A DNA stretch of 64,000 nucleotides from Microbispora hainanensis (lineage in GTDB: Bacteria; Actinomycetota; Actinomycetes; Streptosporangiales; Streptosporangiaceae). Position 1 is the stretch's first letter. Each line of letters starts with the position of its first letter. A program made the position numbers and the translations under genes. Below are positions 1 through 64,000 of this stretch, in pieces. The stretch is taken from NCBI RefSeq assembly GCF_006874475.1, contig NZ_VIRM01000006.1, positions 124,001-188,000 on the forward strand. Reading direction: 5' to 3'. Below the pieces are notes generated by a model. That model was not told where the DNA came from. It saw only the letters and a list, made by a program, of their open reading frames with translations, and did no database searches.

Positions 1-2
1 GC

Positions 3-800
3 GTCGTGATCTCCTTCCAGCACTTCCGGCTGGGCGAGCTGATCAGGGGCGGAGCGGACTTCGCCGGGCTCGCCAACTATGCCGAGGCCCTCGGCGGGCC
101 GGAGTTCTGGGGGGTCGTGCGGCGCACGTTCCTGTGGACCGCCGCCAACGTCGTGCTCATCATGGTGATCTCCACGGCCGTCGCGCTGATGCTGCCGCGC
201 CTCGGGCGGCGGATGCGGCTGGCGGTCATGAGTGGGATGGTGCTCACCTGGGCCACTCCGGTGCTCGCCGCGGCCACGATCTTCCAGTGGCTCTTCCAGT
301 CGCGCCTGGGGGTCGTCAACTGGCTGCTGGCCGGCCTGGGCTTCGACTCCTTCCGCGACTACACGTGGTTCGCCCACGGCGGTGCGACGTTCGCGATCCT
401 GGTCGCGCTGGTCGTCTGGCAGTCGGTGCCGTTCGCGGCGCTCACCCTCTATGCGGGGCTCACGACGATCCCCGGCGAGCTGTACGAGGCGGCCAGGATC
501 GACGGGGCCGGGTCGTGGCAGGTCTTCGGCCGGGTCACGTTCCCGATCCTGCGCCCGCTGTTCGGCCTGATCACGTCGCTGGAGGTGATCTGGGTCTTCA
601 CCTGCTTCGCGCAGATCTGGGCGATCAGCAAGGGCGGCCCCGGAGGAGCCACGGCCACGCTGCCCGTCTACGCGTTCCAGATCGCGCAGTCGCTGCACCG
701 GTATGACCTGGGGTCGGCCGTCTCCACGCTCACCGTGCTGATGCTGCTCGCGGTGCTGGTCGTCCACCTGCGCCGCATGTTCCGGGAGGAGAACGCATGA
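3..800 (+). CDS. Sugar ABC transporter permease, MalF type (5' end outside window)
   Basis: Integral-membrane permease of a carbohydrate ABC importer (binding-protein-dependent transport family). The frame is open to the first base, so the N-terminus, including probably the first membrane helix, lies upstream. About five hydrophobic segments are visible. The EAA loop that contacts the ATPase is clear at 'YEAARIDGAGSWQVF' (about 485-530). The next gene starts inside its stop codon (ATGA), as usual for MalF/MalG pairs. Together with the following permease and the GH20 hexosaminidase, the context suggests uptake of N,N'-diacetylchitobiose or a related amino-sugar oligomer, like the Das system of streptomycetes; this substrate is inferred. 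No ATPase is in view; such systems usually borrow a shared MsiK-type ATPase. Confidence 0.93.
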   Translation, partial: VVISFQHFRLGELIRGGADFAGLANYAEALGGPEFWGVVRRTFLWTAANVVLIMVISTAVALMLPRLGRRMRLAVMSGMVLTWATPVLAAATIFQWLFQSRLGVVNWLLAGLGFDSFRDYTWFAHGGATFAILVALVVWQSVPFAALTLYAGLTTIPGELYEAARIDGAGSWQVFGRVTFPILRPLFGLITSLEVIWVFTCFAQIWAISKGGPGGATATLPVYAFQIAQSLHRYDLGSAVSTLTVLMLLAVLVVHLRRMFREENA

Positions 801-1660
801 ACCGGGCTGCACTCAACAGGGGCATGCTCAACAGGGGCATGCTCAACAGGGTCATGCTGAACGGCGCGGCCCTGGGCGTGCTGGCGGTGTCGGTGTTCCC
901 CGTCTACTGGATGGTGATCACCGCGTTCAAGCCGACCGTGGACATCCTCACCGAGACCCCGGCGTTCTGGCCCGCCCGGCCGACCCTCGACCACTTCGCC
1001 ACGGCCGTGGGCGCCGCGGGGTTCTGGACGTTCTGGCGCAACAGCCTGGCGGTCACCGTCAGCGCGGTGCTGCTCGCGCTGGCCGTGGCGCTGCCGTCCG
1101 CGTTCGCCGTGGCCCGGCTGCGCTGGTCGGGCCGGCGCGGGTTCCTCCTGATGGTCTTCGTCGCCCAGACCGCCCCCTGGTCGGCGCTGCTCGTGCCGGT
1201 CTACATCATCGCCCGCGACGCGGACATGCTCGACCGGCTGCCGACGCTGACGCTCGTCTACTTCGTCACGACGCTGCCGTTCACGATCGTGACGCTGCGC
1301 GGCTTCATCGCGGGGGTCCCGCGCGAACTGGAGGAGGCCGCGCTGATGGACGGGTGCGGCCGGGCCGAGGCGTTCCGCCGGGTGGTGCTGCCGCTGCTCG
1401 CGCCGGGCCTGATGTCCACGTCGCTGTTCGGCTTCATCACCGCCTGGAACGAGTTCGCCTTCGCCAACGCCCTCATGATCAAGGACCAGGGCGACCGTAC
1501 GCTGCCGATCTGGCTGTCCGGGTTCGGCAACGTCTTCGGCATCGACTGGGGCGCCACCATGGCCGCCGCCACGCTGTTCATGCTTCCCGTCCTGCTCGTC
1601 TTCCTCGTGCTCCAGCGCCGCGTGTCCGCCGGGATGATCGCGGGCGCGGTGAAGGGATGA
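797..1660 (+). CDS. Sugar ABC transporter permease, MalG type
   Basis: Second permease of the same importer, 287 aa with about six membrane helices and the EAA loop 'LEEAALMDGCGRAEAF'. The start is the ATG at 797, supported by GGGAGGAG at 784-791 and the 4-bp overlap with the upstream stop. The extreme N-terminus is odd: residues about 6-20 are three copies of a pentapeptide (LNRGM, LNRGM, LNRVM), encoded by an exact 15-bp tandem repeat at 812-856, ahead of the first helix. The downstream hexosaminidase again overlaps the stop by ATGA, so all three genes are translationally coupled. Substrate is inferred only from the GH20 neighbour. Confidence 0.93.
   Translation: MNRAALNRGMLNRGMLNRVMLNGAALGVLAVSVFPVYWMVITAFKPTVDILTETPAFWPARPTLDHFATAVGAAGFWTFWRNSLAVTVSAVLLALAVALPSAFAVARLRWSGRRGFLLMVFVAQTAPWSALLVPVYIIARDADMLDRLPTLTLVYFVTTLPFTIVTLRGFIAGVPRELEEAALMDGCGRAEAFRRVVLPLLAPGLMSTSLFGFITAWNEFAFANALMIKDQGDRTLPIWLSGFGNVFGIDWGATMAAATLFMLPVLLVFLVLQRRVSAGMIAGAVKG
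812..856 (+). repeat. 15-bp coding tandem repeat, 3 copies
   Basis: The unit CTCAACAGGGGCATG occurs at 812-826 and 827-841, and with one substitution at 842-856; a decayed fourth copy follows. Being a multiple of three, it adds Leu-Asn-Arg-Gly-Met repeats to the N-terminus of the MalG-type permease. Each copy holds an in-frame ATG, but only the ATG at 797 has a well-placed ribosome binding site. Confidence 0.9.
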
Positions 1661-2937
1661 CTCAGATGATGATTCCGCGGCCCCGCGAGGTGGCCGTGCT
1701 CGGGGGAACCGTCACGCTCCACGACGGCCTCGTACGGCACGCGCCCGACGATCCCCGGCTCGGGGCGGAGGGATATCGGATCGACGTCACCCCCGACGGC
1801 GCGGAACTCGCCGCCGGGGGGCCGGCCGGCCGCTTCTACGGCCTGCGCACGCTGGCGGCGCTCGGCCCCGAGGCGCCGCTGTGCCGGATCGCCGACCGGC
1901 CCGCGCACTCCTGGCGCGGGGTGATGCTCGACGTCGCCCGGCACTTCATGCCGAAGGACTTCGTGCTGCGGCTGATCGACCTGCTCGCGGTGCACCGGCT
2001 CAACCGGCTGCACCTGCACCTCACCGACGACCAGGGCTGGCGGCTGCAGATCAAGCGCTATCCCCGGCTCACCGAGATCAGCGGGGAGCACTACACCCAG
2101 GAGGACATCCGCGAGATCGTGTCGTACGCCGCCGACCGGTTCGTCACGATCGTGCCCGAGATCGAGATGCCGGGGCACGCCCAGGCGGCCATCGCCGCCT
2201 ATCCCTGGCTCGGCAACCAGCCGTCGCGCCGCCTGCCGGTGCGGGACTCGTGGGGGATCAGCCCCCACGTGTTCAACCTGGAGGACGCCGCCATCGACTT
2301 CTGCCGCGACGTGCTCGACGAGGTCATGGACCTGTTCCCCGGCGAGTACGTCCACCTCGGCGGCGACGAGTGCCCGCCGGACGAGTGGGAGCGCAGCGAG
2401 GCGGCGCTGCGGCGGATCGCCGAGCTCGGGCTGCCGGGCCCCGACGCGGCGCGGGCGTGGTTCACCGCCACCGTCGGCGCCCACGTGGCCTCCCGCGGCC
2501 GGCGCCCGATCCACTGGTACGACGGCCCCGGATGGGCTCACGACGTGACCGCCATGACCTGGCTCGACCACGAGAGCGGCCCGCGGGCGGCGCTCGAAGG
2601 GTTCGACGTCGTGCTGGCCCCGCACACCAGCACCTACTTCGACTATCCCGCCGACGCCCCCGGCCCGCACGGGCACATGCTCTCCCTCGCCGACGTCTAC
2701 GGCTACGCGCCGCCCGCGGCCCCGGAGGGCGCCACCGGCCGGATCCTCGGCGTGCAGTGCCAGCTCTGGACCGAATACATGCCCACGCCCGAGCACGTCG
2801 AGGCGATGGCCTTCCCCCGGCTGTGCGCCTTCGCCGAGGTGGCGTGGGGCACGGCGGGGGACTACCGCGATTTTCTGCACAGGCTCACCCCCCACCTGGA
2901 GTCCTTGGGCGTCCGGCCGGGGCCGGTCATCCCCTGA
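1657..2937 (+). CDS. Beta-N-acetylhexosaminidase, GH20 family
   Basis: Predicted to remove terminal N-acetylglucosamine or N-acetylgalactosamine from oligosaccharides delivered by the adjacent importer. The 426-aa protein has an N-terminal GH20b-like region (about residues 1-75) followed by the TIM barrel. The hallmark Asp-Glu pair is in 'HLGGDECPP' (Asp237, Glu238; Glu is the acid/base in this substrate-assisted family). 'HLHLTDDQGWRLQI' and 'PEIEMPGHAQAA' are further GH20 signatures. No signal peptide, so it acts in the cytoplasm. The ATG at 1657 overlaps the permease stop (ATGA). It is shorter than secreted GH20 enzymes because it lacks carbohydrate-binding modules. Confidence 0.93.
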   Translation: MTQMMIPRPREVAVLGGTVTLHDGLVRHAPDDPRLGAEGYRIDVTPDGAELAAGGPAGRFYGLRTLAALGPEAPLCRIADRPAHSWRGVMLDVARHFMPKDFVLRLIDLLAVHRLNRLHLHLTDDQGWRLQIKRYPRLTEISGEHYTQEDIREIVSYAADRFVTIVPEIEMPGHAQAAIAAYPWLGNQPSRRLPVRDSWGISPHVFNLEDAAIDFCRDVLDEVMDLFPGEYVHLGGDECPPDEWERSEAALRRIAELGLPGPDAARAWFTATVGAHVASRGRRPIHWYDGPGWAHDVTAMTWLDHESGPRAALEGFDVVLAPHTSTYFDYPADAPGPHGHMLSLADVYGYAPPAAPEGATGRILGVQCQLWTEYMPTPEHVEAMAFPRLCAFAEVAWGTAGDYRDFLHRLTPHLESLGVRPGPVIP

Positions 2938-2983
2938 CTCCCCACCCCCCACGCACCCCACCCCCCACGAAAGGAAGACTGCG

Positions 2984-4396
2984 GTGTCACGAAAGCTCTT
3001 ATGGGCCGGTCTCGCGGCCGTCCTGCTGGCCGCGCCGGTCGTGGCTCTGCCCGCCGAGGCGGCCCAGTCGCTGCGCCTGCGCTACAAGACCAGCGCCACC
3101 GGCGCCACCGCCGACCAGGTGGAGCCGTGGTTCGACCTGGTCAACAGCGGGACCACGGCGGTGCCGCTGAACACCGTGAAGATCCGCTACTACTTCACCG
3201 CCGACTCGGCCGCCCAGCAGTACCGTTTCGCCTGCTCGTGGGCGGTCGTCTCCTGCTCGACCGTCACCGGCGCCTTCCAGACGATCTCGGGCACGGCCGA
3301 CCGCTACCTTGAGGTCGGCTTCACCTCCGGCAGCCTGGCGGCCGGCGCCTCGACCGGCGACATGCAGCTGCGCTTCTACCGGGCCGACTGGCAGACGATC
3401 CGGCAGAGCGACGACTACTCCTTCGGCCCCGCGCGCACCACGTACGGCGACTGGGACAAGGTCGCGGTCTACCAGGGCGGCACGCTGGTCTGGGGCACCC
3501 CGCCCGCTGGCGTCACCGACCCCTCGCCGTCCCCGTCGCCCTCCGCCTCGCCCTCCACATCGCCGTCGCCGGGCGGGCCGGGCGGCGGCAGCGGGGTCGT
3601 CTTCGACGACTTCGCCTACTCCTCCTCGTCCGATCCGCAGATCACCGCGCACAACTGGACCGTGCGGACCAACAGCGGCGGCCCCGGCGTCCCCGGGGCG
3701 AGCTGGCCGGCGTCCAACGTGGGCTTCCCCGTCGTCACCGGCAGCAACCGGGCCCTGCAACTGCGGGCGGCCACCGACGGCACCGCCGGGGGCACCTCGC
3801 AGGCAGAGTTCCTGCACCAGCGCAAGTTCTTCGAAGGCACGTACGCCGCGCGGGTGAAGTTCGCCGACGCCCCCGACAGCGGACCTGACGGCGACAACAT
3901 CGTCGAGACGTTCTTCACCATCACGCCCCTGGCGTACGACCTCGACCCGGACTACAGCGAGCAGGACTTCGAGTATCTGCCGAACGGCGGCTGGGGCGCG
4001 CAGGGCCCGATCATGTACACGACCACCTGGGAGACCTACCGCAACGAGCCCTGGCTCGCGGTCAACACGCACACCGAGCGCACGGCGAGCTACGCCGGCT
4101 GGCACGACCTCGTGCTGCAGGTCTCCGGCGGCACGGTCCGCTACTACATCGACGGCACGCTGTTCGCCGAGCACGGCGGCGACTACTACCCCGAGACCCC
4201 GCAGTCGGTGAACTTCAACCTCTGGTTCATCGGCGGCGGGCTGCTGGGCAGCGCCACTCCGCGCGTCTACACCCAGCAGGTCGACTGGTTCTACTTCAGC
4301 AAGAACGAGGTCGTGGCCCCGGCCGACGTCACCTCCAGGGTGAACGCCTTCCGGAGCGCCGGCACCACGTGGCAGGACACCGTGCCGATGCCATAA
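2984..4396 (+). CDS. Secreted glycanase: CBM3 plus GH16-like catalytic domain
   Basis: 470-aa exported protein. Signal peptide at residues 1-27 (positive start, Leu/Ala/Val core, ending AEA), then a family 3 carbohydrate-binding module (about 28-175), a Pro/Ser linker (about 180-205), and a C-terminal lectin/glucanase-like beta-sandwich. The run SEQDFEYLP has the GH16-like E-x-D-x-E arrangement (Glu326, Asp328, Glu330), which suggests a retaining beta-glucanase; the exact substrate is not readable. The start is the GTG at 2984 with AAGGAAG at 2971-2977. It lies 46 bp after the GH20 gene across a C-rich spacer with a 14-bp direct repeat, so it may be cotranscribed. The GH16 call is by motif and overall shape only. 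Confidence 0.82.
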   Translation: MSRKLLWAGLAAVLLAAPVVALPAEAAQSLRLRYKTSATGATADQVEPWFDLVNSGTTAVPLNTVKIRYYFTADSAAQQYRFACSWAVVSCSTVTGAFQTISGTADRYLEVGFTSGSLAAGASTGDMQLRFYRADWQTIRQSDDYSFGPARTTYGDWDKVAVYQGGTLVWGTPPAGVTDPSPSPSPSASPSTSPSPGGPGGGSGVVFDDFAYSSSSDPQITAHNWTVRTNSGGPGVPGASWPASNVGFPVVTGSNRALQLRAATDGTAGGTSQAEFLHQRKFFEGTYAARVKFADAPDSGPDGDNIVETFFTITPLAYDLDPDYSEQDFEYLPNGGWGAQGPIMYTTTWETYRNEPWLAVNTHTERTASYAGWHDLVLQVSGGTVRYYIDGTLFAEHGGDYYPETPQSVNFNLWFIGGGLLGSATPRVYTQQVDWFYFSKNEVVAPADVTSRVNAFRSAGTTWQDTVPMP

Positions 4397-4402
4397 AACC
4401 CT

Positions 4403-4436
4403 GGCCCGGGTCCCGGCGGCGGCCGGGGCCCGGGCC
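4403..4436. terminator. Bidirectional hairpin terminator between convergent genes
   Basis: A 15-bp stem (GGCCCGGGTCCCGGC with its complement, one G-T wobble) around a 4-nt loop fills the 48-bp gap between the convergent glycanase and aldolase genes. Confidence 0.8.
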
Positions 4437-4444
4437 CGGGTCCT

Positions 4445-5236
4445 TCAGCCGAGCAGGTCGGGGTCGGAGGCGAGGATCTGGTCGAGCAGGGGCTGGAAGT
4501 TGATCCAGCCGACGAGGTCGTTGCCGATCTGGCCGTGGGTGAGCTTGGCGTTCTCATGTGTGATGGGCACGGTCGGCCCGGCGGCCTTGGCAGCGAGCTG
4601 CGCCTGGCAGCTGCGTTCCATGGTGATGAACCACCAGGCCGCCGCCTCCACGCTGTCGCCCACGGTCAGCAGCCCGTGGTTGCGCAGGATCACCGCCTTG
4701 TGCGAGCCCAGGGCCTGCGCGATGCGGCGGCCCTCCTCGGTCTCCACGACCACCCCGGTGTAGTCGTCGAACAGGGCGTGGTCCTCGTAGAACGCGCACG
4801 CGTCCTGCGTCAGCGGTTCGAGCAGCGTGCCCAGCGCCGACAGGGCCTTGCCGTACACGGAGTGGGAGTGGGCGGCCGCGACCACGTCGGGCCTGGCCTG
4901 GTGGACCATCGAGTGAATGGCGAACGCCGCCTTGTTGACGTGATAGCGGCCCTCCACCACCTGGCCCTCGTGGTTGACCAGGATCAGGTCGCCGACCTTG
5001 ATCTGCTTGAACGACATGCCGAACGGGTTCACCCAGAAGTGGTCGGTGTGCTCCGGGTCGCGGGCCGTGATGTGGCCGGCCACGCCCTCCTCGAAGCCGA
5101 ACCTCCCGAACAGGCGCAGCGCCGCCGCGAGCCGCTCCTTGCGGTGCCGCCGCTCCTCCTCCACGGTCTCGAACGCCGGCGGCATCCGGAAGGCGAGCTG
5201 GTCGGCGGGCACGGGCTGCAGGTCGGACAGGCTCAT
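4445..5236 (-). CDS. Class II aldolase/adducin family protein
   Basis: 263-aa cytoplasmic protein of the zinc-dependent class II aldolase/adducin fold (fuculose-phosphate aldolase and ribulose-phosphate epimerase relatives). Likely metal ligands are His123 and His125 in 'AAAHSHSVYG' and His187 in 'LRNHGLLT'. The conserved Gly-rich entry 'GVAGHITARDPEH' (about 51-64) is present. The start at 5236 has GGGAG upstream; longer reading frames are not supported. Family members act on sugar phosphates or hydroxy acids, and the substrate cannot be told here. It is transcribed away from the HAD hydrolase gene, across an intergenic region with two dyads. Confidence 0.88.
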   Translation of the reverse strand: MSLSDLQPVPADQLAFRMPPAFETVEEERRHRKERLAAALRLFGRFGFEEGVAGHITARDPEHTDHFWVNPFGMSFKQIKVGDLILVNHEGQVVEGRYHVNKAAFAIHSMVHQARPDVVAAAHSHSVYGKALSALGTLLEPLTQDACAFYEDHALFDDYTGVVVETEEGRRIAQALGSHKAVILRNHGLLTVGDSVEAAAWWFITMERSCQAQLAAKAAGPTVPITHENAKLTHGQIGNDLVGWINFQPLLDQILASDPDLLG

Positions 5237-5308
5237 CGCGACTCCCAGGGCTGGTGAGGCTTCACCCGTCCAGCGTGTCCGCCGCCGCCGTCTCCTGTCC
5301 ATGCCGGA

Positions 5309-5352
5309 ACCGAATCTTCTTCGGTGCCTCCGAGGACTTCGGTCCTGCCGAA
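5309..5352. promoter_or_regulatory. Two adjacent dyads between aldolase and HAD genes (possible operators)
   Basis: ACCGAA-N5-TTCGGT at 5309-5325 and TTCGG-N5-CCGAA at 5338-5352 lie in the 180-bp divergent gap, with another ACCGAA downstream at about 5370. Repeated, regularly spaced half-sites between divergent genes suggest a repressor site; the regulator is unknown. Confidence 0.45.
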
Positions 5353-5416
5353 CCGGGCAGTGGAGGCGGACCGAATCCGCGTAAGGTGCATGCAACGCGA
5401 GCGACAGGAGGTACCG

Positions 5417-6070
5417 ATGCGGTTGGAGGCGGTCTTCTTCGACGTCGGAGAGACCCTGGTGGACGAGACCCGCGAATACGGCACCTGGGCCGACTGGCTG
5501 GGCGTTCCGCGGCACACCTTCTCCGCCGTGTTCGGCGCCGTGATCGCACGCGGCGGCGACTACCGGGAGACCTTCCGGCATTTCCGGCCCGGATTCGACC
5601 TCCACACCGAGCGCGAGCGCCGGGCCGCCGAAGGCCAGGCCGAGACGTTCGGCGAGGAGAACCTCTATCCCGACGCCCGCCCCTGCATGGCCGAGTTACG
5701 GGAGATGGGGCTGCGCGTCGGCCTCGCCGGCAACCAGACCGCCCGCGCCGAGACCATCCTGCGCGCCCTCGGCCTGCCCGTGGACGTGATCGGCACCTCC
5801 GACGGCTGGGGGGTGGAGAAGCCGGACGCGTCCTTCTTCGACCGCGTGGTGACGGAGGCAGGCTGCCCGGCGGATTCCGTCCTCTACGTGGGCGACCGCC
5901 TCGACAACGACATCCGGCCCGCCCAGAAGGCCGGGCTGCGCACCGCCCTCGTACGGCGGGGGCCCTGGGGCCACATCCTCCGCGACGAGCCGGTGGAACG
6001 GGCGTGCCTGTTCCACCTCGACTCGCTGGCCGAGCTGCCCGCCCTGATCCGCAAGCACAACGGCGACTGA
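5417..6070 (+). CDS. HAD family hydrolase
   Basis: 217-aa haloacid-dehalogenase-superfamily enzyme, probably a small phosphatase. The motif I nucleophile is Asp9 in FFDVGETLVDE. Motif II is AGNQ, with Asn where Ser/Thr is usual. The motif III Lys is in VEKPDASFF and motif IV is YVGDRLDNDI. The second motif I Asp, the usual acid/base of HAD phosphatases, is Gly11, a variant also found in other HAD subfamilies. The start at 5417 is fixed by AGGAGG at 5406-5411. It is divergent from the aldolase gene, so the pair might act on one sugar-phosphate pathway; that is inference. Confidence 0.88.
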   Translation: MRLEAVFFDVGETLVDETREYGTWADWLGVPRHTFSAVFGAVIARGGDYRETFRHFRPGFDLHTERERRAAEGQAETFGEENLYPDARPCMAELREMGLRVGLAGNQTARAETILRALGLPVDVIGTSDGWGVEKPDASFFDRVVTEAGCPADSVLYVGDRLDNDIRPAQKAGLRTALVRRGPWGHILRDEPVERACLFHLDSLAELPALIRKHNGD

Positions 6071-6074
6071 TCGC

Positions 6075-6977
6075 TCACCCGGCCTCGGTGAGGTCGACCG
6101 AGGCGGCCAGGTCCGCCGCCACGCCGAGCAGGTTCCGTACGGCCTGCCGGTCGCGGGCGGGGTGCCAGGCCATGACGGTCACCGCCTGTTCGCCGGCGAG
6201 CGGCACGAAGACGACCCCCGAGCGCCGGAGGCTGTGCGCCGACCGGGCGAGCCGCGTGACGCCGACACCGGCGGCGACCAGGCCGAGCAGGCTCGGCACG
6301 CCCTCGGCCCGCTGCACCACCCGCGGCTCGAAGCCCGCCGCGCGGAAGTCCTCGTCATACTTGCGATGCCACGGCTCCCATGAGCCGCGCGGCGTGAGCA
6401 CCCACGGCTCCCCGGCCAGATCGGCGAGCCGCAGCTCGGCCCGCCCGGCGAGCGGGTGGCCCTCCGGCAGGACCGCGCAGACGGGCTCGGTGACCAGCGG
6501 CGCGGTCACCAGGTCGTCGACCAGCGGCGGCCGGGTGAACGCGGCGTCATACCGGTCCTCGCGCAGGCCCGCCACGAGGCCGGCGATCGCGACGGCCTCG
6601 GCGAGCAGTTCGACGTCCGGATAGCGTTCGCGGAACGCGCGGACGACCGGCGGCATCATGTAGTTCGCGGTCGAGATGAGGAATGCCACCCGCAGCCTGC
6701 CGATCTCGCCGCGCACCGCCCTGCGGGCGGTCTCCAGGGCCGCGCCCGCGTGCGTGAGAACGGCCCGCGCCTCGGGCAGGAACATACGGCCGACCTCGGT
6801 CAGGCGCGTGCCCCGGGTGTCGCGGTCGAACAGCCGCCCGCCGAGGGCGTGTTCGAGCGCCGCGATCTGCTGCGACAGCGACTGCTGGGCGATGTGCAGC
6901 TCCCGCGCGGCGACGGTGAAGCTCAGATGCTCGGCCACGGCGACGAAATACCGCAGATGACGCAGCTCGGGGGTCAC
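6075..6977 (-). CDS. LysR family transcriptional regulator
   Basis: 300-aa LysR-type regulator: N-terminal winged helix-turn-helix (about residues 3-62, 'FTVAARELHIAQQSLSQQI') and a periplasmic-binding-protein-like effector domain (about 90-295). The GTG at 6977 is chosen because it places the start at 'TPELRHLRYFVAVAEHLSF', the usual LysR N-terminus; no ATG is available there and the ribosome binding site is weak. It is divergent from the SDR gene at 7078 with a 100-bp shared promoter region, the classical arrangement for a LysR regulator and its target. It ends 4 bp from the convergent HAD gene. Confidence 0.9.
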   Translation of the reverse strand: MTPELRHLRYFVAVAEHLSFTVAARELHIAQQSLSQQIAALEHALGGRLFDRDTRGTRLTEVGRMFLPEARAVLTHAGAALETARRAVRGEIGRLRVAFLISTANYMMPPVVRAFRERYPDVELLAEAVAIAGLVAGLREDRYDAAFTRPPLVDDLVTAPLVTEPVCAVLPEGHPLAGRAELRLADLAGEPWVLTPRGSWEPWHRKYDEDFRAAGFEPRVVQRAEGVPSLLGLVAAGVGVTRLARSAHSLRRSGVVFVPLAGEQAVTVMAWHPARDRQAVRNLLGVAADLAASVDLTEAG

Positions 6978-7077
6978 AGGCTCTGACTGTAACCCCCGCA
7001 GGGAACGTGTGTTGGCCGCGCGGGGCTCGCTCCGGCAAGAGTGGTCGCACTGATCACGAGAACGAGGAGTGGGGATC

Positions 7078-7905
7078 ATGACCGGACGGGTGTGGTTGAT
7101 CACCGGATGCTCGGCGGGCTTCGGCCGGGCGATTGCCGAGGCCGCGCTTGCGGCGGGAGACCGGGTGATGGCGACCGCGCGACGGCCCGAGACGCTGGCG
7201 GACCTGGTGGAAGCGGGCGGCGGTCGCGTGCGCGCGGCGCGGCTGGACGTCACCGACACCGCGTCGATCGATCTCGCCGTGGCCGAGACCCTGTCGGCCT
7301 TCGGCCGGATCGACGTCGTGGTGAACAACGCCGGCCACGGGTCGGTGGGGGCCGTCGAAGAAATCGACATGACCGACCTGCGTGCGCTGATGGAGGTCAT
7401 GTTCTTCGGGGCGGTGGCCGTGACCAAGGCCGTCCTGCCGCATCTGCGCCGGCAGGGGAGCGGGACGATCGTGCAGATGAGCTCGATGGGCGGGCAGCTC
7501 AGCATGCCGGGGTTCGGCGCCTACTGCGCCGCCAAGTTCGCCCTGGAGGGACTGTCGGAGGCGCTCGCCGCCGAGGTCGCGCCCTTCGGCGTACGGGTGC
7601 TGATCGTGGAGCCGGGCAAGTTCCGCACCGAGTTCGGCGGCCGGCGCATGCACCGCTCGCAGCCCATCGACGCCTACGAGATGTCGGCGGGCGCGACCCG
7701 GGCGTTCGTGGACGGGATGGACGGCACCCAGCCGGGAGACCCGGCCAAGGCGGCGCAGGCGATCCTCCAGGTCGTCGACCACGCCGACCCTCCGCTGCGG
7801 CTCGCCCTGGGCGACGACGCGGTGGACGCCATCCGCGCCCACCACGAGTCGCTCCGCGCAGACCTGGACCGCTGGGAGAAGCTCAGCCGCGCGACGAACC
7901 TCTAG
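7078..7905 (+). CDS. SDR family oxidoreductase
   Basis: 275-aa classical short-chain dehydrogenase/reductase. NAD(P)-binding 'TGCSAGFG' (about 9-16), 'NNAG' (83-86), catalytic Ser136, Tyr149 and Lys153 in 'YCAAKFALEG'. The 275-aa length and the 'SSMGGQLSMPGFGAYCAAK' stretch match the large group often named after retinol dehydrogenase-like SDRs. The ATG at 7078 has GAGGAG 8 bases upstream. Probably controlled by the divergent LysR. The substrate is unknown. Confidence 0.93.
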   Translation: MTGRVWLITGCSAGFGRAIAEAALAAGDRVMATARRPETLADLVEAGGGRVRAARLDVTDTASIDLAVAETLSAFGRIDVVVNNAGHGSVGAVEEIDMTDLRALMEVMFFGAVAVTKAVLPHLRRQGSGTIVQMSSMGGQLSMPGFGAYCAAKFALEGLSEALAAEVAPFGVRVLIVEPGKFRTEFGGRRMHRSQPIDAYEMSAGATRAFVDGMDGTQPGDPAKAAQAILQVVDHADPPLRLALGDDAVDAIRAHHESLRADLDRWEKLSRATNL

Positions 7906-7915
7906 AGTTGCCCGG

Positions 7916-8677
7916 GTGACGGCTGATCACGACATCGATCTCGTGCCGCTGCTCGGCCGGGCATGGGAAACGGTGGACCACCGGGATGCGCTGGCCGAGA
8001 TCGTCAGGCTCGGCTGGACGCCGTGCGGGGTGGGCGACTGGGCCGTCGGGCTGCGTTCGCCGCGGGGCCTGCTCGCGGTGCGGATATGCCCCTTCGACCC
8101 TGCATACCCGGCATTCCTGGAGTTGTGCCGCCGCTGCCCCGGCAACCCGTACCTGCCGCAGGTGTCGCTCACCGAGGCGCTCGACGGCGGCGGCTCGCTC
8201 ACGGTCCTGGAGTTCCTGGCCCCCGCCGAGGAGGCCGAGGCGGCGGCGGTCGCCCGGCGGTGGCGCGAGGGGACGGGCGACGAGGCGTTCGACGCCGTGC
8301 GGACCACCGCCCACGCCGTGGACGAGGAATGGCGGGTACGGATGCCGTGGTGGGACGGGATCGACCTCAACAGCGGCAACGTCCGCCGGGCGGTGGACGG
8401 GAGGATCGTGCTCGTCGACGTGTTCTGCATGGACGGGGCGTCGCTCTACCGCCAGGTGCTCGACGACTCCGCCGTAGTGCGCGAGCGCCTGTCCGCCGCC
8501 GCGACGCGCCACCTGTTGGACATCCCGTTCATCGCCCGCGAGAGCTCCCCGGCCGAGATCGAGGCGCTGCGCGCGGCGTGGCGGGCCGGCGATCACCCCG
8601 TCTCGGGGCTCACAGGCGGGAGACCTGGTAGTGGCCGATGCGCCAGCCCTCCTCCGTCCGCTTCACCAGCACGCTGA
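7916..8677 (+). CDS. Hypothetical protein, weakly kinase-like
   Basis: 253-aa protein I cannot assign. The segment 'GIDLNSGNVRRAVDGRIVLVDVF' (about residues 140-160) loosely recalls the Asn/Asp metal-binding loops of aminoglycoside-phosphotransferase-type kinases, but no Gly-rich loop or catalytic HxD is visible. A GTG start at 7916, 10 bp after the SDR stop, suggests cotranscription with the SDR gene. Its last 68 bp overlap the 3' end of the convergent NTF2-like gene (8610-8677), and this Ser/Pro-rich tail reads like sequence constrained by the other strand. Confidence 0.65.
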   Translation: MTADHDIDLVPLLGRAWETVDHRDALAEIVRLGWTPCGVGDWAVGLRSPRGLLAVRICPFDPAYPAFLELCRRCPGNPYLPQVSLTEALDGGGSLTVLEFLAPAEEAEAAAVARRWREGTGDEAFDAVRTTAHAVDEEWRVRMPWWDGIDLNSGNVRRAVDGRIVLVDVFCMDGASLYRQVLDDSAVVRERLSAAATRHLLDIPFIARESSPAEIEALRAAWRAGDHPVSGLTGGRPGSGRCASPPPSASPAR

Positions 8678-8978
8678 GATAGACGTGCAGGGTGGGACGG
8701 TCGGTGAAGGAGAAGACGACGGCCAGATAGCCGAGGACGAGGCCGTCGGCGGGGGCCGCGGTCTCCAGGACGCGGTACGCGGCCGTCAGCCCGGGCGGCT
8801 GGGAGTCGTAGTAGGCGGCGATCCCCGGCCTCCCTACGGTGTAGGGGCGCAGCCCCTGGAAGATCGCGTCCTCCGTGAACAGGGCCGCGACCCGCTGCGG
8901 CTCGTGGGCGTCGACGCCGGCCCTCCACCGGTCGAGGACGTCCCTCAGAATCGTTTCCCTGTCGTCGTCGCTGCTCAT
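8610..8978 (-). CDS. NTF2/SnoaL-like domain protein (SgcJ/EcaC type)
   Basis: 122-aa single-domain cone-fold protein: an N-terminal helix pair ('ILRDVLDRWRAGVDAHEPQRVAAL') followed by 'FTEDAIFQG' and a curved sheet ending 'GWRIGHYQVSRL'. Such proteins bind or isomerise small hydrophobic molecules, but many have no known reaction. The ATG at 8978 has AGGAG upstream. It lies 36 bp downstream of the SDR gene at 9015-9728 on the same strand, so the two probably form an operon. Confidence 0.82.
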   Translation of the reverse strand: MSSDDDRETILRDVLDRWRAGVDAHEPQRVAALFTEDAIFQGLRPYTVGRPGIAAYYDSQPPGLTAAYRVLETAAPADGLVLGYLAVVFSFTDRPTLHVYLSVLVKRTEEGWRIGHYQVSRL

Positions 8979-9014
8979 CAGACGTCTCCTGTCGGTGAGG
9001 CCGGGGATCGCGGA

Positions 9015-9728
9015 TCAGTGGCCGGCGCTCATGCCGCCGTCGACGTGGAGGATCTCGCCGGTCACGAAGGGGGCGGTCTCCAGGTAGACGACCGCGTCCG
9101 CGACGTCGCCCGGCTCGCCCATCCGCCCCACCGGCTGCAGCGCCGCGAGGGCCTCGTGGGTCTCCTCGGGGTGCATGGGGGTCTTGATGGAGCCCGGTGA
9201 GACGGCGTTGACGCGGATGCCGCGCGTGGCGTACTCGATGGCGAGCGATTTGGTCGCGGACTGCAGGCCGCCCTTGGTCAGCGAGGCCAGCACGGACGGC
9301 ACCCGGGAGTCGGCGTTGTCGACCAGGCTGGTGGTGATGGTGACGACGTGGCCGCCACCCTGGGTCAGCATGCGCGCGACGGCGAGCTGGGTGATGTGGA
9401 AGAAGCCGTCGAGGTTCACCCTGGTCACAGCGGCGTAGTCGTCGGGGGTGTAGTCGGTGAACGGCTTGGCGACGAAGATGCCCGCGTTGTTGACCAGGGT
9501 GTCCACCCGGCCGAACCGCTCGACGGCCGCGGCGATCGCGCGTTCGGCGGTGGCGGGGTCGGCGACGTCGCCCTGGACGGTGAGGACGCCGGGGTCGTCG
9601 GAGGGCGCGATGGCGCGTGAGACGGCGACGACGGCGTAGCCCAGCTTGCGGTAGGCCGTGACCAGCGCGGCGCCGATGCCCTGCGACGCGCCGGTGACGA
9701 GGGCGACCTTCTGCTGCGGAATGCTCAT
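9015..9728 (-). CDS. SDR family protein lacking the catalytic tyrosine
   Basis: 237-aa SDR fold with an intact cofactor site ('TGASQGIG' 12-19, 'NNAG' 80-83) and C-terminal 'VTGEILHVDGGMSAGH'. Ser134 and Lys152 are present, but the Y-x-x-x-K tyrosine position (148) is Ala in 'VLASLTKGG', so it is unlikely to be an ordinary dehydrogenase. The ATG at 9728 follows GGAAGG; an upstream in-frame extension would cross the operator. Two dyads lie directly upstream (9751-9769 and 9779-9792). It is followed at 36 bp by the NTF2-like gene, and its upstream neighbour is a LysR gene on the same strand. Confidence 0.88.
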   Translation of the reverse strand: MSIPQQKVALVTGASQGIGAALVTAYRKLGYAVVAVSRAIAPSDDPGVLTVQGDVADPATAERAIAAAVERFGRVDTLVNNAGIFVAKPFTDYTPDDYAAVTRVNLDGFFHITQLAVARMLTQGGGHVVTITTSLVDNADSRVPSVLASLTKGGLQSATKSLAIEYATRGIRVNAVSPGSIKTPMHPEETHEALAALQPVGRMGEPGDVADAVVYLETAPFVTGEILHVDGGMSAGH

Positions 9729-9750
9729 GATGATCCTTCCAGAGGGAGCC

Positions 9751-9769
9751 GGTTGATTACTAGTCAACC
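9751..9769. promoter_or_regulatory. Inverted repeat operator upstream of the SDR gene at 9015-9728
   Basis: GGTTGA-N7-TCAACC, 22 bp upstream of the SDR start codon (minus strand). Its position fits a repressor site overlapping the promoter or 5' leader; the regulator is unknown. Confidence 0.6.
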
Positions 9770-9778
9770 GGTCGTCTA

Positions 9779-9792
9779 TTTACACGTGTGAA
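9779..9792. promoter_or_regulatory. Second palindrome in the same promoter (core ACACGTGT)
   Basis: TTTACACGTGTGAA is a near-perfect palindrome with an 8-bp perfect core, about 28 bp centre-to-centre from the previous dyad. Two different dyads suggest two regulators, or an activator plus a repressor. Confidence 0.5.
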
Positions 9793-9875
9793 CGTAGGCC
9801 GCTGGAGAGGCGAAGTCAAAGCATCATCGGGCGTCGGCCGGAACCGGAATGCTCCCAGCTGATAGGCGCAGGCTC

Positions 9876-10805
9876 CTACAGGTCCGCGAGCCTGGTCTGG
9901 CGGTGCGGATCGTCCCTGGGCAGCCAGGCGTCCGGGCCGTCGACCCCGAAGTGGCCGTCGGCGCGGAGCGCCTCCACGACGGCGAGCACCGAGGCGCGGA
10001 CCTCCGAGCGGCGCCACACCAGCGACCAGGTCCAGTAGATCTCCGGCGCGACGACCGGGCGCCGTACGAGGTCCGGCGGCAGCGGGGTGGTCTGGCCCTT
10101 GGGCGAGTTGATGATCGGGCGGCGGCCGCGGCGCACGTGGTCGAAGAACCCCGGGCCGGTGATGCCGCCGTCGGAGATGCGGACGGCGGTGGCCCCGGTC
10201 TCGCCGGCCAGCTCCTCGGCGTACGCGTTCCAGGACGACCAGGAGGTGGTGTCGGCGTCGAGCAGGATGCCGGTGTCGCGGGCGGGAATCTCGGTGCTGT
10301 CCCGGCCGGTGGCCACGGCGTAGAGGCGGTCGGCGCCGATGAGCTGGGCGTGCAGGCCGCGCCGCTCCAGATCGCCGGTGCGCAGCCAGCAGATCGCGAG
10401 GTCCAGGCCGCCTTCGGAGACCCGGGCGGCCTGGGTGTGCGAGGGCGCGACCCAGGCGTCGACGTGGACCTGCGCCACCGCTGCCGTACGCGTGGTCAGG
10501 TCCGGGGGCAGCCAGTTGACGTAGCCGAGCCGCACCGGTTCCGATCCGGCCAGCCGGCGGGCCCGGTGCCGGAGGTCGTCGGCGCGTTCCAGCAGGGCCC
10601 GGGCGTCGGACAGCAGGGCGAAACCCGCAGGGGTGAGGGACACCGAGCGGCGATCCCGGTCGAACAGGCGCACGCCCAGGTCGCGCTCCAGCGCCTTGAT
10701 CTGCTGGGACAGGGAAGGACCGGCGATGAGCAGGCGCCTGGCCGCGTTGCCGAAGTTCAGCTCCTCGGCGACCGCGACGAAATACCGCAACTGGCGCAGC
10801 TCCAT
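9876..10805 (-). CDS. LysR family transcriptional regulator
   Basis: 309-aa LysR-type regulator: helix-turn-helix in 'FGNAARRLLIAGPSLSQQIKALE' (about 18-40) and an effector domain to the C-terminus. The start at 10805 aligns with 'MELRQLRYFVAVAEELNF'; an in-frame ATG at 10814 (three residues longer) is also possible and neither has a clear Shine-Dalgarno site. A perfect 7-5-7 inverted repeat sits on this start region (10814-10832), suggesting autoregulation. The gene lies between the atypical SDR and TetR genes on the same strand. Confidence 0.88.
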   Translation of the reverse strand: MELRQLRYFVAVAEELNFGNAARRLLIAGPSLSQQIKALERDLGVRLFDRDRRSVSLTPAGFALLSDARALLERADDLRHRARRLAGSEPVRLGYVNWLPPDLTTRTAAVAQVHVDAWVAPSHTQAARVSEGGLDLAICWLRTGDLERRGLHAQLIGADRLYAVATGRDSTEIPARDTGILLDADTTSWSSWNAYAEELAGETGATAVRISDGGITGPGFFDHVRRGRRPIINSPKGQTTPLPPDLVRRPVVAPEIYWTWSLVWRRSEVRASVLAVVEALRADGHFGVDGPDAWLPRDDPHRQTRLADL

Positions 10806-10813
10806 GCTGGCCA

Positions 10814-10832
10814 TGGTAGGTAGCGCCTACCA
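10814..10832. promoter_or_regulatory. Inverted repeat at the LysR start codon
   Basis: TGGTAGG-N5-CCTACCA, perfect 7-bp arms, 9 bases from the LysR start and touching the alternative start. Binding there would block transcription or translation initiation of the regulator, a common autorepression layout. Confidence 0.6.
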
Positions 10833-10854
10833 GTGCCGCCCGGAGGGGCGGGGG

Positions 10855-11469
10855 TCAGAGACCGCGGGCCATCTCGGCGCGGGCGCCGAGCAGCGCCAGG
10901 CAGTTGGCCCACAGAGGGCCGAGCCGCTGCGTGTCGTTGTAGAGCTTGGCGAACAGAACGTGCCCCTCCAGCTGGGCCACCACCGACCGCGCGGCCTCCC
11001 GGGTGTCGGCCACGGTGGCATCCCCACGCGCCTGGGCCTCGACGACGACCGCCTCGATCATGTCGACCTGCGCGTCGAAGATCTCCTGCAGCCGGCCGCG
11101 GATGGCTTCGGTCTGGTTGCTCATCTCCAGAGTGAGATTGCCGAACAAGCAGCCCGAGACGGTGCCGCAATCGCGTTGCCCGGCACGCTGGGCGGCCCGG
11201 GTCGCCTCGAACAGCCGGCGCAGACGTTCCAGCGGCTCCCCCTCGCCGGACAGGATCCGCCTCCAGTCCCGCTCCTGGTCGGCCCAGTGCTCGTCGATGA
11301 CCGCCAGAGCGAGGGCTTCCTTGGTCTCGAAGAAGTAGTAGAAGCTGCCCTTGGGCACACCGGCCGCCTTGCAGATCTCCGCCACGCCCAGGGCGGAGTA
11401 ACCACGCAGCTCGATGAGCGTCCGGGCGGCGCCGAGAATCTTCTCCTTGGCATCGCTGGTCCGTCCCAT
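10855..11469 (-). CDS. TetR/AcrR family transcriptional regulator
   Basis: 204-aa TetR-family repressor. DNA-binding helices at 'ALGVAEICKAAGVPKGSFYYFFETKEAL' (about residues 26-53), then an all-helical ligand domain with 'GCLFGNLTLEMSNQTEAIR', typical of the TetR_C_16-like group near NemR/AcuR-type regulators. The ATG at 11469 is chosen from the family N-terminus. A perfect 18-bp palindrome lies 8 bp upstream, so it almost certainly represses its own gene; other targets could include the LysR gene 40 bp downstream. Confidence 0.92.
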   Translation of the reverse strand: MGRTSDAKEKILGAARTLIELRGYSALGVAEICKAAGVPKGSFYYFFETKEALALAVIDEHWADQERDWRRILSGEGEPLERLRRLFEATRAAQRAGQRDCGTVSGCLFGNLTLEMSNQTEAIRGRLQEIFDAQVDMIEAVVVEAQARGDATVADTREAARSVVAQLEGHVLFAKLYNDTQRLGPLWANCLALLGARAEMARGL

Positions 11470-11477
11470 GCCATCAG

Positions 11478-11495
11478 TATACGACCGGTCGTATA
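11478..11495. promoter_or_regulatory. 18-bp perfect palindrome, probable TetR operator
   Basis: TATACGACC/GGTCGTATA is a gap-free perfect palindrome directly upstream of the TetR gene, in the 68-bp gap to the XRE-type gene. The size and position are those of an autoregulatory TetR operator. Confidence 0.82.
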
Positions 11496-11537
11496 AAATG
11501 CCCGGGTTGGCCGACGGTCGCGTGAGGGGGTCCGTCG

Positions 11538-12878
11538 TCACATCGTAAGTTCGGGGTGCCGCGACCGGCCGAGGTCGGTCAGCCGTTCGTCCAGCGCCCG
11601 CGTCTGCGCGGCGGGCGGCAGGACCTGCAGCACGCGGCGGACACGGTCGTGCCCGATCGCGTACCACTGGTCGTCGAGCGCGTCGACCGCCTGCCTGAGG
11701 TGTTCGGCGGCCTGGTCGCCGTCGGCGGGGGCGTGGGCGGCGGCGAGGTCGGCGAGCAGCACCGAGCGCTGCTTGCCGCCGTTCGGGCCCAGGTCGTCGA
11801 GCGCCTTGCGCAGCCTGCGGGTCGCCTCCTCGTGGTGGCCCGCCGTCAGCGCGCTGTAGCCGGCGAACCCGTCGAGCCTCGCCCGCTCGAAGAAGTCCAG
11901 CCACGGGGGGTCGTCGCCGTCCGCGTCCACCATCTGGTCGGCGCGGTCGATGTGGCGCATGCACTCCTTCGGCTCGCCGCAGCGGGCCGAGATCTCCGAC
12001 GCCACGCAGTGCAGCCACGCCCGGGTGAGCGGGCCGACGCCGTGCCAGGCGTGCGCGAACGCCGCGTCCAGCAGGCCCAGGGCGTCCGTACGGTTGCCCT
12101 CGAACCCCGGCACGAACGCCGCATGGGCGAGCACGGCGGCGGCGAGCGGATGGTCGCCGCACTCCCGGGTGGCCGACAGGGCCATCCGGTACAGCCGCGC
12201 GGCGGTGGGGCCGTCGTCGAGGTCGAAGAAGGCGACCCTGCCCGACAGCAGGGCCGAGCGCGCGGCCGCCTCGGCCAGCGTCTGCCTGACCGCTCCCTCC
12301 GGCGCCGCCCGCAGCAGGCTCATGCCGAGTCGCGTGTGCGCGACCGACGCCTGGAAGATGTCGTCCGGCGGCGAGGTCCAATAGAGGGCGGCCTGCTTGT
12401 CGACGACGCGGGCGAACGCCTCGGCCGACTCGGCGTCGACCCCGCGTCCTCGTTCCACCGCCGCGGGAAGACGCTCGCCGCCCTCGCCGAGGAGCGGAGC
12501 GAGCACGCCCGCGCCGAGAAGCCCCCGCAGGAACGTGGAGCGGTCGATGCCTTCTGCGACGATCATGCTCAGCAGCCTCCGTATCTCGTCCACCACCTCC
12601 GTGACCGGCCGTATGGCCATCTCGTCGGGGGTGAGCAGTCCCAGCTCGCTCGCGGGCTTGTCGAAAATCGTCACGAGGTGCTTGCGGTAACGCGGATCCG
12701 GCCACCGCTCGCCGGTCTCCCACCGACGCACCGTGTTGGCCGTCAGGCCGGTGTCCTTGTCGTCGCACGACCGCATGGACGCGCGGATGCGCTCGCACAG
12801 CTCCTCGTAGGACCACCCGCGCTGCAGGCGTTCCCACGCGAGCCGGCGGTTCGGCGGATGGCGGTGGTTGGCCGGCAT
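11538..12878 (-). CDS. XRE-type helix-turn-helix regulator with TPR-like helical domain
   Basis: 446-aa regulator. N-terminal XRE-like helix-turn-helix: 'LAWERLQRGWSYEELCERI...TANTVRRWETGERWPDP' (about residues 13-65). Then a linker and an all-helical region of tetratricopeptide-like pairs to the C-terminus. The layout matches the actinobacterial NsdA/BldD-associated regulator group, whose members influence development or secondary metabolism; that role is known for some relatives and only inferred here. The ATG at 12878 has GAGGAGG upstream. It is divergent from the 72-aa gene at 13060, with a 23-bp perfect inverted repeat between them. Confidence 0.85.
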   Translation of the reverse strand: MPANHRHPPNRRLAWERLQRGWSYEELCERIRASMRSCDDKDTGLTANTVRRWETGERWPDPRYRKHLVTIFDKPASELGLLTPDEMAIRPVTEVVDEIRRLLSMIVAEGIDRSTFLRGLLGAGVLAPLLGEGGERLPAAVERGRGVDAESAEAFARVVDKQAALYWTSPPDDIFQASVAHTRLGMSLLRAAPEGAVRQTLAEAAARSALLSGRVAFFDLDDGPTAARLYRMALSATRECGDHPLAAAVLAHAAFVPGFEGNRTDALGLLDAAFAHAWHGVGPLTRAWLHCVASEISARCGEPKECMRHIDRADQMVDADGDDPPWLDFFERARLDGFAGYSALTAGHHEEATRRLRKALDDLGPNGGKQRSVLLADLAAAHAPADGDQAAEHLRQAVDALDDQWYAIGHDRVRRVLQVLPPAAQTRALDERLTDLGRSRHPELTM

Positions 12879-12912
12879 GTCGCACCCCTCCTCGCACGAC
12901 CGCAAGCACGCT

Positions 12913-12935
12913 GTGTCAGCGTGACACGCTGACAC
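12913..12935. promoter_or_regulatory. 23-bp perfect inverted repeat in the XRE/small-protein divergon
   Basis: GTGTCAGCGT-GAC-ACGCTGACAC. The same stretch also reads as three phased TGTCA/TGACA half-sites 8 bp apart, so two overlapping dyads are present. It lies 35 bp before the XRE-type start codon and 125 bp before the divergent small gene; the likely binder is the XRE protein. Confidence 0.75.
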
Positions 12936-13059
12936 TACGGGAGATTTTGTGTTCGCGCGGCTACTGGCTGTGATTGGACGTCCTCTGGCTGATACTCCAA
13001 CCGCTTCAAAAGCGCTTAGCTTGGCCCACTTCCGCGAGCAGCCGTTGGAGATGGGTGAC

Positions 13060-13278
13060 ATGACCACGTTGGAGGACATCGCACGGGTCCATACGGGCTG
13101 GATCATCTGGCGGTCGGACGTCGGCCGCTGGTGGGCGACCAGGCGCGGCGCGGTGGACCTCGAAGCGATCCGCATGGGATGCGCGATGACGCTCGACGCC
13201 GACGATCCCGAGGCCCTCGCCGCCGCCCTGGACGCACAGGCCGAGCTGACCGCCGAGTTCGCCGCCGACGCCGGGTGA
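13060..13278 (+). CDS. Small conserved-looking protein, 72 aa, divergent from XRE regulator
   Basis: Acidic 72-aa protein beginning 'MTTLEDIARVHTGW', with a Trp-rich centre ('WIIWRSDVGRWWATRRG') and an acidic helical tail. The ATG at 13060 has GGAG 9 bases upstream; the ATG at 13051 lacks that spacing. No membrane segment and no family I can name. Its divergence from an XRE/TPR regulator gene across a strong dyad suggests the two are controlled together. It is followed by a clear terminator at 13339-13368. Confidence 0.68.
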   Translation: MTTLEDIARVHTGWIIWRSDVGRWWATRRGAVDLEAIRMGCAMTLDADDPEALAAALDAQAELTAEFAADAG

Positions 13279-13338
13279 CCGGGACCCTCCGGTACGGTCG
13301 GCGACCGCACCGGAGACGGTCCGTGAGACAACGTGAAC

Positions 13339-13368
13339 CGCGCAGGCGCCGTCACCGGTGCCTGCGCG
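13339..13368. terminator. Hairpin terminator after the 72-aa gene
   Basis: A 12-bp stem starting CGCGCAGGC (one G-T pair) with a 6-nt loop, between the convergent small gene and the HsdR-N-like gene. Confidence 0.75.
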
Positions 13369-13403
13369 TCGCACTGCCTGCCCTCCGCTGCTCGGGTGAG
13401 CAG

Positions 13404-13450
13404 GTCAGGCCAGCAAATCAGGCCAGCAAATCAGGCCAGCAGATCAGGCC
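13404..13450. repeat. 13-bp tandem repeat over the 3' end of the HsdR-N-like gene
   Basis: About 3.6 copies of ATCAGGCCAGCAA (first copy GTCAGG..., last truncated). On the minus strand every unit carries TGA. The gene's own stop (13431-13433) is in the third copy, and copies at 13418 and 13405 put TGA in the other two frames within 26 bp. Confidence 0.92.
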
Positions 13451-14216
13451 GCAGTACCTCCGCCTGGAGGACGCGCTCGATCTCCTTCTCGTCCGCATTG
13501 TGTCCCGTCTGCCGCCGCAGCTCCTTCCGTACGGCGTCGAGGATCACCGGAGTGAGGAGGACGCGTACGAGGGACTTCGGGGCCGTCGCCGCGCGGGCCT
13601 TCCACAGGTCGTCTATCAGGCGGCGCTTGAACGCCTCCTTGCTGAGGTAGAAGAGCGCGTCGGCCTTCCCGGTCAGACCGCCGTCGTCGAGGAGATCGAC
13701 CTGCAGGGCCAGGTCGATGACGACGGGAAGACCGCCGGTGAGGTGGTAGACCTGCCACACCTGCCCATTCGTCAGCACCATCCATTCGAGGCCCTCGTTC
13801 ACCGCGTACATCTGCACCTGCCGCAGGTGCTTGACGCCCAGTTTCTGCGTGCACCGCTTGACCTCGATGAAAGCGGCGAGCTGCTTGTCCACCCGGATGC
13901 CGTAGTCGGCGAATTCCCCTTTGACCTGATATTCGGTCGTGAGGTCTTCGTATTTGTCGTATCCCAGCCCCTCGCAGAGGAAATCGGTGACGAGGAGCCG
14001 GGTGTCGCCCTCGTTGGCGTCGCGGGCGATGAGGTCGCTGAGCGGCTTGCCGTACCGGCGGATCGCCGTGCGAATCCGATTGCGCGCCTCGGATTCCCAT
14101 TTCGGCATGGTCCGTGGCGTGGATGCCTTCCGGATCCCGCGTGCGTCGCTGTCATCCCTGGTGACGGCTGGAGTCGCCTCGGATGTGGCAAGGGCCTCGG
14201 ACGTCTGGTCGCTCAT
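13431..14216 (-). CDS. Orphan type I restriction HsdR N-terminal-like protein (PD-(D/E)xK)
   Basis: 261-aa protein resembling only the N-terminal nuclease domain of type I restriction endonucleases. A charged N-terminus (1-40) is followed by the nuclease core, with Asp104 in 'EFADYGI' and Glu118-x-Lys120 in 'AAFIEVKR', the PD-(D/E)xK metal site. 'HLRQVQMYAVNEGLEWMVLTNG' continues the fold. There is no helicase motor and no hsdM/hsdS nearby. The ATG at 14216 has AAGG 8 bases upstream. Stand-alone HsdR-N proteins are widespread in actinobacteria without established function; a DNA-processing or defence role is possible but not shown. Base composition is somewhat less GC-rich than its neighbours. 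Confidence 0.82.
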   Translation of the reverse strand: MSDQTSEALATSEATPAVTRDDSDARGIRKASTPRTMPKWESEARNRIRTAIRRYGKPLSDLIARDANEGDTRLLVTDFLCEGLGYDKYEDLTTEYQVKGEFADYGIRVDKQLAAFIEVKRCTQKLGVKHLRQVQMYAVNEGLEWMVLTNGQVWQVYHLTGGLPVVIDLALQVDLLDDGGLTGKADALFYLSKEAFKRRLIDDLWKARAATAPKSLVRVLLTPVILDAVRKELRRQTGHNADEKEIERVLQAEVLRPDLLA

Positions 14217-14556
14217 CGGATGCGCCTTCTCCTCGCTGCGGTTCGGGTCATCGTGTAGTCACGGGTGTAACGGTGTTGGACGCGTTTCCGCCTCCAAATG
14301 GTTACCACTGTAAATATCTGTTCAGCAACAAATAGCGATGCCCGCTATTTCCGGCCACTTCGTGCTTTATTGGGAAATGTCTCCATAAAAGGAGGATGCA
14401 GGGCGCCGCTCGGTGCCGGTGCCGGTGCGGGCGCTCTGGGCGGGCGGGAGCACTCGGCCGCCGGCGGCCGGTGCTGCCTGTGCGGGTCTGGTAGGGGGTT
14501 CCCGCTTCGCTTGCGTGTCGCTATAGTGCAAAGTGCAATAAAGCGATGGGGGAGTG
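14217..14556. other. 340-bp gap: AT-rich stretch, hairpin and PadR promoter region
   Basis: No convincing gene. 14280-14395 is strikingly AT-rich for this window and contains the perfect hairpin at 14330-14350. A strong AAAGGAGG at 14387-14394 abuts an ATG (14395) with no spacer, opening only a short Arg-rich frame. A GTGCCG micro-repeat follows at about 14411. Before the PadR gene a direct repeat AGTGCAA-AGTGCAA (14525-14538) could be its operator. Confidence 0.5.
14330..14350. repeat. AT-rich perfect hairpin
   Basis: AAATAGCG-N5-CGCTATTT, 8-bp perfect arms, in the AT-rich gap upstream of the HsdR-N-like gene. It could be a transcript hairpin or a regulator dyad. Confidence 0.55.
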
Positions 14557-15156
14557 ATGGCGCGGGGACGGGCGGACAGGGACCTGGTCGGGCTGACGGT
14601 GCTCGCCCTGCTGTCCGTACGGCCCGCGCACCCCTATGAGCTGCACCGATTCGTCATCGACACGCACAAGGACTACATCGGCGGCCTGCCGCGCAGCCTC
14701 TATCACGCGGTCGACCGGCTGGCCCGCGAGGAGCTCATCGTCCCCGTCGAGACCAGCAGGGAGGGCCGCAGGCCCGAGCGAACGGTCTATCAGGTGACCG
14801 ACGAGGGGCGGGCCGAGCTGAGCAGCCGGCTCCGCCGCCTGCTGGAGCAGCCGGACGGCGACACCAAGGTCTTCCTGGCCGCGGTGTCGTTGATGGGGTG
14901 CCTTCCGGTCCCCGAGGCGGAGCGGGCGCTGAGCACCCGCGTCGCCACGCTGGAGGGCGCCATCGTCGCCGCCGACGCGCACATCGCGGCGCTCGCCGGC
15001 TCCGGCCTGCCGCGCGTGCTGGTCCTCGAAGTGGAGTACGACCGGGCGATGAAGGCGGCCGAACTGGAGTGGGTCCGCGCGACCCTCGCCGAGATCCGGT
15101 CCGGCCAGGTTTCCTGGAGCGCCGATTCGAACGCCGGGCAGCTCGACCCACAGTGA
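14557..15156 (+). CDS. PadR family transcriptional regulator
   Basis: 199-aa PadR-like regulator. Winged helix at the N-terminus ('TVLALLSVRPAHPYEL', 'GGLPRSLYHAVDRLAREELI', then the wing 'RPERTVYQVTDEGRAEL', about residues 15-90) and a helical C-terminal dimerisation half (about 100-190). The ATG at 14557 is preferred over the GTG at 14554 because GGGGGAG ends just upstream. PadR proteins usually repress a neighbouring detoxification or transport gene, but none is adjacent; the two small ligand-binding-fold genes downstream are the nearest candidates. Confidence 0.9.
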   Translation: MARGRADRDLVGLTVLALLSVRPAHPYELHRFVIDTHKDYIGGLPRSLYHAVDRLAREELIVPVETSREGRRPERTVYQVTDEGRAELSSRLRRLLEQPDGDTKVFLAAVSLMGCLPVPEAERALSTRVATLEGAIVAADAHIAALAGSGLPRVLVLEVEYDRAMKAAELEWVRATLAEIRSGQVSWSADSNAGQLDPQ

Positions 15157-15279
15157 CGCGCCGGCCGGATGCGCCAACATCCGGCCGGCGCCGGACCCGA
15201 CCACCCGCGAAGCGGCCGATCAGGACTCGCACCCCAGAGGATAGGCGGCTTCGCGGTCATCCGAGAGGAGCCGCACGAC

Positions 15280-15678
15280 ATGTCCGACGACATCAACCGC
15301 CTGCTCGACGCGCTGATCACGGCCTGGAACGGCGGGGACGCCGCCGCCTTCGCGGGGCTGTTCACCGAGGACGCCGACTACGTGACGTACTTCGGGGCCC
15401 GCATGGAGGGCCGGCAGGCCATCGAGGACAGCCACAGGGCGCTGTTCGAGGGGCCGCTGAAGGGATCCCGGCTGGGCGCGCCCGCCGTCGCGCCGCCGCT
15501 GCGGAAGATCCGCCTCCTGAGCCCGGACGCGGCGCTGGTCGTGACCACCGGGGGATCGGCCCTGCCGGACGGCACGGCCGATCCGGGCCGTGATTCGATC
15601 ATGACGTTCACCGCCGTCAGGGAGGTCGGCGGCTGGCGCTTCGCGTCGTTCCACAACACCCGGATCGGCACGCCGTGA
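15280..15678 (+). CDS. NTF2/SnoaL-like protein (SgcJ/EcaC family)
   Basis: 132-aa cone-fold protein: 'LLDALITAWNGGDAAAFAGLFTEDADYVTYFG' is the typical first helix plus strand, ending 'GWRFASFHNTRI'. The family is often annotated as SgcJ/EcaC oxidoreductase, but most members have no proven reaction. The ATG at 15280 has GAGAGGAG upstream. Its stop overlaps the GTG of the next gene (GTGA), so the two are coupled. Confidence 0.85.
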   Translation: MSDDINRLLDALITAWNGGDAAAFAGLFTEDADYVTYFGARMEGRQAIEDSHRALFEGPLKGSRLGAPAVAPPLRKIRLLSPDAALVVTTGGSALPDGTADPGRDSIMTFTAVREVGGWRFASFHNTRIGTP

Positions 15679-16130
15679 CGTCCGCGGGAACCCTCCTCGT
15701 CGAGGTTCGCGGCATCGTCGAGGCCCCGGTCGAGCGGGTGGCGGGCCTGCTCCTGCACGTACGGCCGGGGCCGGTGGGACGCGACAACTGCTTTCCGTTC
15801 GCCGAGCACGGCGGAACGCTCACGGGCGGGCCGGACCGCTTCGTCCTCGCCGCGCCCGGCCACTCGATGACAGTGGAGGTGGGGCGGGACCTGCTGGCCG
15901 CGCAGGGCGGCTGGTGGTGGCGGGGCGAATACCGCCTCGCACCCGACCCCGCCGGCACGCTGCTGGTGCACCAGGTCCGCAACGTGGCCGAGCGGCTGAG
16001 GTGGGGAGTGCCTCTCGCCAACGGGTTCTTCCGGCGGCTCGGCCCGCAGACGCGCGACGGCTTCGCCGCGCTGCTCGACCGGGTGGGCGCCGAGCTGGGC
16101 TGCCCGGTGCGCCTGCTGGACAAGCGGTGA
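15675..16130 (+). CDS. SRPBCC-like small-molecule-binding protein
   Basis: 151-aa protein starting at GTG 15675, overlapping the upstream stop by 4 bp. 'VEVRGIVEAPVERVAGLLLHV' and a C-terminal helix 'FFRRLGPQTRDGFAALLDRVGAEL' fit the START/SRPBCC helix-grip fold (polyketide cyclase/dehydrase type). Trp-rich centre 'GGWWWRGEYRL'. Function unknown; coupling to the NTF2-like protein suggests a shared small hydrophobic ligand or substrate, which is inference. Confidence 0.72.
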   Translation: MTSAGTLLVEVRGIVEAPVERVAGLLLHVRPGPVGRDNCFPFAEHGGTLTGGPDRFVLAAPGHSMTVEVGRDLLAAQGGWWWRGEYRLAPDPAGTLLVHQVRNVAERLRWGVPLANGFFRRLGPQTRDGFAALLDRVGAELGCPVRLLDKR

Positions 16131-16227
16131 AGACGTCCCGGAGCGGATGCGCCCGCGCTCCGTGCGCAAGTGACCTCCGTCACATCGGGTGATGTCACGT
16201 CTGAGCGATCGGCGGTGTCCTGAGGGC

Positions 16228-16725
16228 ATGACCGAACACAAAACGCTCCACAAGGTCGTGGTCATCGGTGGCGGTTACGCCGGAACGCTGGCGGCCAACC
16301 GCCTGCGGGCGCGCGATGACGTCGTCGTCACCCTGGTCAACCCCCGCCCGGAGTTCGTGGAACGCATCCGGCTGCACCAGTACGTGGCCCGCACCGGCGA
16401 CGCCACGATCGACTACGGCACGCTGCTCGGCGAGGGTGTCCACTTGGTCGTCGACAAGGTCACGCGCGTCGACACCGCCGCGCGCAGGGTGGTCAGCCTC
16501 GGCCGGCGCGCGGGGATCCGGCAGCTGGCCCGCAAGGACGACACCGCGGTGAACGTCTTCATCGGCGGCCGCATGGGCGCGGTGATCAAGGAGGTGACCT
16601 GCAAGTTCGTGGTGGCCAAGCGGATCCGCCTCGAGGCGCGCAGGCCGGGTTCCATGACCTGGCCCACGGGCGGCCCGCGTCTTGAGCGGCCGGCCTCCGC
16701 CGCGCGGGTGGTCATCTCCCCGTGA
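16228..16725 (+). pseudogene. Internally deleted NADH dehydrogenase-like FAD oxidoreductase, partner of ECF41
   Basis: The frame is open (165 aa) but joins two distant parts of a roughly 400-aa pyridine nucleotide-disulphide oxidoreductase. The N-terminal FAD Rossmann motif 'VVIGGGYAGTLAANRL' and 'EFVERIRLHQYVAR' (to about residue 90) run directly into 'SLGRRAGIRQLARKDDT...GGRMGAVIKE...EARRPGSMTWP', which in complete homologues lies near the C-terminus. The NAD-binding domain and most of the FAD domain are missing, so catalysis is very unlikely. The 4-bp overlap with the sigma factor gene is kept, so it may now serve only translational coupling. In intact systems such an oxidoreductase is the usual ECF41 neighbour. 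Confidence 0.85.
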
Positions 16726-17612
16726 GCACCGACGAGCATGCCGAGCGGTTCATCCTGTTGCGGCCGCTGCTGTTCACGATCGTCTACGAGATCCTCGGCT
16801 CGGTGACCGAAGCCGACGACGCGCTGCAGAACAGCTATCTGCGGTGGGCAGAAGTGGACCTCGCGACGGTGCGGGACACCAAGTCCTATCTGGCACAGCT
16901 GGTGACCCGGCAGGCGCTCAACGCCGTGCGGACGAGCGCGCGCCGTCGCGAGGACTACATCGGCTCGTGGTTGCCCGAGCCGCTGCTGCTCGACGAGAAC
17001 GACGCGTCGAGCGATGTGCTGCTCGCCGAGTCGGTGTCGATGGCGATGCTCGTGCTGCTCGAAACACTCACCCCCGATGAGCGTGCGGTGTTCGTGCTGC
17101 GCGAGGTGTTCGGCTTCGACTACCACGACATCGCCACAGCGGTGGGCAAATCCGCGGCGACGGTGCGCCAGGTGGCGCACCGCGCCCGCGAGCACGTACG
17201 GGCCCGGCGTAAGCGCTTCGAGCCCGCCGACGCCGCCACGACCGCGCGGATCACCGAGCGGTTCATGACCGCGGCGTCCACCGGCGACCTGGAGGGGCTG
17301 CTGTCGCTCCTCGCGCCCGACGTCACCTGGACCGCCGACAGCGGCGGCAAGACCACCGCGGTGCGCCGGCCGGTGGTGGGCGCGGAGAAGGTGGCCGCGG
17401 TCCTCATGAACCTGTTCCGCCAGGAGCGGCTGGCGGGGCTGCGGATCGAGAGGGTCAACTGCAACAACACCCCTGCGATGGTCCTCGGCGGCGAGCGCCT
17501 GGAAGGCGTGTTCCTGATCGAGATCGCCGATGAGAAGATCACCAACTTCTACGCCGTCCGCAACCCGGACAAGCTTCTCGCGGTGGCGGCCCCGCGCCGG
17601 ATCAGCCGCTAG
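16722..17612 (+). CDS. ECF41-group sigma factor with C-terminal SnoaL-like domain (SigJ type)
   Basis: 296-aa extracytoplasmic-function sigma factor. Sigma2 domain at about residues 8-75, the ECF41 signature 'WLPEP' in the linker (83-87), and sigma4 with helix-turn-helix 'FDYHDIATAVGKSAATVRQVAHRAREH' (about 133-160). A C-terminal SnoaL/NTF2-like extension follows (about 175-290), ending with the 'NPDKL' motif that in ECF41 proteins modulates activity in place of an anti-sigma factor. GTG at 16722 overlaps the upstream stop. ECF41 genes normally pair with a carboxymuconolactone decarboxylase, oxidoreductase or epimerase; here that partner is the deleted flavoprotein. Confidence 0.93.
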   Translation: MSTDEHAERFILLRPLLFTIVYEILGSVTEADDALQNSYLRWAEVDLATVRDTKSYLAQLVTRQALNAVRTSARRREDYIGSWLPEPLLLDENDASSDVLLAESVSMAMLVLLETLTPDERAVFVLREVFGFDYHDIATAVGKSAATVRQVAHRAREHVRARRKRFEPADAATTARITERFMTAASTGDLEGLLSLLAPDVTWTADSGGKTTAVRRPVVGAEKVAAVLMNLFRQERLAGLRIERVNCNNTPAMVLGGERLEGVFLIEIADEKITNFYAVRNPDKLLAVAAPRRISR

Positions 17613-17634
17613 GAGCAGGCGGCAACGCGACCCG

Positions 17635-17697
17635 GTGACCCTGGAGACCCTCCGCACGGCCTTGGCCAAGATCGCTGGGACGGATTTCGGAATGCGA
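17635..17697 (+). pseudogene. Short remnant of a FAD-dependent monooxygenase
   Basis: Directly after the sigma factor, the plus frame reads 'VTLETLRTALAKIAGTDFG', which closely resembles the segment preceding the SRF/GDAAH region of PheA/TfdB-type flavoprotein hydroxylases ('..LR.AL..IAGTDFG..'). The similarity stops within about 20 residues and no further flavoprotein motifs follow. I read it as a fossil fragment; it is too short to be sure. Confidence 0.4.
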
Positions 17698-17713
17698 CTC
17701 GCCACGCTGGCCA

Positions 17714-17735
17714 CCCGGGCCGGTCCGGGCCCGGG
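17714..17735. terminator. Hairpin terminator between sigma factor and sugar ABC operon
   Basis: CCCGGGCC-N6-GGCCCGGG, perfect 8-bp stem, 4 bp beyond the end of the MalG-type gene on the minus strand. Confidence 0.65.
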
Positions 17736-17738
17736 ACG

Positions 17739-18584
17739 TCAGCCCTTCTCCGCGCCCTCGTTGGCCCCGCGTACGAAGTAGCGCTGGAACACCACGAAGA
17801 TGACCGCCACCGGGATGGTGGCGAGCACGGCGGCGCCGAGCTTGAGCGGATACTGCGTGCCCTTGCCGAGCGAGCCGCTGACCAGGTCGGCGATGCCGCG
17901 CGGCAGCGTGAACAGCTCCGGGCTCTGCACCGCCACGAGGGTGTGCGCGAACTCGTTCCAGCTCCCCTGGAAGGAGATGATCGTGAGGGTGATCAGGGCC
18001 GGTCGAGCCATCGGGAGCACCACCGACCAGAACGTCCGCCACACCCCCGCGCCGTCGATGCGCGCGGCCTCCTCCACGCTCACCGGGACCGATTCGAAGA
18101 ACTGCTTCATGATGAAGACGCCCGCGGCGTCCACGATCAGGGGCAGCACCAGCGCCGTGTAGCTGTCGTACAGGCCGAACTGGTTGAGCACCAGGAACTT
18201 CGGCACGAACAACACCACGGGCGGCACGGCCATGACCCCGATGACGGCGGAGAACAGCGCCTTTCGGCCGCGGAAGCGGATACGCGCCAGCGCGTACCCC
18301 GCCATCGAGCACAGCAGCACCCGCCCCGCGGTGACCAGGATCGTCACCAGCACCGAGTTGCCCAGCCAGAGCGGCAGGTCGGTGTTGAGGAAGACCTTCT
18401 CGTAACCGCTGGTGGAGAAGGGGTGGGGGACGGGCGACAGCGCGTCGGCGGCGGCGTCGGGCTCGGTCTTGAACGAGTTCGCGACCTGGATCACGAACGG
18501 ATAGAGGAAGACCAGCGCGAAGAAGACCAGCACGAAGTAGCCCGCGAAGGTGGACGCGAGCGAGCGGGAGTCCCGGCGTTTCAC
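17739..18584 (-). CDS. Sugar ABC transporter permease, MalG type
   Basis: 281-aa inner-membrane permease with six predicted helices and the EAA loop 'VEEAARIDGAGVWRTF'. It forms the channel with the MalF-type protein encoded 2 bp upstream. The GTG at 18584 is preferred to the GTG at 18590 because GAGGAGG then has 8-base spacing. Last gene of the LacI/binding-protein/permease operon (22103 to 17739). No ATPase gene is present, so a shared MsiK-like ATPase is expected from elsewhere. Confidence 0.94.
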   Translation of the reverse strand: MKRRDSRSLASTFAGYFVLVFFALVFLYPFVIQVANSFKTEPDAAADALSPVPHPFSTSGYEKVFLNTDLPLWLGNSVLVTILVTAGRVLLCSMAGYALARIRFRGRKALFSAVIGVMAVPPVVLFVPKFLVLNQFGLYDSYTALVLPLIVDAAGVFIMKQFFESVPVSVEEAARIDGAGVWRTFWSVVLPMARPALITLTIISFQGSWNEFAHTLVAVQSPELFTLPRGIADLVSGSLGKGTQYPLKLGAAVLATIPVAVIFVVFQRYFVRGANEGAEKG

Positions 18585-18586
18585 GG

Positions 18587-19702
18587 TCACGACCTCCTCG
18601 TACGGCGGGCGGGGTCGCGGTCGCGCATGATCCACCGCTGGAGCAGCGCGAGCACGACGATGATGGCGAACAGCACGAACGAGATGGCCGTCCCGGAGCC
18701 GTACTCGAAGCTGCGGAAGGCCGTCTGGTAGGACAGGAAGGCCGGGGTGAGCGTGGTCTTGGCCGGGTTGCCCTGGCTCATCACGTAGACCTGGTCGAAG
18801 ACCTGCCAGGTGGCGATGAGGCCGAGCGTCAGCACCAGGAACAGCGTGGGCTTCAGCAGCGGGAGCGTGATGTGCCGGAACCGCTGCCGGCGCCCGGCGC
18901 CGTCGAGCATGCCGGCCTCCTCCAGCGTGACCGGGATGTCCTGGAGCGCGGCCAGGAACATCAACATGAACGTTCCAGAGGTCGTCCAGACGACCAGCAT
19001 GATGATCGTGCACATCGCCACGCTGGGCCCGGACAGCCACTCCCACCACGAGAGCCCGAACGGCCCGCCGTCCGTCAGCGCCGCCGGCGGATTGTCGGGG
19101 TCGGCCAGGCCGAGCCCGCCGAGCAGCAGGTGGAGCACGCCCCGCGAGTCGGAGAACCACTGCGGGCCGTCGATCCCGAACACCTTCAGCAGGCTGGTCA
19201 CCGCGCCGGAGTTGGCGAAGATGAACAGGAACACCACGCTGATCGCCACCGAGCTGGTGACCGAGGGGAAGAAGAACGCGGCGCGGAAGAACGTCTTCCC
19301 CTTCAGCATCCTGCTGTTCACGATCAGGGCGAGGCCCAGCGCCAGCACCGTCTGGGCCGGCACGACGATCGCGACGTAGTAGAAGTTGTTGCGGATGCTG
19401 GTCATGAAGTCCTGGCGGGCCAGGCCGTCCTCGGTGAACAGCCGCGTGTAGTTCTCCGTCCCGACGAACGGCACGCCCGGGCGGAACGGGCTGCCCTGGC
19501 CGTTCCAGTCGGTCAGGCTGACCCACATCGCCATCAGGATCGGCAGCAGCAGGAACAGGCCCAGGATCACCACCACCGGCGCCACGAACAGCCAGCCCGC
19601 GATATTCTCCCGCACGGCCGCGCTCAGCCGGGGCCCGGGCCGCGGGGCCCGTGGGGCCGCGGGCGCGGGGGCGGGTGCGGTGTCGGCCACGGTGTCGGCC
19701 AA
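18587..19702 (-). CDS. Sugar ABC transporter permease, MalF type (TTG start)
   Basis: 371-aa permease with an Ala/Pro-rich cytoplasmic N-terminus (1-30), about six to seven helices, an enlarged periplasmic loop (about 150-230), and the EAA loop 'LEEAGMLDGAGRRQRF'. The start appears to be TTG at 19702: AAGGAG lies 6 bases upstream, while the first GTG (19690) is 18 bases away. A TTG start may set a lower translation level relative to the binding protein. It shares an operon with the flanking genes. Confidence 0.92.
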   Translation of the reverse strand: MADTVADTAPAPAPAAPRAPRPGPRLSAAVRENIAGWLFVAPVVVILGLFLLLPILMAMWVSLTDWNGQGSPFRPGVPFVGTENYTRLFTEDGLARQDFMTSIRNNFYYVAIVVPAQTVLALGLALIVNSRMLKGKTFFRAAFFFPSVTSSVAISVVFLFIFANSGAVTSLLKVFGIDGPQWFSDSRGVLHLLLGGLGLADPDNPPAALTDGGPFGLSWWEWLSGPSVAMCTIIMLVVWTTSGTFMLMFLAALQDIPVTLEEAGMLDGAGRRQRFRHITLPLLKPTLFLVLTLGLIATWQVFDQVYVMSQGNPAKTTLTPAFLSYQTAFRSFEYGSGTAISFVLFAIIVVLALLQRWIMRDRDPARRTRRS

Positions 19703-19765
19703 CGGTCACTCCTTCCGGTCGGCGGGGCCCCGGCCGTGACCGGCCGGGGCCCGCACCGGCTCGCG

Positions 19766-21013
19766 TCAGCCGAGGGCGGCCTGGGTGTTCTTCTGCACGC
19801 GCTCCAGCAGCGCCTTCGGGTCACTGGAGGTGAGCTTCTGGATGCCGGTGTCGAAGTCGGCCAGGACGCTGTCCATCTTCGGCGCGTTGACCGGGCCCTG
19901 GGCGTAGTCGGCGCCGTTCACGAACGGGGCGTCGGCGGGGAACTCCTTGGTGTAGGCGTCCTTCGCCGACTGCCGCGAGGGCATGACGCCGAAGGCCCGG
20001 GCGAAGGCCATCTGCTGGTCGACGGTGGTCATCGCCTCGACGAAGTCGATCGCCTGCTGCTTGAACCTGCTCTTCGCGGAGACGCCCCAGCAGTTGGTGA
20101 ACGACAGCGTGCCCTTGCCCTTGGGACCGGCCGGAAGCTCGTGCACGCTGTACTTCACGTCGGGGAAGTCGGCCTTCAGCGCGCCCTTGATCCAGTTGCC
20201 CTCGATGGTCATCGCGGCCTTCCCCTTGCCGAACGCCTCGCCGCCCCAGCCCGCGTCGAGCCGGCTCGGGAACTGGGCGAGCTTGTCCTTGAGCAGCGAC
20301 TGGACGTACTGCAGGGCCGTGAGGTTCTCGGGGCTGTCGGCCGTCGCCTGCTTGCCGTCGGGGCTGGTGATCCAGCCGCCCGCCTGCACCATGAACGCGC
20401 CGACGCGGTCGCGGGTGTCGGCGATCGCGAGCGGCGTGACGCCCTTGGCCTTGAGCTTCTCGCTCACCTCCCTGAGCTGGTCCCAGGTCGTCGGCACGTC
20501 GCCCTCGCCCAGCCCGGCCTTGGCCCACATGTCGTCGTTGATCACCAGGGCGAGGGTGGAGAAGTCCTTCGGCGCGCAGTAGAACGTGCCGTCGTAGGTG
20601 AACGTGGTGCGCAGGCTCGGGTAGAAGTCCGACGCCCCGGTCAGCTTGTCGGCGTACGGCTCCAGCGCGCCCACGCTGGCGTAGTCGGCGAACCGGGAGG
20701 CGTCCACGTAGAACACGTCGGGCGGGTTGTCGCCCGCGAACGCCTGGCCGAGCTGCTGGGCGAGGTCCTGCGCCGGGGTCACGGTCGCCGTCGAGCCCGA
20801 CTTCTGCGCCCAGGCCGCGGCGGCGTCCTTCACCGCGGTGGTCTCCGCGTCGCCGGAAGACCCGATAAGGATCTGCAGCTCGGCCGGGCCGGCGCTCTGC
20901 CGGGCGGGAGCGGCCGCCTTGTCGTCGTCGAAACCGCTGCCGCAGGCGGCCGTGGCGAGGAGAGCGGCGCAGGCGGCGCCGAGCACCGCCGTACGTACGG
21001 TTCTGTTCTTCAT
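19766..21013 (-). CDS. Extracellular sugar-binding lipoprotein of ABC importer
   Basis: 415-aa solute-binding protein, carbohydrate cluster 1 type. Lipoprotein signal peptide with the lipidated cysteine at residue 24 ('LLATAACGSG'), so it is anchored outside the membrane. Typical features include 'DVFYVDASRFADYASVGALEPYADKL' and 'AAMTIEGNWIKG'. The ATG at 21013 has GGGAA upstream. It captures the sugar for the two permeases that follow. The regulated glycosidase across the divergent promoter suggests an alpha-glucan or similar oligosaccharide, which is inferred. Confidence 0.94.
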   Translation of the reverse strand: MKNRTVRTAVLGAACAALLATAACGSGFDDDKAAAPARQSAGPAELQILIGSSGDAETTAVKDAAAAWAQKSGSTATVTPAQDLAQQLGQAFAGDNPPDVFYVDASRFADYASVGALEPYADKLTGASDFYPSLRTTFTYDGTFYCAPKDFSTLALVINDDMWAKAGLGEGDVPTTWDQLREVSEKLKAKGVTPLAIADTRDRVGAFMVQAGGWITSPDGKQATADSPENLTALQYVQSLLKDKLAQFPSRLDAGWGGEAFGKGKAAMTIEGNWIKGALKADFPDVKYSVHELPAGPKGKGTLSFTNCWGVSAKSRFKQQAIDFVEAMTTVDQQMAFARAFGVMPSRQSAKDAYTKEFPADAPFVNGADYAQGPVNAPKMDSVLADFDTGIQKLTSSDPKALLERVQKNTQAALG

Positions 21014-21053
21014 GAAGGTTCCCGATCTTCGTTGAGGGGGATGACGCGCCGGT

Positions 21054-22103
21054 TCACGCCGACTGGCGGACGACCAGCGAGGGTTCGAGCAGCACGTTCG
21101 CCGGCGGTTCGCCGGGCTTCGCCTGGCCGTCGAGGAGTGTGGTGAGCAGCGCCACGCAGTGCGCGGCGGCCTGCGCCAGCGGCTGGCTCAGGCTGGTCAG
21201 GCCGACCGCCTTGGCCACCGGCGTGTCGTCGAAGCCGATCACCGCGACCGGCCGTTCCGCCGCCCCGCCGCCGGGTCCTCTGCCGGGCTGCCAGGCGAGG
21301 CCGGGGGAGCGGGCGGCGTGCAGCGCGCCGAGCGCGAGCGAGTCGCTGGCGCAGACGAGCGCGGTCACCCCGAGATCCGACCGCAGCAGGTCGTAGGCGG
21401 CCTTCTCGCCGTCGGCGACCTCGTCGCTGGTGGCCCGGCTCAGGCCGGTGGGGTCCACGCCCGCCGCGGTGAGCGTGCGCGCCCAGCCCTCGCGGCGGTC
21501 GTCGCCGACCCCCGAGCCGGGCGGCCAGCCGAGGAAGCCGATCGCGCGGTGGCCCGCGTCGAGCAGGTGCCGGGTGGCGGCGGCCGTGCCGGCCGCGCCG
21601 TCCACGTCCACCCACAGGTGCTTCGGGGAGTCCGAGCTCCAGGGGCGGCCGAATGTGACGAACGGCACCTTTTGGTCCAGCAGCCAGGCCGTACGCAGGT
21701 CGCCGTGGTGGGTGCTGGTCAGCACGAACGCGTCCGGCTCGTACGCGCCGAGCAGGTCCTCGAACGTGTCGACCTCGGCCCGATCGTCGTCGGCCGTGTA
21801 GAGCAGCACCCGGTAGCCGGACCGCGCCGCCGACTCGGTCAGGCCGTGCAGGAAGCGGTCGAGGACCGAGCCGTTGATGCCGTCGCGGTCGGGCTCGATG
21901 CGGATGGCGATCAGCCGGGACCGGCCGGTGCGCATCTGGCGGGCGGCCTGGTTGACCCGGTAGCCCAGCTCCTCAACCGCACGCAGCACCCGCTGCCTGG
22001 TCTCCTCGCGGACGACGCCGGGGCTGTTCAGGGCGTTCGAGACCGTCTGGCGTGATACGCCGGCGCGCCGGGCCACGTCGGCGATTGTCACCTTTTCGGC
22101 CAT
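21054..22103 (-). CDS. LacI family transcriptional regulator
   Basis: 349-aa LacI-type repressor. DNA-binding head 'VTIADVARRAGVSRQTVSNALNSPGVV' (about 5-31) with hinge helix 'VNQAARQMR', then a periplasmic-binding-protein-like sugar domain. The ATG at 22103 is the only well-placed start. First gene of the sugar transport operon and divergent from the glycosidase at 22252; the 12-bp palindrome at 22123-22134 lies between, so it probably represses both directions until the sugar is bound. Confidence 0.94.
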   Translation of the reverse strand: MAEKVTIADVARRAGVSRQTVSNALNSPGVVREETRQRVLRAVEELGYRVNQAARQMRTGRSRLIAIRIEPDRDGINGSVLDRFLHGLTESAARSGYRVLLYTADDDRAEVDTFEDLLGAYEPDAFVLTSTHHGDLRTAWLLDQKVPFVTFGRPWSSDSPKHLWVDVDGAAGTAAATRHLLDAGHRAIGFLGWPPGSGVGDDRREGWARTLTAAGVDPTGLSRATSDEVADGEKAAYDLLRSDLGVTALVCASDSLALGALHAARSPGLAWQPGRGPGGGAAERPVAVIGFDDTPVAKAVGLTSLSQPLAQAAAHCVALLTTLLDGQAKPGEPPANVLLEPSLVVRQSA

Positions 22104-22122
22104 GATCCGCCCTTCTAGGGGT

Positions 22123-22134
22123 TTGAACGTTCAA
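22123..22134. promoter_or_regulatory. LacI-type operator palindrome
   Basis: TTGAACGTTCAA, a 12-bp perfect palindrome with the central CG typical of LacI/GalR operators, 20 bp upstream of the LacI start and between the divergent operons. Confidence 0.78.
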
Positions 22135-22251
22135 GGAGGCGTACGGCATGATTAGATCGATCAAAATAAACTGAATGTTTCGCAATGTGCACCCCCGGCG
22201 ACCACATGTCAAGGTCAAGGCCGGGACGATTCGATTCAGGAGGGCCCTTCG

Positions 22252-24387
22252 GTGCTCGTCGGAACCACGCCCGGTCCGGGCGGCGCGTTCGCCGCCGGTG
22301 CGGCGTACCGCCTGCAACCGCCGCTACACGAGCTGGTCGGCACCGTCATGGCGCCGACCGGAGCGCTGAGCGGCGCTGACGGCCAGATCCGCCCCTTCGG
22401 CGTCCAGGGGCTCTTCCACGCCGACCATCGGGCGCTGTCACAGGCGACGCTGCTCGTCAACGGCCACGAGCCCGAGGCCATCGGCCACGTCCACGAGGAG
22501 GCCGGGCGCACCCGGTTCGTCTCGCTCGCCCGCTGGCTCGGCGACCCCCAGCCCGACCCCACGGTGCGGCTCGAACGCGTCCGTGAGGTCGGCGCGCGCG
22601 GCATGAGCGAGCGCGTGGAGATCACCTCCACCGCCACGGTGACCGTGGTCGCGTCGGTCACCGTCGAGCTGGGCTGCGACTTCGCGCCGATCGAGGTGGT
22701 CAAGTCGGGCGGCGAGATCGTCCCCGCCGAACCCGACGGCCCGGACCCGGCTCGTACGGACGGCGCGGGCCGCGGCGGCCTGTCGTGGCGGAGCGGGGGC
22801 ATCCGGGTCACGGCCGCGGGTGAGGACGCCCGCGCGGAGACCGGCGGCGGCGCCCGGCTGCGCTGGGAGCTGAGCCTGCCCCCAGGCGGGACGGCGACGC
22901 TGCGCTGGGAGGCCGTCGTGGACGACCCCGCCGCCGTCGTCGTGACGCCGGCCAGGACGCTGGAGTGGAGCAGGCCCGAGGTCACCGCCGCCGACCGGCG
23001 GCTGACCCGGCTGCTGCACCAGTCGCTGGAGGACCTGCGGTCGCTGCGGCTGGCGGAGATCGGCGCCCCCGAGGACACCTTCCTCGGTGCGGGGGTGCCG
23101 TGGTTCCTCACGCTCTTCGGGCGCGACAGCCTGTGGGCCGCCCGGATGCTGCTGCCGCTCGGCACCGACCTCGCCGCCGGCACGCTGCGGGTGCTCGCCC
23201 GCCGGCAGGGCACGCGGGTGGATCCGGCCTCGGGCGAGGCACCGGGCAAGATCATGCACGAGCTGCGACGGCGCGAGTTCACCGTCGAGGGCAACGGCCT
23301 GCGGCTGCCCGCGGCCTACTACGGCACGATCGACGCCACCCCCCTGTGGATCAGCCTCCTGCACGACGCCTGGCGGTGGGGGATGCCCGAGCGCGAGGTG
23401 GCGGCGCTGCTGCCGCACATGGAGGCCGCGCTCGGCTGGCTCGCGGACTTCGCCGACCCCGACGGCGACGGGTTCGTGGAATACATCGACACCTCCGAGC
23501 GCGGCCTGGCCAACCAGGGCTGGAAGGACTCCGGCGACTCCATCCGGTTTCGCGACGGGAGCCAGGCCAAGCCGCCGATCGCGCTCGTCGAGGTGCAGGG
23601 CTACGCGTACGAGGCGGCGAGGAACGCGGCGTCGCTGCTGGAGGCGTTCGGCCGTCCCGGCGCCGAGCGGTGGAACGCGCACGCCGACGCGCTGTCGGAG
23701 CGGTTCCGCGCCCAGTTTTGGGTTGACGGCCCGAACGGGCGCTTCCCCGCGCTCGCGCTCGACATCGACAAGCGGCCGGTGGACGCGCTGACCAGCAACA
23801 TCGGCCACCTCCTCGGCACCGGCCTGCTGTCGGAGGCGGAGTCGGCCCAGGTCGCGGACCTGCTGGCCGCCCCGGCGATGAGCGGCGGCTACGGGCTGCG
23901 CACGATGTCGTCCGGCGACGGCGGCTTCAGCCCGCTGTCCTACCACTGCGGCTCGATCTGGGCGCACGACACCGCGATCGTGCTCGGCGGCCTGGCCAGG
24001 GCCGGGTTCGCCGCGCAGGCGGCCGGGCTCGCCGAAGGGCTGCTCGCCGCCGGAGAGGCGTTCGGCTACCGGCTGCCCGAGCTGTACTCCGGGGACGGCG
24101 CCGGCCCGCACCCGGCCTTGGGCAGGCCCATGCCCTACCCGGCGGCCTGCCGTCCCCAGGCGTGGTCGGCCGCCGCGGCGGTGGCGATCGCGCACGCGGC
24201 GCTGGGCCTCTATCCCGACGTGCCGGCCGGGCGGGTGCTGCTGCGGCCCATGGCCGGGGCGCCCCTCGGCGCGGTGTCGGCCCGGGGGCTGCGGGTGGCG
24301 GGCGCGGAGGTGAGCGTCGCCGTGGACGCGGCCGGGCGCGCCACCGTCACCGGCCTGCCGCCGGGCCTGAACCTCGACGTACGGTGA
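22252..24387 (+). CDS. Glycogen-debranching-type glycosidase (GDE N-terminal domain plus (alpha/alpha)6 barrel)
   Basis: 711-aa cytoplasmic protein of the 'glycogen debranching N-terminal domain' family. A beta-rich N-terminal domain (about 20-230) is followed by a helical toroid (about 260-640, 'GVPWFLTLFGRDSLWAARML', 'WKDSGDSI', 'GYGLRTMSSGDGGFSPLSYHCGSIWAHDTA') as in amylo-alpha-1,6-glucosidases and trehalase-like enzymes, and a short C-terminal beta piece. GTG at 22252 with AGGAGG at 22238-22243. Divergent from the LacI-controlled importer, so it likely processes the imported oligosaccharide. The exact linkage is unknown. Confidence 0.85.
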   Translation: MLVGTTPGPGGAFAAGAAYRLQPPLHELVGTVMAPTGALSGADGQIRPFGVQGLFHADHRALSQATLLVNGHEPEAIGHVHEEAGRTRFVSLARWLGDPQPDPTVRLERVREVGARGMSERVEITSTATVTVVASVTVELGCDFAPIEVVKSGGEIVPAEPDGPDPARTDGAGRGGLSWRSGGIRVTAAGEDARAETGGGARLRWELSLPPGGTATLRWEAVVDDPAAVVVTPARTLEWSRPEVTAADRRLTRLLHQSLEDLRSLRLAEIGAPEDTFLGAGVPWFLTLFGRDSLWAARMLLPLGTDLAAGTLRVLARRQGTRVDPASGEAPGKIMHELRRREFTVEGNGLRLPAAYYGTIDATPLWISLLHDAWRWGMPEREVAALLPHMEAALGWLADFADPDGDGFVEYIDTSERGLANQGWKDSGDSIRFRDGSQAKPPIALVEVQGYAYEAARNAASLLEAFGRPGAERWNAHADALSERFRAQFWVDGPNGRFPALALDIDKRPVDALTSNIGHLLGTGLLSEAESAQVADLLAAPAMSGGYGLRTMSSGDGGFSPLSYHCGSIWAHDTAIVLGGLARAGFAAQAAGLAEGLLAAGEAFGYRLPELYSGDGAGPHPALGRPMPYPAACRPQAWSAAAAVAIAHAALGLYPDVPAGRVLLRPMAGAPLGAVSARGLRVAGAEVSVAVDAAGRATVTGLPPGLNLDVR

Positions 24388-24413
24388 CGGCCCGGCCACG
24401 ACTCCTGGCATGA

Positions 24414-24429
24414 TCGAATACATGTTTGA
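24414..24429 (+). promoter_or_regulatory. LexA SOS box in front of the AlkB gene
   Basis: TCGAATACATGTTTGA matches the actinobacterial/Bacillus-type SOS box TCGAAC-N4-GTTCGA at 10 of 12 fixed positions. It lies 14 bp before the AlkB start, with a TATGCT -10-like element at 24431-24436, so LexA would cover the promoter. The position in front of a DNA-repair gene supports function. Confidence 0.75.
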
Positions 24430-24443
24430 ATATGCTGGTAGCC

Positions 24444-25073
24444 ATGACGGCTTTCCAGGCTTCGCTCCTCGATTGGGGCGAGGACGTTCATGTCGGCGAG
24501 CTCGGCTCGTCCGTGCGCCGCACTCCGCTGGAGCGCGGCGCCTGGATCGACGTGCGGCACCACTGGATCGAGGGAGCCGACGCGCTCTTCGAACGCCTGC
24601 TTGAGGCGGTGCCCTGGCACGCCGAGCGCAGGCACATGTACGACCGGGTCGTGGACGTGCCGCGCCTGCTGAAGTTCTACGACGAGGACGAGGAGCTTCC
24701 CGACCCGGTGCTGGTGCAGGCGAGGGACGCGCTCAACGCCCACTACGAGGAGGAGCTCGGCGAGCCGTTCCGTACGGCCGGCATGTGCCTCTATCGCGAC
24801 GGCAGGGACAGCGTCGCCTGGCACGGCGACACCATCGGGCGGGGGAGCACGCAGGACACGATGGTCGCGATCGTGTCGGTCGGCACCCCGCGCCCGCTGC
24901 TGCTGCGCCCCCGGGGCGGGGGAGGCCCGGCGCTGCGGCACGAGCTGGGCCACGGCGACCTCATCGTCATGGGCGGGAGCTGCCAGCGCACCTGGGAGCA
25001 CGCGATCCCCAAGTCGGCCAAGGCGCTCGGCGCCCGCATCAGCGTCCAGTTCCGCCCGCGCGGCGTGCGCTGA
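24444..25073 (+). CDS. AlkB-like 2-oxoglutarate/Fe(II) dioxygenase
   Basis: 209-aa DNA/RNA dealkylation enzyme family. Iron ligands His127 and Asp129 in 'WHGDTIG' and His186 in 'WEHAIPK'; oxoglutarate-binding arginines Arg198 and Arg204 in 'RISVQFRPR'. The ATG at 24444 is preferred because it follows a -10-like TATGCT by 7 bases (probably leaderless) and gives the usual 'MTAFQASLLD' start; the TTG at 24426 lies inside the SOS box. Expected to repair alkylated bases oxidatively and to be induced by DNA damage through the LexA box. Confidence 0.92.
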   Translation: MTAFQASLLDWGEDVHVGELGSSVRRTPLERGAWIDVRHHWIEGADALFERLLEAVPWHAERRHMYDRVVDVPRLLKFYDEDEELPDPVLVQARDALNAHYEEELGEPFRTAGMCLYRDGRDSVAWHGDTIGRGSTQDTMVAIVSVGTPRPLLLRPRGGGGPALRHELGHGDLIVMGGSCQRTWEHAIPKSAKALGARISVQFRPRGVR

Positions 25074-25191
25074 GCGCGGGCAGGGGGCTGGCAGGGGGCG
25101 GTGGGACGGCCGTGAGCATGTGCGGTTAGCTGGTAGTCCTTGAGTAAGGCCGCGGCAAAGGACCGGCCCAGTCGCGCAAGAAAGGCCACGG

Positions 25192-26187
25192 ATGATCCCG
25201 CACCCCTACGTCCCCGCCCCCGCTCGATACGACGACATGCGGTACCGGCGCAGCGGAAGGAGTGGCGTGCTGCTTCCCGAGATCTCCCTCGGGCTGTGGC
25301 ACAACTTCGGCGACGGCCACCCGCTCGACGTGCAGCGCGCCGTCCTGCGCCGGGCCTTCGACCTCGGCATCACCCATTTCGACCTGGCCAACAACTACGG
25401 CCCGCCGTACGGCTCCGCGGAGGAGAACTTCGGCCGCCACCTGCGCGCGGACTTCCGGCCCTACCGCGACGAGCTGTTCATCTCGACCAAGGCGGGCTAC
25501 GACATGTGGCCCGGGCCGTACGGCGAGTGGGGGTCGCGCAAGTATCTGCTGGCGAGCCTCGACCGGTCGCTGAGCCGGATGGGCCTCGACTACGTCGACG
25601 TCTTCTACTCCCACCGGCCCGACCCGGACACCCCGATCGAGGAGACGATGGGCGCCCTCGACACGGCGGTGCGCTCCGGCAAGGCGCTCTACGTGGGCAT
25701 CTCGAACTATTCGGCCGAGCAGACCGAGCGGGCCGCCGCCGTGCTGCGCGAGCTGGGCACGCCGCTGCTGATCCACCAGCCGCGCTACTCCATGCTCGAC
25801 CGCTGGGTCGAGGACGGCCTGCTGGACACGCTGGAGCGGGCCGGGGCGGGGTGCATCGCCTATTCGCCGCTCGCGCAGGGCCTGCTGACCGGCCGCTACC
25901 TCGACGGCGAGGTGCCGGCCGACTCCCGGATGGCGATCGGCCACTTCCTCAAGCGCGACCGGCTCACCCCCGATCTGCTGGAGACCCTGCGCGGCCTCAA
26001 CAAGATCGCCCAGGAGCGCGGTCAGTCGCTCGCGCAGCTCGCGCTGGCGTGGATCCTGCGCGACCAACGGGTCACGTCGGTGCTGGTCGGGGCGAGCTCG
26101 GTGGCGCAGCTCGAACAGAACGTCGCGGCCCTGGACGCACCGGCTCTCACCGCCGAGGAGCTGTCCGCGATCGAGGGCCTTCTCTAG
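25192..26187 (+). CDS. Aldo/keto reductase, YghZ/potassium-channel-beta-like group
   Basis: 331-aa (beta/alpha)8 NADPH-dependent aldo/keto reductase. The catalytic set is visible: Asp in 'HFDLANNYGP', with the adjacent Tyr, Lys in 'ISTKAGYDMWPGPYGEWGSRKYL', His in 'VFYSHRPDPDTP'. The long form of the second motif matches the L-glyceraldehyde 3-phosphate reductase (YghZ) subgroup, which detoxifies aldehydes. The ATG at 25192 has AAAGG upstream. Monocistronic, ending at a terminator. Confidence 0.92.
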   Translation: MIPHPYVPAPARYDDMRYRRSGRSGVLLPEISLGLWHNFGDGHPLDVQRAVLRRAFDLGITHFDLANNYGPPYGSAEENFGRHLRADFRPYRDELFISTKAGYDMWPGPYGEWGSRKYLLASLDRSLSRMGLDYVDVFYSHRPDPDTPIEETMGALDTAVRSGKALYVGISNYSAEQTERAAAVLRELGTPLLIHQPRYSMLDRWVEDGLLDTLERAGAGCIAYSPLAQGLLTGRYLDGEVPADSRMAIGHFLKRDRLTPDLLETLRGLNKIAQERGQSLAQLALAWILRDQRVTSVLVGASSVAQLEQNVAALDAPALTAEELSAIEGLL

Positions 26188-26202
26188 CCCTCCCGCCGAC
26201 AT

Positions 26203-26242
26203 GGTGTCCGCCTGAAGGGTTCCGACCACCTCAGGCGGCACC
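26203..26242. terminator. Bidirectional hairpin terminator
   Basis: TCAGGCGGCACC pairs with an upstream copy carrying a 1-nt bulge, loop 15 nt, between the convergent aldo/keto reductase and membrane-protein genes. Confidence 0.7.
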
Positions 26243-26256
26243 GCTCCGGACACGAC

Positions 26257-27150
26257 TCAGCTCGTGCTCTTCTCCAGGGCGGCCCGGATGTCTCTGACGA
26301 GGGCGTGGTTCATGAAGGGAACGGCACGCTGGCTCGCCACTTCCTCCAGGATCCGGGTGCTGTGCGAGCGCTCGAAGATGGAGGTGAAGTGGCCCTCGAA
26401 TCTGCTTTGGCTCTCCTGATCGATCACCTCGAACGCCGCCGACAACGACCCCAGGGCCGTGGCGAAGTAGAAACCGACGATGACCTGCTTGTTCTCGCGA
26501 TGATAGGCGAAATACGGCACCTGGTCGTAGACCCTGATGTGGAGCTCGGCTCGTGGCGGTAAGGACGCCCCCTTGAGGAGGGCGTAGAGGCGTTCGCATA
26601 TGTCCAGCGAGGCGGCGAGATCGGTCAGCATCTGTTGCTCGTTCTGCCCCTCTTCTCTGGCCAACCTCGAAATGAGGTCCGACCTCGGGTCGAGGAACAG
26701 GATTCGGATGACCGACCCTTCCTGCAGCTTGCGGAGCATGACCTGTTCGACGGGCGCGAATTTGCGCGCGGTGAGATCCGCGTCGATCCGATGGAGCACG
26801 GAGCGGCCCGCGCAGAAGAGCTCGCAGGGCTGGGTGGAGGTGGCCCAGGAGTAGTAGCCGTCGTATCCGCGACGTTGCGGCGACACGAGACGGAGACCGA
26901 ACGGCGGCGGCTGTTGAAGCCGGTCCTGCAGCCGGGCGGCGATGTCCTCCGCCGCGTCTTCCGACTCGGTGCGGACGATCGCGACCTCGCGGAACGCGGA
27001 CACCGTTCCCGCCACGACGAACGAGACACCAAGTCCGCTGACCAGTGCGAGGAGACCTTTGGGGCTTTCGCCCGCCAGCAGCAGGAGGATCATGCCCCAC
27101 GGAACGAGGAAAATCGAGACCAGCAGACGGAAGAGTTTGTTGCGCTTCAT
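26257..27150 (-). CDS. Membrane-anchored cytoplasmic protein with PLD-like domain, unknown function
   Basis: 297-aa protein with two N-terminal membrane helices (about residues 8-24 and 30-52). A soluble region begins with a charged helix ('EDAAEDIAARLQDRL') and continues into an alpha/beta domain resembling phospholipase-D-like folds: 'ELFCAGRSVLHRIDADL', 'GSVIRILFLDPRSDLISRLA', 'RVYDQVPYFAYHRENKQVIVGFYF', 'HFTSIFERS'. No HKD catalytic motif is seen. The ATG at 27150 has AGAGG upstream. GC content is clearly lower than in the flanking genes, suggesting later acquisition. Similar folds occur in bacterial immune or STAND-associated effectors, but this is only resemblance. Confidence 0.75.
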   Translation of the reverse strand: MKRNKLFRLLVSIFLVPWGMILLLLAGESPKGLLALVSGLGVSFVVAGTVSAFREVAIVRTESEDAAEDIAARLQDRLQQPPPFGLRLVSPQRRGYDGYYSWATSTQPCELFCAGRSVLHRIDADLTARKFAPVEQVMLRKLQEGSVIRILFLDPRSDLISRLAREEGQNEQQMLTDLAASLDICERLYALLKGASLPPRAELHIRVYDQVPYFAYHRENKQVIVGFYFATALGSLSAAFEVIDQESQSRFEGHFTSIFERSHSTRILEEVASQRAVPFMNHALVRDIRAALEKSTS

Positions 27151-27209
27151 GCGTTCGCCTCTCGCCGGACTCTTCGGCTCACACATGGAACGTTCTATGA
27201 AGCGCTTTG

Positions 27210-27261
27210 GTTACGGACCGTCGCGTTTTGTTACGAATCTGTGAACCGAGCTGTCCGTAAC
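27210..27261. repeat. Widely spaced inverted repeat upstream of the membrane-protein gene
   Basis: GTTACGGAC (27210-27218) and GTCCGTAAC (27253-27261) are exact 9-bp complements separated by 34 bp, in an AT-richer promoter region. Could be paired operators or a long hairpin. Confidence 0.5.
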
Positions 27262-27287
27262 GGCCGTCGAGTTTCAGCCCGTCGAAT

Positions 27288-27303
27288 AACGCGGCGCCGC
27301 GTT
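27288..27303. terminator. 16-bp palindromic hairpin after NAD kinase gene
   Basis: AACGCGGC/GCCGCGTT, perfect palindrome 3 bp beyond the NAD kinase stop codon; likely transcription end on the minus strand. Confidence 0.55.
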
Positions 27304-27306
27304 TTG

Positions 27307-28170
27307 TCAGTCGGCCTCGGCGCTGCCGTTCACGCGGAGCTTGCGGCGGGCCCGCTCGTAGAAGGTCGTCGTGCCGAGCCGCACCACGCGGGCGGCGGCG
27401 CGCAGCGCGGTCACCGTGAGCCGGTCGCCGGGACAAAGGTGGCCGCCGATGGTGCCGTCGACCTCCAGCGCGAGCTGGCCGCTGGTCGGGAGCACGTCGA
27501 GCGTCACCTCCTCGTCGGCCGACAGGACCAGCGCCCGGTTGAACGCCGAGTGGGCGGCGGCCGGGACGACGAGGAAGCCCTCGACCGTGGGGGAGACGAT
27601 CGGGCCTCCCGCCGAGAAGTTGTACGCGGTCGACCCCGTGGAGGTGGAGACGATCACGGCGTCGGCGGAGTAGCGGACGAACGGCTCGCCGTAGACCGAG
27701 ACGGACACCGCGGCGAGACCGTCGCCGGGGATGCGGACGAGGGCGATGTCGTTGAACGCGGTCACCATCCGGCCGTCGTGGCTCGTCGCCCGGACGGCCA
27801 TGCGCGGCTCGACCGTGTATCTGTGCTCGTCTATCGCCGACAGCGCGGGCGCCAGCTCGTCCACGTCGATCTCGGCGAGGAAGCCGAGCCGTCCCAGGTT
27901 GACCCCGAGGACGGGGGTCGGCCGCCCGGCGATCAAGCGCATCGTGCGCAGCATCGTGCCGTCGCCGCCGAGGCTGACGAGGAGGTCGGACCGCTTCACC
28001 AGCGTCTGGGCGTCCACCGCGATGGCGCTGCAGTCGATGCGCCCGACCTCGTCGGGCAGCCCCAGCACCGTGCAGTCCCGCTTGCGCGCCCACTCGACGA
28101 TCGTCTCGATCGCCTCCCGGGAGTCGCGTTGCGGGTGCAGGACGAGACCCACGGTGCTGACCATGCCCAT
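27307..28170 (-). CDS. nadK: NAD kinase
   Basis: 287-aa ATP-NAD kinase that makes NADP. The signature GGDGT is at residues 68-72, followed by 'GVNLGRLGFLAEID' and 'STSTGSTAYNFSAGGPIVSP', all characteristic. The C-terminus has 'LSADEEVTLDV' and 'VDGT'. The start is uncertain among GTG 28176, ATG 28170 and ATG 28164; a TACAGT -10-like box at 28182-28177 places a leaderless start at 28170. Its position beside redox and stress genes may mean it adjusts the NADP pool under stress; that is inference. Confidence 0.93.
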   Translation of the reverse strand: MGMVSTVGLVLHPQRDSREAIETIVEWARKRDCTVLGLPDEVGRIDCSAIAVDAQTLVKRSDLLVSLGGDGTMLRTMRLIAGRPTPVLGVNLGRLGFLAEIDVDELAPALSAIDEHRYTVEPRMAVRATSHDGRMVTAFNDIALVRIPGDGLAAVSVSVYGEPFVRYSADAVIVSTSTGSTAYNFSAGGPIVSPTVEGFLVVPAAAHSAFNRALVLSADEEVTLDVLPTSGQLALEVDGTIGGHLCPGDRLTVTALRAAARVVRLGTTTFYERARRKLRVNGSAEAD

Positions 28171-28201
28171 GCCCACACTGTACGGGGCCGTGCGGACGGC
28201 T

Positions 28202-29650
28202 CTACCGAACGGCCTCCGGGGCCGCCTGGCCCAGGGGAAGGTAGACCCGGAACCGGGTGTCGCCGGGTCGTGAGTCCACCCGGATGTCCCCGTGGTGCTT
28301 GTTGACCACGATCCGATAGGAGATGTCCAGGCCCAGGCCGGTGCCCTCACCGACGGGCTTGGTGGTGAAGAACGGCTCGAAGATGCGGGGGCGGACCTCG
28401 GGCGCGATGCCGGTGCCGGTGTCGCCGACCTCGACGACCAGGTGGCCGTCCTTGCGCCGGGTGCGGAGGGTCAAGGTGCCCGTGCCGTCCATCGCGCCGA
28501 GCGCGTTGTCGATCAGGTTGGTCCACACCTGGTTCAGCTCGGCGGCGTACGCCGGGATGAGCGGCAGCGACCGGTCGTAGTCCTTGACCGTGCGGACGCC
28601 CTCGGGGATCTTGCCGTGCATCATGGTCAGCGTGGCGTCGAGCAGGTCGTGCACGTCGACCGTCTGGTGGGGGGCGCGGTCGAGCTGGGAGTACTGCTTG
28701 GCGGCGGCGACCAGGCCGGAGATCCGGTTGACCGCATCGTCGATCTCGCACATCAGCAGCTCGGTGTCCACCGTGTAGGTGAGCCATCGGACCGCGGACT
28801 CCAGGTTCTCCTCGCCCACCGCCCCGGCGATCTGGTCGAGCCAGGTCGCGTCGAGGCCGCCGGCCACCAGCGTCGCCGCCAGGTCCCAGCCGCCGACGAT
28901 GTCGTGGTCGTCCAGCCAGTCGGCGACCGCGTCCTCGGCGTCGGAGCGCGCCAGCGGCGTGAGGTCGGGGGCGGAGGCCGACCGCTTGACCGCGTTCTCC
29001 TGGAGCTCCACCAGGTCGTGCAGCTGGCTGCCGTCCAGCCGCCCGTCGGCGATCATGGCGAGCTTGTGCCGCATGCCCGCCACCCGCTCGCGCAGCGCCG
29101 ACGTCGCCCGTACGGCGGCGGCCGCCGGGTTGTTCAGCTCGTGGGTCAGACCGGCCGACAGCGAGCCGAGCGCGAGGAGCCGCTCGCGTTCGCCGACGAT
29201 CGTCTGGACGGTGCGCATGCCGAGGAACAGCCCCTCAAGCAGGTGCATCGCCATCGGGAACCACTCGCGCACGCACTCGGCGATCACCTCGGCAGGCAGC
29301 ACGAAGAACGAGGCGTCGGTGACCGCGGTCAGCGAGTTCAGGTAGAGCTGAGAGAACTCGCCGGCGATGTACGCCTGGGTGGCGCCGCCGTACACGCCGC
29401 GCTGGCCGGTGCGGCTGACCTCGACGTCGTCGCCCTGCACCCGCCTGCTCATCGCGACCGTGCCGTTCAGCAGCACGAAGAAGCAGGTGGCGGGGTCGCC
29501 CTCGGTGTAGACGCGGGTGCCGGCGAGCCGCCGCTCGACCCGTCCCGCCTCCGACAGCCGGGCGAGCTGCGCGTCGTCCAGCGCCTCGAACAGGAACAGC
29601 GTGCGCAGCTCGTCGGGGGGCAGCGTCGGCTCATGGGGATGGTCGGTCAT
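28202..29650 (-). CDS. Sensor histidine kinase with N-terminal cyclic-nucleotide-binding domain
   Basis: 482-aa soluble kinase. A CNB/Crp-like domain (about 20-130: 'LFLFEALDDAQLARLSEAG...GDPATCFFVLLNGTVAMSRR'), then a signalling helix and H-box with His170 in 'LTHELNNPAAAA', a long helical insert, and the HATPase domain with N-box 'NQVWTNLIDNALGAM', 'GDTGTGI' and 'GTGLGLDIS'. There are no membrane helices, so it senses something inside the cell, perhaps a cyclic nucleotide. The ATG at 29650 has GGAGG and overlaps the stop of the upstream response-regulator/reductase gene by 4 bp, so the two should be made in fixed ratio and act as a pair. Confidence 0.93.
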   Translation of the reverse strand: MTDHPHEPTLPPDELRTLFLFEALDDAQLARLSEAGRVERRLAGTRVYTEGDPATCFFVLLNGTVAMSRRVQGDDVEVSRTGQRGVYGGATQAYIAGEFSQLYLNSLTAVTDASFFVLPAEVIAECVREWFPMAMHLLEGLFLGMRTVQTIVGERERLLALGSLSAGLTHELNNPAAAAVRATSALRERVAGMRHKLAMIADGRLDGSQLHDLVELQENAVKRSASAPDLTPLARSDAEDAVADWLDDHDIVGGWDLAATLVAGGLDATWLDQIAGAVGEENLESAVRWLTYTVDTELLMCEIDDAVNRISGLVAAAKQYSQLDRAPHQTVDVHDLLDATLTMMHGKIPEGVRTVKDYDRSLPLIPAYAAELNQVWTNLIDNALGAMDGTGTLTLRTRRKDGHLVVEVGDTGTGIAPEVRPRIFEPFFTTKPVGEGTGLGLDISYRIVVNKHHGDIRVDSRPGDTRFRVYLPLGQAAPEAVR

Positions 29651-31305
29651 GGAGCCTCCAGATAACGGTGGACGAGCGAGACCGCCATGGCGCCCTCGCC
29701 CACGGCCGAGGCGACGCGCTTGACCGACCCGGCCCGCACGTCGCCCGCGGCGAAGACGCCGGGCATGCTCGACTCCAGGTGATAGGGGTCCCTGGACAGT
29801 GCCCACCCGGGCGGGCGGCGGCCGTCGGCGAGCAGGTCGGAGCCGGTCAGCACGTAGCCGCCGCCGTCGCGGGCGACCACGTCGCCGAGCCAGTCGGTGC
29901 GCGGTTCCGCCCCGATGAAGACGAACAGCCACGACGCCGGCACGGTGGTCGTCTGTCCGGTCCTCCCGTCGCACAGGGTCAGGCGCTCCAGGTGGTCGCG
30001 GCCCTCGCCGGCGACCACCTGCGTGCGCGGATGGACCTCGATCGAGGGAATGGCCTCGATCTGATCGATCAAATAACGCGACATCGACCGGGTGAGGTCC
30101 TCTCCCCGGATGAGGACATGCACTTTGCGGGCGTAGCGGGAGAAGTGCACCGCCGCCTGCCCCGCCGAGTTCGCCCCGCCGACGATGTAGACCTCTTCTC
30201 CGGCGCAGCTCGGGGCCTCGGTGGCGGCCGCGCCGTAGAAGACGCCCCGGCCGGTCAGGTCGGCCAGGCCGGGCGCGTCCAGCAGCCGGTAGGACACGCC
30301 GGTCGCCAGCACGACCGTGTGCGCCGTCACGGCGGTGCCGTCGTGGAAGCGCAGCAGGGTGGCCGAGCCGGTCCGTTCGAGGCCGACGACCTCGCGGGTG
30401 GTGAGCAGCTCGGTGTTGAACTTCAGTGCCTGCCTGCGGGCGCGGTCGGTGAGCTGGGCGCCGGAGATCCCGTCGGGAAAGCCGAGGTAGTTCTCGATCC
30501 GGCTGCTCTGCCCGGCCTGGCCGCCCGTGGCCCGCTGCTCCACGAGCAGGGTGCGCAGCCCTTCGGACGCGCCGTAGACGGCGGCGCCGAGGCCGGCGGG
30601 TCCCGCGCCGATCACGGCGAGGTCGTAGAGATCCGAGGCGGGGGTGGTGGCCATGCCGACGTGCGCGGCGAGGTCGGCCTCCGTGGGCCTTGCCAGGGCC
30701 TTGCCGTCCGTGGTGATCACCACCGGCACGTCCGCCTCGCACATCCCGGCGGCCGCCAGCAGGCGGGCGCCCTCGGCCTCGTCGGCCCGCAGCCACCGGT
30801 ACGGCACGAGGTTGCGGGCGAGGAAGTCCCGCACCGTGAACGAGTGCGCCGACCAGCGATGTCCCACGACCTTGGTTTCCGGCATCGTCACGGCGGGGGT
30901 GGCGAGCCACGCCTCCAGCAGTGAGTCCAGCACCGGGTAGAGCTTCTCCTCCGGCGGGTTCCACGGCTTGAGCAGGTAGTGGTCGAGATCGACGATGTTG
31001 ATCGCGTTGATGGCGGCGTCGGTGTCCGCGTAGGCGGTCAGCAGCACCCTGCGCGCCAGCGGGTAGACGTCCATGGCCGCCTCGAGGAACTCGATGCCGT
31101 TCATCTGGGGCATCCGATAGTCGGCCAGGAGGACGGCGACCTGCTCGCCGCGCAGCTTGATCTCGCGCAACGCGTCGAGCGCACTGGGGCCGGACTCGGC
31201 TCGGATCACCCGGTAGCGGTCGCCGTATCGGCGGCGGATGTCACGAGCCACGGCCCGGGAGACGGACGGGTCGTCATCGACGGTGAGGATCGCGGCATTC
31301 TGCAC
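29647..31305 (-). CDS. Response regulator fused to thioredoxin-reductase-like flavoprotein without redox cysteines
   Basis: 552-aa fusion. A receiver domain (1-125) has Asp10/Asp11, phospho-acceptor Asp62 ('LLADYRMP'), Thr90 and Lys113. Next comes a glutaredoxin-like segment (about 145-218) in which the CxxC is replaced ('HRWSAHSF'), then a TrxR fold (about 225-552) with FAD motif 'VIGAGPAGLG', NADPH motif 'VGGANSAGQAA' and C-terminal 'FAAGDVR'. The usual redox pair is gone: 'FYGAA' (357-360 and on) stands where FYCATC is expected. So it may bind FAD and NADPH but cannot reduce thioredoxin in the normal way. GTG at 31305; divergent from the CBS-BON gene with a DevR-like dyad between. Confidence 0.92.
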   Translation of the reverse strand: MQNAAILTVDDDPSVSRAVARDIRRRYGDRYRVIRAESGPSALDALREIKLRGEQVAVLLADYRMPQMNGIEFLEAAMDVYPLARRVLLTAYADTDAAINAINIVDLDHYLLKPWNPPEEKLYPVLDSLLEAWLATPAVTMPETKVVGHRWSAHSFTVRDFLARNLVPYRWLRADEAEGARLLAAAGMCEADVPVVITTDGKALARPTEADLAAHVGMATTPASDLYDLAVIGAGPAGLGAAVYGASEGLRTLLVEQRATGGQAGQSSRIENYLGFPDGISGAQLTDRARRQALKFNTELLTTREVVGLERTGSATLLRFHDGTAVTAHTVVLATGVSYRLLDAPGLADLTGRGVFYGAAATEAPSCAGEEVYIVGGANSAGQAAVHFSRYARKVHVLIRGEDLTRSMSRYLIDQIEAIPSIEVHPRTQVVAGEGRDHLERLTLCDGRTGQTTTVPASWLFVFIGAEPRTDWLGDVVARDGGGYVLTGSDLLADGRRPPGWALSRDPYHLESSMPGVFAAGDVRAGSVKRVASAVGEGAMAVSLVHRYLEAP

Positions 31306-31348
31306 ATCTCACACGGTACTGGTGGGTCTTCGCTGATTGGCACCCCTG

Positions 31349-31362
31349 AGGACATAGGTCCC
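31349..31362. promoter_or_regulatory. DevR/DosR-like dyad between reductase and CBS-BON genes
   Basis: AGGAC-ATAG-GTCCC fits the core GGGAC-N4-GTCCC of actinobacterial dormancy (DevR/DosR) boxes with one mismatch; the outer positions match poorly. Neighbouring gene content (CBS, ADH, PPOX) is also typical of such regulons. Confidence 0.5.
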
Positions 31363-31450
31363 ACGGGAGGGGGACGTTCGCCGGTCGCCCCGCGGCCGGT
31401 CGTGACGAAGGCTGGGGAGACAAGGCTGGGGGAGACGAGGGAGGCCGGCC

Positions 31451-32149
31451 ATGCCGATGACCGTGAGCGACGTCATGAACAGGTTCGTCGTCGCCGTCGA
31501 GGCGGCGGCCTCGTTCACCGACGTGGTCACCGCGATGTGCCGCTTCCATGTGGGGGCGGTCCCCGTCGTGGACGGGGACCGGCGGGTCATCGGCATGGTG
31601 AGCGACAGCGACCTGCTGCTCAAGGGCCTCGACAGGCGGCCCGGCGATCTGATCATCGAGGGGGCGTCCCGCTGCAGGGAGCGCAGGAAGGCGAGCGGAC
31701 GCGCCGCCGCCCAGATCATGACCAGCCCCGCGATCACGGTCACCGAGGACACCACGCTGCGGCGGGCGGCCTGCCTGATGCGCCGCAACAGGATCAAGGA
31801 GCTGCCCATCGTGGACGGCGAGACCGGCCGCATCACCGGGCTGGTCAAACAGTCGGACCTGATCAGGGCGTTCTGCCGGCCCGCGGAGGACCTCCGCGAC
31901 GACGTCGTCGAGGTGGTGTCGCGCTACTCCCCGCAGTGTTCCGTACGCGTCGAGGACGGGATCGTCCACCTCGTCGGCGGCGTGGCACGGCGTTCCCAGA
32001 TCCGCGCACTGATCGAGGAGGTCTGGCAGGTGGACGGCGTGGTGGACGTCGACTCCTCCATCACCTATGAGAAGGACGACCTGGACCGGGCCGTCCCCGC
32101 GGGCGCGCCCCGGTGGACCGGCTCTGCGGACGGCGGGAAGGACCGATGA
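31451..32149 (+). CDS. CBS-domain pair protein with C-terminal BON domain
   Basis: 232-aa cytoplasmic protein: two CBS motifs (about 4-60 'VSDVMNRFVVAVEAAASFTDVV', and 90-145 'AQIMTSPAITVTEDTTLRRA') forming a Bateman module that binds adenine nucleotides, then a BON domain (about 150-215, 'YSPQCSVRVEDGIVHLVGGV'). CBS-BON proteins are common members of actinobacterial hypoxia/dormancy gene sets. The ATG at 31451 follows GGGAGG. Translationally coupled (ATGA) to the next CBS gene. Confidence 0.92.
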   Translation: MPMTVSDVMNRFVVAVEAAASFTDVVTAMCRFHVGAVPVVDGDRRVIGMVSDSDLLLKGLDRRPGDLIIEGASRCRERRKASGRAAAQIMTSPAITVTEDTTLRRAACLMRRNRIKELPIVDGETGRITGLVKQSDLIRAFCRPAEDLRDDVVEVVSRYSPQCSVRVEDGIVHLVGGVARRSQIRALIEEVWQVDGVVDVDSSITYEKDDLDRAVPAGAPRWTGSADGGKDR

Positions 32150-32625
32150 GCGTCGAGACCATGACCGCGTCCGAGGTGATGACCCGGACGCTCGTCACCG
32201 TGGAGCCGGAGGAGTCGCCGCTGATGGCCTGGGAGCTCATGTGGCGGGCCGGCGTCCACCACCTCCCGGTCGTGGACGCCTGCTGCCGGCTCGTCGGCGT
32301 GCTCCAGCGGGAGGACATCGCCGCGCACTGGTCGGGCGGCCCCGCCGAGCAGTCCATGACGGCGGTGCGCACGCTCCTGCAGGGGCGGCGCTGTCCCCGG
32401 GTCCTCCCGGACGATCCGCTGTCCGAGGTCGCCGCGCTGATGGTCGACGCCGACTGCGGCGCGGTCCCCGTGCTGGGTCCTGACGAGGTCCTGCGGGGCC
32501 TGGTCACCACCACCGACATGCTGATGGCGCTGGCCGGGAGGACGGCGCGGCCGGCCGGCGACTCCACGAACGTGAAGGGCGGCCTGTTCCGCCTGGAGCC
32601 GGTGCCGTCGGCCCCCTGTCCATGA
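32146..32625 (+). CDS. CBS-domain pair protein
   Basis: 159-aa Bateman-type protein: CBS1 at about 5-60 ('ASEVMTRTLVTVEPEESPLMAWELMWRAGVHHLPVVD') and CBS2 at about 75-135 ('CPRVLPDDPLSEVAALMVDADCGAVPVL'). The ATG at 32146 overlaps the CBS-BON stop. Both proteins probably report the ATP/AMP state, perhaps in response to the signals handled by the divergent kinase/reductase pair. Its 3' end is a short repeat carrying the stop codon. Confidence 0.9.
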   Translation: MSVETMTASEVMTRTLVTVEPEESPLMAWELMWRAGVHHLPVVDACCRLVGVLQREDIAAHWSGGPAEQSMTAVRTLLQGRRCPRVLPDDPLSEVAALMVDADCGAVPVLGPDEVLRGLVTTTDMLMALAGRTARPAGDSTNVKGGLFRLEPVPSAPCP

Positions 32626-32654
32626 ACCCTGCCCATGACCGTTACCTGTCCATG
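32617..32654. repeat. Degenerate 13-bp repeat with stop codons at the CBS/ADH gene ends
   Basis: CCTGTCCATGAAC-like units at 32617 and 32630, and a partial unit at 32646, share the core CTGYCCATGA. The first holds the CBS gene's TGA (32623-32625) and the second repeats TGA 13 bp on, in another frame. The third is within the convergent ADH C-terminus. Confidence 0.6.
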
Positions 32655-33646
32655 AGCAGGACGGCGGCCCCCTTGACGCGGTCGGCGGCCAGGTCGGCCA
32701 GCGCCTGGTCGGCGGCGCTGAAGGAATAGGGCGTCGTCGTGACCTGCGGGTGGTGGAGGGACGCCAGCCGCAGGAACTCCCGCCCGTCGTCGCGGGTGTT
32801 GGCCGTCACGCTGCGCAGCGTCCGCTCCTGGAACAGGTGGCGCTGGTAGTTGAGCACCGGGATGTCCGTGAGGTGGATCCCCGCCACCGCGAGCGTGCCG
32901 CCCCGGTCGAGCGCGGTCAGCGCGACCGGCACGAGGTCGCCCACGGGGGCGAACAGGATGGCCGCGTCGAGGGGCTCGGGCGGCGGGTCGGTGCTGCCCG
33001 CCGCGGAGGCCGCGCCCAGCCGCAGCGCGAGCTCCCTGGCCGCCGCCGACCTCGTCATCACGTGCACGGTCGCGCCCTCGGCGATCGCGATCTGCGCGGT
33101 CAGATGGGCCGAGGCGCCGAACCCGTAGACGCCGAGCCGCCCGCCCGGGGGCAGGTCGGCGCGGACCAGCGCGCGATAGCCGATGATCCCCGCGCACAGC
33201 AGCGGGGCGAGCGTCTCGGCCGGGGTGTCCTCGGGCAGCGGATAGACGTACGCCGCGGGGGCGGTCAGCAGCTCCGCGTATCCGCCGTCGGCGTCCCAGC
33301 CCGTGTAGGTGGACTCCGGGCACAGGTTCTCCGCGCCGCGCCGGCAGTAGCGGCACCGGCCGCAGGTCGAGCGCAGCCAGGCCACCCCCACACGAGCGCC
33401 GACCGGTGGCCCCGGCGCGTCCGGGCCGAGCCCGGCCACGCGTCCCACGACCTCGTGCCCGGGAACCGTACGCGGGCGCTTCGGAGGAAGATCGCCCTCG
33501 GCGAGGTGCAGGTCGGTGCGGCACACCGCGCACGCCTCGACGCGGATGAGCAGCTCCCCGGGCCCGGGCACGGGGTCCGGCAGCACGGTCCGCTCCAGCG
33601 GCCGCGTCGCGATGGGCCCCGGCCGGGCCACGACCCAGGCCTCCAT
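32642..33646 (-). CDS. Zinc-dependent alcohol dehydrogenase
   Basis: 334-aa medium-chain dehydrogenase of the AdhP-like, cinnamyl-alcohol-type group. Catalytic zinc ligands lie in '[17 protein letters not shown]' and 'PGHEVVGRV'; the structural zinc Cys cluster is '[17 protein letters not shown]'; the Rossmann motif is [10 protein letters not shown]. The ATG at 33646 overlaps the stop of the upstream PPOX gene, so the pair is one operon. The same gene order (PPOX plus AdhP-type ADH near CBS genes) occurs in actinobacterial dormancy-type clusters, where it may balance NADH; that role is inferred. Confidence 0.93.
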
Positions 33647-34074
33647 CACGTGTGCCGGATGCGCCGGCCGGTGACCTCGTTGGGCGAGATCCGGATGTAG
33701 AGCGGCCGGTCGCCGCCCGCCCACGACTCCACGGCGTCCTTGTCCACGTCGCCGGTGATGTGGTGGGCCCCGCCGCGCACGAGCACGCTCCATCCCTCGC
33801 GGGTGCTCTCGTCGATGTGGTCCACCTCGAAGGCCACCATGAAGTCGGCCCCCTCGATCCCCGTGCGCAGGTCGGTGTCCATCGGGCCGCCGAGAGCGGT
33901 GCGGAACAAGACGGCGCCCTGCTCGATCGTGTAGTTGACCGGCAGGATCACGGGTCCGATCGGGTCGTTGAAGGCGATCCTGCCCACGCCGCCCGGCGAG
34001 ATCAGCCGCAGGCACTCCTCGCGGTCGAGCTTGTCCAGGTGCGGCGCGCCGGCGGGAGCCGTGTCCTCGGTCAT
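33646..34074 (-). CDS. Pyridoxamine 5'-phosphate oxidase family protein (flavin or deazaflavin binding)
   Basis: 142-aa split-barrel protein: '[22 protein letters not shown]', '[20 protein letters not shown]', '[25 protein letters not shown]', ending in '[15 protein letters not shown]'. Members bind FMN, F420 or haem and are frequent in hypoxia regulons. The ATG at 34074 has GGAGG 6 bases upstream. Its promoter contains a 20-bp perfect palindrome and a DevR-like dyad (34146-34177). Coupled to the alcohol dehydrogenase gene. Confidence 0.9.
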
Positions 34075-34145
34075 TCGAACCTCCACAGTGATCCTCAAGG
34101 GCGTCGGCGACCACTCTGCCGTCCCCGTCTCTCCGGCGACACGGA

Positions 34146-34165
34146 CCTCCGTCGTACGACGGAGG
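34146..34165. promoter_or_regulatory. 20-bp perfect palindrome upstream of PPOX-ADH operon
   Basis: CCTCCGTCGT/ACGACGGAGG, gap-free, 72 bp upstream of the PPOX start and 83 bp upstream of the divergent VOC gene. Strong operator candidate; it overlaps the adjacent DevR-like dyad by 2 bp. Confidence 0.72.
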
Positions 34166-34177
34166 GACGAAGGGCCC
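34164..34177. promoter_or_regulatory. DevR/DosR-like dyad upstream of PPOX gene
   Basis: GGGAC-GAAG-GGCCC: the dormancy-box core GGGAC-N4-GTCCC with a single mismatch. Its partial overlap with the 20-bp palindrome suggests competition between two regulators. Confidence 0.5.
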
Positions 34178-34247
34178 GATAAGGCTTGGCCGTCGTTTGC
34201 CGCAATCCATCCTTTAACCGCATGCCCCGGATGGGCACGCACGTCAC

Positions 34248-34655
34248 ATGGAAGTGCTGAGCAGCCGCATACTCGTGCGATCGACCGACCGGGCCGCGAG
34301 CCGCCGCTTCTATCGCGACGTCCTGGGCCTGGCCGTGAACCGGGAGTTCGGGCCGGCCGAGGACCCCGGGGTGGTGTTCTTCCTGGGGCAAGGGCTTCTG
34401 GAGGTCTCCGCGCACGCCTCCGGCGCCGATCGGGAGAGCGCGACGCTCTGGTTGCAGGTGCGCGACGTCCAGAAGGAGCACGACCGGCTGGTGGAGACCG
34501 GGGTGCGGGTGTCCCGGCCGCCCCGGCTGGAGCCGTGGGGGCTGGTGGAGATGTGGATCGAGGATCCCGACGGCATGCCCATCGTGCTGGTCGAGGTCCC
34601 CGAGGGCCACCCGCTGCGGCGCGACCTCCGCTCCTTCGCACCGCACCCCGCCTGA
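34248..34655 (+). CDS. VOC (glyoxalase/bleomycin-resistance fold) protein
   Basis: 135-aa single VOC-domain protein made of two beta-alpha-beta-beta-beta modules ('ILVRSTDRAASRRFYRDVLGL' and 'VRDVQKEHDRLVETGV...MWIEDPDGMPIVLVEV'). Such proteins are metal-dependent dioxygenases, isomerases or drug-binding proteins; the substrate is unknown. ATG at 34248, divergent from the PPOX operon. Its stop codon is the first element of a 16-bp tandem repeat. Confidence 0.88.
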   Translation: MEVLSSRILVRSTDRAASRRFYRDVLGLAVNREFGPAEDPGVVFFLGQGLLEVSAHASGADRESATLWLQVRDVQKEHDRLVETGVRVSRPPRLEPWGLVEMWIEDPDGMPIVLVEVPEGHPLRRDLRSFAPHPA

Positions 34656-34728
34656 GCCGAGCCCCGCTTGAGCCGAGCCCCGCTTGAGCCGAGCCCTGCC
34701 TGAGCCGAGCCCCGCCTGAATCGAGCCC
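34653..34728. repeat. 16-bp tandem repeat beginning at the VOC stop codon
   Basis: TGAGCCGAGCCCCGCT-type units at 34653, 34669, 34685 and 34701, and a partial fifth at 34717. The first TGA is the gene's stop; later copies place TGA in all three frames. The last coding codons look like the end of a preceding partial unit. Confidence 0.93.
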
Positions 34729-34762
34729 GGGCCCCACCCCCCGGGCTGAGGTGCTGCTGAAT

Positions 34763-34776
34763 TGAAGAATTCTTCA
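34763..34776 (+). promoter_or_regulatory. SmtB/ArsR-type operator
   Basis: TGAAGAATTCTTCA, a 14-bp perfect palindrome of the TGAA-N6-TTCA class bound by ArsR/SmtB-family repressors, 44 bp before the small-protein/ArsR/SulP operon. Confidence 0.75.
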
Positions 34777-34819
34777 TATTGCTCATATGCTGAACTCCGC
34801 CGACGGAGGAGAGGACCAC

Positions 34820-34999
34820 ATGCACGAGTTCACGGCGGAGTTGCGCGCCCGGCTCGCCGAGGCGCGCGAGGACCTGCGGCGAGCACAGGAGAGCGGCGAC
34901 GAGCACGGTGTCCAGGTCGCCTCGGGCCGTCTGGACAACCTGAACCGTCTGGCCGCCGATCACGGGATCAACCCGGAGGCGGCGGGAGAGGCCGAGTGA
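34820..34999 (+). CDS. Small helical protein, 59 aa, first gene of ArsR-SulP operon
   Basis: 59-aa soluble, strongly charged protein ('MHEFTAELRARLAEAREDLRRAQESGD...'), predicted as a helical hairpin with no cysteine and no membrane segment. The ATG at 34820 has GGAGGAGAGG upstream; an upstream in-frame ATG (34787) lacks one. Its stop overlaps the ArsR GTG. Function unknown; first position behind an ArsR-type operator suggests it takes part in the same response. Confidence 0.72.
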   Translation: MHEFTAELRARLAEAREDLRRAQESGDEHGVQVASGRLDNLNRLAADHGINPEAAGEAE

Positions 35000-35340
35000 G
35001 CCCGATGCCCGTCCCGCTCTATCAAGCCAAGGCCGACTTCTTCCGCACCCTGGGACATCCGGTGCGCATCCGCGTGCTCGAACTGCTGCGAGACGGCCCC
35101 CGTCCCGTCCGTGAATTACTCGGCGAGATCGAGGTGGAGGCGTCGAACCTCTCCCAGCAGCTCGCCGTGCTGCGCCGCACCGGCCTGGTCAGCGCGGTCA
35201 GGGAGGGCGGCTCGGTGGTCTACTCCCTCGCCACCCCCGACATCGTGGACCTGCTCGCGGCGGCCCGGCGGATCCTCACCGACATGATCACCGGCCAGGG
35301 TGAGCTGCTGGCCGAGCTCCAGGCGGAGGCGGCCGAGTGA
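34996..35340 (+). CDS. ArsR family regulator without metal-ligand residues
   Basis: 114-aa winged-helix ArsR/SmtB repressor: 'FFRTLGHPVRIRVLELLRDGPRPVRELLGEI...ASNLSQQLAVLRRTGLVSAVREGGSVVYSL'. It has no cysteine, and the alpha-5 helix ('DIVDLLAAARRILTDMI') lacks the His/Asp set of zinc sensors, so it probably senses something other than a metal. GTG at 34996 overlaps the upstream stop (GTGA) and its own stop overlaps the SulP GTG. Likely represses the operon at 34763-34776. Confidence 0.9.
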   Translation: MSPMPVPLYQAKADFFRTLGHPVRIRVLELLRDGPRPVRELLGEIEVEASNLSQQLAVLRRTGLVSAVREGGSVVYSLATPDIVDLLAAARRILTDMITGQGELLAELQAEAAE

Positions 35341-37058
35341 CCAGCACGGCCAAGCGGTTGTACGACCGGGTCGCGGGCCTGCTGCCCTCGCCCGCCGACT
35401 GGCGACCGGCCCGCCGCAGTCCCGGCCGGGACCTGATCGCCGGCCTCACGGTCGCGGTGGTGGCCCTGCCGCTCGCGCTGGCCTTCGGGGTCGGCTCCGG
35501 GCTGGGCGCGCAGGCCGGCCTGGCGACCGCCGTCGTCGCGGGCGCGATCGCCGCCGTCTTCGGCGGCAGCAACCTCCAGGTGTCGGGCCCCACGGGGGCC
35601 ATGACCGTCGTCCTCGTGCCGATCGTGCACAGCCACGGCCCCGGCGGGGTGCTCGCGGTCGGCCTGCTCGCCGGGATCGTGCTCGTCGTCCTGGCGCTGG
35701 CCCGGGTCGGCAGGTACGCCCGCTACATGCCGACCCCCGTCATCGAGGGCTTCACGGCGGGCATCGCCGTCGTCATCGCGCTCCAGCAGGTGCCCGCCGC
35801 GCTCGGCGTGACCGGCGAGGGCGAACGCGTGTGGCAGGCGGCCGGGGACGCGGTGGCGAACTACGTCCGCACCCCGCACCCGGTGCCGATCGTGATGGCG
35901 CTCGTGGTCGCCGCGGTCATGCTGCTGGGCGCGCGGTGGCGGCCCGCGGTGCCGTTCTCGTTCCTCACGGTCGTGGCCGCCACGGTCGTGGCCGAGCTCA
36001 CCGGGCTGGACGTCGCCCGCATCGGAACCCTGCCGGCCGGGCTGCCCGCGCCGTCGGTGAGCTTCCTCGATCCGGGCGCCGTCACCTCGCTGCTCCCCGC
36101 GGCCCTCGCGGTGGCCGCCCTCGGGGCGCTGGAGAGCCTGCTGTGCGCCTCCGTCGCGGACGGCATGAGCGTGGGGGAGCGCCACGACCCCGACCGCGAG
36201 CTGTTCGGGCAGGGCCTGGCGAACGTCGTCTCCCCGCTCTTCGGCGGCATCCCCGCCACCGCCGCGATCGCCCGTACGGCGGTCAACGTCCGCTCGGGCG
36301 CGCGCTCCCGCCTGGCCTCCCTCACGCACGCCGTCGTGCTGGCGGTCATCGTGTTCGGCGCGAGCGGCCTCGTCGGGCGGATCCCGCTGGCCGCGCTGGC
36401 CGGCGTGCTGCTGGCCACGACGGTCCGCATGGTCGAGGTCGGCTCGCTGCGCGCCATCGCCCGCTCCACCCGGGGTGACGCCGCGGTGATGATCCTCACC
36501 TTCGCCGTCACCGTCGCCTTCGACCTCGTCACCGCGGTCGCGGTCGGCGTCGGCGTCGCCATCGTGCTCGCCCTGCGGGCCGTCGCGCGCAGCGCGCAGA
36601 TCGAGCAGGTCCCGCTGGAGACCGGCGACCACAGCGACGAGGAACGGCGCCTGCTCGCCGAGCACATCGTGGCCTACCGGTTCGACGGCCCGCTGTTCTT
36701 CGGCGCGGCCCACCGCTTCCTGCTGGAGCTGTCGGAGGTCGCCGACGTGCGGGTGGTCATCCTGCGGATGTCGCGCGTGTCCACGATCGACGCCACCGGC
36801 GCGGGCGTCCTCGGCGACGCGATCACCCGGCTGGAGGGGAGGGGCATCACCGTGCTGCTGTCGGGCATCCGGCCGGGCCACGACGAGGTGCTCGACGGGC
36901 TGGGGGTGGCCGGCCATCTCCGCCGCGACGGGCTCGTCTTCCCGGACACTCCGGCCGCTATCGCCCACGCCAGGACGCTGCTCGGACTCCAGCCGGCGCC
37001 GTCGCCGGCCCCGGTCCCCGAGGCCCGTCACCCGGACGTTCCCGCGCGGACGGTGTGA
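35337..37058 (+). CDS. SulP family anion transporter with STAS domain
   Basis: 573-aa SLC26/SulP transporter: about 10-12 membrane segments (30-430, 'GLTVAVVALPLALAFGVGSG', 'GPTGAMTVVL') and a cytoplasmic STAS domain (about 440-550, 'VVILRMSRVSTIDATGAGVL'). Likely carries sulphate, bicarbonate or another anion. GTG at 35337 overlaps the ArsR stop, making it the main effector of the operon. Control by an ArsR repressor fits sulphur or bicarbonate status sensing, which is inference. Confidence 0.93.
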   Translation: MTSTAKRLYDRVAGLLPSPADWRPARRSPGRDLIAGLTVAVVALPLALAFGVGSGLGAQAGLATAVVAGAIAAVFGGSNLQVSGPTGAMTVVLVPIVHSHGPGGVLAVGLLAGIVLVVLALARVGRYARYMPTPVIEGFTAGIAVVIALQQVPAALGVTGEGERVWQAAGDAVANYVRTPHPVPIVMALVVAAVMLLGARWRPAVPFSFLTVVAATVVAELTGLDVARIGTLPAGLPAPSVSFLDPGAVTSLLPAALAVAALGALESLLCASVADGMSVGERHDPDRELFGQGLANVVSPLFGGIPATAAIARTAVNVRSGARSRLASLTHAVVLAVIVFGASGLVGRIPLAALAGVLLATTVRMVEVGSLRAIARSTRGDAAVMILTFAVTVAFDLVTAVAVGVGVAIVLALRAVARSAQIEQVPLETGDHSDEERRLLAEHIVAYRFDGPLFFGAAHRFLLELSEVADVRVVILRMSRVSTIDATGAGVLGDAITRLEGRGITVLLSGIRPGHDEVLDGLGVAGHLRRDGLVFPDTPAAIAHARTLLGLQPAPSPAPVPEARHPDVPARTV

Positions 37059-37139
37059 TCGGCGCGCGACTGCCCGTAGGCTTCCGAATGGAAGTATGTA
37101 AGCCTTAATTTCCTACCAGCTTTGTGGGAGACTGGGGTG

Positions 37140-38465
37140 ATGAGCGTCTGGCCCCGCGAGACACCGGTCACCGCTGCCGTCACGGCCGCGCGCTGGGTGC
37201 GGTCGGCGGCGGTGGACGACGACCTCGGACGGCGATGGCGGGCCAATCCCGATCCCCGGGGGCGGTCGGCCGGAGCCGGTGACGCCTCGTCTCTCTACGC
37301 CGGCGCGGCCGGCGTCGTGCTGTTCTTCCTCGAACTCGCCGCCGCCACCGGTCACGAGGCCTACCTGGAGGACGCGCTCGCGGGCGCGCGAAGGCTCGCC
37401 GTCACCTGGCCCGAGCAGCGCGACCCGACCTTCTATCACGGGCTCGCCGGTCTGGTCTTCGCGATGGCGGAGACGGGGTGGGCGACGGGCGACGAGGAGG
37501 TCTTCGGGGCGGCCCGCGCCGCCGCCGACCGCCTCGTCCGCGACGCCCGCCCGCTCGGCGACGGCATCGGCTGGACCGGTGACCCCGCGCAGCGCGGCGA
37601 CGGCGGGATCGTGCTCGCGCTGCTGCACGCGGCCGGCATCCTCGGCGTCCCGGCCTATGAGGAGGTGGCGATCGAGGCGGGGGAACGCATCGCGGCGCTC
37701 GCCGTCCCGGGACACCGGTTCGGCGGCGACGCCGTCCCCGACCTGCCCGTGGACGCCGTCACGCCCGGGTTCCTGTCCGGCACGGCGGGCACGGCGTTCC
37801 TGCTCGCCCGCCTCTACGGCGTGACCCGCGACGAGCGGTTCCTCGCGGGCGCCCGCAGGGGCGCCGGCTTCGTCCGCGCGGTCAGCGTGGTCACCGACAG
37901 ATGCGCGCTCGTGCCGCACCACATCCCGCAGGGGCGGCGGCTCCACTACCTCGGCTTCTGCTCCGGCTCCGCCGGGGTGGCCCGCATGTTCTACGAGCTG
38001 CACCGGGTCACCGGAGACCCGGGCGATCTCGACTGGGTGGAGCGGCTCGCGCACGGGATCATGCAGAGCGGCGTGCCCGGGGCCCGGCCCCCGGGGCACT
38101 GGGACGTGGCCTGCCTGTGCTGCGGCACCGCCGGGCTGATCGAGTGTTTCGTCGGCCTGTACGCCGCCACGGGGCACGAGCCGTACCTCGGCTTCGCGCG
38201 CACGCTCGCGATCGATCTGATCGGGCGCGCGACCGCGGGCGACGAGGCGGGCTTCCGCTGGTATCAGGCATATCGGCGGCTGCGGCCCGGAGAGGTCACG
38301 GCCGACACCGGATACATGGTGGGAGCCGCGGGCATCGGCACGGCCCTGCTGCACCTGGACGCCACGGAGCGCGCCGCCGCGCCGCGCCGGCTGATCCTCC
38401 TGCCGGACAACCCCTTCCCCGCCATCCCGATCCCGGCCGCCGTCCTGCGCGGCGACCAGGCATAG
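37140..38465 (+). CDS. LanC-like protein with Cys-Cys-Cys zinc site
   Basis: 441-aa (alpha/alpha)6-barrel protein of the lanthionine synthetase C-like family: repeated 'YAGAAGVVLFFLELA', 'FYHGLAGLVFAMAE', 'FLSGTAGTAFLLARLYG' and 'CSGSAGVARMFYEL' segments. NisC-type zinc ligands map to Cys274 ('GFCSGSAG') and Cys327 ('CLCCGTAG'). The third ligand, His in 'CHG' of LanC/LanCL, is Cys328. No lantibiotic precursor or dehydratase is nearby, so this is probably not a lantibiotic cyclase; LanC-like proteins elsewhere add glutathione or other thiols to dehydroamino acids. The ATG at 37140 has TGGGAG about 10 bases upstream. Confidence 0.85.
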   Translation: MSVWPRETPVTAAVTAARWVRSAAVDDDLGRRWRANPDPRGRSAGAGDASSLYAGAAGVVLFFLELAAATGHEAYLEDALAGARRLAVTWPEQRDPTFYHGLAGLVFAMAETGWATGDEEVFGAARAAADRLVRDARPLGDGIGWTGDPAQRGDGGIVLALLHAAGILGVPAYEEVAIEAGERIAALAVPGHRFGGDAVPDLPVDAVTPGFLSGTAGTAFLLARLYGVTRDERFLAGARRGAGFVRAVSVVTDRCALVPHHIPQGRRLHYLGFCSGSAGVARMFYELHRVTGDPGDLDWVERLAHGIMQSGVPGARPPGHWDVACLCCGTAGLIECFVGLYAATGHEPYLGFARTLAIDLIGRATAGDEAGFRWYQAYRRLRPGEVTADTGYMVGAAGIGTALLHLDATERAAAPRRLILLPDNPFPAIPIPAAVLRGDQA

Positions 38466-38529
38466 AGGCGGCGGACTACTCCGTACGACGTAAGCGGCCC
38501 CCACACTGCGCCCGGCGCGGTAGCCGGAA

Positions 38530-38562
38530 GAGTCCTCCCCGGGGCGACGACGGCGAGGACTC
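38530..38562. terminator. Inverted repeat after LanC-like gene
   Basis: GAGTCCTC-N17-GAGGACTC, 8-bp perfect arms, 64 bp past the LanC-like stop and 52 bp before the next start. Could be a terminator, or an operator for the next gene. Confidence 0.4.
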
Positions 38563-38580
38563 GTCGCGGCACGATCTCCA

Positions 38581-38598
38581 CCGAGAGACACTTCTCGG
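38581..38598 (+). promoter_or_regulatory. Inverted repeat just before the tautomerase/YHS ribosome binding site
   Basis: CCGAGA-N6-TCTCGG, perfect 6-bp arms ending directly at the GGAAGG of the leader; a small leader hairpin or operator. Confidence 0.45.
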
Positions 38599-38614
38599 GA
38601 AGGACGGAGCGACG

Positions 38615-39238
38615 ATGCTGTTTGTCGAGTTGCTGGTGCCCAAGGGCATGTTCGACGAGTGGGAGCGCCGGGTGCTCGCCGGGCGGCTCACCGCGCGGCG
38701 TCTGCTGTCGGCCGGGGACGGCACGACGGCGGCGGCCGACCCCGGTGTCATGGATCTGCTCGACTCGCTCTCCCATGTGGTGGTCCGCGAGGAGGAGGTC
38801 TGGATCGCGGGCGGGACCCTGCTCGACACCCCGCTCGACGGCTCGCGGGCCCCCTGTTATGTGGTGAACGTCATCGTCGGGCTGTGGGGGAAGGAGATGA
38901 GCGAGCACCTCGTCTCCCGCATCACCGCGGAACTCGCGGAGGCGGAGGGCCGTCCCGAGCCGAACGCCGTGGTGAACGTGATCAGCCTTCCGGAGGGCGG
39001 CTACGGCCTGCGCGGGCGGGTGTGGCGCTCCTCGGACTTCCTCGCCCTCATCGAGGACTCCAAGACCGGCCCTGTCGAGGAAACGCCGGACGGCATGGTC
39101 GTCGACCCCGTCTGCGGCGCCACGGTGCCGCTGGCCGAGGCGGTGCTCCTGAAGCGCGACGGGCAGACCTACGGCTTCTGCTGCCCCCATTGCCGGGGGC
39201 ACTTCGTCAGGGAGTCGAGCGCCGCGGGGGCGTCCTGA
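38615..39238 (+). CDS. Tautomerase-like domain fused to YHS metal-binding domain
   Basis: 207-aa protein I do not recognise as a named family. Residues 1-140 read as a 4-oxalocrotonate tautomerase/MIF-like beta-alpha-beta pair ('MLFVELLVPKGMF...', 'YVVNVIVGLWGKEMSEHLVSRITAELAEAEG...AVVNVISLPEGGYGLRG'). The N-terminal catalytic proline of tautomerases is absent. Residues 161-200 form a YHS domain with Cys167 ('VDPVCGA') and Cys189, Cys190, Cys193 ('YGFCCPHC'), as found in copper or heavy-metal handling proteins. ATG at 38615 with GGAG. It follows the LanC-like gene on the same strand and may act with it. Confidence 0.75.
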   Translation: MLFVELLVPKGMFDEWERRVLAGRLTARRLLSAGDGTTAAADPGVMDLLDSLSHVVVREEEVWIAGGTLLDTPLDGSRAPCYVVNVIVGLWGKEMSEHLVSRITAELAEAEGRPEPNAVVNVISLPEGGYGLRGRVWRSSDFLALIEDSKTGPVEETPDGMVVDPVCGATVPLAEAVLLKRDGQTYGFCCPHCRGHFVRESSAAGAS

Positions 39239-39342
39239 CGACGGCCCGCTCCCGACGAGGCGCCGGGCCGGACCCGGGCTGAAAATTTCACCTGTTCGCG
39301 ACGGGTACGCCCAGCTCAGCGAGGCTGACGCACGCCACGCTG

Positions 39343-39359
39343 TTGACTTAACCGGTCAA
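39343..39359 (+). promoter_or_regulatory. Inverted repeat upstream of the cellulase gene
   Basis: TTGAC-N7-GTCAA, 69 bp before the cellulase start; the first arm could also serve as a -35 element (TTGACT), so a regulator binding here would compete with polymerase. It is not the TGGGAGCGCTCCCA CebR box usual for streptomycete cellulases. Confidence 0.45.
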
Positions 39360-39428
39360 GCTGACAACGCTTCGCTCCGGTCTTCTATGGCGGTCTCCTA
39401 CGGCCGCTCTTCTATGGAAGGACGGAGC

Positions 39429-40967
39429 ATGCGACGGAGAGGCGCGATCCTCACCGCACTGGGGCTGCTGGCCGCGGGCGGACTCACCTTGGGCAACACG
39501 CCGGCGGCCCACGCCGCCGTGGCGTGCAAGGTCACCTACACGGCCAGTCAGTGGCAGGGCGGCATGTCCGCCAACCTGAGCATCCAGAACCTGGGCGACG
39601 CCCTGAGCGACTGGACGCTCACGTTCACGTTCCCCGACAGCGGCCAGAAGGTCACCCAGGGGTGGTCGGCCACCTGGAGCCAGTCGGGCAGCACCGTGAT
39701 CGCGACGGCGATGGACTGGAACAAGTCCCTGTCCACCGGCGGTTCGGCGAGCATCGGCTTCAATGGATCCTGGTCCGGGAGCAACCCGGCGCCGACCGGC
39801 TTCAAGGTGAACGGCGTCGCCTGCGACGGCAGCACGCCGTCGCCGTCCGCGTCGCCCTCACCTTCGCCCTCACCTTCGCCCTCGCCCTCACCCTCGCGCT
39901 CGCCGAGCCCGTCGCCGTCGCCGTCGCCCTCGACGTCGCCCAGCCCGCCCACGGGGGCGGCACCGAAGCTGAAGGTGTCGGGCAACAAGATCGTGAACGT
40001 GGCCACCGGCAGCCCGTACCGGCTGCTGGGCGTCAACCGGTCGGGCGGCGAGTTCATGTGCGTGCAGGGCCGCGGCATCTGGGACGGCCCGGTCGACAAC
40101 GCGGCGATCGACGCGATGAAGGCGTGGAACGTCCGGGCGGTCCGGGTCCCGCTGAACGAGGAGTGCTGGCTCGGCCTGAGCAACATCCAGTCCTCGTACG
40201 GCGGCGCCGCCTACCAGAACGAGGTCAAGGCATACGTCGATCGGCTGGTCGCCAAGGGCATCACCCCGATCGTCGAGATGCACTGGAACTACGGGCAGTA
40301 CACCGGCAACTCCTCGGGCTGCTCCGACGTCCACGCGTCGTGTCAGAAGCCGATGCCGGACGCGCAGTACGCCCCGCAGTTCTGGACGGGGGTGGCGAAC
40401 GCGTTCAAGGGCCGTGACGAGGTCGTGTTCGACCTTTTCAACGAGCCCTATCCGGAGCGCGCGACCGGCAGCGCCGCCTCCGGGTGGGCCTGCTGGCGCG
40501 ACGGCGGCACCTGCTCCGGCATCCCCTATCAGGTCGCGGGCTTCCAGTCGCTGGTGAACGCGGTGCGGGCCACCGGCGCGACCAACATCATCATGCTGGG
40601 CGGCCTGGCCTACTCCAACGACCTGTCCCAGTGGCTGCAGTACAAGCCCACGGACTCGCGCGACAACCTCGCCGCGGCGTGGCACGTGTACAACTTCAAC
40701 TCCTGCGTCAGCACCTCGTGCTGGGACGGCCAGCTCGCGCCGGTGGCCGCCCAGGTCCCGCTGGTGGCCGGGGAGATCGGTGAGAACACCTGCTCGCACG
40801 GGTTCATCGACCAGGTCATGAACTGGTTCGACGCGAAGGGCGCGTCCTACCTGGGCTGGACCTGGAACGCCTGGGACTGCTCCACGGGCCCGTCCCTGAT
40901 CAGCGACTACAACGGCACTCCGACAGGCTTCGGAGCGGGGCTGCGGGCTCGGCTGCTGTCGTCCTGA
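39429..40967 (+). CDS. Secreted cellulase: CBM2 plus GH5 catalytic domain
   Basis: 512-aa exported enzyme. Signal peptide (1-29, twin Arg plus Ala/Leu core, ending AHA), CBM2 (about 30-137, 'VTYTASQWQGGMSANLSIQNLGD', 'WNKSLSTGGSASIGFNGSW'), a long Pro/Ser linker (about 139-180), and a GH5 TIM barrel (about 183-512). The acid/base Glu is in 'FDLFNEPYP' and the nucleophile Glu in 'VAGEIGE'; 'EMHWNYGQ' carries the conserved His. Expected to hydrolyse beta-1,4-glucan outside the cell. The ATG at 39429 follows AAGGACGGAG. The linker DNA is itself a low-complexity repeat. Confidence 0.93.
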   Translation: MRRRGAILTALGLLAAGGLTLGNTPAAHAAVACKVTYTASQWQGGMSANLSIQNLGDALSDWTLTFTFPDSGQKVTQGWSATWSQSGSTVIATAMDWNKSLSTGGSASIGFNGSWSGSNPAPTGFKVNGVACDGSTPSPSASPSPSPSPSPSPSPSRSPSPSPSPSPSTSPSPPTGAAPKLKVSGNKIVNVATGSPYRLLGVNRSGGEFMCVQGRGIWDGPVDNAAIDAMKAWNVRAVRVPLNEECWLGLSNIQSSYGGAAYQNEVKAYVDRLVAKGITPIVEMHWNYGQYTGNSSGCSDVHASCQKPMPDAQYAPQFWTGVANAFKGRDEVVFDLFNEPYPERATGSAASGWACWRDGGTCSGIPYQVAGFQSLVNAVRATGATNIIMLGGLAYSNDLSQWLQYKPTDSRDNLAAAWHVYNFNSCVSTSCWDGQLAPVAAQVPLVAGEIGENTCSHGFIDQVMNWFDAKGASYLGWTWNAWDCSTGPSLISDYNGTPTGFGAGLRARLLSS

Positions 40968-41171
40968 TTCCGATACGTGGCGTGCCCTCCTTCCCTCCAG
41001 CCCCCCGGGAAGGGGGGCGCGTCACACCTGACTTTGCCACCACATGGGCGGTTAGTCCAGAAAGTAAAATTTTCGCCCGAGATGTCGGGATTTGGGGTGT
41101 TCTTGGCTTAGTGTCCGGTTACCCAGCCGTGACCAGTCAGGAGATCCCCCATTTCCAGCTACGCGGACCCC

Positions 41172-42305
41172 ATGAACGCCCTGCGGGACCAGGCAAGCCT
41201 GGCGAAGGGCGAGACGCACCACGCGGCCGCCGTGCCCCAGCATCGGCAGGCCGCCCCCGCCCGCCCCGCCCCTGAGGCGGGCTCCCCGCACACAGCCGCC
41301 GACGCGGGCGCCGCGCCCGCCATTCCCCCGGTCGGCTGCCCGACCGCCGAAGGCAAGACCGTCCTGCACGCCGGCAAGACGACCGCGTCGTACTTCTGGG
41401 ACGACGGGTCGGGCGTCAACGGCGACACCGGCGCCCCGGCGTCGGGCGAGCCGATGCAGAAGGGCCTGGCCGCCAGCCCGAGCTGGCCGATGGGCACCAA
41501 GGGCTACGTGATCTACCAGGGGAAGAAGGCCGAGTTCTTCATCGGCGACCGCGGCCCCGGCATTCCCTCGAGCAACGGGGTCATGCTCGACCTCGACGGC
41601 AAGACGTTCGCCGACCTGACCGGCGGCACCTGGGACAGCGACTCGCTCACCGTCGACGACGCGGGCGGGCTCGGCCACATCCCCGTGCACTACGTGATCA
41701 CCGAGTGGGGCAAGGGCCTCGGCAAGACCGGCGAGCCCAGGCCGTTCTCGTCCGGCGCGTACGGGGTCAAGGACCACCCGAAGCCCCCGCCGCCCTGCCC
41801 CACCGCGGCTCCCGCTCCCTCCGCCCCACCCGCCGCGTCGCAGGACGCCGCTCCCGCGCCCGCGCCCGGGGTCAAGGAGAGCTCGGCCCCCGGGGCCTCG
41901 CCCTCGGTGGCACCCGCCGCGTCGGCCGTGTCCGCTGTGCCCGCCCCGTCCGCGCCGCCGACCCCGCCTGCCGCGCCCGACTCGCCGGGCACGCAGGCCG
42001 CCGCGGCCCGGATGTTCCCGCTCTCCGGCACGGCGGCGGCGAACGCCGGGACCACTCCGGCAACCACCCAGAAGGTCGCCGCGAAGACCGCCACGGAGAC
42101 CGTGAAGGGGGCGAGGTCCGGCGGGGTGCTGGCATCCCCGGCGTTCACCCCGGCGTCGGCCGTGGACGGACAGGCGGATGAGGCGGTTCCGGCCTTCTCG
42201 GTCGCGATCGTGGTGTGCGCGCTCGTCGCCGTGGGCGCCAAGGCCGTGCTGAGCCGTCCCGCCCACGCCGCCGCGCACCAACCGGGCCGCCACCGCAGGC
42301 GGTAG
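41172..42305 (+). CDS. Double-psi beta-barrel (RlpA-like) protein with C-terminal membrane anchor and no signal peptide
   Basis: 377 aa from the ATG at 41172. A disordered Ala/Pro N-terminus (1-55) leads to a domain (about 56-200) with 'GYVIYQGKKAEFFIGDRGPG' and 'GVMLDLDGKTFADLTGGTW', resembling RlpA/expansin-type double-psi barrels that bind or cut cell-wall glycans. Then a long Ala/Pro/Ser linker and one C-terminal membrane helix ('AFSVAIVVCALVAVGAKAVL') with an Arg-rich tail. No N-terminal signal peptide is visible and an in-frame stop at 41130-41132 blocks longer forms. The ATG lacks a Shine-Dalgarno; AGGAG at 41139-41143 instead sits 7 bases before an in-frame ATT (41151). Convergent with secA2. 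Confidence 0.7.
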   Translation: MNALRDQASLAKGETHHAAAVPQHRQAAPARPAPEAGSPHTAADAGAAPAIPPVGCPTAEGKTVLHAGKTTASYFWDDGSGVNGDTGAPASGEPMQKGLAASPSWPMGTKGYVIYQGKKAEFFIGDRGPGIPSSNGVMLDLDGKTFADLTGGTWDSDSLTVDDAGGLGHIPVHYVITEWGKGLGKTGEPRPFSSGAYGVKDHPKPPPPCPTAAPAPSAPPAASQDAAPAPAPGVKESSAPGASPSVAPAASAVSAVPAPSAPPTPPAAPDSPGTQAAAARMFPLSGTAAANAGTTPATTQKVAAKTATETVKGARSGGVLASPAFTPASAVDGQADEAVPAFSVAIVVCALVAVGAKAVLSRPAHAAAHQPGRHRRR

Positions 42306-42340
42306 GGACGGCGTCCGCCGCGGGCCGGGACCGCGCGGCT

Positions 42341-44647
42341 TTACCGCTTGCGGCGCTTGAGCGCTCCGGCCACGCGCTTGAGCACGCGGTCCCACTCCGA
42401 GCCGAACGGGTTGTCCTGCACCAGATAGGTCCAGGTGGCCGTGGGCCGCTTGAGGCCCTGCTCCGCGAGGTCCCGGGTGACGTCGGCCTTGTCGAAGGTC
42501 TCCGTGGAGCGCCGCTCGACCTCGTCGAGCATCGCCCGGTAGGCCGGAACGGCCTCGCGGTTGAACTCGTCGAGCGGGTTCAACCGCCCGAGGGCCCGCA
42601 GGTGGATGCCCTCGCGGAGGTCGGCGAGGAAGCCGAGGTGCTCGGTCCAGCAGCGGTCGAGGTGATACAGCACGATCTGCCGGGCCGCCCGCTCGACCGC
42701 CTCCTCGCCCGCCGTCTCGCACAGCTCGCGGTAGCGCTCCGGACGGGCCTGCTCCAGGGCCCGCGCCCCGGTGTCGCCGTACAGGACGCGGTCGCGCCGC
42801 TCCAGCACCTCCGTCCGCTGGCGCTCCTGCAGCCGCGTATAGCGCCAGGTGTTGCGGTGGATCTCCAGGTTGACGCCCTCCGCCACGCGCTGGGCGTGCG
42901 CCACCAGCGCGGCGGCGTTCGGGTCCCGCACCAGGCCGTCGCGACCGGCCGCGGGCAGCGACTGGTCCGGTGCGTACGCGGTGAGGAGGGTGTCCTCTCC
43001 GCTGACGAAGAAGACCGAGCCGCCGGGGTCGCCCTGCCGTCCGGCGCGGCCCCGCAACTGGTCGTCCAGCCTGCTGCTCTCGTGCTTGCCGGTGCCGATG
43101 ACGTAGAGCCCGCCGAGCGCGGCGACCTCCCGCTCCTCGTCCGGGTCGCCCGCGCCGAGCCGGATGTCGGTGCCGCGCCCGGCCATCTGGGTGGAGACCG
43201 TGATCGCCTCGCGCCGGCCGGCCTTCGCGATGATCTGCGCCTCCTCGGCGTCGTTCTTCGCGTTGAGCACGGCCGCGCTCAGCCCCTTGGCCTTCAGCGC
43301 CTCGGCCAGGCGCTCGGACTCGGCGACGTCGAGCGTGCCGACGAGGATCGGCTGCCCGGTGCCGTGCCGGGTCTCGATCTCCTCCAGCAGCGCCCGCTCC
43401 TTGTCCTCCAGCGTGGCGAAGATCCGGTCGGGCTCGTCCACCCGTACGCACGGTTTGTTGGGCGGGATGACCGCGACCCTGAGGTCGTAGAACTCGCGTA
43501 GCTGCTCGGCCACCGCGATGGCGGTGCCGGTCATGCCGCACACGCGCGGGTAGCGGCGGATGAGGCTCTGCACGGTGAGCGAGTCGAGGATCTCGCCCGT
43601 CTCCGACGCCGGCAGGTGCTCCTTGGCCTCGACGGCCGCCTGCAGCCCGTCCGGCCAGCGCTGCAGGACGGCGACCCGGCCGCGCGAGGTGTTGATCAGG
43701 TGGACCCGGCCGTCCCTCACGATGTAGTCGACGTCCCTGGTCAGCAGCGCGTGGGCGTGCAGGGCGAGGTTGACCTGGGTCACCACGCCGGGGTGCTCGT
43801 AGAGGTCGATCCCGAGGGCCTTCTCGACCGTGTCGGTGCCCTTGGGGGTGAGGAAGACGCTGCGCCCCTCCTCGTCGATCGTGTAGTGGTAGCCGCGCGA
43901 CAGCCGCCGTACGAGCGCGGCCATCTCGGGCAGCGCCGTTCCGGGGTCGGCCGCCCCGGCCAGCACGAGCGGCACGCGGGCCTCGTCAACCAGCACCGAG
44001 TCGGCCTCGTCGACCAGCGCGACCTCGGGGGCGGGCACGACCAGCTCGGCCGGGTCGGTGCGCAGGCGGTCGCGCAGCACGTCGAACCCCAGCTCGCTGA
44101 CGGCGCCGTACGTGACGTCGCAGGCGTAGGCCGCCCTGCGCTCCTCGGGAGCCGAGGTCTCGGCGATCCACCCGGCCGTGAGGCCGAGCGTCTCGTAGAG
44201 CGGGCCCATCCACTCGGCGTCGCGGCGGGCGAGGTAGTCGTTGACCGAGACCGCGTGGACCCGGACGCCGCGCAGCGCGAACCCGGCCGCCGTCAGCGCG
44301 CCGACGAGCGTCTTGCCCTCGCCGGTGGCCATCTGCACCACGTGGCCGTCCAGCATGGCGAGCATGCCCACGAGCTGCACGTCGTACGGCCGCTGGCCGA
44401 GCGCCCGGCGGGCGGCCTCGCGCATCACCGCGCAGAAGTCGGCGGAGCCGACCCAGCCGGGATCGGCGGTGGGGGGGCGAAGGTCGGCGCGCCGGGCGAC
44501 CTCGCTTTCCAGCTCGCCCGCCTCGGCCACGATCCGCTGGAAGGGGGCCAGATCGACGCTTCCTGGTTTGTCCAGAAACCGCCTGATCCATTCGCCTACC
44601 CGTGCCACATCCGCTCCAACGACTCGCTTGCCGGACTGGTTCCACAT
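42341..44647 (-). CDS. secA2: Accessory Sec translocase ATPase SecA2
   Basis: 768-aa DEAD-type motor of the accessory Sec pathway. Walker A '[13 protein letters not shown]' (about 106-118), '[18 protein letters not shown]', DEAD-equivalent '[20 protein letters not shown]', 'VCGMTGTA', '[14 protein letters not shown]' and '[10 protein letters not shown]'. It lacks the C-terminal zinc-binding tail of SecA1 and is shorter, matching mycobacterial SecA2 in length and sequence style. SecA2 exports a small set of proteins, some without signal peptides. ATG 44647 is taken, although an internal GTG preceded by GGAG would shorten it by about 13 residues. Convergent with the barrel protein, whose missing signal peptide makes it a candidate substrate. 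Confidence 0.93.
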
Positions 44648-44736
44648 GCCCGGTTCATGGTCCCACTATCGGCGCGGATTTCCGCGGGCCGGCTACCTGA
44701 CACTCCCTGACAGGTATACGCGACAGGATGAGTGCC

Positions 44737-45093
44737 ATGACAACGACAGCGAAGCTCATCGCCGTGACCCTCGACTGTGCCGAGCCGAAGAAGCTCGCCG
44801 AGTTCTACTCCCAGGTCACCGGATTCGCCGTGCAGTACGCCGAGGAGGAGTACGCCGGGATCGGCGACGGCGCGACGAGCATCTACTTCCAGCGCGTGCC
44901 CGATCGGAAGGCCCCCTCCTGGCCCGGCGCGGACAAGCAGTTCCACCTCGATTTCCGGGTGCCCGACGTGGCCAAGGCGGTGGAGGAGTACATCGCCCTC
45001 GGAGCCACCAAGCCGGAGTTCCAGCCGGGCGACTGGGTGGTGCTCGCCGACCCGGAGGGCCACCTTTTCTGCGTGTGTCCCGAGAGGTCCTGA
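44737..45093 (+). CDS. VOC family protein (glyoxalase-like)
   Basis: 118-aa VOC protein: 'AVTLDCAEPKKLAEFYSQVTGF', 'FHLDFRVPDVAKAVEEYIALGA', 'WVVLADPEGHLFCVCP'. Members of this compact actinobacterial group bind small molecules; the reaction is unknown. The ATG at 44737 has AGGA 9 bases upstream, better than the in-frame ATG at 44728. Its stop lies in a 22-bp duplicated unit and a strong terminator follows at 45147-45169. Confidence 0.88.
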   Translation: MTTTAKLIAVTLDCAEPKKLAEFYSQVTGFAVQYAEEEYAGIGDGATSIYFQRVPDRKAPSWPGADKQFHLDFRVPDVAKAVEEYIALGATKPEFQPGDWVVLADPEGHLFCVCPERS

Positions 45094-45124
45094 GGCGAGC
45101 CCCGAGAGGTCCTGAGACGAGCAC
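45081..45124. repeat. 22-bp duplication containing the VOC stop codon
   Basis: Two copies (45081-45102 and 45103-45124) of a unit beginning CGAGAGGTCCTGAG, two mismatches. The first copy holds the gene's TGA (45091-45093); the second repeats it 22 bp on, in another frame. Confidence 0.88.
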
Positions 45125-45146
45125 AGTGGAGCGGCGACATCACCCG

Positions 45147-45169
45147 GCCCCCGCCACGTCGGCGGGGGC
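45147..45169. terminator. Hairpin terminator
   Basis: GCCCCCGCC-ACGTC-GGCGGGGGC, perfect 9-bp stem and 5-nt loop, 53 bp after the VOC stop. Confidence 0.82.
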
Positions 45170-45292
45170 GTGGTGGTCGACGGAGCCTCGGTCGGGTGCC
45201 GGTAAAGCCCTACTTGTGTCGCGGGATCCCGAGGCGCGTGTCGCGTCCCACTAAGCTTGCGTGGTGATTTCTCGACACACCGGCGGGCGCGC

Positions 45293-46180
45293 ATGACCTG
45301 GGTGGGAGTGGTGATCGCCCTCGTCGGCGCGCTGGGATACGCCCTGGGCGCGGCGCTGCAGCAGTTCGAAGCGGTGAGCGAGGGGGCGACCCTCGCCCTC
45401 GTCAGAAGGCCCCGCTGGTGGATCGGCGGGGTCATCGGTTTCGCCGGGGCGTCCCTGCACGCGGTGGCGCTCAGCGTCGCTCCGCTGGTCGTCGTCCAGC
45501 CCGTGAGCGTGGCGACCCTCGTGTTCGCGGTGCCGCTCGCCGCGACGCTGCACGGCAGACGCCCGCGCCGGGCCGAGATCGCCGGGTCGATCGCGGTGGC
45601 GGTCGGCCTGCTCGGATTGATGCTGCTGGTCCCGGCGCACAACGTGACGCCGGTCCTGTCCGACGTGCACGCCCTGGAGCTGATCGGCTGCGTCGCCCTG
45701 GTGGTCGCCGTCGCGTTCACCGTGGCCCGCCGGCTCAAGGGGCCGGCGAAGGCGCTGCTGATGGCGGTCGGCGCCGGAGCGGTCACCGCCACCGTGTCCA
45801 CCTTCGTCCGGGTCGTCGGCGGAGGGCTCGAAGGAGATCTCGGCCGCCTGCTCCACTGGTTCACCCTGGCCATCCCGGTGCTGCTGGTCTGCGCCGTGGT
45901 GCTGCTTCAGAAGTCGTACGCCGTCGGCTACTTCGGCATCGCCTACGCCGGGGTCCAGGTCGTCGACCCCATCACCTCGGTGACCGCCGGAGCGGTGCTG
46001 CTGGGCGAGTCGCTGCCCACCGAAATGAGCAAGGCGATTCCCGCGCTGCTGGCGGCCGGGCTGCTGATCGCCGGGACGATCACGCTCGGCCGTCTCACTC
46101 CCGACCATTCCAAGCCCGCCGCCGCACCGGCCGAGCCGGAGAGGATCGGCGACCCGGTGGTCGCGTCCGAGGCGGCCTGA
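45293..46180 (+). CDS. DMT-superfamily (EamA-like) membrane transporter
   Basis: 295-aa protein with about nine to ten hydrophobic helices in the drug/metabolite transporter arrangement, two homologous halves ('GALGYALGAALQQFEAV', 'APLVVVQPVSVATLVFAVPLAA' and 'YAGVQVVDPITSVTAGAVLLGE'). The actinobacterial DMT group with 'LQQFEA' near the N-terminus has no defined substrate. ATG at 45293 without a strong ribosome binding site. The C-terminus is a charged cytoplasmic tail and the stop is inside a 14-bp tandem repeat. Confidence 0.88.
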   Translation: MTWVGVVIALVGALGYALGAALQQFEAVSEGATLALVRRPRWWIGGVIGFAGASLHAVALSVAPLVVVQPVSVATLVFAVPLAATLHGRRPRRAEIAGSIAVAVGLLGLMLLVPAHNVTPVLSDVHALELIGCVALVVAVAFTVARRLKGPAKALLMAVGAGAVTATVSTFVRVVGGGLEGDLGRLLHWFTLAIPVLLVCAVVLLQKSYAVGYFGIAYAGVQVVDPITSVTAGAVLLGESLPTEMSKAIPALLAAGLLIAGTITLGRLTPDHSKPAAAPAEPERIGDPVVASEAA

Positions 46181-46242
46181 CCTCTCAGGCCCGACTCTCA
46201 GGCCTGGCCTCTCAGGCCTGACCTCTCAGGCCTGACCTCGGG
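46175..46242. repeat. 14-bp tandem repeat starting at the transporter stop codon
   Basis: GCCTGACCTCTCAG-type units at 46175, 46189 (13 bp), 46202, 46216 and 46230. The first contains the gene's TGA (46178-46180); copies at 46219 and 46233 put TGA in the two other frames. A second short repeat (CCGGCCTCTCCGGCTG-like) follows at about 46248-46282. Confidence 0.92.
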
Positions 46243-46299
46243 AGGCCGCCGGCCTCTCCGGCTGCCGGCCTGTCTCTCCGGCTGGTGGACTCGGCGATC

Positions 46300-47544
46300 T
46301 CAGGGCGCCCAGGTGAAGATCTCGTCGCCCTGACGCAGCGCGACGTTGGGCCCCAACCGGCCCGCCGCCCGCATCGCGCCGTTCCGCAGGGTCACGGCCA
46401 CCGGGTTGCGCCACCGGGTGAGCCGGCAGATCGCCCGCGACCGTCGCACGATCGGCGTCGTCCGCGCCAGCCGTTCCCGGCTGTAGGCCGCCAACCCTGC
46501 GGCCGGCCCCGCGGCCGGGTTGTCGCCGCCGGGGGAGACCCGGCCGGCGAGCACGACGGCGTCCTCCATGGCCTGGCAGGCCCCCTGCCCGAGGTTGGGC
46601 GTCATGGGGTGGGCCGCGTCGCCCAGCAGCGCGACCCGTCCCACGTGGAAGGCGGGCAGCGGGACGTCGAGGCTGTGGATGTCGTGACGGAGCACGGCCG
46701 CGGGGTCGGCGGCCTCCAGCAGTGCCGGGATCGGGTCGTGCCAGCGGCCGAACAGCCGGAGCAGTTCGTCCCTCTCGTCCGCCGCGCGCAGGCCCGGCGG
46801 GACCGTCGCGGTGGCGTAGCAGTACACCTGGCCGCCCGCGAGCGGCATGACCCCGAAGACCAGCCCGCGTCCCCAGGTTTCGGAGGCCAGCACAGTTTCG
46901 GAGGCGGGCACAGTCTCGGAGGCCAGCACAGTTTCGGAGGCGGGCACAGTTTCGGAGGTGAGCACAGTCCCGGACGCTCCCGTCACGCCGGGCAGCGGCA
47001 CGACCGCCCGCCAGCTCGTCACGCCCGCGTAGACCGGCGCGGGATGCCCGGGGAACAGCGCCGAGCGGATCGCGGAACGGATCCCGTCGGCCGCCACGAC
47101 GAGGTCGGCGTCGAAGGTCTCCGCCGTCCCCGACACGACGACGCGGCCGGTCGAGGGATCGACGGACTCGACCGGGGTGTTCACCCGCAGGGCGCCGTGC
47201 GGCAGGCGTCCGGCGAGGATGCCGACCAGTGCCGAGCGGGTGAGCAGCACCATGGGGTCGCCATATCGCGCGGCGGCGTCCTCGGCGGTGGTCCGCGCGA
47301 GCCATCGGCCGTCCGGCAGCCGGAGGCCGCTCTGGCCCTGGATGGCGGAGAGCTTCCGCACCTCGTCGCCGGCCCCGATCACGTCGAGCGCCCGCAGCGC
47401 GTTGGGCGCGACCGCCAGCCCGGCGCCCACCGGTTCGATCGAGGGGGCCCGTTCAAGGATCGTCACCTCCCAGCCCTTGTGCGCCAGCGCGAGGGCCGCC
47501 GTCAGCCCGCCGATGCCCGCCCCGATCACCACCGCGTGCGCCAT
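46300..47544 (-). CDS. FAD-dependent aromatic-hydroxylase-type monooxygenase
   Basis: 414-aa flavoprotein of the UbiH/salicylate-hydroxylase group. FAD GxGxxG 'VIGAGIGGLTAALALA' (about 6-21), DG motif 'VVAADGIRSAIR' (about 150), GD motif 'VALLGDAAHPMTPNLGQGACQAMEDA'. Oxidises a small aromatic or related compound using NAD(P)H and oxygen; the substrate is unknown. The ATG at 47544 has GAGGAGG. Residues about 193-223 are an unusual Thr/Ser-Glu-Thr-Val repeat in a loop (18-bp DNA repeat, 46877-46966). Divergent from a TetR gene, with two identical-arm operators between. Confidence 0.92.
   Translation of the reverse strand: MAHAVVIGAGIGGLTAALALAHKGWEVTILERAPSIEPVGAGLAVAPNALRALDVIGAGDEVRKLSAIQGQSGLRLPDGRWLARTTAEDAAARYGDPMVLLTRSALVGILAGRLPHGALRVNTPVESVDPSTGRVVVSGTAETFDADLVVAADGIRSAIRSALFPGHPAPVYAGVTSWRAVVPLPGVTGASGTVLTSETVPASETVLASETVPASETVLASETWGRGLVFGVMPLAGGQVYCYATATVPPGLRAADERDELLRLFGRWHDPIPALLEAADPAAVLRHDIHSLDVPLPAFHVGRVALLGDAAHPMTPNLGQGACQAMEDAVVLAGRVSPGGDNPAAGPAAGLAAYSRERLARTTPIVRRSRAICRLTRWRNPVAVTLRNGAMRAAGRLGPNVALRQGDEIFTWAP
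46877..46966 (-). repeat. 18-bp in-frame tandem repeat inside the monooxygenase gene
   Basis: Five units of the type GTTTCGGAGGCCAGCACA (plus strand) alternate in two variants, giving a 36-bp higher-order period. Translated, this is a SETVLA/SETVPA hexapeptide array. Homologues usually have a single '..ETWGRG' here, so the loop looks expanded by slippage. Confidence 0.9.
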
Positions 47545-47559
47545 GCCCGCCTCCTCGAC

Positions 47560-47573
47560 ACTACAGATGTAGT
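47560..47573. promoter_or_regulatory. TetR operator 1 (ACTACA-N2-TGTAGT)
   Basis: Perfect 6-2-6 dyad 15 bp upstream of the monooxygenase start. Confidence 0.82.
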
Positions 47574-47579
47574 GACCGT

Positions 47580-47593
47580 ACTACACCTGTAGT
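47580..47593. promoter_or_regulatory. TetR operator 2 (ACTACA-N2-TGTAGT)
   Basis: Same 6-bp arms as operator 1, centres 20 bp apart (two helical turns), 20 bp upstream of the TetR start. Twin sites suggest cooperative binding controlling both divergent genes. Confidence 0.82.
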
Positions 47594-47613
47594 CCGCCCC
47601 CTACGATGAGGGG

Positions 47614-48198
47614 GTGAGGAGTCAGCGTGCGGTCGTCGTCGCGGACGCGGCCATCGCGATCCTGGCCGAGCGGGGGATGCGCGGCCTCACCCATCGGGCG
47701 GTGGACGAGGCCGCGGGGCTGCCGCCGGGCTCCACCTCCAACCACGCCCGCACACGGGCGGCGCTGCTGGAGCTCACGCTGGCCCGGCTCACCGAGCGCG
47801 AGGAGGCCGTGTTCGCCGCGGCGATGGCGCCCGCCGGCGACATGCCCGCGGGTGCGGGCGAGGCGGCCCGGCTGGCGGATCTGCTGGCGCGGACGATGTA
47901 CGCGGCGATCACCGTGCACCGCGAGACCACGATCGCGCGATACGAGCTGGCGCTGGAGGCGACCCGGCGCCCCGAGCTGCGAAAGACATACGACGAGGTG
48001 GGGCGCCGGATCCGGGAGCAGGTCGTCGCGGCGCTGGCCGCCGCCGGCTCGCCCGATCCCGTGCGGCACGGCCGGCAGATGGTCGCCTACATCGAAGGGC
48101 TGCTGTTCGACGCGATCGTGGGGGCGGGGGAGGTGCCGACCCTCGACGAGCTCGGCGCCGCCTTCCGGGAGCTGCTCGGCGTCGTCTCGGGCAGGTGA
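47614..48198 (+). CDS. TetR family transcriptional regulator
   Basis: 194-aa repressor; helix-turn-helix in 'RGLTHRAVDEAAGLPPGSTSNHARTRAALLE' (about 23-53), then a helical ligand domain with 'TVHRETTIARYELALEATRRPELR', as in the TetR_C_17-like group. GTG at 47614. The GSTSNHARTR recognition helix differs from the common GTLYYHF form. Twin operators upstream imply autorepression and control of the divergent monooxygenase, which is the usual detoxification layout. Confidence 0.92.
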   Translation: MRSQRAVVVADAAIAILAERGMRGLTHRAVDEAAGLPPGSTSNHARTRAALLELTLARLTEREEAVFAAAMAPAGDMPAGAGEAARLADLLARTMYAAITVHRETTIARYELALEATRRPELRKTYDEVGRRIREQVVAALAAAGSPDPVRHGRQMVAYIEGLLFDAIVGAGEVPTLDELGAAFRELLGVVSGR

Positions 48199-48222
48199 GC
48201 CCCGGCTCGTAGAAGCGTCCGC

Positions 48223-48831
48223 TCACCGTCCGGCGGGGCGATAGACGGTGATGATCACTCCCGTCCCGGTCGCCGCCCACTCGACCAGCCGGAAGTCCCG
48301 CAGGCCCGAGCCCGAGCCCAGGTCCGAGCCAGAGTCAGGGAACAGCCGGCGGCCGGAGCCGAGCACGAGCGGGTGGACCAGAAGGACCAGCGTGTCGACG
48401 AGGTCGCGCGACAGCAGCGACCGGACCAGGACTCCGCTGCCGAACACCACCAGGTTCTCCGGCAGCTCCTCCTTCAGGCGGCTCACCGCGTCGGCGGCGT
48501 CACCTCCGAGGAGCACGGAGTTCTCCCAGGAGAGGGGTTCGGCCAGGGTGGTGGACGCCACGTATTTCCGGGCGCGGCCGAGGGCCTCGCTGAACGGGTT
48601 CGGCGGCTGCTCGGGCCAGTAGCCCGCGAACTGCTCGTAGGTCGTCCGGCCGGCCAGCAGCGACCACGCGCTCGACATGTGGCGGCCCATGACCTCCTGC
48701 ATGGCGGGGTCCTGGTGCCGGCTCGCCCAGCCGCCGTGGCGGAAGCCCTCGCGCGGGTCCTCGTCGGGGTTCCCTGGCGCCTGCATCACGCCGTCAAGCG
48801 TCAGGTGCTCGATCGCGACGACCTTGCCCAT
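48223..48831 (-). CDS. Dihydrofolate reductase-like (RibD C-terminal) protein
   Basis: 202-aa protein of the actinobacterial 'dihydrofolate reductase family' related to the RibD reductase domain: 'VAIEHLTLDGVMQAPGNPDEDPREGFRHGGW', 'LLAGRTTYEQFAGYWP', 'VVFGSGVLVRSLLSRDLVDTLVLLVHPLVLGSGRRLFPD'. It binds NADPH but is not expected to be the housekeeping DHFR. ATG at 48831 with GGAGAC upstream. A short Gly-Ser-Asp repeat near residue 170 comes from a small DNA repeat (about 48303-48340). Convergent with the TetR gene. Confidence 0.9.
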   Translation of the reverse strand: MGKVVAIEHLTLDGVMQAPGNPDEDPREGFRHGGWASRHQDPAMQEVMGRHMSSAWSLLAGRTTYEQFAGYWPEQPPNPFSEALGRARKYVASTTLAEPLSWENSVLLGGDAADAVSRLKEELPENLVVFGSGVLVRSLLSRDLVDTLVLLVHPLVLGSGRRLFPDSGSDLGSGSGLRDFRLVEWAATGTGVIITVYRPAGR

Positions 48832-48912
48832 GCCGTGTCTCCTTCACCGTCGTCCGTCGGTCTCACCCCCTACACGAACGACAGGACGCCGGATCGACAC
48901 GGGCCGGGGGCG

Positions 48913-49494
48913 TTATCGCCGGGCGGCCAGCAGGCGGGCGCGGTGGGCCGGCCACTCGTCGTCGAGGATCGAATAGAGGGGGCTGTCGCGCCAGGTGCCG
49001 TCCGCGCGGCGATACTGCCGCCGGAGCACGCCCTCGCGGACGCCGCCGATGCGCTCGATGGCCGCCTGCGACCGCAGGTTGCGGATGTCGGTCTTCAGCA
49101 CCACGCGGACGAACCCCAGGGCGAAGGCGTGGTCGAGCAGCAGGACCTTGCACTCGGTGTTGACGGCGGTGCGCCAGTAGGCCCTGCCATACCAGGTGGA
49201 GCCGATCTCCACGCTCTCGTCGAAGCCGCCGACGTCCCAGTAGCCGGTCGAGCCGATCGCCCGGCCGGTCTCCTTGAAGACCACCGCGAACTGGGTGGTG
49301 CGCGGGTCGGCGATCAGCTTGTCCACCAGGCGGCGCGTGTCGTCCTCGGTCCGCGGCGTGGGTTCCGGCCGGTGCCGCCAGATCTCCTCGTCGCTTGCCG
49401 CGAGGAACAGGTCGGGCACGTGGCCGGGGGCGAGCGGCTCAAGGCGTACGACGCGGCCGTCGAGCACGGCCGGCGCGGGCAACTTCGCGGTCAT
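48913..49494 (-). CDS. GNAT family N-acetyltransferase (RimJ/RimL-like)
   Basis: 193-aa acetyl-CoA-dependent acetyltransferase: 'DGRVVRLEPLAPGHVPDLFLAA' start, 'IGSTGYWDVGGFDESVEIGSTWYGRAYWRTAVNTECKVLLLDHAFALGFVRVVLKTDIRNLRSQAAIERIG' core with the acyl-CoA loop, ending 'SPLYSILDDEWPA'. The family acetylates N-termini of proteins or small amines. ATG at 49494. Divergent from the aminoglycoside-phosphotransferase-like gene. Confidence 0.92.
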   Translation of the reverse strand: MTAKLPAPAVLDGRVVRLEPLAPGHVPDLFLAASDEEIWRHRPEPTPRTEDDTRRLVDKLIADPRTTQFAVVFKETGRAIGSTGYWDVGGFDESVEIGSTWYGRAYWRTAVNTECKVLLLDHAFALGFVRVVLKTDIRNLRSQAAIERIGGVREGVLRRQYRRADGTWRDSPLYSILDDEWPAHRARLLAARR

Positions 49495-49587
49495 ACGGCC
49501 GACGTTATCGCCGGTCCGGGCGGCGAGCGGATGGCCACTTCGGGCGCAACGGCGAGGACCACTTCGCCGTGACCGTGTCGACACACA

Positions 49588-49603
49588 TACCGTCTGGTCG
49601 GTA
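49588..49603 (+). promoter_or_regulatory. Operator of the acyl-CoA dehydrogenase operon
   Basis: TACCGTCTGGTCGGTA, 10 bp upstream of the operon's first GTG. It has TACCG-N6-CGGTA symmetry and matches the site at 54791-54806 in 14 of 16 bases. Confidence 0.75.
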
Positions 49604-49613
49604 CGCTGGCGGG

Positions 49614-50564
49614 GTGACTCCAGACCCGCCCGGCCTCGACCTCACCCGCCTCGCCGAGCACCTCCATCGCGAGGGCCTGACCGAAGGACCGCTCACGGCG
49701 GAGCTGATCGTGGGCGGCAAGTCCAACCTGACGTACGTCGTCAGGGACGGCACGAGCACGTACGTCGTGCGGCGGCCGCCGCTCGGGCACGTCCTGGCGA
49801 CCGCGCACGACATGGGCCGTGAATATCGGGTCATGAGCGCGCTCCGGGACACCGGCGTCCCGGTGCCCCGCACCTACCACCTCTGCCGCGACTCCGAGGT
49901 CGTCGGCGCGCCCTTCTACGTCATGGAATACGTGGAGGGCGGGCAGCCCCAGCTCACCCCCGGCCTCGCCCACGGGCTGGTGGACGTGCTGGCCGCGCTG
50001 CACTCGATCACCCCAGAGAGCGTCGGCCTCGGCGACTTCGGCAGGCCGGACGGCTTCCTGGAGCGGCAGGTCGCCCGGTGGAAGCGGCAGCTCGACGCCT
50101 CGCGCAGCCGCGAGGTGCCCGGCATCGACGACCTCTACGAGCGGCTCGCCCGCGACGTGCCCGCCTCCGGCGCGCCGGCGATCGTGCACGGCGACTTCAA
50201 GCTGGGCAACACGCTCATCGCCGACGACGAGGTGCGGGCCGTGCTCGACTGGGAGATGTCCACGCTCGGCGACCCGCTCACCGACCTGGCGTTGTTCCTC
50301 CTCTATGGCGAGTTCGCCTCGCTCGACCGCGGCGCGGCCGGGGAGGCGCCGCCCGGCGCCGAGCTGAGCCTCCACTATGAGGAGGCGGCCGGCCGCGACC
50401 TGTCCCGGCTCGGCTGGTACGTCGGCCTCGCCTGCTTCAAGCTCGCGGTGATCGCCGAGGGCATCCATTTCCGATACACGAAGGGGCTCACGGTGGGGGA
50501 GGGCTTCGCCGAGGTCGGCGACCAGGTCGCCCCGATCGTCGCCCGCGGGCTGATGGAGGTCTGA
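49614..50564 (+). CDS. Aminoglycoside-phosphotransferase-like kinase, acyl-CoA dehydrogenase-associated
   Basis: 316-aa kinase-fold protein of the group found fused or adjacent to acyl-CoA dehydrogenases (ACAD10/11-like). 'LIVGGKSNLTYVVRDGTSTYVVRRPP' (nucleotide loop and Lys equivalent), catalytic 'IVHGDFKLGNTLI' (HGD...N), metal 'AVLDWEMSTLGDPLTDLA'. Probably phosphorylates a hydroxyacyl-CoA so that it can be eliminated and fed into beta-oxidation, as shown for ACAD10/11. GTG at 49614; the next gene's ATG overlaps its stop by one base (TGATG). Confidence 0.92.
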   Translation: MTPDPPGLDLTRLAEHLHREGLTEGPLTAELIVGGKSNLTYVVRDGTSTYVVRRPPLGHVLATAHDMGREYRVMSALRDTGVPVPRTYHLCRDSEVVGAPFYVMEYVEGGQPQLTPGLAHGLVDVLAALHSITPESVGLGDFGRPDGFLERQVARWKRQLDASRSREVPGIDDLYERLARDVPASGAPAIVHGDFKLGNTLIADDEVRAVLDWEMSTLGDPLTDLALFLLYGEFASLDRGAAGEAPPGAELSLHYEEAAGRDLSRLGWYVGLACFKLAVIAEGIHFRYTKGLTVGEGFAEVGDQVAPIVARGLMEV

Positions 50565-51784
50565 TGGACTTCGCGTTCGACGCGACCACGAACCGCTACC
50601 GCGACCGGCTGCTCGATTTCATGGACGAGTGCGTCTACCCGTCCGAGCACGCCTTCCACGAACAGGCGGCCGGAAGCGGCTGGAGCCCGCCGCCGATGCT
50701 GGAGGACCTCAAGGCCGAGGCCCGCTCGCGCGGCCTGTGGAACCTCTTCCTCCCGCCATCCGATGCCCGGGGCGAGCATGGCGCCGGACTGACCAACCTC
50801 CAGTACGCCCCGCTCGCGGAGATCATGGGCAGGTCGCCCGGCATCGCGCCGCCCGCGACCAACTGCGCCGCGCCCGACACCGGCAACATGGAGCTGCTGG
50901 CGGAGTTCGGCAGCGAGTGGCAGCGCAAGGAATACCTGGAGCCGCTGCTGGCCGGGGAGATCAGGTCGGCCTTCGCGATGACGGAGCCCGACGTCGCCTC
51001 CTCCGACGCGACGAACATCGCGACCTCCATCAGGAGGGACGGCGGGGAGTACGTCGTCAACGGGCGCAAGTGGTTCATCACCGGCGCGATGAACCCCAAC
51101 TGCAAGGTCTTCATCGTGATGGGCAAGACCGACCCCGAGGCGCCCAAGCACCGCCAGCAGAGCATGGTGCTCGTCCCGCGGGACACTCCCGGTCTCACCG
51201 TACGGCGCGGCATGACGGTCTTCGGCTACGACGACGCCGACCACGGCGGCCACGCCGAGGTGGTGTTCGAGGACGTACGGGTGCCGGTGGACAACCTCAT
51301 CGGCGAGGAGGGCGGCGGGTTCGCCATCGCCCAGGCGCGGCTCGGGCCGGGCCGCATCCACCACTGCATGCGGCTCATCGGCATGGCCGAGCGGGCGGTG
51401 GAGCTGATGTGCCGCCGGGTGCTTGAGCGCGAGGCGTTCGGCAAGCAGCTGGCCCGGCAGGGCGTGATCCAGGACTGGATCGCCGAGTCGCGGGTGCGCA
51501 TCGAGCAACTGCGCCTGCTGGTGCTGAAGACGGCCTGGCTGATGGACACGGTCGGCAACAAGGGCGCGCACACGGAGATCCAGGCCATCAAGATCGCCGG
51601 CCCGGCGACGGTGGAGTGGATCCTCGACAAGGCCATCCAGGCGCACGGCGCCGGCGGGATCAGCCAGGACTTCCCGCTGGCGGCGCTGTGGGCGGGCGCG
51701 CGGTCGCTGCGGTTCGCCGACGGCCCCGACGAGGTCCACAAGCGGTCGCTGGCCTATCGCGAGCTCAAGAAATACATGGGGTGA
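50564..51784 (+). CDS. Acyl-CoA dehydrogenase (ACAD11-like)
   Basis: 406-aa flavoenzyme. 'SAFAMTEPDVASSDATNIATSI' (FAD/substrate-binding strand), 'WFITGAMNPNCKVFIVMG', 'LGPGRIHHCMRLIGMAERAVELMCRR', 'IQAHGAGGISQDFPLAALW', ending in 'DEVHKRSLAYRELKKY'. The R-IHHCMR motif and operon partner match the ACAD10/11 group. Oxidises an acyl-CoA to the enoyl-CoA. Coupled to the kinase gene by a one-base stop/start overlap. Confidence 0.94.
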   Translation: MDFAFDATTNRYRDRLLDFMDECVYPSEHAFHEQAAGSGWSPPPMLEDLKAEARSRGLWNLFLPPSDARGEHGAGLTNLQYAPLAEIMGRSPGIAPPATNCAAPDTGNMELLAEFGSEWQRKEYLEPLLAGEIRSAFAMTEPDVASSDATNIATSIRRDGGEYVVNGRKWFITGAMNPNCKVFIVMGKTDPEAPKHRQQSMVLVPRDTPGLTVRRGMTVFGYDDADHGGHAEVVFEDVRVPVDNLIGEEGGGFAIAQARLGPGRIHHCMRLIGMAERAVELMCRRVLEREAFGKQLARQGVIQDWIAESRVRIEQLRLLVLKTAWLMDTVGNKGAHTEIQAIKIAGPATVEWILDKAIQAHGAGGISQDFPLAALWAGARSLRFADGPDEVHKRSLAYRELKKYMG

Positions 51785-51790
51785 TATTTC

Positions 51791-52963
51791 GTGGCATGGG
51801 ATGAGGCGTCGGTCGCCGAGCGCGCCAGAGCCTTCCTCGCGGAGCACGACCCGGCGGCCATGGACCGCCTGGAGTTCCTGCGCGCCCGGTTCGACGCCGG
51901 GCTCGCCTGGGTGCACTTCCCGGAGGGCCTCGGCGGGCTCGGCGCGCCCAGGGAACTGCAGGCCGTCGCTGAGCGGGAGCTGAAGGGCACGCCCGACAAC
52001 CGGCCGGGCCGGATCGGCATCGGCCTCGGCATGGCCGCCCCGACGATCCTCGCCTTCGGCACCGAGGAGCAGAAGAAGCGCTTCCTGCGGCCGCTGTGGA
52101 CGGGCGAGGAGGTGTGGTGCCAGCTGTTCAGCGAGCCCGGGGCCGGCTCCGACCTCGCCACGCTGGCCACCCGGGCCGTACGCGAGGGCGACGAGTGGGT
52201 GGTGGACGGCCAGAAGGTGTGGACGTCGAGCGCGCACACCGCGCGCTGGGCCATCCTCGTGGCCCGCACCGACCCCGGCGTGCCCAAACACCGCGGGCTG
52301 ACCTACTTCGTGTGCGACATGCACGCCCCCGGCGTCGAGGTGCGCCCGCTGCGCCAGATCACCGGTGAGGCCGAGTTCAACGAGGTCTTCCTCACCGGCG
52401 TGCGGCTGCCCGACGCGCTGCGGCTGGGCGAGGTGGGCGACGGCTGGCGGGTCGCGCAGACCACCCTCATGAACGAGCGGGTCGCCATCGGCGGCACGCC
52501 GACCCGGCGCACGATGATGGGCGTCGTCGCCGAGACCTGGCGTTCCCGGCCCGAGCTGCGCACCCACGACCTGCACCAGCGGCTGCTCAAGCTCTGGGTC
52601 GATGCCGAGGTCATGCGGCTGACCGCCGTACGGCTGCGCGAGCAGCTCGCCGCCGGGCATCCGGGGCCGGAGGGATCGGGCATGAAGCTGGCCTTCGCCC
52701 GGCTGCACCAGGAGCTGTCGGGCCTGGAGGTCGAGCTGCTCCGCGAGGACGGCCTGGCCTACGACGACTGGACGTTCCGCCGCCCCGGCACGGTCGACTT
52801 CGTCGGCCGCGAGGCGGGCTACCGCTACCTGCGCGCCAAGGGCAACTCGATCGAGGGCGGCACCTCAGAGATCCTGCGCAACATCATCGCCGAACGCGTC
52901 CTCGGCCTGCCCTCCGAGCCGCGCACCGACAAGGACGTCGCCTGGAAGGACCTCCCCCGATGA
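51791..52963 (+). CDS. Acyl-CoA dehydrogenase
   Basis: 390-aa ACAD with 'WCQLFSEPGAGSDLATLATRAVREGDEWVVDGQKVWTSSAH', typical of the FadE/pimeloyl-CoA-dehydrogenase-large-subunit-like group, and C-terminal 'KGNSIEGGTSEILRNIIAERVLGLP', which includes the FAD-contacting region. GTG at 51791, 6 bp after the previous stop and with no obvious ribosome binding site, so probably reinitiation. Pairs with the following gene, which starts inside its stop; such ACAD pairs often form alpha2beta2 heterotetramers. Confidence 0.93.
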   Translation: MAWDEASVAERARAFLAEHDPAAMDRLEFLRARFDAGLAWVHFPEGLGGLGAPRELQAVAERELKGTPDNRPGRIGIGLGMAAPTILAFGTEEQKKRFLRPLWTGEEVWCQLFSEPGAGSDLATLATRAVREGDEWVVDGQKVWTSSAHTARWAILVARTDPGVPKHRGLTYFVCDMHAPGVEVRPLRQITGEAEFNEVFLTGVRLPDALRLGEVGDGWRVAQTTLMNERVAIGGTPTRRTMMGVVAETWRSRPELRTHDLHQRLLKLWVDAEVMRLTAVRLREQLAAGHPGPEGSGMKLAFARLHQELSGLEVELLREDGLAYDDWTFRRPGTVDFVGREAGYRYLRAKGNSIEGGTSEILRNIIAERVLGLPSEPRTDKDVAWKDLPR

Positions 52964-54129
52964 CGCTGCTGTACACGGAGGTCGAGGAGGAGCTGCGGGC
53001 CGCCGTCCGCGACCTGCTCACCGACACCTGCCCGCCGTCCGCCGTGCTCGACCGGGCCGGCTCGGCCGCCGCGGGCGGCACGCCGCACGACGCGGGGCTG
53101 TGGAAGGCGCTGGCCCGTGACATCGGCGCGGCCGGGCTGCTGATCCCCGAGGAGCTCGGCGGCGCGGGCGCCTCGACGCGGGAAGTCGCCGTCGTGCTCG
53201 AAGAGCTGGGCCGGGCCGTGGCTCCGGTGCCGTTCCTCGGCAGCGCCGTCCTCGCCACCCAGGCCCTGCTGGTGGCGGGGGGAGAGGTGGCCGGCGAGCT
53301 GCTGGGACGCCTGGCCGCCGGGGAGGCGACCGCCGCGCTCGCGGTGTCGTTCGCCGCCTCGCCGTACGCGCCCCCGGCCCCGGTGGCGACCCTCGGCGAG
53401 GACGGAACGGTGACCGGCACGGTCACGGGGGTGATCGGCGCGGAGGCCGCCGACGTCCTGCTCGTGCCGGTGCGGCTCGCGCAGGGCGTGGGGCTGTGCG
53501 CGGTCGAGACGTCGCCCACCATCCAGGGGAGCGTCGAGGGGGCCGTGCGGGTGACGACGGTCACCTCGCTCGACCTGACCCGGCCCATCGCGACCGTCGA
53601 GTTCGCGTCGGCGCCGGCGCGGATCGTCGCGAGGGCCGAAGGGCTGGAGCTGCCGTGGGTGTGGGAGGCTTTGGCGCGCGGCGCCGGCCTGCTCGCCTCC
53701 GAACAGCTCGGCGTCGCCGAGTGGTGCCTCACCACGACGGTCGCGTACGTGAAGGAGCGCCGGCAGTTCGCCCGGCCCGTGGGGTCGTTCCAGGCGGTCA
53801 AGCACCGGCTGGCCGACCTGTGGCTGGAGGTCGTGGGGGCCAGGGCGGCGGCCCGCAACGCGGCGGCCCTGCTGGCGGAGGCGCCCGCCGCGGGACCGCT
53901 CGGCGACGAGGCGGCGGTGGCCGTCGCGGTGGCGCAGGCCCACTGCGGGGCGGTGGCGGTGCACGCCGCCGAGGAGTGCGTGCAGCTCCACGGCGGCATC
54001 GGGATGACCTGGGAGCACCCCGCACACCTCTACCTCAAGCGGGCCAAGGCCGATCAGATTGCGCTGGGCACGCCGGGCGACCACCGCGACGCGCTCGCCG
54101 GTCCGGCCGACCTTCCGGCGCCCATGTGA
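52960..54129 (+). CDS. Acyl-CoA dehydrogenase, small-subunit type
   Basis: 389-aa divergent ACAD. N- and C-terminal helical domains are clear ('LWKALARDIGAAGLLIPEELGGAGASTREVAVVLEELGRA', 'YVKERRQFARPVGSFQAVKHRLADLW', 'AEECVQLHGGIGMTWEHPAHLYLKRAKAD'), but the middle FAD strand motif is weak, as in non-catalytic partners of heteromeric ACADs. The ATG at 52960 overlaps the preceding stop (ATGA). Last gene of the operon, 19 bp from the convergent TetR gene. Confidence 0.92.
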   Translation: MTLLYTEVEEELRAAVRDLLTDTCPPSAVLDRAGSAAAGGTPHDAGLWKALARDIGAAGLLIPEELGGAGASTREVAVVLEELGRAVAPVPFLGSAVLATQALLVAGGEVAGELLGRLAAGEATAALAVSFAASPYAPPAPVATLGEDGTVTGTVTGVIGAEAADVLLVPVRLAQGVGLCAVETSPTIQGSVEGAVRVTTVTSLDLTRPIATVEFASAPARIVARAEGLELPWVWEALARGAGLLASEQLGVAEWCLTTTVAYVKERRQFARPVGSFQAVKHRLADLWLEVVGARAAARNAAALLAEAPAAGPLGDEAAVAVAVAQAHCGAVAVHAAEECVQLHGGIGMTWEHPAHLYLKRAKADQIALGTPGDHRDALAGPADLPAPM

Positions 54130-54148
54130 GCTGTGTTTCCGGGCGTGA

Positions 54149-54760
54149 TCAGGGGCGCAGCGAGTTGAGGAGGAGGTCGGCGAAGTGGCGGCCGACCTCC
54201 TGGCCGGTCAGCGGGCCGTCCGGGTGATACCAGGTGCCGAGGTGGTGGACCGAGCCGAAGAAGAAGTCGACCACCATCTCGGCGGGGATGTCGTCGCGGA
54301 AGACGCCGTCGCGCTGCCCCTCGACGACGAGGTCGCGGAACCGCTCGTGGTAGCGCCGCCGCTCGGCCCGCACGCTCTTGTACGTCTCCGGTGCGAGCTG
54401 GTGCATCGACCTGAAGAAGATCTTGGAGTCGTCGAGGTTGTCGACCGTGGTCACCACCACGTCCATCGCGGCGGCGTGCAGCCGCTCGGCCACCGGGCCC
54501 TCCGCGTCGGCGAACCGGTTGAGGCGCTCCATCTGCAGGCGCAGCACCCGGGCGTAGATCTCGTGGAGCAGGTCGTCCTTGGAGTCGAAGTAGTGGTACA
54601 TGGCGCCCTTGGTGACGCCGGCCGCCGCGACGATCTCCTGCACCGACGTGCTCTCGAAACCCCGCTGGGCGAACAGCCGGGTGGCCTCGGCGAGCAGGCG
54701 CTGCCGTACCGGCTCCTCCAGGGACCCGTTCGCGCGGTCCCCCGTTACGCGGCGGGCCAT
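54149..54760 (-). CDS. TetR family regulator of the acyl-CoA dehydrogenase operon
   Basis: 203-aa repressor: 'ESTSVQEIVAAAGVTKGAMYHYFDSKDDLLHEIYARVLRLQMERL' (DNA-binding domain, about 40-85), then a ligand domain with 'IFFRSMHQLAPETYKSVRAERRRYHERF', typical of TetR_C_33/KstR2- and FadR-type acyl-CoA regulators. The ATG at 54760 has AAGGAGG. A dyad 30 bp upstream (54791-54806) is nearly identical to the one before the APH-ACAD operon, so this protein very likely represses both and is released by an acyl-CoA. Confidence 0.93.
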   Translation of the reverse strand: MARRVTGDRANGSLEEPVRQRLLAEATRLFAQRGFESTSVQEIVAAAGVTKGAMYHYFDSKDDLLHEIYARVLRLQMERLNRFADAEGPVAERLHAAAMDVVVTTVDNLDDSKIFFRSMHQLAPETYKSVRAERRRYHERFRDLVVEGQRDGVFRDDIPAEMVVDFFFGSVHHLGTWYHPDGPLTGQEVGRHFADLLLNSLRP

Positions 54761-54790
54761 TGCCGACCTCCTTCGTCTCTCGGTCAAGCA

Positions 54791-54806
54791 TACCGACTGG
54801 TCGGTC
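54791..54806 (-). promoter_or_regulatory. TetR operator, matching the one at 49588
   Basis: TACCGACTGGTCGGTC; differs from the operon site in two of 16 positions. Located 30 bp upstream of the TetR start codon. Confidence 0.75.
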
Positions 54807-54913
54807 AAGTGGCGGCACTGGCGTAACTGCGCTACTTCCCTCACCTTAGGAGGGTTGGGATTCCCGCTCGGGTATCCCGGAGAAAGCCGCATGCCTAGTG
54901 TGGGGGGTTTCGC

Positions 54914-55681
54914 GTGCCCAGTGGGTCCATTTACGTCCCGAAGGATGAGAAGTTCACGGGCGCATCGCCGCAGAATCTGTACGAGACGTTCTGGTTCGCC
55001 GGGCGCAAGAACCGCATCCGGCTGCGGGCCGCCGTCGCCTTCGCGGGGTTCGTCATCGGCAACCTGATGGGCCCGCGGTTCGGGCTGAACATGTTCGCCG
55101 CCGGTGTCGGCCTGGGCGTCCTCGCGGGCGGCACCGATCTGTTCATCGCCTGGCGCCTGCACGAGCGTACGGCCGTGTGGCGGGGCAAGCGCCGCGGCGA
55201 GGTGCGTACGGGACGGCTGCTGCGGTTCGCGCTGCGCCGGCACGGTTATCGGGTGATGGACGGCCGGGCCGTGCCCGGCGAGGCGTCGATCGACCACCTC
55301 GTCATCGGGCCGGGCGGCATCTGGATCGTGGACAACGAGGCGTGGTCGCCCGACACCCTGATCGCGCGCTACGGCGAGCGGCTGTTCTTCGACGAGAAGT
55401 TCGGCACCTCGGTCGCGAAGGGGCTCATCTCCGCCGCCGGGTCGTTGGCCGCGCTGCTGACCAAGGAGACCGGCATCGAGGTCTCCATCGACCCGGTGCT
55501 CGCCGTGCACGGCGGGAAGATCAAGGCCAGGGGCGGCGTGCTGCACGGAGAGGGCCTGACTGTGGCCTACCCGGGCAGGGTGGCTCGCTGGATCCGCGCG
55601 CACGGGTCCGAGAGGTTCACCGAGGAGCAGATCGAACTGCTGGCCCGTACGGCGGCACGTATCCTGCGCCGCATGAGCTGA
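54914..55681 (+). CDS. Membrane protein with NERD (nuclease-related) domain, altered active site
   Basis: 255-aa protein: two adjacent membrane helices (about 37-57 and 58-80), then a NERD-like domain (about 95-200: 'GEVRTGRLLRFALRRHGYRVMDG', 'ASIDHLVIGPGGIWIVDNEAW'). Asp127 fits the metal-binding Asp, but where NERD/PD-(D/E)xK proteins have D-x-K the sequence reads Asp140-Asn141-Glu142, so the lysine is missing and cleavage is doubtful. GTG at 54914 after a G-rich stretch. It ends in a 14-bp duplication carrying the stop. Confidence 0.78.
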   Translation: MPSGSIYVPKDEKFTGASPQNLYETFWFAGRKNRIRLRAAVAFAGFVIGNLMGPRFGLNMFAAGVGLGVLAGGTDLFIAWRLHERTAVWRGKRRGEVRTGRLLRFALRRHGYRVMDGRAVPGEASIDHLVIGPGGIWIVDNEAWSPDTLIARYGERLFFDEKFGTSVAKGLISAAGSLAALLTKETGIEVSIDPVLAVHGGKIKARGGVLHGEGLTVAYPGRVARWIRAHGSERFTEEQIELLARTAARILRRMS

Positions 55682-55700
55682 GCCGCATGAGCTGAGCTGA
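55668..55700. repeat. 14-bp duplication containing the NERD gene stop codon
   Basis: GCCGCATGAGCTGA at 55668-55681 and 55682-55695, then GCTGA. The first copy ends with the gene's TGA; TGA triplets at 55688, 55693 and 55698 close all three frames within 20 bp. Confidence 0.9.
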
Positions 55701-55743
55701 GCGGCCCGCGGCCGTGTCGATTCGGGCGAAGGGAATCGACTCC

Positions 55744-55847
55744 GGCCGGCGTCTCTCAGGCCGGCGTCTGTCAGGCCGGCGTCTGTCAGGCCGGCGTCTG
55801 TCAGGCCGTGTCTCTCAGGCCGGCGTCTGTCAGGCCAGTGTCTCGAC
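55744..55847. repeat. 15-bp tandem repeat at the 3' end of the VWA gene
   Basis: About seven units of GGCCGGCGTCTGTCA (one 14-bp variant at 55804-55817). On the minus strand each full unit begins with TGA; the VWA gene's stop (55830-55832) is in the sixth unit, the seventh is coding and degenerate, and the rest lie downstream. Confidence 0.93.
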
Positions 55848-57185
55848 GAACGCGGCGAGCTGGGCGACGTTGCGGCACTCGTGCATGGGCACGACCGAGC
55901 CGTACGCCGTGGCGAGGGAGTCCCCGGTGTCCCACTGGGCCCGGGGCTCGGGGTTGAGCCAGTAGGCGTGCCTGGCCTGCCCGGCCAGCCGCTTCAACGT
56001 GCCCAGCGCGGGGACCTGATAGTTGGACCTGGCGTCGCCCAGGATCAGCAGCGACGTCCGGGGGCCCACGGCGTCGGGGAAGCGTTCGGCGAAGCGCTCG
56101 AAGACATGGCCATAGTCGGTGCGGCCGAACCTGACGATGTCGGCCTCGTCGGTGAGGCGGCCGATGGCGTCCAGCACGTCCGCGCCCGGGGCGAACAGGT
56201 CCGTGATCTCGTCCACGGTGTCCACGAACGCGAACGCCCGCACCTTGGTGAACTGCTCCCGGAGCGCGAACGTCAGCAACAGCGTGAAGTGCGAGAACGT
56301 GGAGACCGAGTCGCTGGCGTCGCACAACACGACCAGCTCGGGCCGGTGGGGGCGGGGCGGGCGCAGATGCGTGGTGAGCGGCACTCCACCCGTGGACAGC
56401 GAGGCCCGCACCGTGCGCCGGAAGTCGAGCCGCCCGCGCCGCCCCCGCTTCTGCCTGATCGACAGCCGCGTGGCCAGGCGGCGGGCGAGGGGATAGACCT
56501 CCCGGCGCAGCCGGGCCAGCTCCTCCTTGGTCGCGCGCAGGAAGTCGACCCGGTCGATCGGCGGCCGCACCGTAGACCTGGCGATCTTCTCGACGCCCGA
56601 CTCCTCGGCGATCCTGCGGCGTATGTCGGAGGCGACCGCGTCGGTGAACGCTTCAATGGTCCGCGAGATGTGCCGCCGGGCGACCTTCTCCGGCAGGCCG
56701 CCGCGCTCGTCGAGCATGGCCGCCAGCATCCGGGCCACCAGCGTCTCCGGCGACAGCGCGCGCAGCACCGGGAAGGAGAACCACGACTGCCTGCCGGGGG
56801 CCGCCTGGACCTGCCCGAACCGTCCGGCCATCGCCCGCGCGAACTCCCGGAAGGCGGGGTCGGCCGGATCGCCCATCAGCAGCTCCGCCAGCCGCTCGCG
56901 CAGCTCCGGCAGCGCGGCGTCGCCGGGGATGTCCGCGCTCGCGGCCGGACCGGTCACCGGCGGGAACCACAGGTCGAAGAGCAGGTCGAACCCCGGCCGG
57001 TGGGCGGGCCGCTTCACCAGCGTCGCGGCGTACGCCTCACGCAGCGTCTCCCGCTCGGCCAGGTCGATGACCATGAGCGCGTGGGCCGCGTCCAGGCCCT
57101 CGGCCGGGGAGACCGGCAGCCCGGCCTCCCGCAGCGCGTGGACGAACCCCACGTGCCGGTCCACGAGGGACGCCGGAGCCGTCAT
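55830..57185 (-). CDS. VWA domain protein, CoxE-like
   Basis: 451-aa protein with an N-terminal helical region and a C-terminal von Willebrand A domain; MIDAS-like D-x-S-x-S in 'LCDASDSVSTFSHF' and 'LLILGDARSNY'. CoxE-like VWA proteins work with a MoxR-type AAA ATPase to insert metals or remodel enzymes; here the ATPase gene is directly upstream, overlapping by 4 bp (ATGA), so the two form one machine. The client is unknown: no carbon monoxide dehydrogenase-type genes are nearby. ATG at 57185. Confidence 0.92.
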   Translation of the reverse strand: MTAPASLVDRHVGFVHALREAGLPVSPAEGLDAAHALMVIDLAERETLREAYAATLVKRPAHRPGFDLLFDLWFPPVTGPAASADIPGDAALPELRERLAELLMGDPADPAFREFARAMAGRFGQVQAAPGRQSWFSFPVLRALSPETLVARMLAAMLDERGGLPEKVARRHISRTIEAFTDAVASDIRRRIAEESGVEKIARSTVRPPIDRVDFLRATKEELARLRREVYPLARRLATRLSIRQKRGRRGRLDFRRTVRASLSTGGVPLTTHLRPPRPHRPELVVLCDASDSVSTFSHFTLLLTFALREQFTKVRAFAFVDTVDEITDLFAPGADVLDAIGRLTDEADIVRFGRTDYGHVFERFAERFPDAVGPRTSLLILGDARSNYQVPALGTLKRLAGQARHAYWLNPEPRAQWDTGDSLATAYGSVVPMHECRNVAQLAAFVETLA

Positions 57186-58030
57186 GACCGGGACGGCAGG
57201 CCGAGCTCCTTGGCGGCCCGCACCTGGTCGGAGTTGTGCTTGAGCACCACGCCCAGCGTCGCGCCGATCAGCGCCTCGTCCAGCTCGGTGCGGCCCAGCG
57301 CGAGCAGGGTGTGCGCCCAGTCGACGGTCTCCGCGATCGACGGCGACTTCTTCAGCTCCAGCCCCCGCAGCGTGGCCACCGTACGGGCGAGCTGGTCGGC
57401 GATGCTCGCGGGCAGGCCGGGGATCTGCGCGAGCAGGATGTCGCGCTCCCGTTCCGGGGTGGGGTAGTCGAGGTGGAGATAGAGGCAGCGCCGCTTGAGC
57501 GCCTCCGACAGCTCGCGGGTCGCGTTCGAGGTCAGCACGACGTACGGCCGGCGTGCGGCGGTGATCGTGCCCAGCTCGGGGATCGTGATCTGATAGTCGG
57601 ACAGGATCTCCAGCAGCAGCCCCTCGACCTCGACGTCGGCCTTGTCGGTCTCGTCGATGAGCAGCACCGTGGGCTCCTCGCTCCTGATCGCCCTCAGGAG
57701 GGGGCGTTCGAGCAGGAACTCCTCGGAGAAGATGTCGTCCCAGGCGCCGTCGTCGGCCTGGATGCGCAGCAGCTGCTTCTTGTAGTTCCACTCGTAGAGC
57801 GCCCGCGCCTCGTCCAGGCCCTCGTAGCACTGCAGGCGGATGAGCCGGGCGCCGGTGGCCTGCGCCACGGCCTTGGCGAGCTGGGTCTTGCCCACCCCCG
57901 CCGGTCCCTCGGCCAGCAGTGGCTTGCCCAGCGCTCCGGCCAGGAACACCGATGTCGCGATGCCGTCGTCGGCAAGGTAGCCGACGGCCGCCAGCCGCCC
58001 CCGGACCTCGTCAGGCGAGGCGAACCACAT
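57182..58030 (-). CDS. MoxR-family AAA ATPase
   Basis: 282-aa AAA+ chaperone ATPase. Walker A 'AEGPAGVGKTQLAKAVA' (about 41-57), Walker B 'TVLLIDETDKADVEVEGLLLEIL', sensor-like 'PYVVLTSNATRELSEALKRRCLYL' with arginine finger region. ATG at 58030 with GGGAG 6 bases upstream (a TTG at 58042 is less likely). Coupled to the CoxE-like VWA gene; together they probably activate a metal-containing or multi-subunit enzyme encoded elsewhere. Confidence 0.93.
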   Translation of the reverse strand: MWFASPDEVRGRLAAVGYLADDGIATSVFLAGALGKPLLAEGPAGVGKTQLAKAVAQATGARLIRLQCYEGLDEARALYEWNYKKQLLRIQADDGAWDDIFSEEFLLERPLLRAIRSEEPTVLLIDETDKADVEVEGLLLEILSDYQITIPELGTITAARRPYVVLTSNATRELSEALKRRCLYLHLDYPTPERERDILLAQIPGLPASIADQLARTVATLRGLELKKSPSIAETVDWAHTLLALGRTELDEALIGATLGVVLKHNSDQVRAAKELGLPSRS

Positions 58031-58118
58031 GTGCGCTCCCAACCGCTGAACCGAATGTTGTTCTACTCTAACCGGATTTTGTCTGATCTGGCCGCTGCGG
58101 TAACCTCTAAGAGCTTTC

Positions 58119-58195
58119 GCGCCGCTAGCTCAGTTGGTTAGAGCAGCTGACTCTTAATCAGCGGGTCCGGGGTTCGAGTCCCTGGCGGCGCACCA
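58119..58195 (+). tRNA. tRNA-Lys (anticodon CUU), CCA encoded
   Basis: Complete cloverleaf: acceptor GCGCCGC/GCGGCGC (7 bp), D-arm GCTC/GAGC, anticodon stem GCTGA/TCAGC with loop CTCTTAA (anticodon CTT at 58153-58155), T-arm with GGTTCGAGT, discriminator A at 58192 followed by encoded CCA. A clear terminator follows 5 bp later. Confidence 0.97.
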
Positions 58196-58200
58196 GCAGG

Positions 58201-58235
58201 AAACCCCAGGTCGGCATCGTCGGCCTGGGGTTTCT
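58201..58235 (+). terminator. Rho-independent terminator of the tRNA gene
   Basis: AAACCCCAGG pairs perfectly with CCTGGGGTTT (58224-58233), loop 13 nt, followed by TTTCTC. Confidence 0.88.
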
Positions 58236-58426
58236 CATTGGTGCTCGCTTCGGTGGCGCGCCGTTCCCCTGGCGCTCTTCCTGCTGCTGATCGCCGCCAC
58301 GCTGCTGTCGAGCGGCTGACGCCGGGAAGGGCCGGCGCCGCGAACCGGCCTGAAGTGCTATTCGAACGGCGCCGATCGCACTTTCGGCTGATACCGGGCC
58401 AGGCCCGGACCTCGCAGGATCAGGCC
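58236..58426. other. Gap between tRNA terminator and esterase gene
   Basis: No supported gene. About 58255-58320 a frame without a start codon reads as one hydrophobic helix ('AVPLALFLLLIAATLLSSG' then stop), possibly a decayed membrane protein end. The minus-strand frame reading into the tRNA is a known type of false gene. Confidence 0.4.
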
Positions 58427-59731
58427 ATGCCATACAACGATCCGCACGCGGCGCCGAGAGCCGAGGGCCCCACCAGGCATGACGAGGCACGTCCGGCTCC
58501 GACCGGCCGTCGCCGGAGCAGCGGGAAGCCGGCGTTCCGGACTCCGATCCTGCGGGCCGGCCTGGCCGGGATCGCAGCGCTGCTCACCCTGACGGTCACC
58601 GCATCCTGGACGCCGGCGTCCGCCTCGTCCGCGGACGCCTCCACCGGCTCTTCGGTCACGACGAGCAGCACGCCGTATCTGCCCGAGCCGACCGGTCCCC
58701 ATCCGGTCGGCACAACGTCCCTGCGTCTGGAGGACACCTCACGCCCCGACCCCTGGGTCCCCGAGGCCGAGTCGAGGGAGCTCATGGTCTCCCTCTGGTA
58801 TCCGGCGAGGTCCCGCAACGGACGGCGTGCGCCCTACATGACGCCCAAGGAGTCGGAGCTCATCCTGAAGGGCAAAGGGGTCACGGGCGTGCCGTCCGAC
58901 GTGCTGAGCAGAACGCGGACCAACGCGTTCAGCGGCGCCGAACCGGCGGGACGTGGACACACGCTGCCCCTTGTCGTGCTCTCTCCCGGCTTCACCGACC
59001 CCCGGAGCTCGCTCACCGCCCTGGCCGAGGAGCTGGCGAGCAGAGGCTATGTGGTGGCCGCCATCGACCACACGTACGAGACCTTCGCCACCACGTTTCC
59101 CGGCGGGCGGGTGACCACCTGCGCCGCGTGCGAGCTCGAAGGCGTCGACGACTTCGGTGAGAAGGCGGTGAAGAACCGGGCGGTCGACGTCTCCTTCGTG
59201 ATCGATCAGCTGACCGGTCCACACGCCACGTGGACGGGCGCTTCGCTGATCGACGCGTCCCGGATCGCGATGGCGGGCACCTCCCTCGGAGGCGCGAGCG
59301 TCGCCGAGACGATGCTGAAGGACTCCCGCGTACGCGCGGGAATCAACATGGACGGCCTCATGTTCGCCCCCATCCCCGCGAGGGGGCTGGCGCGCCCGTT
59401 CCTGTTTCTGGGACAGCCGTTGCACAGCCCGGGCGGCATGGACGCCACGTGGGACCGCGACTGGGAACACCTGACCGGGTGGAGGCGCTGGCTCGTGGTG
59501 GCCGGAGCGGTGCACCCGTCCTTCAGCGACTACGACCTGCTGGCCCAGCAGATCGGCGTCGACCTCGGCAGCGAGCTTCCCGGGCGCCGCTCCGTGGACA
59601 TCACCCGCAGGTACGTCCGGGCGTTCTTCGATCTGCACCTGCGCGGTAAGCCCCAGCCTCTGCTGCACAGGCCGTCGGTGCGCTATCCCGAGGTCGAGTT
59701 CTGCTCGCCGGAAACGAAGACCTGCGGGTGA
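58427..59731 (+). CDS. Exported or membrane-anchored alpha/beta hydrolase, PAF-acetylhydrolase-like
   Basis: 434-aa serine hydrolase. A basic cytoplasmic leader (1-38), one hydrophobic segment (about 40-62) that may be an uncleaved anchor or long signal, then an alpha/beta hydrolase of the platelet-activating-factor acetylhydrolase type: 'RELMVSLWYPA', 'LPLVVLSPGFTDPRSSLTALAEELASRGYVVAAIDH', nucleophile Ser in 'MAGTSLGGASVAE' (about residue 286), Asp in 'NMDGLMF', His in 'GAVHPSFSD'. Probably hydrolyses short acyl esters or phospholipids outside the cell. ATG at 58427. Its stop overlaps the start of the SDR gene. Confidence 0.9.
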   Translation: MPYNDPHAAPRAEGPTRHDEARPAPTGRRRSSGKPAFRTPILRAGLAGIAALLTLTVTASWTPASASSADASTGSSVTTSSTPYLPEPTGPHPVGTTSLRLEDTSRPDPWVPEAESRELMVSLWYPARSRNGRRAPYMTPKESELILKGKGVTGVPSDVLSRTRTNAFSGAEPAGRGHTLPLVVLSPGFTDPRSSLTALAEELASRGYVVAAIDHTYETFATTFPGGRVTTCAACELEGVDDFGEKAVKNRAVDVSFVIDQLTGPHATWTGASLIDASRIAMAGTSLGGASVAETMLKDSRVRAGINMDGLMFAPIPARGLARPFLFLGQPLHSPGGMDATWDRDWEHLTGWRRWLVVAGAVHPSFSDYDLLAQQIGVDLGSELPGRRSVDITRRYVRAFFDLHLRGKPQPLLHRPSVRYPEVEFCSPETKTCG

Positions 59732-60657
59732 TCATTCGAGTTCCTGGCCGCGCGCCTCACATCCCCGGTCAGCAGGGCCGGGTCGCCGTCGTCACCGGCG
59801 CGAACTCGGGGCTCGGCCTGGTCACCGCGACCGAGCTCGCCCGGCACGGCGCCCACGTCGTGATGGCCGTACGCGACACCGCCGCGGGCGAGCGGGAGGC
59901 CGAGACGATCCGGCGATCCGCGCCCGGAGCCGAGATCGAGGTGCGGCAGCTCGACCTGGCCTCGCTCGCGTCGGTGTACGCGTTCGCGAAGGAGCTGGCC
60001 GCCGACTTCCCGGCGATCGACCTGCTGGTCAACAACGCCGGCGTGGTCCTCCTCGGCCCCGCCCGCACGACGTCCGACGGGTTCGAGCTCCAGCTCGGCA
60101 CCAACATGCTGGGCCACTTCGCCCTCACCGGCCTGCTGCTCGGCAACCTCGGCCGGGCGGACGCCGCACGGGTGGTCGGCCTCAGCTCGATCACCCACAA
60201 GAACGCCCACCTCGACTTCGACGACCTGATGTCGCGGCGCGACTTCAGCGCGAGCCGCGCGTACGGCCGCTCCAAGCTCGCCACGACCGTCTTCGGCCTC
60301 GAACTCGACCGCCGCCTGCGTGCCGCGGGCTCACCGGTCGTCAGCGTCCTCGCCCACCCCGGGCTGTCGAGGAGCAATCTCACTCCGCGGGCCTGGGAAC
60401 ACCGCGGGCGGCTCGGCCGGATCGTCGCCCGAGCCGGGCTGCTGGTGACGCAGCCCGCCGAGCGAGGGGCGCTGCCCCAGCTCTTCGCCGCCACCGCCCC
60501 CGGCGTACGCGGCGGTCAGTTCTTCGGACCGTCCGGCCCCTGGGAGACGCGCGGCCGCGTCGTGGAGGTGCACCCCAGCACGGAGGCGGCCGACCCGAGC
60601 GTCGGCCGCCGCCTGTGGACCGCCGCCGAGACCCTGACCGGCGTCACCTACCTCTGA
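59728..60657 (+). CDS. SDR family NAD(P)-dependent oxidoreductase (retinol-dehydrogenase-like)
   Basis: 309-aa SDR: 'TGANSGLGLVTATELARHGAHVVMAVRD' cofactor site, NNAG, 'GLSSITHKNAHLDFDDL', active-site 'YGRSKLATTVF' with intact Tyr and Lys. The 309-aa length and HxxxxxxDDL stretch fit the RDH/protochlorophyllide-reductase-like SDR group. GTG at 59728 overlaps the esterase stop (GTGA), so both enzymes may act on one lipid-like substrate; that is inference. Confidence 0.93.
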   Translation: MIIRVPGRAPHIPGQQGRVAVVTGANSGLGLVTATELARHGAHVVMAVRDTAAGEREAETIRRSAPGAEIEVRQLDLASLASVYAFAKELAADFPAIDLLVNNAGVVLLGPARTTSDGFELQLGTNMLGHFALTGLLLGNLGRADAARVVGLSSITHKNAHLDFDDLMSRRDFSASRAYGRSKLATTVFGLELDRRLRAAGSPVVSVLAHPGLSRSNLTPRAWEHRGRLGRIVARAGLLVTQPAERGALPQLFAATAPGVRGGQFFGPSGPWETRGRVVEVHPSTEAADPSVGRRLWTAAETLTGVTYL

Positions 60658-60717
60658 CCCCGCGTCCTGGCTACCCTCGGCCGGGGGCCGTTCCGAGATC
60701 TATGAGAGGCAGGTGTG

Positions 60718-60759
60718 ATGGCCGGCTACCACACCCGCTGGGTGCGACCGTTCGCCTGA
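60718..60759 (+). CDS. Possible 13-aa peptide (uncertain)
   Basis: An ATG at 60718 follows GAGAGGCAGG with good spacing and opens 'MAGYHTRWVRPFA' before TGA. It is the only ribosome-binding-site-supported frame in the 247-bp gap between the SDR and peptidase genes. It could be a real small protein, a leader peptide, or chance. Confidence 0.3.
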   Translation: MAGYHTRWVRPFA

Positions 60760-60854
60760 CCCCCGGATAGGTGGGGTCCACGCGCCGTCGTCCAGGACGA
60801 TCCCGGTCATGTGATCACACTACGACGAGGGCGCGGACTCCTGAACCCGCTCGT

Positions 60855-60890
60855 ACGGCGGCGCCGGGTCGAGCGTCCCGGCGCCGCCGT
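60855..60890. terminator. Strong hairpin terminator after the S15 peptidase gene
   Basis: A 14-bp perfect stem (ACGGCGGCGCCGGG with its complement) and 8-nt loop, 15 bp beyond the peptidase stop on the minus strand. Confidence 0.88.
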
Positions 60891-60904
60891 TCAGAGGACG
60901 GGGA

Positions 60905-62818
60905 TCAGTAGAGCTTGACCTCCGGCACCGGCAGCTTCACCTGCTTCGGGCCGTGCCAGTCCTTGTGGCCCTTCGGCAGGCTGAGCAGCGAGCCGACCAG
61001 GTCGAGCGGAAGCGAGACGCTGCTCTTTTTGAGATCGACGGTGACGTTCGCACCGGTGGCCTGCTCGCGGCTGTAGGTGGAGTCGGTGCCCGCGATCACC
61101 AGGCCGATCCTGTGGCCCTTCTTGAACGTGTACTCCTGCGGCAGGGTCTTCCACGTGACCTGCGCGTACGTTCCCGGGGTCAGCGGCGACGACTGGCTGA
61201 GGGAGTCGCGGTTCTGCGCGTCGATCCAGCCGCGGGCCACGACCTCCAGGGGCCGGGTGGCCAGGTTGGACGCGACCTTCTTGTAGCAGCCGTCGTCGTC
61301 GGCGGTGCCGTCGCCGTGGCAGTCCTCCTCGGTGAGGGTGGTGATGCCCTGCCCGAGACGCCAGTCGATCCGGGTGTCCTCGCCGAAGTCGACCAGGAGC
61401 GCGGTCAGGTTCGAGGTCGGCTTGTCGAGGGAGATCCGCAGGTCCACCTCGGGGGTGCCGGACATGCGCAGGTTCAGCGGCAGCTCGCCGGTGGTGAAGG
61501 CGATCCTGCCCGGCGCGGCCGTGCCGGCGTCGGCGACCATCGCGTCCTCGGACTGGCGGGTGTCGGTGAAGACGGCCGTCTCACCCTTCTTGGCGGGCAG
61601 CAGGCCGAGCGAGCCGTCGGCGGCCGGGCGGAGCGGGACCTTGCGGGCGAGCGGCGCGGGCCAGTCGCGCTGCGTGATCCACTCGGCCGGGCCGACCTGC
61701 ACGTCGGCGCGCGGCTCCCGCATGATCCCGTTGTTCACGCCGAGCAGCCAGTGGTCGAACCACCGGTGCAGCGTGTCGACCCACACGTCGCGGCGTCCCT
61801 CGAAGTCGAAGGGGTCCACGTGCTGATACTGGCCGACCCAGATCTTGCGCGGCACGTCGCGGTCGGCGAGCGCCTGCCACCACACCGAGAAGTTGTCGGG
61901 CTTGACGTTCAGGTCGTTGACCGTGTGCACGACGAAGACGCTGGCGTGCACCTTCGAGGCGTCGCCGAGCGACCCGGCGACGTAGTCGCGCTCGGCCCAG
62001 AAGCCGTTGTAGTTGCCCGTGGTGTCGTCGGCGTCGACGTCGAGCCGGGCCCGCTTGGCCGCGCACTTGGCGGCCGGGTCGGTGTCGACGGCCCGGGACA
62101 GGTACGACATGTAGTTGAAGTTGTAGATGACCGCGTTGGAGCGCTGGTACTTGTACCAGGAGCTGATGGCGGAGATCGGGACGATCGTCTCCAGGCCCTC
62201 GACCCCGGTCGCCGCGACCGCGTTGGCCAGCGTGCCGTCGTACGACTTGCCGATCATGCCGGCCTTGCCGGTGCTCCAGTCGGCCACCGCGGGGGAGCCG
62301 TCGTCGTGGAAGGCGGGGGCGCGGCCGTTCAGCCAGTCGATGACCGCCTTGCCGCCCAGGACGTCGGCGCTGCCGCCGACGTCCGGGCAGCCGTCGGACT
62401 TCGTGGTGCCGACCATGTCGACGTTGAGCACGGCGTATCCGCGCGGCACGAAGTAGTTGTCGTAGAACAGCGGGAACTTCACGGGCTCGCCCGCCGCGTC
62501 GTACACCTTGCGCTCGGACTCGTTGCCGCGCCCGGAGTTGTCGTAGTAGGGGCTCTCGTCGATGATCGTCGGCACCTTGAGCCCGGGGCCCGACTCCCTG
62601 GGCCTGATGATGTCGACCCTGACCCGGTCGAGGCGGCCGTCGGAGTCGCTGTCGACGCTCGACTCGACGTAGACGTGCTCGCGGATGGCGTCGGCGTAGG
62701 AGAAGACCGGTTGGGTGCGTCCCTTGTCGACGGTGATGGCCGGACCGGTGGCCGCGTGGGCCGGGGCCGCGCCGATCGCGGCCACGGCGACCGCGGCGAT
62801 GGCTGCTCGTAACAGCAC
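60905..62818 (-). CDS. Secreted S15-family peptidase (Xaa-Pro dipeptidyl-peptidase-like)
   Basis: 637-aa exported serine peptidase or acyl hydrolase. Signal peptide 1-22 ('AVAAIGAAPAHA'), X-Pro dipeptidyl-peptidase catalytic alpha/beta domain with nucleophile Ser192 in 'GMIGKSYDGTLANAVA' and His in 'GQYQHVDPFDF', then the S15 C-terminal jelly-roll (about 410-637, 'PEVDLRISLDKPTSNLTALLVDFG', 'RDSLSQSSPLTPGTYAQVTWK'). GTG at 62818 with GGAGG 6 bases upstream. Likely trims proline-containing peptides outside the cell. Confidence 0.93.
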   Translation of the reverse strand: MLLRAAIAAVAVAAIGAAPAHAATGPAITVDKGRTQPVFSYADAIREHVYVESSVDSDSDGRLDRVRVDIIRPRESGPGLKVPTIIDESPYYDNSGRGNESERKVYDAAGEPVKFPLFYDNYFVPRGYAVLNVDMVGTTKSDGCPDVGGSADVLGGKAVIDWLNGRAPAFHDDGSPAVADWSTGKAGMIGKSYDGTLANAVAATGVEGLETIVPISAISSWYKYQRSNAVIYNFNYMSYLSRAVDTDPAAKCAAKRARLDVDADDTTGNYNGFWAERDYVAGSLGDASKVHASVFVVHTVNDLNVKPDNFSVWWQALADRDVPRKIWVGQYQHVDPFDFEGRRDVWVDTLHRWFDHWLLGVNNGIMREPRADVQVGPAEWITQRDWPAPLARKVPLRPAADGSLGLLPAKKGETAVFTDTRQSEDAMVADAGTAAPGRIAFTTGELPLNLRMSGTPEVDLRISLDKPTSNLTALLVDFGEDTRIDWRLGQGITTLTEEDCHGDGTADDDGCYKKVASNLATRPLEVVARGWIDAQNRDSLSQSSPLTPGTYAQVTWKTLPQEYTFKKGHRIGLVIAGTDSTYSREQATGANVTVDLKKSSVSLPLDLVGSLLSLPKGHKDWHGPKQVKLPVPEVKLY

Positions 62819-62945
62819 GGAGAGCCTCCAGAGGGGGTGTGGAAATCACCCGCAAATCTCCATGCGTGCCGCTATGCCGACAAGATCCCTTTATGCGATC
62901 GACATCACCTTGATCCTGCTGTGTGACAGAAGTGGTTCACGGGGG

Positions 62946-64000
62946 TCAGGAAGCGTTGTGAGATTGCGGCCGGTTCATCGGGGTGACGAACACCGGCGTG
63001 CCGGAGACGGCCAGGCGCAGCCGCCGGTCGCGGACCTCGACGGCGTGCGGCTCGCCGAACGCGTCCACAGCGGTCGCGGCGGACGCCGGCCAGGGCCAGG
63101 AGACGGCGACGGGCGGCTGATCCTGGTCATCGACCATGTCGCGGTGGTCCCACAGCACGAGCAGCGGTTCGTGTCCGGCACGCTCGACCTCGAACGCGTA
63201 CAGATCGGGCGCGTCGGCGGACGGGACGCGGGTCACCCGCCGGGCGCCCGCGAGCTGCGCGGCGAGCAGGGCGAAGGTGTCCGCCGCCGGGTGCCGGACG
63301 GTGAGCTCGCCGTCGCGGTAGCCGAGCATGGCGAGCTTGCCGAACATCAGATGCATGATCTGCAGAGGATCGGCCAGGCCGGGCACCTCGGGCGCGAGGT
63401 TCCAGTAGAGGGTGCGGCGGACCCCGGACGCCAGCGCCTGCAGGGTGCACGCGACGAGCTGGCGGCAGTTGATCCGGTGTCGCCTGGCTTCCAGCTCGGG
63501 CGGGCACCCTTCCATGAACATCTGCAGCCGGGGCGGGAGCTGCGGCATCCGGGCGTACAACGCGGCCATGGCCTGCCGCTCGGGGGTGTCCTGCCGCGCC
63601 CTGGCGGCCAGTTCTTTCGTGCTCTGCACGGCCGGCTGGCTCGTGCTCTGCACCTGCCCGCCCGCCTCGGCGAAGGCCTTGGCGAACACCTCGTACATGA
63701 CGGCCTGGGCTTCGGGGAACTCGAACGGCACGGGCGCGGCGAACTCGCCTGCCACCACCGGCCGGAGACAGTCGTGCGCCCGCATCAGCTCCCGTACGGC
63801 CTCGATGTGGGCGGGGACCGCGGCGGCGTCGCCATAGAGATGCACGTCGAAGAGGTCGAAGGCGTCCCGGCCGCCGCGCAGCACCTGCTCGAAGAAGCGC
63901 CACGGCTCGCTTCCCGGCTCGCCGCCGAGCACGTCGTAGCCGCACCCGCCGAGCACCACGGCGGCCGCGGGGTCGGCCTCCTTGACCGCGGCGTACATGA
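62946..64000 (-). CDS. Glycoside-hydrolase-like protein, clan GH-A type (5' end outside window)
   Basis: C-terminal 351 aa of a longer protein; the frame is open past the last base. 'RDAFDLFDVHLYGDAAAVPAHIEAVRELM' and 'RPVVAGEFAAPVPFEFP' (a likely catalytic Glu at a strand end) look like the end of a GH-A TIM barrel such as GH39/GH10-type glycosidases. A long second half (about residues 150-350) ends in a beta-rich domain ('AVEVRDRRLRLAVSGTPVFVTP') common at the C-termini of such enzymes. A small VQSTSQPAVQST duplication is present. No signal information is available. Confidence 0.72.
   Translation of the reverse strand, partial: MYAAVKEADPAAAVVLGGCGYDVLGGEPGSEPWRFFEQVLRGGRDAFDLFDVHLYGDAAAVPAHIEAVRELMRAHDCLRPVVAGEFAAPVPFEFPEAQAVMYEVFAKAFAEAGGQVQSTSQPAVQSTKELAARARQDTPERQAMAALYARMPQLPPRLQMFMEGCPPELEARRHRINCRQLVACTLQALASGVRRTLYWNLAPEVPGLADPLQIMHLMFGKLAMLGYRDGELTVRHPAADTFALLAAQLAGARRVTRVPSADAPDLYAFEVERAGHEPLLVLWDHRDMVDDQDQPPVAVSWPWPASAATAVDAFGEPHAVEVRDRRLRLAVSGTPVFVTPMNRPQSHNAS

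Follow-up and report, generated by a model that had tools for sequence, protein, structure and literature searches.

The 64,000 nucleotides of Microbispora hainanensis DNA analysed here (hereafter the window) contain a signalling pair of a type that is widespread in bacteria but unstudied: a sensor kinase is predicted to switch a thioredoxin reductase (TrxR)-like flavoprotein that has no CxxC. Conserved adjacency, overlapping starts, congruent trees and intact phosphotransfer residues support the kinase and the regulator as a cognate two-component pair, and the explanation we favour, which we hold to be moderately probable, is that of a non-dithiol NAD(P)H flavoenzyme gated by phosphorylation. 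A TrxR-derived output for which the usual route of thioredoxin reduction would be closed has been retained, together with a dedicated kinase, in groups ranging from Actinomycetota to Cyanobacteria.

Gene organisation of the locus

An earlier sequence-only reading of this DNA had named four genes, a kinase, a regulator and two CBS proteins, and all four were found where it had placed them. The kinase is coupled to the regulator as had been proposed, the regulator stop and the kinase start overlapping as ATGA. Pfam identifies Response_reg and Pyr_redox_2 in the regulator, cNMP_binding and HATPase_c in the kinase, and CBS plus BON in one of the two upstream proteins and CBS in the other. A paralogous NAD kinase beside the pair had been missed by that reading. 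The features are:

29647..31305, minus strand: RR-TrxR regulator gene (receiver, thioredoxin-fold part and TrxR-like flavoprotein), 552 aa, GTG start
30952..31290, minus strand: receiver domain, residues 6-118 (Pfam range; D10, D11, D62, T90 and K113 conserved)
31120..31122, minus strand: D62 codon, predicted phospho-acceptor aspartate (from residue conservation)
30661..30876, minus strand: predicted thioredoxin-fold (Grx-like) domain, residues 144-215, SxxS instead of CxxC (from predicted secondary structure)
29692..30627, minus strand: TrxR-like FAD/NAD(P)H module, residues 227-538 (Pyr_redox_2 match, TrxR alignment)
30223..30234, minus strand: position of the missing TrxR CxxC, G358 to A361 (alignment to solved TrxRs)
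30205..30207, minus strand: C367 codon, the only cysteine of the regulator invariant across 100 actinobacterial sequences
28202..29650, minus strand: cyclic-nucleotide-binding (CNB) histidine kinase gene, 482 aa, ATG overlapping the regulator stop
29270..29599, minus strand: CNB-fold domain, about residues 18-127; the canonical cAMP Glu/Arg are absent
29141..29143, minus strand: H170 codon, predicted phosphorylated histidine (THELNNP)
28817..29032, minus strand: helical insert that separates the two DHp helices, residues 207-278
28229..28543, minus strand: HATPase_c domain, residues 370-474 (Pfam)
27307..28170, minus strand: NAD-kinase paralogue 31 nt past the kinase stop, probably the third gene of one operon
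31349..31362, no strand: DevR/OsdR-like dyad AGGACATAGGTCCC, conserved footprint
31451..32149, plus strand: CBS-BON gene, lineage-specific neighbour
32146..32625, plus strand: CBS-pair gene, lineage-specific neighbour, ATGA overlap with the CBS-BON gene

A role in anti-phage defence was rejected when a PADLOC search with five proteins gave no match.

Pairing and distribution

The pairing of kinase and regulator, which the sequence-only reading had proposed, is borne out by several kinds of evidence. In 78 of the 80 actinobacterial loci that were fetched (L027-L106) the regulator gene is followed directly by the kinase gene, both lying on one strand, the two exceptions being one locus where the kinase lies about 4 kb downstream (L100) and one where the contig ends (L105). 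The stop and start overlap as NTGA in 58 of the 79 kinase-bearing loci; of the remaining 21, 8 overlap as TGATG. A further actinobacterial sample of 296 genomes, 53 of which carry the module, showed the pair adjacent in 28 of its 29 best-scoring loci, with the contig ending in the 29th; adjacency in this sample covers these best-scoring matches, the more distant ones being about 40-54% identical. The pair extends to Cyanobacteria, Deinococcus and Burkholderiales. Among 112 matching plasmid-collection records, 10, from four phyla, covered at least 80% of the query, and in 9 of these 10 loci the two genes are adjacent. Trees of regulator and kinase across 46 taxa agree closely (Mantel r 0.92, with 0 of 2000 permutations as high), in a set chosen by the author and with shared ancestry contributing to the correlation. 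A UBP zinc-finger gene is a frequent neighbour of the pair in other genera, which the sequence-only reading had also missed.

Phosphotransfer residues and the kinase input domain

Residue conservation is what would be expected of working phosphotransfer partners. The receiver carries the Asp pair, the predicted phospho-accepting Asp, the Thr/Ser and the Lys of its family, with D10, D11, D62, T90 and K113 kept in 100/100 actinobacterial sequences (95 of them distinct, and used for all regulator residue counts) and in 46/46 diverse ones. The kinase likewise has a predicted phospho-accepting His and the N, G1, F and G2 boxes: H170 is present in 97/97 actinobacterial and 46/46 diverse kinases, N382, G412, G436 and G438 in 46/46, N378 and D410 in 45/46, and F424 in 97/97. 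HisKA scored 13.5 bits, short of the Pfam cut-off of 26.9, and two cyanobacterial partners, at 20.1 and 21.5, were also below it. In the kinase model, which is of moderate quality and falls below 50 at residues 156-170 around H170, long helices at 132-204 and 283-323 are split by the helical insert, in which E239 is kept in 46/46 and W255 in 44/46.

The CNB-fold domain does not look like a cAMP receptor. The phosphate-binding cassette of cAMP-binding CNB domains has a canonical Glu and Arg; here the Glu position, placed by alignment, is G89 and the Arg position, placed by eye, is Y103, each in 97/97 kinases. Across the 46 diverse taxa the Glu position is G in 40 and A in 6, and the Arg position is Y in 36 and R once. 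Since the cassette residues that contact the cAMP phosphate are missing, cAMP control through the kinase, as the sequence-only reading had it, was rejected. One of the 46, the N. edaphicum kinase, carries a receiver where the others have the CNB domain.

CBS genes and the intergenic dyad

That reading had also made the CBS proteins part of the system. The CBS-BON gene is beside the pair in 7 of the 80 loci, all Microbispora or Planotetraspora, and on this distribution we rejected the CBS proteins as core parts; at locus L008 the pair is present, and neither the CBS genes nor the dyad was found. The DevR-like dyad itself is indeed present, at 31349-31362. GGACN4GTCC occurs twice in the window against 3.95 expected, which is not above chance, and genome-wide counts of two related dyad patterns were below controls (91 vs 205; 9 vs 65). 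Although the window-wide count by itself is no evidence, a chance dyad was rejected on conservation between species: the site is conserved in 15 of 18 distinct aligned loci, and all 6 pattern matches in the 80 loci fall at the dyad site, the pattern having been drawn from these loci. The rejection is based on these two results; mean conservation, at 0.95 in the dyad against 0.49 and 0.76 in its flanks, comes from rows chosen by the pattern. The palindrome shares the layout of the OsdR consensus AGGGCCGATCGGCCCT given in the available text of PMC5069765; unlike a site belonging to the pair as a whole, it is a conserved footprint found mostly where the CBS genes are.

These results bear on the proposal that one locus combines cAMP through the CNB domain, NADPH through the TrxR-like module and ATP/AMP through the CBS proteins. 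All the domains are physically present and a conserved dyad sits in the shared intergenic region; the proposal is nevertheless unsupported, because the kinase CNB domain is without the cAMP-phosphate contacts and the CBS genes accompany so few of the pairs, and we regard it as very improbable.

A thioredoxin reductase-like module without its dithiols

The sequence-only reading had both redox domains of the regulator without their cysteines, and both losses of CxxC are confirmed. Residues 144-215 are predicted to fold as b-a-b-a-b-b-a, the thioredoxin-fold order, and this prediction together with a match to AhpF suggests that the Grx-like part is a thioredoxin fold; it had no Pfam match even at E 10, in a search where HMMER filters drop most weak matches. 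A CxxC or CxxS active site of Grx/Trx type is absent from this part and S152-x-x-S155 stands at the active-site position, Ser occupying both places in 100/100 actinobacterial sequences; in the diverse set S152 is kept in 45/46 and S155 in 39/46, with C there once. In the TrxR-like part the CxxC cysteines align to G358 and A361, where position 358 is G in 100/100 and 46/46 sequences and position 361 is never C in either set.

As had been proposed, FAD/NAD(P)H motifs accompany this loss of the TrxR dithiols. The GxGxxG, NSA, R400 and GD cofactor motifs are found in 46/46 diverse members, from which FAD and NAD(P)H binding is predicted. Position 401 is Arg, within an HRR motif, in many NADPH TrxRs; it is G, A or S in 46/46 diverse members, so the coenzyme could be NADH, and in the alignment the NADPH-dependent TrxR 7p9e likewise has Gly there. 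The best NCBIfam model for the regulator is TrxR (TIGR01292) at 205.7 bits against a cut-off of 343.45; the FAD and NAD(P)H Rossmann domains are shared with low-Mr TrxRs of this family, which unlike the window regulator have the CxxC. A canonical CATC TrxR, scoring 404.5 with the same model, is present elsewhere in the genome. The description of a "dead" thioredoxin reductase is right as to the loss of both CxxC motifs and too strong in its wording, because the cofactor motifs and C367 are conserved.

C367 is kept in 100/100 actinobacterial and 44/46 chosen diverse sequences, with V in the other two (D. aetherius and L166). It lies six residues beyond the position of the second CxxC cysteine, where the same predicted helix reaches its far end, and T and I replace it in two of seven CNB or bare forms of the module (below). 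C367 as a strictly required active site is weakened by these V, T and I variants.

The best whole-chain Foldseek match of the regulator is AhpF (4xvg, E 1.7e-29), which has a thioredoxin-fold part followed by a TrxR core, with CxxC in both parts, and unlike the regulator has no receiver. Because the whole-chain rmsd is 22 A, the parts match but not their arrangement. The regulator model is moderate (pLDDT 76.7, pTM 0.49), with values under 50 across residues 259-281, close to the flavin motif.

Reuse of the module under other input domains

The same thioredoxin-fold plus TrxR-like module is also found bare or under a CNB domain, and for this reason it looks like a portable regulated output. 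One CNB copy is in the window genome, 47% identical over residues 144-550. The annotation name for such proteins is CNB domain-containing thioredoxin-disulfide reductase; they resemble the window regulator in the module and differ in carrying a CNB domain instead of the receiver in one protein. CxxC was absent here too, in the four forms aligned. The CNB form lies near thioredoxin and ClpB genes in the window genome and two plasmid loci (3 of 4 CNB loci). The module tree was built without an outgroup.

The module could instead be an input, its flavin/NAD(P)H state tuning receiver dephosphorylation or the kinase, in which case the pair would be a redox sensor and would have a second output that is unlinked. 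The retention of cofactor motifs in a protein with no CxxC in either redox domain agrees with this, as does the finding of no DNA-binding domain in the regulator by Pfam and of a second kinase of the same family upstream of it in Caballeronia, Paraburkholderia and D. aetherius. In the CNB version a sensor-type domain is fused directly to the same module within a single protein, which is read more simply as sensor plus output, and we consider the input reading rather unlikely.

Relation to TrxB-type response regulators

Most response regulators act on DNA, and to our knowledge few enzymatic response-regulator outputs have known chemistry. With its receiver N-terminal to a TrxR-like module and a kinase gene adjacent, the window protein fits the TrxB-type enzymatic response regulators. 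These are already catalogued: S. coelicolor SCO7298/SCO7297 is listed as a TrxB-type regulator with its kinase, and a 'Mycobacterium-like' REC-thioredoxin reductase is described (PMC9739842; PMC5847659), sharing with the window protein the receiver fused to a TrxR-like domain and the RR-HK order. The kind itself is uncharacterised as far as the available portions of these sources go, which give it no function and make no mention of a missing CxxC, a CNB kinase, a split DHp or a link to NAD kinase; the available text of the wider literature searched on the pair likewise gives no function beyond expression data.

The window protein is presumably orthologous to SCO7298, and sco7298 (trxB3) is induced by polysulfide (PMC9952706; PMC9739842). 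It might be asked whether the module is a sulfur-redox enzyme in which C367 alone, with thioredoxin or mycothiol, reduces persulfides or mixed disulfides. The near-invariance of C367 and the thioredoxin and ClpB genes beside the CNB form speak for this. Against it are the substitutions of C367 and its place at the far end of the helix; the polysulfide induction, moreover, is common to true thioredoxin genes (PMC9952706, in the available text) and reaches the window protein through a presumed orthology. We judge such an enzyme distinctly unlikely.

Proposed mechanism

Under the favoured explanation of a phosphorylation-gated flavoenzyme, the soluble kinase would autophosphorylate on H170 after its N-terminal CNB-fold domain reads a signal, probably not cAMP, and the conserved residues suggest that the phosphate would pass from H170 to the receiver, at D62. 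In the regulator this receiver precedes the thioredoxin-fold and TrxR-like module, which has the AhpF domain order, and its phosphorylation may shift the docking of the receiver and thioredoxin-fold part on the FAD/NAD(P)H core, switching the flavoenzyme on or off. Electrons would then run from NAD(P)H through FAD to a partner other than an internal disulfide.

A broader proposal, which we offer tentatively as a possibility, is that these proteins constitute a class of phosphorylation-gated flavoenzymes over at least four phyla, with the AhpF domain order, both dithiols lost (SxxS, Gxxx) and mostly one cysteine kept. They would be commanded by a receiver and split-DHp kinase or directly by a CNB-fold domain, and, instead of using a disulfide of their own, would work via a partner, thioredoxin or the UBP zinc-finger protein often encoded next to the pair being examples. 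The target or sensed signal of the flavoprotein would explain a census-listed type of regulator and the entry of NAD(P)H state into two-component signalling, and SCO7298/SCO7297, if orthologous, would allow this to be tested in a laboratory strain.

The neighbouring NAD-kinase paralogue

The NAD-kinase paralogue probably belongs to the operon of the pair, and this linkage suggests that it may supply NADP(H). It is adjacent to the pair in 12 of the 80 loci, in two arrangements, preceding the pair in Actinoplanes relatives. Outside the genus, 9 of the 26 genomes that carry the TrxR module have it and none of the 19 that lack the module do (Fisher p 0.006), a test that ignores ancestry and genome size and in which the 26 include CNB-only genomes. 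Since 8 of these 9 genomes have paralogue and module on different contigs, the linkage is not general. In the phylum sample the paralogue occurs in the window genome alone (1/296), and set against the 53/296 genomes with the module this makes it a local addition.

A conserved kinase and regulator pair

The response regulator RR-TrxR, in which a receiver is joined to a thioredoxin-fold (Grx-like) part and a thioredoxin reductase (TrxR)-like flavoprotein, and its partner histidine kinase with a cyclic-nucleotide-binding (CNB) domain are a real, conserved two-component system. The genome measures 8.7 Mb and has its nearest named relatives in Microbispora, with 95% protein identity to M. siamensis; in it both genes likely share a minus-strand operon with a NAD kinase gene:

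31305-29647, minus strand: RR-TrxR, first gene of the likely operon
29650-28202, minus strand: CNB kinase, second gene
28170-27307, minus strand: NAD kinase, third gene
31451-32149, divergent from RR-TrxR: CBS-BON gene
32146-32625, divergent from RR-TrxR: CBS gene

The regulator stop overlaps the kinase start as ATGA, bearing out the coupling noticed in the sequence-only reading, and 31 nt separate the kinase from the NAD kinase; the two CBS genes also share an ATGA overlap. Directly 3' of the NAD kinase, a gene for a DUF5919 protein (26257-27186, minus strand) may belong to the same transcript.

Across 80 homologous actinobacterial loci the kinase directly follows the regulator on the same strand in 78, the exceptions being L100, where it lies about 4 kb further on, and L105, where the contig ends. 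Of the 79 loci with a kinase, 58 show an NTGA overlap of start and stop, and 8 others a TGATG one. The kinase also adjoins the regulator in 28 of 29 further loci (the contig ends in the 29th), which are the best-scoring matches of a phylum sample, down to about 54% identity, and may have some genomes in common with the 80. A plasmid collection gave 112 matching records, and all ten with at least 80% query coverage were examined; they span Actinomycetota, Deinococcota, Cyanobacteriota and Pseudomonadota, with the kinase adjacent in nine. In Nostoc edaphicum (L136:7662-11678) transposase and bestrophin genes lie between regulator and kinase, and a receiver replaces the CNB domain of the kinase. 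Caballeronia, D. aetherius, Nostoc sp. C052 and Gloeothece have partner kinases with CNB. For 46 chosen taxa the regulator tree correlates with the kinase tree (r 0.92, a value that none of 2000 permutations reached), and common ancestry contributes to this correlation. We infer that the kinase would pass phosphate to the regulator and that this would gate an enzyme activity. Two kinases accompany one regulator in Caballeronia, Deinococcus aetherius and Paraburkholderia, the second, related to the partner kinase, lying upstream of the regulator (L131:4469-5899, L132:2020-3417, L138:4427-5833).

This type of regulator is already known but uncharacterised. The excerpt of PMC5847659 terms the receiver-TrxR combination 'Mycobacterium-like', and in that of PMC9739842 SCO7298 is entered, without a name, as a regulator of TrxB type, with SCO7297 as its partner and RR-HK as the gene order. 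In further excerpts, sco7298 (trxB3) is induced by polysulfide, also without AdpA (PMC9952706), and is upregulated by acid shock (PMC2631018). SCO7298 has the same architecture and gene order as the regulator described here, which points to it as the probable orthologue.

Kinase architecture and ligand

Pfam recognises cNMP_binding and HATPase_c in the kinase, HisKA scoring just 13.5 bits. The predicted structure (32 sequences, pLDDT 77.6, pTM 0.39, confidence below 50 at residues 156-170) has a CNB fold, a 73-residue helix (132-204) bearing H170, the predicted phosphorylated histidine, then an insert of helices at 207-278, another long helix at 283-323 and the ATPase domain, so that in this model a helical domain appears to interrupt the DHp hairpin. 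The insert is kept across phyla, with E239 in all 46 chosen taxa and W255 in 44.

cAMP had been proposed as the input. cAMP binders carry Glu at the place of kinase position 89 and Arg at that of position 103; all 97 actinobacterial kinases have G and Y there (the Arg column being aligned by eye), which argues against that proposal, and the domain possibly binds another ligand. Among 46 diverse taxa, position 89 is G in 40 and A in six, while position 103 is Y in 36 and R once. C56, present in 92/97 actinobacterial kinases and 26/46 diverse taxa, is mostly actinobacterial.

A flavoprotein module without its redox cysteines

Pfam assigns Response_reg and Pyr_redox_2 to the regulator and gives no match to its Grx-like part, where the AlphaFold model (34 sequences, mean pLDDT 76.7, pTM 0.49) shows the thioredoxin-fold order b-a-b-a-b-b-a at residues 144-215. 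E. coli AhpF is the top Foldseek match to the whole chain, and the remaining matches listed are mostly thioredoxin reductases; the whole-chain rmsd to AhpF is 22 A, so the likeness holds for the parts and not for how they are arranged.

Both redox domains had been read as lacking their cysteines, and this holds throughout 100 actinobacterial sequences (99 loci, 94 of them distinct, plus the window). The thioredoxin-fold motif is S152xxS155, with both serines in 100/100. In alignment to solved TrxRs the CxxC cysteines fall at G358, invariant in 100/100, and A361, a position occupied by A, S, L, T, V or M. C367 is kept in 100/100 and in 44 of a wider chosen set of 46 (V in Deinococcus aetherius and in locus L166); of seven CNB or bare forms of the module, five have C at this position, one has T and one I. 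The motifs for FAD and NAD(P)H are preserved, with GxGxxG, NSA, R400 and GD in 46/46 of the chosen set. Position 401, where 5uwy has the Arg of the HRR motif, is G in 38, A in 4 and S in 4 of the 46; as the NADPH-dependent TrxR 7p9e likewise carries G at this place, the coenzyme may be either NADPH or NADH. The genome separately encodes a normal TrxR that has CATC; its score of 404.5 clears the cut-off of 343.45, which RR-TrxR, at 205.7, does not reach.

One module, meaning the thioredoxin-fold and TrxR-like parts together, is found in three ARRANGEMENTS: under a receiver, under CNB and bare. The second-best match in the window's own genome (G000:C177, L002:1489-3159) is a 556-aa protein of CNB, thioredoxin-fold and TrxR-like parts, 47% identical to RR-TrxR over residues 144-550. 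In Paraburkholderia, Cupriavidus and Burkholderia the module also occurs bare, in proteins annotated at 404-423 aa. The same module stands either under CNB or under a receiver whose partner is a CNB kinase, and this reuse is the best argument, an inferential one, that it serves as a regulated output. In this genome the genes for ClpB and a TrxC-like thioredoxin precede that for the CNB form; in Rhodococcus pyridinivorans and Streptomyces angustmyceticus it likewise comes after ClpB and thioredoxin genes, but in Deinococcus aquaticus it does not.

Small UBP-type zinc-finger genes, for which we know of no bacterial function, lie beside the module in some loci of each of the three arrangements:

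L134:9098-9451: UBP zinc-finger gene
L135:9131-9481: UBP zinc-finger gene
L173:4289-4561: UBP zinc-finger gene
L174:2274-2540: UBP zinc-finger gene
L175:2288-2551: UBP zinc-finger gene
L177:2496-2768: UBP zinc-finger gene

Such a gene adjoins the module in four of the six CNB or bare plasmid loci examined, and directly follows the kinase in 11 of the 80 genome loci and also in S. fungicidicus, Tsukamurella and Nocardia. None follows the kinase in the Microbispora loci, and none was found near the CNB form of the window genome.

Neighbouring genes and the dyad

A NAD kinase gene adjoins the pair in 12 of the 80 loci: behind the CNB kinase in seven (five of Microbispora, two of Planotetraspora) and ahead of the regulator in five (Dactylosporangium, two of Paractinoplanes, Spirilliplanes and Actinoplanes). 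Those placed before the regulator are 65-74% identical to the window NAD kinase; the other NAD kinase of this genome is 36% identical to it. Beyond the genus, this NAD kinase paralogue is present in 9 of 26 genomes that have the TrxR module versus 0 of 19 that lack it (p 0.006, uncorrected), paralogue and module being on different contigs in eight of the nine. In a 296-genome phylum sample the paralogue was found only in the window's own genome, the module in 53. The association is suggestive and local.

The CBS proteins, proposed as parts of the system, seldom travel with it: CBS-BON adjoins the pair in 7/80 loci, each from Microbispora or Planotetraspora, and the second CBS gene does so in 5/80. 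Loci L008-L026 come from relatives, are short in flanking sequence and include five repeats of other loci; CBS-BON was seen in 14 of these 19.

The DevR-like dyad (31349-31362, between RR-TrxR and CBS-BON) reads AGGACATAGGTCCC in the window and GGG[AC]C[AG]TAGGTCCC in most others; 15 of 18 distinct loci retain it (23 aligned rows less five repeats). It is absent from L008, where no CBS gene was seen, and from L021, although CBS-BON is present there; L030 has a variant, GGGTCCAAGGTCCC, nearer the CBS gene. All six pattern matches in the 80 actinobacterial loci fall at this one site, which resembles the OsdR consensus as given in the excerpt of PMC5069765; two patterns related to the dyad showed no genome-wide enrichment. 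A second conserved block, GACGTTCG (31373-31380), stands 10 nt beyond the dyad in most aligned Microbispora loci.
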